Part shown: positions 1 to 20,410 of the stretch, piece after piece
Layout of the letters: every line of letters starts with the position of its first letter
How positions within the stretch are numbered: the first letter of the stretch is position 1
IMG/VR virus record: IMGVR_UViG_3300025598_000228
Coordinates: 1 to 20,410 of that record
Reading direction: 5' to 3' (one strand)
DNA length: 20,410 nucleotides
From: a virus
Made by a program: the position numbers and the translations under genes
Notes under the pieces: generated by a model
Seen by the model: the letters and a program-made list of their open reading frames with translations, nothing else
The model's database searches: none
Told to the model about the DNA's origin: nothing

Positions 1-34
1 ATCCTCGTCGCGTTATGCAAGCATCATCTAAATA

Positions 35-2281
35 CTAAGCAGCAACACTGCGTGCCACATGGAGCGCCTGCACAATAGCATCGTCTGGCATGCTAAGCAT
101 TTGTTCCGTGTGGTGCGCCAATAGCTTCTGATTCCGCATTGATTCGCTAACAAGCTTATCTGCCGCCTTATCAATGACAGATCCGCCACTAGCCCTTTGT
201 TCACGAGGATTAGCATCTGCAGCATTGACACCCGTCATAGTCAAAAGGGTGTGATTTAAGAATGGCTCTAGTTTTTCAATTGTAGATTTGACCGCAGGTG
301 TCGTTTCTGCCAACTTTGAAAGTTCAAGAATTTTATTTTTGTCACCCGAAGCAAGCGTTTCTGCAACTTGTGTAGCAATACGTTTTTGCGCCAAACTTAT
401 TGTGCCTTGCACAGCTTTATTTGCCAACCACCCACCTATACCTACACCAGCGCCGACACCCGCTGATGTTGTGGTTAAACCTGCAAAAAGACCCGGAGTT
501 GCGGAGGCAATATCAACTAAAAATCTTCCCCAACCGGGCTTGGCGGAATCTGCTAGATTTGCGCTCAACTCAATCCGTTGCACATCATGAGTCATATTTT
601 CCAAATCAACCATTGTTTGAATTTGGTTGGCTTGGGTTCCATTTTTAGATGGAAAAACATCGTTTAGTTTGCCTACAGATGATGCTTTATCAAGGCCTGT
701 CAAAAGCTTATCAACTCCGCCCCTTGCTTTGTCTTGCATGGCAGAAACGAAACCTTCTTGGAATAATCCTAAATTTCCAGCGTCGTAATTTGATAGTGCT
801 TTTCTAGCACCCGCAGCATCAAAAGTGTTAAAACTTGAAGCGTAATTGTATCCAGCTTGCAAAGCATTTTTGGCTTTAAAGAAACCAGACGCGCCGTTGA
901 GAGCAACACCGTATTCAGGATTTTGAGAAATTAAATCATCTCTTAAACCATCGCGCAAATCTTCCAAACGCCCAGCAAGATTATTTTGGCCCTTTTGATA
1001 TGCTTCATTCACGCTGTCATCAAGGTTTTGTTTAACTTGGTCCCAATATTTTAAATTACCATTATACCCACCAAGTTCTTTTGTGGCTTTTTTAATTGCA
1101 TCTTCTGCTAATGGGTTCCCAATAACGCTTTGGACAAATGGAGATTCCACATCCCCAGCCATTGGATCATTAAGTGCTTTTTTGTAATTGATATCATTAT
1201 CAACCTTCTGTTGCGCAGAAATGTTTTCTTTTGTTTGTCCAGCATCAATATCTTTGCCCAATATTTCATTGAGGTTTGAATTGACGCGAGTTGCCGCCTG
1301 TTCGCCGCGTTGCGTTATAAAATCATTAATTTTCCTTGCTGCTTCTCTGGCGGGGCCAGTAACATTTGGCGCGATTAACTGCTGATCTTGACCACCAGTA
1401 ACATCATAAACCGACATTGGCTTTTGCGCTGTTATAGCATCTTGAATTTCTTGATCTGTCGGCGCTCTATTGTTTTCACGCGCAAGCTTAATCGTCTGAG
1501 CAATTCTTGTATTTGCTGCTTCGTTAGGATCTAAAATATTACCAACGACTTTTTTGCCTTGAATAGCACCTTCGCCAGTTACGCCTCCGGCAAGGGATCC
1601 TAAAATACCCAAAGCAGTTCTTGTGGTAGGGTCAGTTAAACCAATCATGTCTGCGGCTTTGTCAGCAGCCTCGACACCAGCTAAAGCCCCTGCTCCACGG
1701 ATAGCTTTTTCTGCCAGTTTCCCCTTGCCAAACATGCCGGGGGCCATGACATCTATTGCCGTTTGAGTAAATTGACCCGGAGGGGTTTGGGATTGATATG
1801 CTGGCCCAACTGGCAAAACCTGTTTGGCATACGGATCAACTGCTTGGGCAATTTCTTGTGTAGAATAAGGTCGGCCCTGCTCATTGGTAGCGCGAGCCAT
1901 ATCAACGGCTTTATTTACCAAATCAATTCGGGCTTTGCCTTCGGGGGTATTTGTATCACCGCGAGCAGCATTGTATAATTTAACCGCACCGACTTCAGTC
2001 GCAGCTACACCATTTTCAATGGCTTTTGAAACAAAATTCAACAAATCTGCAGGTGCATTCACCACGCCAATAGGAAGACGTTCAGTGGCCGCTAACGCAC
2101 TTTTGGGAACATCATAAGTAGGACGCAAGTCTGGCCGCGCAGACAACATACCAAGATCTGCGTCAGACAAAACAGGCTTATTAGGCAGTGTTGCAACCGG
2201 AACTTCTGCTGGTTTCTTAGTTGAACCCATTCCCAAGTCTTCATCACTCAATAGATCTGGTTGCGGCGCTTGATCCGTCAT
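35..2281 (-). CDS. Large virion (ejection-type) protein
   Basis: In this 748-residue protein, the N-terminus repeats LSDEDLGM (11-18) and LSDADLGM (38-45). Residues 190-245 (GAGALAGVEAADKAADM...ILGSLAGGVTGEGAIQG) and 586-626 (FLVDIASATPGLFAGLTTTSAG...VGIGGWLANKAVQG) are small-residue hydrophobic stretches that could insert in membranes. Between them lies a long helical, coiled-coil-like region. The C-terminus (from residue 696) is RASGGSVIDKAADKLV...LLAHHTEQMLSMPDDAIVQAL, a pattern of conserved ejection proteins in aquatic podoviruses (a GG box, a lysine/alanine helix, then an LLxxxDDxIxxAL helix). It overlaps the preceding giant gene by ATGA. The stop is TAG at the left end. The ejection role is inferred from length, composition and context. 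Confidence 0.68.
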   Translation of the reverse strand: MTDQAPQPDLLSDEDLGMGSTKKPAEVPVATLPNKPVLSDADLGMLSARPDLRPTYDVPKSALAATERLPIGVVNAPADLLNFVSKAIENGVAATEVGAVKLYNAARGDTNTPEGKARIDLVNKAVDMARATNEQGRPYSTQEIAQAVDPYAKQVLPVGPAYQSQTPPGQFTQTAIDVMAPGMFGKGKLAEKAIRGAGALAGVEAADKAADMIGLTDPTTRTALGILGSLAGGVTGEGAIQGKKVVGNILDPNEAANTRIAQTIKLARENNRAPTDQEIQDAITAQKPMSVYDVTGGQDQQLIAPNVTGPAREAARKINDFITQRGEQAATRVNSNLNEILGKDIDAGQTKENISAQQKVDNDINYKKALNDPMAGDVESPFVQSVIGNPLAEDAIKKATKELGGYNGNLKYWDQVKQNLDDSVNEAYQKGQNNLAGRLEDLRDGLRDDLISQNPEYGVALNGASGFFKAKNALQAGYNYASSFNTFDAAGARKALSNYDAGNLGLFQEGFVSAMQDKARGGVDKLLTGLDKASSVGKLNDVFPSKNGTQANQIQTMVDLENMTHDVQRIELSANLADSAKPGWGRFLVDIASATPGLFAGLTTTSAGVGAGVGIGGWLANKAVQGTISLAQKRIATQVAETLASGDKNKILELSKLAETTPAVKSTIEKLEPFLNHTLLTMTGVNAADANPREQRASGGSVIDKAADKLVSESMRNQKLLAHHTEQMLSMPDDAIVQALHVARSVAA

Positions 2282-5200
2282 TGTGGAGTGAATCCTTTAA
2301 TTGAATTTCTGTCCCAACCTTTACCCGCCCAAGTAGCAATAACGCCATTGGGGTATTGTGCTTTCATATCGCCGCCAAGCTGTTCATTAGGAATAACATA
2401 CTGATACCCAGAACGCCGTAATCCAGAATCGGGTAGATCGCCCAACACTGGAGTGGTTGCTCTTCCATTATCTACAAATTTGCCAAAATCATGTTGGGGA
2501 TCTTTTTGCCAATTTTGCAAAAATTGATTGTATTGAGCCTTTGTCGCCAACTTGCCATCTGTGGCACGCCAATCGTTATAGTCATTATAAAATTGATCTT
2601 CGTAATCCATTGCTCCCTTAGCAAACCCTATAATGTTTCGGTTTGTTTTTGGTTGCAAATCTGGATTCATATTAGCCTGTTTTTCGCCGCTTATTGTAGT
2701 CGCCAACAAACGCCCACCTAAGTCTTTAACTCGATCAAACATAGCTTGCGCAGAATCTTTTGCAAATGTCTCATAATTAGGAGAATCGCTATCTAATTTG
2801 TATTTATCTACATTTAATCCCAATGCATCTGCGTAGGCTGGCAATTTAGCTTTAATGTCACTTAATTTACCGCTTTGCCATGCGGACAAAATTTCTGAAG
2901 CATCGTTGATACGCGCCCTAGCCTGAGGACGTGTTTCAGCTTTGGATGCAAATTCATCATCAAGCTTATTCATATCTGCAACGCTAGTTTTTAAAACTTC
3001 CGCTTCTGCAGCTCTTTTTTGTGCAGCGGCAACGGCTGTTGGAGATGGGGCATAACCAGCAGGCTCACCTGTGTCGGGGTTGATTAATTTTGTAGCGCGT
3101 TGCCCAGTAGCGATTTCATCAGCTATTTTCCGATTGGCGGCAACTTGCTCAAGAGCTTGTTTTGCTTCTGTTTCCCGCGATTTGCCGAACCCTGACAAAA
3201 AGTTATATTCTTTCATTGCATCATCGGCAAGACTGTTAAAATATTCAGGAGTTGCATCAGGCGCTATGTCTGGAAAAGCCGCTGACTTTTGTGGAGTTCC
3301 CTTAATTTCAGCAACTTGAATTTTAGGCATAGATGTATCAACATCTCCCTCTCCCGCTCCGAGGGTAGAAGAAATTAATTTAGTAATATCTGATTTTTGT
3401 TGGATGGCATCTGGTTCAGGCATGGGAATATCCGCACTAGCTAAACCACTTTGTTCAGTTCCACCTAAGGCAAGACCAACTCTACCTCCTTTTGCACGCG
3501 CAGGTGGTGTTCCACCAATAACAAAAGAACTTAACCCCGGAGGAAGTTTTAACATTGCAGCACTATTTTCATAAATATTTATAAATTGTTCTTTGGAAAT
3601 ATTTTCGTTTGTTTCAATATTTTTATAAAATCCCCCTCTTTGCGGTTCATATTTTTGTTGTAATTTGTTCAATAACTCAAAACCGTTCTTGATTTGTTCT
3701 TGATTTAATTGCTGCCCACGAAGGCCTAGTTCGCCCTGTTGATAAGCAGCAGTATTCGCATCGGCATATGCCCGAAGCGCGTCTTCTTGGAGCTTTGTTT
3801 GATAATCGCGAAGAGATTTTGTTGCGTTATAATATGTTCCCAATCCTTCTTGAGCGCCTTCACCAACTGCAACGAAAGGATTAGTAGATTTGCTGCTAAG
3901 CATACCCAAGCCAGCAGCCATAACACCAAGATTAGCTTCATCCGATAACGGATGGCCAACAATCATTTCTGCAAGCGTTCTTGGTTTGTTCGGATCTGGC
4001 GGGGCTTGAAGATTTTGTAGCGTTTGGTTTATTTGACTCCCCATAGATGCAAGTTGGCTGCTATATCCGCCAACGCCGCCGGAGTCGCCATCATCTCCTG
4101 CATAACCTTTGCGGCCAACTACGCCACCAGATGCAAAATTATAGTCTGCAGCGGACTGCGGAACCCAATTTGCGTATTTTGCTGTTATATCAGCAGATGT
4201 TGGGGAATATGGCGAAAACAATCCGCCAAACGCAGATTTGATATTAGCGCGTTGCCCCGGCGTGGTCGTCGCGGATTTAATGATAGATGTAAGATCTGGA
4301 CTATCATCCTTGATTGCGGATGCTCTAGGTTCAGTTGTCCAACCTGTACGTACTTTTTGTACGTTAGCAAGAGGCATAATATCAGCAAGAGTTAATGGTG
4401 TCTGAGACCCGCCACTTGGTTGGTAAGTGTATGGAATATCGCTAAAATACGTTGATTCAACCCCGCCCCGCAAAGCGTAATTAGCCCGACCCAATCCTTC
4501 ATGGACTGCCCCACCCATAGAATCAGCCAAGCCACCGTGTGCAAAATGGCCCTTATCAGCAGCATGTTTGGTTGCATCATCATAGTTAAGATAACGCATG
4601 CCTTTGTCGTCTTTATGGACAGCAGATGGATTATGCTTTTCAACTTCCTGCGCGCTTAAGCCCATGCGGGTCGTGTCGTCGCCCTTGTAATTATATTTAT
4701 AAATATTCTGGCCATCGAAGGTTTTACCAACAGGCTCCATGTTTTCCTTGAACCGTTCATCGGATCCAAGCAAACCTGTTTGGCCTAAAGCTAAAGTTCC
4801 ACCAATAATAGATGAAAGCATATTGCCTGTTGGTTGAGATGTAAGAGCCGTGCCACCGGATTGGCCACCAATTCCCAATAGCAAGTTAGCAAGCAATTGC
4901 TCATTCTGATACGGGAATGCCTGAGCAGCTTGGAACTGCTGTTGATTTGCGGTATCTGTTGCTTGTTGAACGCCGCGTTGAACCGCGCCAGCACTCATTT
5001 GAGCTTGAGCACCTTGCAATGCAGCATTTTGCGCCCCAGTTCCTAATGCAGCCAATTGCTGTGATGTTGCTTGATCGATGCCAAATGCCTGACCAGCAAG
5101 ACCAGCTTGAGCCTGCGCTGCGCCAACGTCTTGAGAATATGCTTGTTGACCGATATTGGCCAATTGCTGTGCTGTCTGCGAACCAGCGCCAAAATTCTGT

Positions 5201-6084
5201 CCGGCCAAAGCAGCTTCTTCTTGGGCCGCAGATAGTCCTTGGCCAAAACCTTGCTGGCCCAATGCTGCGATCTGGTTAGCTTGGTTGGCCAATGCTGCAC
5301 GATTGGCTTGGTCAGCACTAAGATTAACGCCTTGTTGTTGTTGGAATGCGCCTAAACCTTGCGCATAACCCTGATTAAGCAAATTGCCTAACACATTTCC
5401 AGTAGCTATGTTCTGTTGGCCCTGCAAAGCAGCACGAGCCAAATCAGCACGCTCACCACCAAAAGCACCTTGCGTAATTTGATTGCCAATTAAACTCTGT
5501 TGGTCCATTTGCTGCTGTTGCTGCAATGGAGCAAGTGTACCCTGAACCACTTGGTTCATATATGGGTTCATGTATTGGCTTAATGCGTTTTGGCTAAATT
5601 GCTGAGCGTATACAGGAGCGGCTGCATTGCCAGCCAAATTGGTAGCTTGGGTAAGATAATTTTGGCCCTGCCCCAATGCAGCATTTACAGCAGATTCTTG
5701 CTGTTGAACTTGAGGAGTTAACTGCGAATACGCGGAATTTAATACATTTGTTGCATTTTGGTTGTATTGGGAGCCTAATTGCTGCCCCAAACCAACTTGA
5801 CTATATGCAGCTTGAATTTCTGGTAATGCTAAAGCTTGGCCTTGATTGATATCGGTTGTAGCTTGAGCGTAATAAGGTTGAGCTAAGCCAGCTGAAGCAT
5901 TTACATCTTGAATACCGGACTGCTCAGTGGGGGATAATCCCGCCACCATTTGGCCAGTATATTGCTGGTAAGGTTGGTTATATGTATTCCAAGCCAGACT
6001 TGTTAATTTATCATAATTTGCCTGTACGTCGGCAGGTGGGAGCGTTGTCGTAGTAGATGTCGATGTACCTGTAGAACCACACAC
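2278..6084 (-). CDS. Giant virion (internal/ejection-type) protein with internal S74 motif
   Basis: This is a 1268-residue protein starting at GTG. Residues 1-440 are Gln/Ala/Asn-rich and mostly helical; 262-370 repeat a Gln/Ala unit of about 37-43 residues (QQLANIGQQAYSQ, AQAGLAGQAFG). Residues 441-500 carry an S74-type intramolecular chaperone motif: SDERFKENMEPVGKT, IYKYNYKGDD, MGLSAQEVEKHNP, RYLNYDDATK. Ser441 and Lys446 have the spacing of the S74 Ser/Lys pair. It is followed by FAHGGLAD, FASGGVVGRKG and RAKGGRVGLALGG boxes. Residues 900-1268 are helical with a beta-rich end (YQYVIPNEQLGG, NGVIATWAGKGW). The organisation is that of internal proteins ejected into the host by podoviruses. 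It overlaps the next gene by ATGA. The chaperone motif is internal rather than C-terminal, so the cut may separate the Q/A-rich part from the rest. Confidence 0.72.
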   Translation of the reverse strand: MCGSTGTSTSTTTTLPPADVQANYDKLTSLAWNTYNQPYQQYTGQMVAGLSPTEQSGIQDVNASAGLAQPYYAQATTDINQGQALALPEIQAAYSQVGLGQQLGSQYNQNATNVLNSAYSQLTPQVQQQESAVNAALGQGQNYLTQATNLAGNAAAPVYAQQFSQNALSQYMNPYMNQVVQGTLAPLQQQQQMDQQSLIGNQITQGAFGGERADLARAALQGQQNIATGNVLGNLLNQGYAQGLGAFQQQQGVNLSADQANRAALANQANQIAALGQQGFGQGLSAAQEEAALAGQNFGAGSQTAQQLANIGQQAYSQDVGAAQAQAGLAGQAFGIDQATSQQLAALGTGAQNAALQGAQAQMSAGAVQRGVQQATDTANQQQFQAAQAFPYQNEQLLANLLLGIGGQSGGTALTSQPTGNMLSSIIGGTLALGQTGLLGSDERFKENMEPVGKTFDGQNIYKYNYKGDDTTRMGLSAQEVEKHNPSAVHKDDKGMRYLNYDDATKHAADKGHFAHGGLADSMGGAVHEGLGRANYALRGGVESTYFSDIPYTYQPSGGSQTPLTLADIMPLANVQKVRTGWTTEPRASAIKDDSPDLTSIIKSATTTPGQRANIKSAFGGLFSPYSPTSADITAKYANWVPQSAADYNFASGGVVGRKGYAGDDGDSGGVGGYSSQLASMGSQINQTLQNLQAPPDPNKPRTLAEMIVGHPLSDEANLGVMAAGLGMLSSKSTNPFVAVGEGAQEGLGTYYNATKSLRDYQTKLQEDALRAYADANTAAYQQGELGLRGQQLNQEQIKNGFELLNKLQQKYEPQRGGFYKNIETNENISKEQFINIYENSAAMLKLPPGLSSFVIGGTPPARAKGGRVGLALGGTEQSGLASADIPMPEPDAIQQKSDITKLISSTLGAGEGDVDTSMPKIQVAEIKGTPQKSAAFPDIAPDATPEYFNSLADDAMKEYNFLSGFGKSRETEAKQALEQVAANRKIADEIATGQRATKLINPDTGEPAGYAPSPTAVAAAQKRAAEAEVLKTSVADMNKLDDEFASKAETRPQARARINDASEILSAWQSGKLSDIKAKLPAYADALGLNVDKYKLDSDSPNYETFAKDSAQAMFDRVKDLGGRLLATTISGEKQANMNPDLQPKTNRNIIGFAKGAMDYEDQFYNDYNDWRATDGKLATKAQYNQFLQNWQKDPQHDFGKFVDNGRATTPVLGDLPDSGLRRSGYQYVIPNEQLGGDMKAQYPNGVIATWAGKGWDRNSIKGFTPQ
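4585..4764 (-). other. S74-like intramolecular chaperone motif
   Basis: Codons 441-500 hold SDERFKENM, YNYKGDD, GLSAQEVEKHNP and a following RYLNYDDATK strand. The Ser-x4-Lys spacing equals that of S74 domains that cut themselves off C-terminally in tail fibres. Here it is roughly one third into the protein. Confidence 0.68.
4975..5301 (-). repeat. Gln/Ala-rich protein repeats in the giant virion protein
   Basis: Codons 262-370 encode about three imperfect units with the pattern Q..LA.LGQQ....., AAQ.QA.LAGQ.FG. They probably form an extended coiled coil or helical rod. Confidence 0.6.
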
Positions 6085-6091
6085 GGCAAAA

Positions 6092-6095
6092 CTCC
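6092..6095 (-). promoter_or_regulatory. Ribosome binding site GGAG for a GTG start
   Basis: GGAG lies 7 nt upstream of the GTG at 6084. It supports that start for the 1268-residue gene, in the largest gap between genes of the window (15 nt). Confidence 0.6.
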
Positions 6096-6099
6096 AAAC

Positions 6100-6669
6100 T
6101 TAAGTATTTACTTCCATTTCATCCGACGAAGCATTCTTAGCCCCGTATACGAAAAAAGCACCGATAGGCGTACCAAAGTGTTTCTGGTATAGCTCCACTT
6201 TAGCATTTGTTCTGTGATTTGACAAAACCCCAATCATAAGGGGCATTTCCAATCCATCCGCTGTATTTTTGGCAAATTCTATCATCTTATGCAGCCGAGA
6301 TACAGTGGCATTTCTATATTCGGGGCGGACAAATACTGCTGATTCTTCCAAAAATGGCGTATCGGAATAGAAATTCGTGGCAATCCGTAGCGCCGTCATG
6401 GCTTCTAAATTGCCTTTTGGCCCTACCACGCCAATGATCCCGCCGTGTTTGTGCAAAAGTGGGCGCACATTGTGGCGAACCTTGGCTTCATTAAACTCAA
6501 ACATGCCAATTTCTTGATGCATTAATTTGGCTAAAGTTATAACACCATCTTCGTCTTCAGGCTGGGCAACTCTTACCAAAGGCTCGGTAGTAACACGTTC
6601 ATACTTAGGCATTCTTTTACGCGCACTCTTAGACAAGCGAACACGTTGTTTTTTAAACATTTCGTCCAT
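6100..6669 (-). CDS. GNAT-fold acetyltransferase-like phage protein
   Basis: This 189-residue protein has a basic N-terminus (KKQRVRLSKSARKRMPKYER), then a GNAT-like core: VRVAQPEDEDGVITLAKLMH (residues 32-51), GGIIGVVGPKGNLEAMTALR (76-95), EESAVFVRPEYRNATVSRLH (108-127), the helix KMIEFAKNTADGL, and the last strands PLMIGVLSN and GAFFVYG. RPEYR followed by a helix is the GNAT motif A position, but the acyl-CoA loop here (RNATVSR) lacks the canonical Q/R-x-x-G-x-G/A form. Similar proteins are common just before the ejection genes of podoviruses. The substrate is unknown. Modification of a virion protein is an inference. Confidence 0.72.
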   Translation of the reverse strand: MDEMFKKQRVRLSKSARKRMPKYERVTTEPLVRVAQPEDEDGVITLAKLMHQEIGMFEFNEAKVRHNVRPLLHKHGGIIGVVGPKGNLEAMTALRIATNFYSDTPFLEESAVFVRPEYRNATVSRLHKMIEFAKNTADGLEMPLMIGVLSNHRTNAKVELYQKHFGTPIGAFFVYGAKNASSDEMEVNT

Positions 6670-6671
6670 TT

Positions 6672-7193
6672 TTAATCCTTCTTTGGCGGGGAAAGTTTTT
6701 GAAGAGTTTTAATATGCTGTTTACGTAATTTCATTACGAATTGGTCCAATATGCGATGGCCCAGATCAATATCCCCATTACCAATACCCAATACTGCATA
6801 CGGCGGAATAACGTACTCTCCGCCAGCAGCAACAATAGGGACAGGATTACCAGTGTCGTGAGATCCATCGTCATGATATTTTGATATCATTTCTGTAATG
6901 TTTTTGAAACCGCTTAGTGTATTTCCCTCGCCAAGAAACGCCACTTCTTCCGCCGGAATGACGTATGCCCCAGCAGGAACATGCATGGGAAGATGGTCTG
7001 TGCGACCTGCAACAGGGCTATGAATTGGCCCGACATGCACTATGTTCCCGTTTTGTTCTCCACCACCTGCTTTTCCTGATCGAGCAATATTTAATGCCGC
7101 AGCTACGGCTTGGTCATGCGGATGCCCTGAGCGGGACATTTCGCTTATATTCTGGCTGATTGTGGCTTGGCTAGACCCGTGTTTTAATGGCAT
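6672..7193 (-). CDS. DUF6496-like phage protein with two YVIP modules
   Basis: This 173-residue protein starts at the ATG (TGATG overlap with the previous stop); a GTG one codon upstream is less likely. The opening MPLKHGSSQATISQNISEM and DQAVAAALNIA is the DUF6496-type helical module. Then come HVGPIHSPVAGRTDHLPMHV and two related modules: PAGAYVIPAEEVAFLGEGN and AAGGEYVIPPYAVLGIGNGD. The end is helical (GHRILDQFVMKLRKQHIKTL). The VAGRTDHLP box followed by YVIPA..V..LGEGN is a recognisable signature of proteins in structural operons of phages of aquatic and soil bacteria. The role is unknown. It is most likely a virion component, judged from its place between tail and ejection genes. Confidence 0.68.
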   Translation of the reverse strand: MPLKHGSSQATISQNISEMSRSGHPHDQAVAAALNIARSGKAGGGEQNGNIVHVGPIHSPVAGRTDHLPMHVPAGAYVIPAEEVAFLGEGNTLSGFKNITEMISKYHDDGSHDTGNPVPIVAAGGEYVIPPYAVLGIGNGDIDLGHRILDQFVMKLRKQHIKTLQKLSPPKKD

Positions 7194-7531
7194 CACGAAT
7201 ATCCTACAGAAATAATGGACCCAGTGCCGGGGGAAAAGTATAAACCCGTCGCAAATGGAACTTGGATTTGATAGATACCAAGCGTATTAGGAACGGCGTA
7301 AATGCGAGAACCTGATGCTGCCGAAGTAGCATCATAAAGATAACCCTGTGTAGAGCCTGCTACTATAACGCTTACGGTGGCCAACCAACCAGACGAAGAT
7401 TTAATTATTGCCCCGGCAGACAATTCTTTACTGTTTGACGCACCAGCATGAAAATTTACAGCGTTTGCATATGAATTAATTGCAATAACGCCATTTTTCT
7501 GAGTAGTCAGGATATCATCTAAACTAGCCAT
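7193..7531 (-). CDS. Small beta-rich phage structural protein
   Basis: The 112-residue sequence MASLDDILTTQKNGVIAINS, a Ser/Thr/Gly-rich middle (GWLATVSVIVAGSTQGYLYD, residues 49-68), AVPNTLGIYQIQVPF and a last FSPGTGSIISVGYS match a very common small protein of phage tail regions. The opening [MA][AS]LDD[IL]LTTQKNGV is its best signature. It probably decorates the virion or the tail. Its ATG shares one base with the nozzle stop and its own stop overlaps the next ATG by one base. No function beyond structural is established. Confidence 0.7.
   Translation of the reverse strand: MASLDDILTTQKNGVIAINSYANAVNFHAGASNSKELSAGAIIKSSSGWLATVSVIVAGSTQGYLYDATSAASGSRIYAVPNTLGIYQIQVPFATGLYFSPGTGSIISVGYS
7201..7205 (-). 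promoter_or_regulatory. Ribosome binding site AGGAT that favours the ATG at 7193
   Basis: AGGAT lies 7 nt before the ATG at 7193 but only 4 nt before an in-frame GTG at 7196. The spacing and the conserved MPLK opening both favour the ATG. Confidence 0.6.
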
Positions 7532-9774
7532 TAGAATTTCCCGTCTAATTGATAACGGAATTTAATGCCGCCCAATCGCCAGAATGTCCCAACATCTTGA
7601 GACGACAATGAAAACGCCATGTAACGCGCCCTGATTCGGCAAGATATGTATTCCGTTGATTGCGTCATAGGAAATGTAATAGACGATACCTGCCCAGATG
7701 GCGAACCAGAATAGTAACTGGTTGACGGAGAAGTTGCAGTATCTGTAGCATAATTTGTATAATAAATGGTCACATACACCGTAGCGTTTTGATTGCCGCT
7801 ATACGTGCCCCATTTCATATCAGGCCAAATTTGGTCCACAAATACAATATTTTCGCCTTCGGTAAGTTGAAAATAACCTGTTTGGAATGATGAAAGCATG
7901 GGTGTAGTGGTTGTTCCCACCGCAGCATCGTTACCTACTTCGTGTTGATAGATGTATGTATCGCCACCCGCAGCAATAGGAGATCCCAAGCCAGATTGGT
8001 CAATCCATGCTGTACGGCTCAACGTACCAAAATCCCACTGCCCAATAAGGAAATTATATTTTACATATGAATCGTTTTCTGTGGAGTTTTGCGATGGGTA
8101 ATACCAAGTTACTTCGTTAAATTGGGAATTAACGCCGCAACATACTTTATAATAATAGTTTGGATTAATGTTTTGAAAAACTACGTCAAATATTGGGCAT
8201 GGCATTGGTTCCGGGCCGCTGCCTGTCATTACAAAGAAATTGCGTTGAGACATCCAGTAAATGGAATTATTGACCTGACCAATGCAATGACGGGATATCG
8301 CACCGCAATTTGATCCAATTTTATTAAACCCATAAACAAGTGGGAATCCCACATATTGCATGGCCCACAAATCAATATCTGTCCAAATAAGACCTTGTTG
8401 CGGCCCTTGGAAACCAGCTACAATTTTTGAACCTGTAGGAATACGATACGAACCTGCTTGATTGGTTACAGTAGCATTCCAAGTCGTAAAGTCTTGTACA
8501 TCTGACCAGCGGATGAGCAACGGATCCGGCGAAAGCGTAAAGCTAGATCCATAGGCTATCACTTGTCGTTCTGGCATGGCGACAAAGATGCCACTATTAA
8601 CCAATGGAGCTTGGGCGCTTAATATCTGCGCATTTAAAACTGATCCGTTAGGTTGCCAATAATAAATTGGCCCACCCGCTGGGCATGCAATTAAGTCTTG
8701 CCCAAAATTATCTAAAGTCCAATCTGTCGCTGTAATGGCTGTGCCGGGATTTGTAATGGCCGTACCAACGCCAAAGCCACCGACGCCAAATCCACCAACA
8801 CCAAACCCAGTGCCAATCGGCTGCGGCCCGACACCAATATAATAAACAGATTGGACATTCCCGCTATTAATGGCAGTAGGGCCAGCCGATGATGTAGCCA
8901 AGTTAGATGCGGCAAATGTAAATGAACCTGCACTGGGTACACTTACAACAGTGTACAACCCAGATAATGTAATCCCGCCAATTGTAAGCGGCACACCTAT
9001 ATAGAAATTAGACCCTACATTATAGCCGTGGTTGTCAAAATACCCTGTAACAATAGAAGATGACGAGGTTGTCTGAAACGAATAAACACCAACTAATTTT
9101 GCTGTTCCCGTGCCAGCGCCAACGCCTGTGGCATTAAATATCACGCCAACCGTATTCGCCGATGCGCCAATTAACGTGTAATCCGTCGTGCCAACGGTTA
9201 CAATTTTGTACGTTTCCCCCACAACAAAAGAGCCTGCTGTGGTATTTGTCGATGTATTGGCCGTCGATGTTGCCGCAGATCCGGCATTAATTGTGTATGT
9301 TGTCCCGGCATAGGTCAATAACTGGTAGGGACCAGTAAGCACCAGCCCGCCAACAGAAACGGGTGTTACAAAGTCAACGTAGTCAAATACAGTCAATACC
9401 GTTGTATTAGAATCCGTGACTGAAACTGTACTAGATCCAGCTGTAGTTGCAAAAACAGGGGCGGTATTTGTCGTAATTGTGCGTGGCGTTATATCCGCCA
9501 AATTTCCATTAGTTAAAACGCTTAACGAAGATTCTGCGCCAATACCAAGATGGTTAATGGCATTTAAATCTGACCACGCTTTTAGTGCGCGAATCTTGGA
9601 CCCAATAGCAGAATTAAAATATGCAACCCATCCGCCCAACTTCTGAGCAAGGCCAAATCCATTACGCTCTGATAGAAACCGAACAAGCTGCGATGACGAA
9701 TACGCAGCCTCATTTAATACTGGTGTATTGTTAGTTTCTACGCCGGGTTTGAGCTTTATGGTTCCAAAGGGCAT
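7531..9774 (-). CDS. Large tail protein, nozzle / DNA-stabilisation type
   Basis: This 747-residue protein opens with MPFGTIKLKPGVETNNTPVL and SQLVRFL...GLAQKLGGWV, LKAWSDLNAINHLGIG and LADITP. These are the hallmarks of podovirus nozzle or stabilisation proteins that close the tail below the adaptor. Residues 113-170 and 237-296 are two copies of one beta domain. A separate module (181-226, GSFVVGETYKIVTVGTTDYT...) lies between them. Residues 323-337 are three GFGVG units. The second half (about 350-747) continues the beta-rich body with WQPNGSV, WSDVQDFTTWN, GLIWTDIDLWAM and a final FWRLGGIKFRYQLDGKF. The start ATG follows the adaptor stop by 2 nt and its stop overlaps the next gene by one base. 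Confidence 0.78.
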   Translation of the reverse strand: MPFGTIKLKPGVETNNTPVLNEAAYSSSQLVRFLSERNGFGLAQKLGGWVAYFNSAIGSKIRALKAWSDLNAINHLGIGAESSLSVLTNGNLADITPRTITTNTAPVFATTAGSSTVSVTDSNTTVLTVFDYVDFVTPVSVGGLVLTGPYQLLTYAGTTYTINAGSAATSTANTSTNTTAGSFVVGETYKIVTVGTTDYTLIGASANTVGVIFNATGVGAGTGTAKLVGVYSFQTTSSSSIVTGYFDNHGYNVGSNFYIGVPLTIGGITLSGLYTVVSVPSAGSFTFAASNLATSSAGPTAINSGNVQSVYYIGVGPQPIGTGFGVGGFGVGGFGVGTAITNPGTAITATDWTLDNFGQDLIACPAGGPIYYWQPNGSVLNAQILSAQAPLVNSGIFVAMPERQVIAYGSSFTLSPDPLLIRWSDVQDFTTWNATVTNQAGSYRIPTGSKIVAGFQGPQQGLIWTDIDLWAMQYVGFPLVYGFNKIGSNCGAISRHCIGQVNNSIYWMSQRNFFVMTGSGPEPMPCPIFDVVFQNINPNYYYKVCCGVNSQFNEVTWYYPSQNSTENDSYVKYNFLIGQWDFGTLSRTAWIDQSGLGSPIAAGGDTYIYQHEVGNDAAVGTTTTPMLSSFQTGYFQLTEGENIVFVDQIWPDMKWGTYSGNQNATVYVTIYYTNYATDTATSPSTSYYSGSPSGQVSSITFPMTQSTEYISCRIRARYMAFSLSSQDVGTFWRLGGIKFRYQLDGKF
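8765..8809 (-). repeat. Three 15-bp tandem units encoding GFGVG
   Basis: Three imperfect 15-bp units lie head to tail and each encodes GFGVG (residues 323-337 of the nozzle protein). They likely form a flexible linker between the duplicated beta domains and the tail body. As short tandem DNA they could gain or lose units by slippage without a frameshift. Confidence 0.85.
9100..9234 (-). other. Inserted GSFVVG...TGTA protein module within the nozzle gene
   Basis: Codons 181-225 encode GSFVVGETYKIVTVGTTDYT, an IGAxxNTVGxxFxATG step and GxGTGTA. Close relatives of this short beta module occur in many unrelated phage structural proteins, so it looks like a shuffled cassette. Here it splits the spacer between two copies of a duplicated beta domain. 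Confidence 0.7.
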
Positions 9775-9776
9775 GA

Positions 9777-10493
9777 TTAGCCCCTAGTCGGTGAAGCAGC
9801 AGGAGCAGGCGAATAGGATGTCCATGCAGCTGCTTGGAATTTCTTGCGGTTTTCTTCTATCAAGGCGCTGGCTTTGAGTGCTTGATACTGCGACTCATAC
9901 GTTTGAGCCATCTGTGGATCATCATTTAAGCGACCAAAGTTGCGTTGGAACGCCGAAATATAGATCATGGATGCCATAATAAACATATCTGGCAAATAGG
10001 TAGATATGAATGTCGTAGTGTTAGATGCAGAAAGTGGCGCAGAACGAATTGTCCCGGTCAATCTAACAGCATAGCTTGAGCTTGGAGTCGGTCCTACGAT
10101 GATATACTGGCTTGTATTACCTGTAGTATTAGTATCGCCGCCATAAACAGCAAAATACTGAGGCAGGCCAGTAGCAGATCCCGATCCGTAAACATTTTGT
10201 ATAAATTCCTTGCCAACAGGCAATAACGGGGTTGAGTTTCCTAACCCGTCTATAACTTCAAAAGTTTGAGGAACAATGAATTGAGACGTTGGCAGGGTTA
10301 AAGTGTTATTTCCACCCGTAAATGTGTAAGCATTTGTGCTAATTTGCGTAGACAAAAAGTCTAAGTCTCTTTGCATACGAAGTTCTGCGTAGTCAATCAT
10401 AGATGGAATAATAATCGTGAAATTAGTATCCGTGACAGGGACTACTGCCATTGTCGCTATTTGCTGCACATATGATGCGTATGTTAACGACAT
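9777..10493 (-). CDS. Head-tail adaptor (neck) protein
   Basis: In this 238-residue protein, the N-terminal AELRMQRDLDFL (residues 36-47), the following YTFTGGNNTLTLP, FIVPQTFEVIDGLGN, LLPVGKEFIQNVYG and GLPQYFAVYGG, and the later VGPTPSSSYAVRLTGTIR, PLSASNTTTFISTYLPDMF and ASMIYISAFQRNF form the pattern of podovirus adaptor proteins, as in the phiEco32/SU10 group. These make a ring between the portal and the tail nozzle. The last 15 residues are Pro/Ala/Ser-rich and probably disordered. It sits directly before the nozzle-like gene (2 nt gap), the usual order for this pair. It has no enzyme function. Confidence 0.8.
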   Translation of the reverse strand: MSLTYASYVQQIATMAVVPVTDTNFTIIIPSMIDYAELRMQRDLDFLSTQISTNAYTFTGGNNTLTLPTSQFIVPQTFEVIDGLGNSTPLLPVGKEFIQNVYGSGSATGLPQYFAVYGGDTNTTGNTSQYIIVGPTPSSSYAVRLTGTIRSAPLSASNTTTFISTYLPDMFIMASMIYISAFQRNFGRLNDDPQMAQTYESQYQALKASALIEENRKKFQAAAWTSYSPAPAASPTRG

Positions 10494-10499
10494 AACTAA

Positions 10500-10505
10500 C
10501 CCCTA
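10500..10505 (-). promoter_or_regulatory. Ribosome binding site fused to the endolysin stop codon (TAGGGG)
   Basis: The endolysin TAG stop forms TAGGGG, which ends 6 nt before the ATG at 10493. This matches the geometry at 12047, 18051 and 18456. Confidence 0.65.
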
Positions 10506-11018
10506 CGACGCCATGTCAAAAGCGGCTTTTTCCACAGATGCAACCCGACTTGACCAACCACGACCAAACGTATCATAAGTTGGCAAACTTTGCAAAAACG
10601 CTAATCTTTTTTCGCAGACTCCCGTAGCAATCTCACGAGGGTTAGCCGCTTCACAAGCACTAATTGTGGCTTCCCCGACTTGTCCGTCTTGAGCCACACC
10701 AAGTACCTGCTGAAGGGTTTTCGCGGCACGGCTTACCCCACTATTAACAGCCATATCAAAAGTGGCATAGTCAACGCCAAGAGGAAGTGAGTCGCCACTG
10801 ATTTTATCCCAATAATTAGCTTTATACAAAGGTGCTACATCCTGCGGTCCTAAAGCCCTCATTTCAGCCTCGGTTACAGGATTTCCTACCCAACTTTCCC
10901 AAACCGCTTTAGTGACACCTAAATTGGTCATTCCGCCGGGGTCTTTGGGGTTATTAACAAATCCGCCTTCTGACTTAAGAACAAGGGCTAAACATTGCTC
11001 AAAATTATCTGCACTCAC
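10503..11018 (-). CDS. Endolysin, GH108 N-acetylmuramidase
   Basis: This 171-residue protein begins with a GH108 catalytic domain: the motif SEGGFVNNPKDPGGMTNLGV (residues 16-35) holds the likely catalytic Glu17. It is followed by YKANYWDKISGDSLP and DMAVNSG. The second half carries a peptidoglycan-binding domain of the type paired with GH108 (LQQVLGVAQDGQVGEATI, 102-119). It cleaves the glycan strands of peptidoglycan at lysis. There is no signal peptide, so it depends on the upstream holin for release. The start is GTG in the GTGA overlap with the holin. The length matches the family (about 160-190 residues). The call is firm. Confidence 0.9.
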   Translation of the reverse strand: MSADNFEQCLALVLKSEGGFVNNPKDPGGMTNLGVTKAVWESWVGNPVTEAEMRALGPQDVAPLYKANYWDKISGDSLPLGVDYATFDMAVNSGVSRAAKTLQQVLGVAQDGQVGEATISACEAANPREIATGVCEKRLAFLQSLPTYDTFGRGWSSRVASVEKAAFDMAS

Positions 11019-11389
11019 TTTGCATGCACCCCAAGTGTTTTTTCGTAAGTTCGAAGACCTGCCATGCCAAGCATAGCTGTTACCAGTTCCATGAGGGATG
11101 AATCCAAAACAGGCAGATCATGCCACCCCGCCCCGAAGGCAATTGGACGCAATAGGTATTGGTACGAGAGGCCAATAGCGCCAACCCACCCAATAGCAGG
11201 ACGCCAACCACTAACAAAAATATTTGTGCTTTGTGCTTCATTCGCGTTTACCGTGTTCTGCTGTGCGTCCCAATCTTGCAAAGAGGAACGAAGAGCTGCT
11301 TCAGCTTCCTGACGCTGATTGGGATCAGGAATGAATTTGTTTACAATCTGCAGTCCTGCGCTAATTGCATCGTCAATGCCAAACGCCAT
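11015..11389 (-). CDS. Holin of the gene-transfer-agent 3TM type
   Basis: This 124-residue protein contains the family signature GWRPAIGWV (residues 61-69) at the first membrane helix, which runs to about residue 86, and a second hydrophobic segment (97-112) followed by GLRTYEKTLG (111-120). The N-terminal region (1-50) is helical and charged. WRP near the first helix and RTxEK after the last are typical of the 3TM holin family named for gene transfer agent release (PF11351). Holins collect in the inner membrane and open holes that release the endolysin. Its stop overlaps the endolysin start (GTGA), which supports coupled translation of the pair. Confidence 0.82.
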   Translation of the reverse strand: MAFGIDDAISAGLQIVNKFIPDPNQRQEAEAALRSSLQDWDAQQNTVNANEAQSTNIFVSGWRPAIGWVGAIGLSYQYLLRPIAFGAGWHDLPVLDSSLMELVTAMLGMAGLRTYEKTLGVHAK

Positions 11390-11390
11390 G

Positions 11391-11858
11391 TTACTTCACC
11401 GTCACCATAAGAAATACGCCAATTGCGCCAATACCTAATACCAGAAAACCCACAATACTGCTAACCATAATCAAATCCTTGCGGTTTTCTTCCTGCTCCT
11501 TTAACGCCGCCGCAGCTTGCCGAGCCGCCTCTTTCCGCATCTCAATAACCTGCCGCTGAATACCTTCCCACGCCGCAGGACCATATTGGCCCACAAACAT
11601 GTTCTTTACCTGAAGCTGCATATCTTGAGCTTTGGCTTTAACAGCGTAGCGTTTTACCGCTTCCGCTTCGTAGTCCGCTTGGCTTTGGAATAATTTTTTC
11701 TTATGCGGCGTTGATGTTACCGTAACAATCTGGCCGATCTTACTGAATAAATTGCTTACCTTCTCCGCAGTCTCCATCATATCCCGACCCGAATCAACGG
11801 CGGACTTGATGCTATTGTAGATTGCAGTCGCGCCAGCGATGAGGGTAAATGGATCCAT
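11391..11858 (-). CDS. C-terminally anchored membrane protein next to the holin
   Basis: In this 155-residue protein, residues 1-45 are helical (MDPFTLIAGATAIYNSIKSA...). Residues 55-125 are a charged helix rich in Ala, Lys, Gln and Glu with a GQYGPAAWEGI turn (90-100). Residues 129-152 are a single strong transmembrane helix (LIMVSSIVGFLVLGIGAIGV) that ends in Lys. This layout, a large cytoplasmic coil anchored by a C-terminal helix, recurs upstream of phage endolysins and could be a holin partner, an antiholin, or a spanin-like protein. It lies 1 nt before the holin. I do not recognise a named family, and the lysis role is inferred from position. Confidence 0.55.
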   Translation of the reverse strand: MDPFTLIAGATAIYNSIKSAVDSGRDMMETAEKVSNLFSKIGQIVTVTSTPHKKKLFQSQADYEAEAVKRYAVKAKAQDMQLQVKNMFVGQYGPAAWEGIQRQVIEMRKEAARQAAAALKEQEENRKDLIMVSSIVGFLVLGIGAIGVFLMVTVK

Positions 11859-12040
11859 TATTCTGCCGCAGGAGTTTCGGGAGGTGTTTCTGGCGCAGGA
11901 GCTTCAATTTGTGGCTTGGCCTGCCCATGCAAAAGCGCAATCAAGTCGGCCACTTCGGAATAAACGCCGGCGCTCAAATGTTTAAGCACGGTATTGATGT
12001 GAGCCACCGTCAGTTTTAATTCCAATTCTAAATTGTCCAT
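11858..12040 (-). CDS. Small conserved phage protein (60 residues), function unknown
   Basis: Residues 1-45 form a helical domain, LELELKLTVAHINTVLKHL then YSEVADLIALLHGQAKPQI. The tail is a Pro/Glu/Ala-rich disordered stretch (EAPAPETPPETPAAE). Short proteins of this kind (an ExxLKLTVxxxNxVLxxLxxxxYxEVxxLI pattern ending in QAxPQ) are very common in phage late regions, often near lysis genes, but have no known function. The stop TAA overlaps the next ATG by one base. Confidence 0.65.
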   Translation of the reverse strand: MDNLELELKLTVAHINTVLKHLSAGVYSEVADLIALLHGQAKPQIEAPAPETPPETPAAE

Positions 12041-12046
12041 GTAATT

Positions 12047-12052
12047 CCCCTA
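12047..12052 (-). promoter_or_regulatory. Ribosome binding site fused to a stop codon (TAGGGG)
   Basis: The stop TAG of the 102-residue gene opens TAGGGG, which ends 6 nt before the ATG at 12040. It is one of four junctions with this geometry. Confidence 0.65.
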
Positions 12053-12358
12053 GAAAGGTGGTGTTTGAGATTGAGAGATGGGCTTGGTCAGTTGACCGAT
12101 TTGCACTGCAATTAACTCTTCAACGCCTAGCATACTAATGCACTGTGAAACCCATTGTGCCGCAAGGGATTGGGTAATGTCGTCATAGGAAACAAATTCT
12201 GCCGGATTAGGCGTTCCTAAATTAGCAGTGCCGGATGAAGACGACGTGACAGACCCATCCGTACCCGTACACACCCAGTTAATGGCCGTAACCACATTGG
12301 GCAGTCCGTTTGATAGTGGATTCACTATAAATTGAGGGAACGACCAAGCAAAATTCAT
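12050..12358 (-). CDS. Conserved small phage protein, function unknown
   Basis: This 102-residue protein begins FAWSFPQF...LPNVVTAINWVCTGTDG, continues with a Ser/Thr-rich stretch and LGTPNPAEFVSYDDITQSLAAQWV (residues 48-71), and ends in a short polar tail finishing PPF. The layout of a W-rich beta strand, an aromatic F[VI]xYxx[IL]T box and a helix with AxWV is shared by small conserved proteins in phage structural regions (I think of DUF7936-type proteins, but not with certainty). No catalytic motif or membrane segment is visible. A GGGGG run lies 4 nt before the ATG. It may be a tail-associated or regulatory protein. Confidence 0.55.
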   Translation of the reverse strand: MNFAWSFPQFIVNPLSNGLPNVVTAINWVCTGTDGSVTSSSSGTANLGTPNPAEFVSYDDITQSLAAQWVSQCISMLGVEELIAVQIGQLTKPISQSQTPPF

Positions 12359-12370
12359 AACGCCCCCGCA

Positions 12371-12865
12371 TCAGAGTCCCAATATCATCGCATAAGCAAT
12401 AGACTGTGCTTGTGTAACATTTCCAACGCTTGATGAACTAGCCAAACCAACATTAGTCCCGTCGCAATACATAATAATGCTATAGGTGCGCGGAATAGCC
12501 AGCGTGCCACCTGCTGCGGCATTGCTGCCATTATTAGATCCTATAGATACGGTGTATATGCCCGTGGTGTTATTGGTAACAATCCACATCCCGCCAACGC
12601 TTTGTGGCAATAAAACCAATTGATTCGCCGCTAATGCACCCGTAAGCAGGAACCTCATGCACTGGGACGTATTACCCGCCGCCGTGGAACTAGGGGCCGC
12701 AATATTGGTGTATGTAGGGCTACCGCTGGTGCTGACCGATACGCTAGTCGTATTGCCAAACATCTGGTCAAGGATGGTGGCGTTATAGTTAAGCGGCTGA
12801 TCCCACGTAGGGGATGTGCTATTATACGCTGGTTCGTTAAGGGCAAGGTTGGTGGTAATACTCAT
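12371..12865 (-). CDS. Small tail fibre-like virion protein
   Basis: This is a 164-residue beta-rich protein. The N-terminal NLALNEPAYNS, TSPTWDQPLNYNATILDQMF (residues 6-36) is the usual opening of phage minor fibre proteins (W..xLNxNxxxLDxxFG). The middle, LLTGALAANQLVLLPQSVGG (73-92) with WIVTNNTTG and YTVSIGS, is a repeated-strand pattern also seen in fibre distal domains. The last residues, AQSIAYAMILGL, nearly match the end of the large fibre ([12 protein letters not shown]), although they are encoded 6 kb apart by different codons. It probably joins the tail tip or shares a docking site or chaperone with the large fibre. Its ATG overlaps the previous stop by 4 nt. Confidence 0.7.
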   Translation of the reverse strand: MSITTNLALNEPAYNSTSPTWDQPLNYNATILDQMFGNTTSVSVSTSGSPTYTNIAAPSSTAAGNTSQCMRFLLTGALAANQLVLLPQSVGGMWIVTNNTTGIYTVSIGSNNGSNAAAGGTLAIPRTYSIIMYCDGTNVGLASSSSVGNVTQAQSIAYAMILGL

Positions 12866-13098
12866 TTGTCAGCCTTCCCATCCAGCTTGTCGTAAATACG
12901 CTGGAACATGCTTTCAATGTGATCCATGCGTTTGTCCAAATCTTCTTTAAGGACGTATTCTTTTGGCAGGGCGGCTTCTAGTTTACTTAAATCCCGCTGT
13001 AGTTCTTTAACAGCACCCCATAATTCCCGCATGAGCCATCCAGCTACGGTTAGAATAGCACCTAATCCAAGATTTATGAGGTTCTGAAATTCAACCAT
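12862..13098 (-). CDS. Membrane-anchored coiled-coil protein, possible lysis accessory
   Basis: This 78-residue protein has one N-terminal transmembrane segment (about residues 7-25, NLGLGAILTVAGW) and then a charged helical tail with heptad-like spacing (ELWGAVKELQRDLSKLEAAL, then DLDKRMDHIESMFQRIYDKL). An N-terminal anchor with a periplasmic or cytoplasmic coil resembles short inner-membrane spanins, or coil-plus-anchor proteins of phage lysis cassettes such as XhlA (where the order is reversed). It lies about 2 kb upstream of the holin and endolysin genes. It could equally be a virion or ejection accessory. No outer-membrane partner with a lipobox overlaps it, so the spanin call is weak. 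Confidence 0.55.
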   Translation of the reverse strand: MVEFQNLINLGLGAILTVAGWLMRELWGAVKELQRDLSKLEAALPKEYVLKEDLDKRMDHIESMFQRIYDKLDGKADK

Positions 13099-13100
13099 AA

Positions 13101-13331
13101 TTAAGATTCCCGGATGATCGCGGTAGAAGTATCCCTGTCAATGGATAGTACACCATAACAGACAATATTCCAATCCATACCATCCCGTTCATCCTTTACG
13201 GGAACATTAATATCCAAGTGCTTGAATAGGTATTCTTTGCCGCCATTTTCAAACACCCGCCAGACATGATCTTCCGTCCCGCGTCCCGGCTGGCCCCGTG
13301 TTTTATTAAAGCGGATGCCATACTTGTTCAT
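13101..13331 (-). CDS. Small conserved phage protein, function unknown
   Basis: This is a 76-residue soluble basic/acidic protein with the core KEYLFKHLDINVPVKDE (33-49) and DWNIVCYGVLSIDRDTSTAI. Similar short proteins of this kind recur in genomes of podoviruses and myoviruses from aquatic bacteria, but I know of no assigned role. No membrane segment is visible. Its ATG overlaps the oxygenase stop by 4 nt, so the two are translationally coupled. That makes a partner role to the oxygenase conceivable but unproven. Confidence 0.65.
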   Translation of the reverse strand: MNKYGIRFNKTRGQPGRGTEDHVWRVFENGGKEYLFKHLDINVPVKDERDGMDWNIVCYGVLSIDRDTSTAIIRES

Positions 13332-13972
13332 ATAACCTCCGCCGCGGGCATAGGTGGATTAGCCACTGCCGTCAGGTTAAAGTGTATGAAAGTCATTGGA
13401 TCGTTGGAAGCATTGCGGGTGAAACTGTGTGCCAACCAAGCATTGGTAAAGATCAACGTGCCGTCTTCCGGGGCAACATTAATAGCATTGCTTGCATGGG
13501 TAATGTTGGCGGGATCAAATTCTGGCAGTCCTATTTGGACCTTACCAGCACGGGGATCATGGAATGTAGCTACAGAACCGTTTTGCGGCGTCCTAAGGAA
13601 GTAAAACCCGACAATCTGTGCCCCATGTGCATGAACGTGCTGATCCATGCCGCTGTATTTATAATGCTGCTGCGCCCACATTTCGGTAAATGACGTGCTA
13701 AAATTACGCACATCATAGCCCTGTTCGCCCAAAATGTTCCATGCGGTTGCGCCGATATAAGCACAAAGGTCTTCCATACGCGGATCGTCGTACAAATTGT
13801 CTGTCATATAAACAGGGTACACCTCATGGGTGCCGCCCTGTTCCTTTTTGCGCTTTTCAATATATTCATCAACAACCTTGCGGGTGTTGTCCAAAAATTC
13901 CGGCTTTTTAATTACGTAAATGGTCGTTGGGAAGCAGTGTATTGGGTTTAGTTCATCTTTTGCGTCTGCCAT
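13328..13972 (-). CDS. Phage 2-oxoglutarate/Fe(II)-dependent oxygenase family protein
   Basis: This 214-residue protein follows the pattern of phage 2OG-Fe(II) oxygenases: FTEMWAQQHYK (95-105), a His cluster HVHAHG (112-117), VGFYFLRTP (121-129), a HDPR turn (138-141), and PEDGTLIFTNAWLAHSF (168-184), then FIHFNL. H112, H114 or H116 would give the N-terminal iron ligand and H182 the C-terminal one. The Arg or Thr that holds 2-oxoglutarate is not certain by eye. Members hydroxylate proteins, nucleotides or small molecules using O2 and 2-oxoglutarate; the phage enzymes have no proven substrate. It sits between fibre and lysis genes, 3 nt after the XkdW-like gene, and overlaps the next gene by ATGA. 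Late expression with structural genes suggests modification of virion or host-envelope components, which is inference. Confidence 0.78.
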   Translation of the reverse strand: MADAKDELNPIHCFPTTIYVIKKPEFLDNTRKVVDEYIEKRKKEQGGTHEVYPVYMTDNLYDDPRMEDLCAYIGATAWNILGEQGYDVRNFSTSFTEMWAQQHYKYSGMDQHVHAHGAQIVGFYFLRTPQNGSVATFHDPRAGKVQIGLPEFDPANITHASNAINVAPEDGTLIFTNAWLAHSFTRNASNDPMTFIHFNLTAVANPPMPAAEVI

Positions 13973-13975
13973 TGT

Positions 13976-14320
13976 TTATCCCCGTTGTTGCATTTCTTGC
14001 TGCATCTTCTCCATATTTGCAATTTCTTCCGCCGTCAAATTACGAACATTCCAAGAAAATACCCACTTGCCGTCCCGTACAAATGGCTGTTCTGAACGTG
14101 ACACAGTTTGTGTTTTTCCGTCATACGTAGGGTCTGCATCAATCTCCACATACTGGATGCGGTAGCCATGCACATTATATGCGTCAGTGGTTGGGAATAT
14201 CTCCACAAAGTCACTGTACGGCGTATATCCCAAGCCGGGATTATCCCGCATCAATTCTTCCGCACCATAGGGATATTCAACAAACTGATTGTCGGTGGTG
14301 GTTTTAACGTATCCGGTCAT
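13976..14320 (-). CDS. Small tail-associated protein, XkdW/fibre-assembly-like
   Basis: This 114-residue protein contains the series YGAEELMRDNPG (residues 19-30), DFVEIFP, YRIQYVEIDADPTYDGKTQ and GKWVFSWNVRNLTAEEI. An [LM]RxDNP box, an FP step, a PxYDxxTQ box and a GxWxxxWxV...LT.EE ending are shared with small proteins encoded next to phage tail fibres (XkdW-like and DUF4376-like families), often described as fibre-associated or assembly proteins. The C-terminal 20 residues are a Met/Gln-rich helix. It overlaps the upstream gene by ATGA. The family call is tentative because it rests on motif pattern alone. Confidence 0.5.
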   Translation of the reverse strand: MTGYVKTTTDNQFVEYPYGAEELMRDNPGLGYTPYSDFVEIFPTTDAYNVHGYRIQYVEIDADPTYDGKTQTVSRSEQPFVRDGKWVFSWNVRNLTAEEIANMEKMQQEMQQRG

Positions 14321-14934
14321 GATGATTTGTCCTCAAGAAATGCTGGTGCTTGTTTGGTAAGGAGATCAAGGCGTTCACCTTTCCCTGCCAGTTGGGTAAA
14401 TACCTGCTTGATATGCGGCACAATGTGCGTTTCAAAATCTGGGTGGCACCGCATTGTATTCAAATGGTCATGCGGAATATTGCCTTGGGACAGAATAAAG
14501 TTTTCCACCCGCCCCTGCAATTCACCTAGCCATTCTTCCCGCTGCATGGCTTCATTGGCTTCTAGCATAGGCAGATGACCAAATTTACGTTGTGGCTCAA
14601 GTTCCGCCATGATCTGGTTAATGGTGTTTAGTTCCATTATAGCGGCTTCATGGTTGTTTTTCCACGTGTCTTCCGCCGATTTACATTCAATGATCGTGGC
14701 TTCCGCAACCATCTTTTCCCAAGGCTTGGCGTTTTCATCAGCTATGATCGCCTCATTTTCCATGATTTTAGCGTCACGTTTCATTTTTTGGGCTTTGGAA
14801 TGTTCAACCTTTACTTCCATGTCAATGCGTTGACCATATAGCAATGCCCATGCGCCATCAGGCGTATAGCAAGACCCCGCCATGAAATGACGGAGTTGAA
14901 AGTCAGAATTATTACGATGCGGCTTACTATTCAT
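14317..14934 (-). CDS. Conserved helical phage protein, function unknown
   Basis: This 205-residue protein has an N-terminal motif LRHFMAGSCYTPDGAWALLY (residues 14-33) followed by a long charged alpha-helical, probably coiled-coil, region (about 35-145) rich in Glu, Lys, Ala and Met. A C-terminal helical part follows (EEWLGELQGRVENFIL, HPDFETHIVPHIKQ). I recognise the layout (a [FL]xxGSxxTPxxAWxLLY box plus a charged coil) from uncharacterised proteins near tail-fibre genes of other phages, but no function is established. There is no signal peptide or membrane segment. It starts 1 nt after paralogue C and its stop overlaps the next ATG by 4 nt, so it is probably co-translated with the tail genes. 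Confidence 0.6.
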   Translation of the reverse strand: MNSKPHRNNSDFQLRHFMAGSCYTPDGAWALLYGQRIDMEVKVEHSKAQKMKRDAKIMENEAIIADENAKPWEKMVAEATIIECKSAEDTWKNNHEAAIMELNTINQIMAELEPQRKFGHLPMLEANEAMQREEWLGELQGRVENFILSQGNIPHDHLNTMRCHPDFETHIVPHIKQVFTQLAGKGERLDLLTKQAPAFLEDKSS

Positions 14935-14935
14935 C

Positions 14936-15949
14936 TTATACGTTTACCCCTGTTGTACCATTTGATGCGGCAGATTGACCAGTAGAAGCAGCACTTGCGG
15001 CTGCACCAGTAGATACTACACATCCTGAATAAGTATATTTGTCACGGGCAGATGATGCGGAACCTGTACACCCTAAGGCAAAAATGCCTACCGTGGAATT
15101 GCCCGTAGCAGCTCCAGCATGGGATGCCGTTGTTGCACTTGTAGCAGATGTGTTTGTATCACCCGAATAGGTGTATTTGTCGCGTGTAGTTACATTATTA
15201 GAAGTGTATCCTAAAGCAAAAATACCTACGGTTGATGTACCAGTAGCGGATTGATAATAAGAAGCAGAAGAAGCCGATGTGCCACTTACACTTGTACACC
15301 CAGAATATGTATATTTATTTCGGGTTGAAAGTGGAGTTCCCGAACTATTTGCTCCTAAAGCAAATATTCCAACGGTAGAATTACCTGCTGCTGCACCATC
15401 AAGGGATGCTGTAGATGCAGCTGTCGCCGAAGAAACTGAACAACCAGAATAAGTATATTTTTCACGGGTAGTTAATGCCCCACACAAACTTCCATTGCTA
15501 GTTCCTAAAGAAAATATACCTACTGTGCTATTTCCGGCTGCTGTCCCCCCAAAACTATTACAACCGGATGCTGTGGCTGAAACAACAGCACAATTAGAAT
15601 AAGTATATTTTTCACGTTTATTAGAAACTATTCCTAAAGCAAAAATTCCAGCTGTAGAATTTCCCGCCGCCGCTCCACCATTAGAAACTGAATTTGATGA
15701 AGTAGCCACTGAATTAACATCAGAAGAAAATAAATATTTGTTCCTAACCTTTGATGAAGAAGTTGTATAACCTAAAGCAAATATACCAACGGCCCCAATA
15801 AAAGAATTTCCAGCAATAGGCCACAATCCCGCCTTCTGCCAGCCCACCATTTGGTCAATAGTCCATACACCAGATGCAGCACCACATTGGTAAGGACCAG
15901 CAGGTGTTATAGGTGATTTGGTGATGAAAGACCCCTGATATGTCCTCAC
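14936..15949 (-). CDS. Kelch-like repeat tail protein (propeller paralogue C)
   Basis: This 337-residue protein starts at GTG, which overlaps the TGA stop of paralogue B (GTGA), with AGGGG 7 nt upstream. Residues 1-54 form an adaptor with ASGVWTIDQM and AGLWPIAG, which shares the Gly-x-Trp...Gln-Met...Trp-Pro pattern with paralogue B. Six repeats follow, with GIF[AS]LG at residues 55, 101, 144, 194, 242 and 288. The first is the most diverged (KVRNKYLFSSD). The protein ends AASNGTTGVNV, matching paralogue A. It likely acts as a receptor-binding or tail-tip protein with the other two. Three adjacent copies point to duplication followed by divergence, or to a hetero-oligomeric adhesin. Confidence 0.75.
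   Translation of the reverse strand: MRTYQGSFITKSPITPAGPYQCGAASGVWTIDQMVGWQKAGLWPIAGNSFIGAVGIFALGYTTSSSKVRNKYLFSSDVNSVATSSNSVSNGGAAAGNSTAGIFALGIVSNKREKYTYSNCAVVSATASGCNSFGGTAAGNSTVGIFSLGTSNGSLCGALTTREKYTYSGCSVSSATAASTASLDGAAAGNSTVGIFALGANSSGTPLSTRNKYTYSGCTSVSGTSASSASYYQSATGTSTVGIFALGYTSNNVTTRDKYTYSGDTNTSATSATTASHAGAATGNSTVGIFALGCTGSASSARDKYTYSGCVVSTGAAASAASTGQSAASNGTTGVNV
14939..15787 (-). repeat. Six kelch-like repeats of paralogue C
   Basis: There are six in-frame protein repeats of 43-50 codons, with period lengths 46, 43, 50, 48 and 46 residues before the final unit. Variation in period comes from the loop between GIFALG and the TR/KR/AR step. Confidence 0.85.
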
Positions 15950-16854
15950 AGCGTAACCCCTAATATGCCGTTGGATGCGGCGGAACCACTGTAAGAAGCT
16001 GCACTAGCCGCTGTTGCAGCTCCATTTGTATCGCCGGAATATGTATATTTATTGCGGGTAGAAGAAGCACGAGATACACGCCCTAAAGCAAAAATACCAA
16101 CGGTAGAATTTCCTGCGGCTGAACCATAAAATGATGCGGCACTAGCTGCCGTTCCGGATGATACAACGCAACCAGAATATGTATATTTATCACGGGTAGA
16201 TAAAGCACAACCAGAAGTAATTCCTAAAGCAAATATTCCAACTATACTATTTCCTGCCGCCGATCCTGATTGTGAAGCAAAACTAGCAGCTGTGGCTGTT
16301 GCGTTAGTATCCCCCGAATAAGTATATTTATTGCGGGTAGTTGTAAGGTTACCCAAAGCAAATATACCAACGGTTGAATTTCCCGATGCTGAACCAAAAG
16401 AAGTTGAAGCAGAAGATGCTGTTGCTGACGCATTTGAGCAACAAGCGTATGTAAATTTATTACGGGTTGTTGTGCAACTACCTAAAGCAAATATGCCAAC
16501 GGTTGAATTTCCAGTTGCCGCACCAGCATATCCGGGGGCGCTAGATGACGCAGCTATTGCATTAGTATCACCCAAATAAGTGTATTTATTACGGGTTGTT
16601 GTGCCACTACCTAATGCAAATATTCCAACTGTAGAATTGCCAGTAGAACCATTGCTTGTACAAAAAGCGGCACTAGAAGCAGTTGCAATAGAATTTACAC
16701 AACCAGCATAAGTATATTTATTTCTGGTAGTGGATGGACCACAGGCACAACCTAAAGCAAATATAGCCAACGTCCCGTCAAAAGGAGGCCAATTACTTGC
16801 CGCCACCGCTTGCATCTGCTGTACTAAGTTCCATGAGCCGGAGTAATTAGGCAT
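15946..16854 (-). CDS. Kelch-like repeat tail protein (propeller paralogue B)
   Basis: This 302-residue protein starts with the short adaptor MPNYSGSWNLVQQMQA and NWPPFDG (residues 1-27). The Gly-x-Trp...Gln-Met...Trp-Pro pattern is seen at the N-terminus of many kelch-repeat phage structural proteins. Six repeats follow, with [AG]IFALG at residues 30, 77, 120, 163, 206 and 253, each followed by TR[ND]K[YF]TY. Loops between IFALG and TR are shorter than in paralogue A in repeats 2-4 (for example SGTT and NLTT). The protein ends AASNGILGVTL. The start ATG shares its A with the TAA stop of paralogue A, and a GGAG lies about 10 nt upstream. It is probably a distal tail adhesin; the target is unknown. 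Confidence 0.75.
   Translation of the reverse strand: MPNYSGSWNLVQQMQAVAASNWPPFDGTLAIFALGCACGPSTTRNKYTYAGCVNSIATASSAAFCTSNGSTGNSTVGIFALGSGTTTRNKYTYLGDTNAIAASSSAPGYAGAATGNSTVGIFALGSCTTTRNKFTYACCSNASATASSASTSFGSASGNSTVGIFALGNLTTTRNKYTYSGDTNATATAASFASQSGSAAGNSIVGIFALGITSGCALSTRDKYTYSGCVVSSGTAASAASFYGSAAGNSTVGIFALGRVSRASSTRNKYTYSGDTNGAATAASAASYSGSAASNGILGVTL
15949..16767 (-). repeat. Six kelch-like repeats of paralogue B
   Basis: There are six in-frame protein repeats of 43-47 codons, spaced 47, 43, 43, 43 and 47 residues apart. Repeats ending in SGDTN and in SGC-type sequences nearly alternate (C, D, C, D, C, D). Confidence 0.85.
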
Positions 16855-18044
16855 TATACGTTTACTCCACAGGTTCCATTGGAGGCGGCGGAGCCAGTAT
16901 ATGATGCAGCACTAGCAGCCGTACCAGAAGCATTAACACATCCAGAATATGTATATTTGTTGCGGGTTGTTGATGGACTGGTTGTATATCCCAACGCAAA
17001 TATACCAACTGTTGAATTTCCCGCCGCTGATCCTTGAAACGATGCAGTGCTTGCGGCAGTTCCTGAAGAAACAACGCAACCTGAATACGTATATTTATCA
17101 CGGGTAGTTGATAAACCAGTTGTATAACCTAAAGCAAATATACCAACAGTGGAATTACCCGTTGCCGAACCTAATCGCGATGCAGTTGTTGCGCTTGTAG
17201 CAGAAGCATTTGTGTCACCAGAATATGTATATTTATTACGGGTGGCCACACCACTGCAACCGTTAAACCCTAAAGCAAAAATACCAACCGTTGAATTTCC
17301 AGCGGCTGATCCTTGAGACGATACAGCGCTTGATGCTGTGGCTGAAGTATTAGTATTTCCAGAATACGTATATTTGTTGCGGGTGGTTGAGGCGCTAGGT
17401 GCATACCCCAAAGCAAAAATACCAACGGTAGAATTACCAGTAGCTGAACCAGAGTATGAAGCATTAGTAGATGAAGCGCCTGATGATACAACGCAACCTG
17501 AATACGTGTATTTATCACGGGTGGTTGAACGCCCAACACCGCAAACATTTCCTAAAGCAAATATACCAATTGTTGAATTTCCAGCGGCTGATCCAAAATC
17601 AGAATTGGCAGTAGCGGCAGTTCCTGAAGATACCACACATCCAGAAAATGTATATTTGTCACGGGTAGTCAAAACTGTTCCGCAGACATTTTGTCCTAAA
17701 GCGAAAATTCCAACAGTTCCTGCCACAAAGGGAGTCGCACTATTACTTGCGGCACTGAAAGCAGATGGTCCATAAGCATTATTGGCGCTTACGGTAAATG
17801 TATAAGCCGTACATCCTGTTAAACAGTTAATCGTAATAGGCGAAGATGCCCCAGTACCAGTTTTAAAGCCGGGTGTAGCAACTGCGGTATACGACGTAAC
17901 TGCCCCACCACCTACGCAGCTAGGTGCAGTAAACGCGACGCAGGCTTTTTGGTTTCCCGCCGTAGCAGAACCAATAGTAGGCGCATTTGCTACTTTTAAG
18001 CTATTAAAAGCACTGATTAAGCCGCCAATATACCGCTTGGACAT
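16854..18044 (-). CDS. Fibronectin III-kelch-like repeat tail protein (propeller paralogue A)
   Basis: This 396-residue protein has three parts. Residues 1-20 are a short leader (MSKRYIGGLI...). Residues 21-107 form a fibronectin type III-like domain with the usual APTIGSATAG start, AVTSYTAVATPG middle and AYTFTVSANNAYGPSAFS end. Residues 112-396 hold six kelch-like repeats, each GIFALG, a variable loop, TR[DN]KYTYSG, then a Ser/Thr/Ala stretch and GSAAGNSTV. GIFALG begins at residues 112, 160, 208, 254, 301 and 348. Such repeats are known from phage tail-tip proteins and are expected to fold as a beta-propeller or a related beta array that binds host surface glycans or proteins. Cysteine is common: C35, C43, C74 and C78 in the Fn3 part, and after SG in four repeats. 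The stop overlaps the next start by one base. The family assignment is strong; the ligand is unknown. Confidence 0.75.
   Translation of the reverse strand: MSKRYIGGLISAFNSLKVANAPTIGSATAGNQKACVAFTAPSCVGGGAVTSYTAVATPGFKTGTGASSPITINCLTGCTAYTFTVSANNAYGPSAFSAASNSATPFVAGTVGIFALGQNVCGTVLTTRDKYTFSGCVVSSGTAATANSDFGSAAGNSTIGIFALGNVCGVGRSTTRDKYTYSGCVVSSGASSTNASYSGSATGNSTVGIFALGYAPSASTTRNKYTYSGNTNTSATASSAVSSQGSAAGNSTVGIFALGFNGCSGVATRNKYTYSGDTNASATSATTASRLGSATGNSTVGIFALGYTTGLSTTRDKYTYSGCVVSSGTAASTASFQGSAAGNSTVGIFALGYTTSPSTTRNKYTYSGCVNASGTAASAASYTGSAASNGTCGVNV
16857..17711 (-). repeat. Six kelch-like repeats of paralogue A
   Basis: There are six in-frame protein repeats of about 46-48 codons. The DNA is strongly diverged between units: GIFALG and NSTV use different synonymous codons in most copies. 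The last repeat ends with the cap AASNGTCGVNV. Confidence 0.85.
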
Positions 18045-18050
18045 GGTAAT

Positions 18051-18056
18051 TCCTTA
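18051..18056 (-). promoter_or_regulatory. Ribosome binding site fused to a stop codon (TAAGGA)
   Basis: The TAA stop of the preceding gene forms TAAGGA, which ends 6 nt before the ATG at 18044. The layout is the same as at 18456-18461 and it supports the chosen start. Confidence 0.7.
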
Positions 18057-18449
18057 CGATATCGCCTCATATGAAATACTGTATGTAATGCCGCTTGCCG
18101 TACCAGACGTAACCGTAATGGACGTATTTTCCGTCAGATAAATCGCCGTTGATTTATCCGTTACGATCAATGATGCGTTTGCTGGCACGGACACAGTGGA
18201 TACAACTGGGTATGCCGTACCGCCTGATGGAGCCGAACCCTGCGCTACCGCACCGTTAGTGTAAATGGATACCGTGGCGTTTACCGCCGTGGAACCGTTG
18301 ACGTTGGCGGCTACGATTTGGTCAATACGATACACCGTGTTGGAACCGGAAGCATTGGCAAGCAGCACCACGGCAGACGTTCCCGACGGGGTGTAGTAGG
18401 TAGTGTTACCTGTGAGCGTTGTTAGTGCCGCCAAATTTGGATTTGACAT
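18054..18449 (-). CDS. Small beta-rich virion structural protein
   Basis: This 131-residue protein is predicted to be all-beta: alternating hydrophobic and Thr/Ser stretches such as AVVLLANASGSNTVYRIDQI, VSTVSVPANASLIVTDKST, AIYLTENTSITV and a final YSISYEAIS. The pattern (position-anchored strands, a VPA turn, a [ST]xxIYLTE strand, an aromatic C-terminal strand) is familiar from small uncharacterised virion proteins of marine and freshwater phages that sit next to fibre genes. No enzyme motif is present. It lies 9 nt after the fibre gene and 9 nt before the first propeller gene, so a role in the distal tail or as a decoration protein is likely. Its exact position in the virion is unknown. 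Confidence 0.65.
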   Translation of the reverse strand: MSNPNLAALTTLTGNTTYYTPSGTSAVVLLANASGSNTVYRIDQIVAANVNGSTAVNATVSIYTNGAVAQGSAPSGGTAYPVVSTVSVPANASLIVTDKSTAIYLTENTSITVTSGTASGITYSISYEAIS

Positions 18450-18455
18450 TTATAA

Positions 18456-18461
18456 CTCCTA
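18456..18461 (-). promoter_or_regulatory. Ribosome binding site fused to the fibre stop codon (TAGGAG)
   Basis: The fibre stop codon TAG supplies the first bases of TAGGAG, whose AGGAG core lies 6 nt before the ATG at 18449. It fixes the start of the next gene and suggests that ribosomes ending the fibre restart here. Confidence 0.75.
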
Positions 18462-20410
18462 AAAACCCAGAATCATGGAATATGCTATCGCCTGTGCCTT
18501 GCTAGGTCCAGACGCAGCAGGTGTTGAAGATACCCACGTCGTACCGTTTGACGTTAACACATTGCCAGATGTTCCCGGCGCAACAACTTGTAAAGCCGAT
18601 GTGCCATTGCCTAACAATACATTATTTGCGGTTAAACTACTAGCCCCTGTGCCGCCGTAAGCTACACCAATTACACTAGCATTCCATGTTCCGCTAGTAA
18701 TTGTGCCAATGCTGACCAAAGACGAAAGCGTTGTGACCGCCGTATTAACCAATGTGCCGGATGGGGGCAGCGTTACGTTGGTGGCGGCTGTCGTCGTTAA
18801 AGTTAAAGAAAAAGCGCCAGACGTGGCAAGGGTTGAGCCATCCGCCAAGGTTAAAGTAGACCCCGTGGCAGGGGCCGTAATAGTGACTTTGTTAATGGAT
18901 GTAGCGGAGGCAACACCTAATGTTGGCGTTACAAGCGTTGGCGACGTAGCCAATACGATGCCGCCAGACCCCGTTACGTTTTGGCCTAATGCAGTTTGAA
19001 CACCCGTACCAAAAGAAGTGATTCCCGTGCCGCCATTGGCAATATTCAATGTGCCACTTAATGTTACAGCACCAGTTGTAGCTGTATTAGGAGTGAAGCC
19101 TGTAGTTCCTGCGCTGAATGATGAGACATTTGTAGGCAATGTCGCCCATGATGCTGTCGTGCCGTTGGATGTAAGAACATAACCATTGCTGCCAATAGCT
19201 AACCGCGTTGCGCTATTAGTTCCATTCCCGATGATTAAATCACCAGTAGATGTAATAGGCGATAGCGCATTAAAGGCTGTGGAAGCTGTCGTTTGCCCAG
19301 TACCGCCGTTTGCAATTGGCAATGTACCCGTGACGCCTGTGGATAATGGCAAGCCTGTAGCATTTGTAAGGGTGGCAGATGAAGGCGTACCCAAAGCTGG
19401 CGTTACCAATGTTGGCGATGTTGCCAACACAATGCTGCCCGATCCGGTGACATTCTGGCCCAATGCCGTCTGAACGCCTGTGCCAAAAGACGTAATACCC
19501 GTTCCGCCGTTGGCAATGTTTAACGTACCACTAAGTGTTATAGCACCTGTGGTTGCGGTATTGGGCGTGAATCCCGTTGTGCCTGCGGAGAATGAAGATA
19601 CGCCGCCAGAAGATGCTGCCCACGATGCAGTTGTGCCGTTAGACGTTAGCACATACCCGCTAGTTCCTATGGCAAGGCGCGTAGCACTATTGGTTCCGTT
19701 ACCAATAATAAGATCACCAGTTGTCGTAATAGGAGACAACGCATTAAACGCAGCCGATGCCGTAGTTTGACCTGTGCCGCCGTTTGCTATGGCTAATGTG
19801 CCACCTAATGTCAGTGTGCCTGACGATGTAATAGGTCCGCCTGTTAGCGTTAATCCTGTTGTTCCGCCTGATCCGTTAACACTTGTTACAGTACCCACAC
19901 CAGAAATAGTGGTCCAAGCAGGATCAGCACCTGCACCTTTGGTTTGCAATAATTGGCCTGATGTACCCGGCGACAGACCAACCCAACCACCAGAACCACG
20001 GAAAATCATTTCGCCTTGCGTGTTACCAATGTTGCTATCCAAAATAGCAGATAATGACACGCCAGTTGGAACACCTGATGCCGATGAATTATTGGACAAA
20101 ATGGTGAATGCAGCCTGCGACGCAAAGGCAATCGTTCTATTGGCCGTTAGATCGCCGCCACCCGTCAGACCAGACCCCGCCGTAATCGTAATAGAAGATG
20201 CCGCCGCGCCGATTGTTGCAGGTGTAATTGTAGAACTGGATGCTGCCGTGATGCGACCATAACTATCCACCGTAATTGTGGGGGCGGATGATGTGGAGCC
20301 ATACGTTCCCGCCGTCACACCCGTAGTAGGCAATGAAATAGTGCCAGTAGTGGTTATCGTACCTCCAGATAAACCGCTACCAGCTGTCACTGATGTAACC
20401 GTACCAGTGC
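18459..20410 (-). CDS. Tail fibre-like repeat protein, 5'-truncated by the window edge
   Basis: The reading frame is open to the right edge. The GTG at 20390 is internal, because the codons upstream of it continue a typical fibre motif ([16 protein letters not shown]). The visible 650 residues are almost entirely Gly, Thr, Ser, Ala and Asn, with the recurring phage-fibre signatures [16 protein letters not shown] and ATSPTLVTP. Two 131-residue copies of one module occupy residues 201-331 and 359-489, numbered from that GTG. Such low-complexity beta-rich proteins form trimeric distal tail fibres or tips that contact the host. The C-terminus ends [12 protein letters not shown] and nearly matches the end of the 164-residue protein at 12371-12865. 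No hydrolase or S74 chaperone domain is visible in the C-terminal part. The role as a fibre is family knowledge; the receptor is unknown. Confidence 0.8.
18924..19316 (-). repeat. Fibre module copy 2 (131 codons)
   Basis: This is the second copy of the fibre module, offset by 158 codons from copy 1. Protein differences are few: ASTAFN for ASAAFN, SPITST for SPITTT, IGSNGY for IGTSGY, and a changed linker after TTASWA. A 27-residue spacer ([15 protein letters not shown] and following) separates the copies. Confidence 0.85.
19398..19790 (-). repeat. Fibre module copy 1 (131 codons)
   Basis: This is the first copy of a module in the tail fibre gene. It runs from [12 protein letters not shown] through [18 protein letters not shown] to ATSPTLVTP. 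It aligns without gaps to copy 2 except around a short linker after GTTASW. The DNA of the two copies differs at many third codon positions although the protein is nearly identical. Confidence 0.85.

Follow-up and report, generated by a model that had tools for sequence, protein, structure and literature searches.

Recombination is already known to swap receptor binders among phages. In T-even phages, as Tetart 1998 is summarised in PMC7468147, adhesins are swapped, and their hypervariable binding segments lie between conserved motifs that serve recombination. Flexible gene modules, or metaviromic islands, have further been described, in which phages with near-identical core genomes interchange homologous host-recognition genes (PMC7468147, PMC3909814). 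Another group of phage receptor binders, the tentaclins, is diversified by diversity-generating retroelements (DGRs) (PMC10743442).

Here, three consecutive genes (K1, K2 and K3) of an uncultured freshwater virus infecting bacteria are compared with these systems; "the window" denotes the whole 20.4-kb virus record that was analysed (Table 1). As in the T-even adhesins, so far as that summary describes them, the K genes hold hypervariable, putatively binding segments flanked by conserved recombination motifs, and glycine-rich adhesin-like bodies occur on K-type N-terminal tags; unlike them, the K genes have another fold and repeat, and a whole six-unit body moves among three paralogous slots. 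The flexible modules likewise occur in near-identical genomes with exchanged host-recognition genes; however, these reports describe each module as swapping its own variants (PMC7468147, PMC3909814), whereas the K slots share one pool and have no slot identity. With the tentaclins (PMC10743442), the K proteins have in common a variable, putatively binding surface, a conserved scaffold and Ig-like domains as spacers, but no reverse transcriptase was found here and the variation appears to arise by exchange of old alleles. The tail region of the metagenome-assembled phage DSL-LC04 (OR003939.1; PMC10611076) shares with the window a homologue of the 131-aa gene, a 2OG oxygenase and tags of the same type, yet its bodies are Gly_rich_2 and LamG lectin domains rather than six-unit repeats. 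The open-licence literature yielded no account in which parallel slots draw on a single pool of six-unit bodies, and nothing relevant on kelch-like phage receptor binders. Overall, we consider it fairly likely that K1–K3 serve a short-tailed phage as tail-associated adhesins, each built from a tag and a propeller body, with the bodies reassorted between slots by recombination.

Three N-terminal tags on a shared six-unit body

Splitting each protein at the motif [AG]IF[AS]LG delimited exactly six units in K1, K2 and K3 alike, 43–50 residues long (typically about 46), with the consensus GIFALG-loop-TTR[ND]KYTYSG[CD]..S.GTAATAAS-xx-GSAAGNSTV. Over the aligned parts, identity to K1 reaches 71% for K2 and 64% for K3, far above chance. 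Three scans of viral contigs provided 110 distinct complete genes from relatives, 108 of which contain exactly six units; the two exceptions are a gene of six units broken by a frameshift (L032) and a gene of five units at a contig end (L109). Unit spacing in the relatives varies from 37 to 71 (mean 46.7) with the number of units held constant. As a weak control, given four complete examples only, the upstream fibre carries 3 versus 5 motifs. The sequence-only reading had described adjacent genes overlapping by 1 and 4 nt, each with the same repeat six times, and had reasoned that freely varying repeat numbers in related genomes would speak against it; the ORF coordinates (overlaps TAATG and GTGA) and the unit counts bear out this description. 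As a correction to that reading, the N-termini are three different modules; it had also noted neither the two variable sites per unit nor the exchange of bodies between the genes.

Table 1. Features of the window discussed in the text.
Feature	Position	Strand	Basis or remark
K1	16854-18044	minus	ORF, 396 aa
K1 N-terminal module, residues 1-111 (MSKRYIGG start + fibronectin type III)	17712..18044	minus	Pfam fn3, PDB profiles, AF2
K1 body, six units + C-terminal GSAASNGTCGVNV	16854..17711	minus	motif splitting, count in relatives
K2	15946-16854	minus	ORF, 302 aa
K2 N-terminal tag MPNYSGSWNLVQQMQAVAASNWPPFDGTL	16768..16854	minus	conserved in 27 K2 homologues; found on unrelated bodies elsewhere
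K2 body, six units	15946..16767	minus	motif splitting, count in relatives
K3	14936-15949	minus	ORF, 337 aa
K3 N-terminal tag MRTYQGSFITKSPITPAGPYQCGAASGVWTIDQMVGWQKAGLWPIAGN...	15788..15949	minus	conserved in 41 K3-type homologues
K3 body, six units	14936..15787	minus	motif splitting, count in relatives; near-identical copy in L080
131-aa gene, conserved, upstream neighbour of K1	18054..18449	minus	DSL-LC04 homologue annotated putative lectin; 44% identity, E 1e-32
Fibre-like structural protein, upstream; 5' end beyond window	18459..20408	minus	PHROG virion structural protein 2.2e-11
205-aa gene, conserved, downstream bound of island	14317..14934	minus	synonymous differences low vs bodies in six of seven relatives
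2OG-Fe(II) oxygenase	13328-13972		Pfam 1.9e-10
Tail gene	7531-9774		matches "stabilization protein" genes of tailed phages
1268-aa ORF	2278-6084		Peptidase_S74 domain, residues 441-489; 9.4e-8

The N-terminal domain of K1 belongs to the fibronectin type III (FN3) family: Pfam fn3 matched 29 of 30 K1 homologues (best E 1.3e-6), with no match for the window K1 alone, PDB profiles matched it to titin FN3, and AF2 gave a pLDDT of 66–82 over most of the module. K2 begins with a short tag of the YSGxW type (MP[NS]YSGxWxLxQQ.QA...W), and K3 with a longer tag of the YxG...GVW type that ends GVWT.D....W.K.GLWP.AGN. Each K gene is made up of one of these conserved tags and an exchangeable body. Scanning with the K2 profile showed that further phage proteins bear the short tag as well, joined to GLFGGG repeats, Gly_rich_2 domains (L166, L174), WD40-like repeats (L176) or FN3 plus repeats (L186). 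A Gly-rich body even occupies the K2 slot in L025 and, judged from sequence, in L138. In the corresponding neighbourhood of DSL-LC04, one tag bears two Gly-rich stretches and another, of the K3 type, six LamG lectin stretches. Since the same tags carry such varied bodies, the tag is probably a common anchor, and the bodies themselves are probably glycan- or receptor-binding. Adhesins are recognisable as a variable domain behind a conserved anchor adjoining tail genes, and this is the arrangement found here.

All 15 GLFGGG...NVIDYVTIATTGNATDFGDLTVAR repeat proteins with a K-type N-terminal tag also have six units. When the tag was removed, comparison of the body and GLFGGG family profiles gave an E of 0.03 versus 0.89 for a reversed control, which is suggestive only. 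We do not propose that the two bodies descend from a common ancestor, and the 98.9% match over the full length is due largely to the tag.

Whole-body exchange within a hypervariable island

Slots were compared across the 16 genomes that have all three genes. Between genomes, K1 bodies, with a mean identity of 0.54, are no more similar to one another than paralogous bodies are, at 0.56–0.61 (56% for both K1–K2 and K1–K3). When the 48 bodies were placed on a tree, slot labels required 23 changes, against a mean of 23.0 after shuffling, and 109 of 200 shuffles were as low; by sequence, the bodies are without slot orthology. In a near-identical relative of the window (L080), the K3 body groups as sister to a K1-slot body from another genome (L123; support 99). 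Whole bodies are exchanged across slots: near-identical copies occur as K3 of L015 and K2 of L027 (94.7% over 843 nt) and as K1 of L038 and K3 of L118 (96.5% over 836 nt), and in both pairs the identity starts at the tag/body junction and stops near the stop codon. Each arrangement was seen on a single metagenome contig, which leaves some room for assembly chimeras as the source of these pairs, although copies only 95–97% identical and a break in frame speak against that.

Between phages, each slot also changes independently of the others: L018 and L042 are identical in K2 and K3 and differ in K1, L006 and L010 are near-identical in K2 only, and L015 and L018 have only K1 in common. Over roughly their final 9 kb, K3 included, contigs 3300044619_000130 and 3300042350_001432 are virtually identical, and their K2 differs by ~30%. 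The latter contig (60.7 kb; L112 and L125) has both ends inside K genes, which suggests that assemblies break there owing to mixed alleles in the population. The complete K1–K2–K3 triplet is common, being present in 21 contig records, but not universal, as other contigs, many of them truncated, carry one or two copies; relatives with one, two or three copies, which the sequence-only reading had proposed to seek, are therefore all found.

Alignment of 648 units revealed a near-invariant framework with two hypervariable sites per unit. Site 1 is the stretch of 2–10 residues after GIFALG, where 568 of 626 first loops are distinct, and site 2 comprises the two residues before GSA. In the relatives' units, Asp, Glu, Lys, His and Trp each make up 0.4% or less of the first loop, which is Cys-rich (8%), and alignment position 64 is Cys (61%) or, alternatively, Asp (35%). 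In nucleotide comparisons, the K genes stand out as an island of 0.56–0.79 identity (200-base bins; a few junction bins are higher), with the bodies themselves at 60–75%, between flanks mostly at 0.92–1.00. The fibre-like gene is such a conserved flank, with identities to L006 and L018 mostly of 0.92–1.00 and lower bins of 0.85–0.86. In six of the seven relatives compared, the fraction of codons that differ synonymously at identical residues is 0.42–0.57 in the bodies versus 0.14–0.20 in the 205-aa neighbour; L129 is the exception, its neighbour having itself diverged (0.47). Because the synonymous differences of the bodies are 2–4 times those of the flanking gene in these six, the bodies are read as old alleles brought in by exchange and not as new mutations.

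Alternative folds and sources of variation

The sequence pattern makes a closed six-bladed beta-propeller the probable fold of the body. A closed ring is the simplest reading because the unit number stays constant (108/110) although the loops change length, and an invariant count of 40–50-residue units is what a six-bladed propeller calls for; the earlier suggestion that six units suit such a propeller thus gains weight from the relatives. The order of elements agrees with ring closure too: no GSAAGNST precedes the GIFALG with which the body opens, and its last segment is GSAASNGT..G.N. In the proposed model, each unit would supply strands B, C and D of one blade and strand A of the next, with the C-terminal segment providing the strand A that blade 1 otherwise lacks. 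The two hypervariable sites would correspond to the B–C and D–A loops of a meander blade, both on the same face, which would give each body a single binding face with about twelve variable loops.

The Keap1 Kelch domain is a kelch-repeat six-bladed propeller. By analogy with such propellers, the bodies would combine six units of about 46 residues, strand positions at GIFALG and KYTYSG, closure by a C-terminal strand and two loops on one face. In contrast to kelch repeats, however, they have a single G after AL instead of the GG doublet and no Trp at a conserved position, although the Tyr is present, and no Pfam kelch profile matched K1–K3, 30 K1 homologues or the consensus body. The sequence-only reading had placed the proteins in a family of kelch-like phage tail proteins, an assignment that we do not retain: neither Pfam nor PHROG gave a usable match for the bodies. 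The body is not of the kelch family by sequence, and "kelch-like" is an analogy only, though it may work like a kelch propeller. Short TraD/DUF matches on the consensus body resembled low-complexity chance and were set aside. A PDB profile search with the bodies returned no relative, nor did bacterial and archaeal genomes, and deposited phage records searched with K1, K3 and the consensus body gave no match.

An open beta-solenoid or beta-helical fibre, which would leave the adhesin role unchanged, appears unlikely. What speaks against the propeller is that AlphaFold, run on alignments of 30–41 sequences, gave low confidence (pLDDT 57.8 for K1 and 43.9 for K3) and that no sequence family connects the body with a known propeller; the K1 model shows four strands per unit in its later units, at low confidence, and the K3 model is worse. 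Foldseek matched the FN3 domain and weakly matched the K1 model to beta-helical pectinolytic enzymes, with no propeller match, and fibres commonly contain Ser/Thr/Gly-rich repeats; but these matches derive from a low-confidence model, and a solenoid sits poorly with a unit number that is constant in 108 of 110 genes despite varying loop length and with a unit 1 that lacks its leading strand while the C-terminus has an extra one. As to how the variation arises, its concentration at two sites per unit could point to production in place, either by targeted hypermutation (a DGR) or by site-specific inversion. This is extremely unlikely: the loops vary in length, the synonymous differences of the bodies exceed those of the flanking gene as described above, and RVT_1, resolvase and integrase domains were absent from 18 related records, of which most may be fragments. 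A DGR target would have a reverse transcriptase and a template repeat nearby, and with RVT_1 absent from these records the K genes do not qualify.

The simplest explanation is general recombination at the conserved ends, where homologous recombination would move bodies from a shared pool between slots and phages. Homing-endonuclease-like genes lie between K genes at L057:3620-4429 (GIY-YIG + NUMOD3) and L086:7414-7959 (NUMOD3), and they open with a copy of the K3 tag (MSNRWPGG) or of the K2 tag (MPSYSG) at the N-terminus, which gives the impression of an insertion into the tag. It is speculation that these tag-bearing genes may promote exchange.

Functional readings and the surrounding genes

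We infer both a position in the virion and receptor binding for K1–K3. The tags would act as three fixed docking slots, such that each phage displays up to three binders in changing combination. Modular tags, hypervariable sites and exchanged bodies are all in keeping with the earlier idea that the genes form a stock of alternative, presumed receptor binders. More specifically, and more tentatively, it is possible that three slots draw on one shared pool of propellers with some twelve variable loops each, and that general recombination reshuffles the propellers as entire cassettes with no dedicated diversification enzyme. If so, the fixed six-unit frame with two variable sites per unit and slots without identity would amount to a naturally occurring display scaffold that can be likened to antibody loops, and would explain how near-identical freshwater phages can track diverse hosts; the distinct loops already collected would make a large natural library for studies of binding specificity.

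Two other roles were weighed against that of adhesins. K1–K3 could be surface decoration proteins of the head or tail that bind environmental glycans or mucus instead of the infection receptor, as the LamG lectin bodies on the same tags, the several copies per genome and the lack of any direct link to adsorption might suggest. We regard this as unlikely, because the K genes adjoin fibre-like genes and vary like the host-recognition modules of other phages (PMC7468147, PMC3909814). The three proteins might instead assemble into a mixed, hetero-oligomeric tip, for which the overlapping genes, implying coupled production, would argue. Such a tip is very improbable: the bodies do not co-evolve, one changing while others stay identical (L018/L042, L006/L010), the copy number ranges from one to three, and the sequence gives no hint of mixed trimers, the differing tags suggesting separate docking.

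Several further observations concern the genes around the putative adhesins. The 2OG-Fe(II) oxygenase gene lies beside them; an oxygenase of this class is also present in the DSL-LC04 neighbourhood, and similar genes occur there in relatives. Two window proteins have a common C-terminal motif (positions 18459-18500 and 12371-12420), one version of which reads AQSIAYAMILGL, and in DSL-LC04 a neighbouring protein ends in the comparable SIAMAMIFGF. The Peptidase_S74 intramolecular chaperone domain of the 1268-aa ORF is internal and not terminal.
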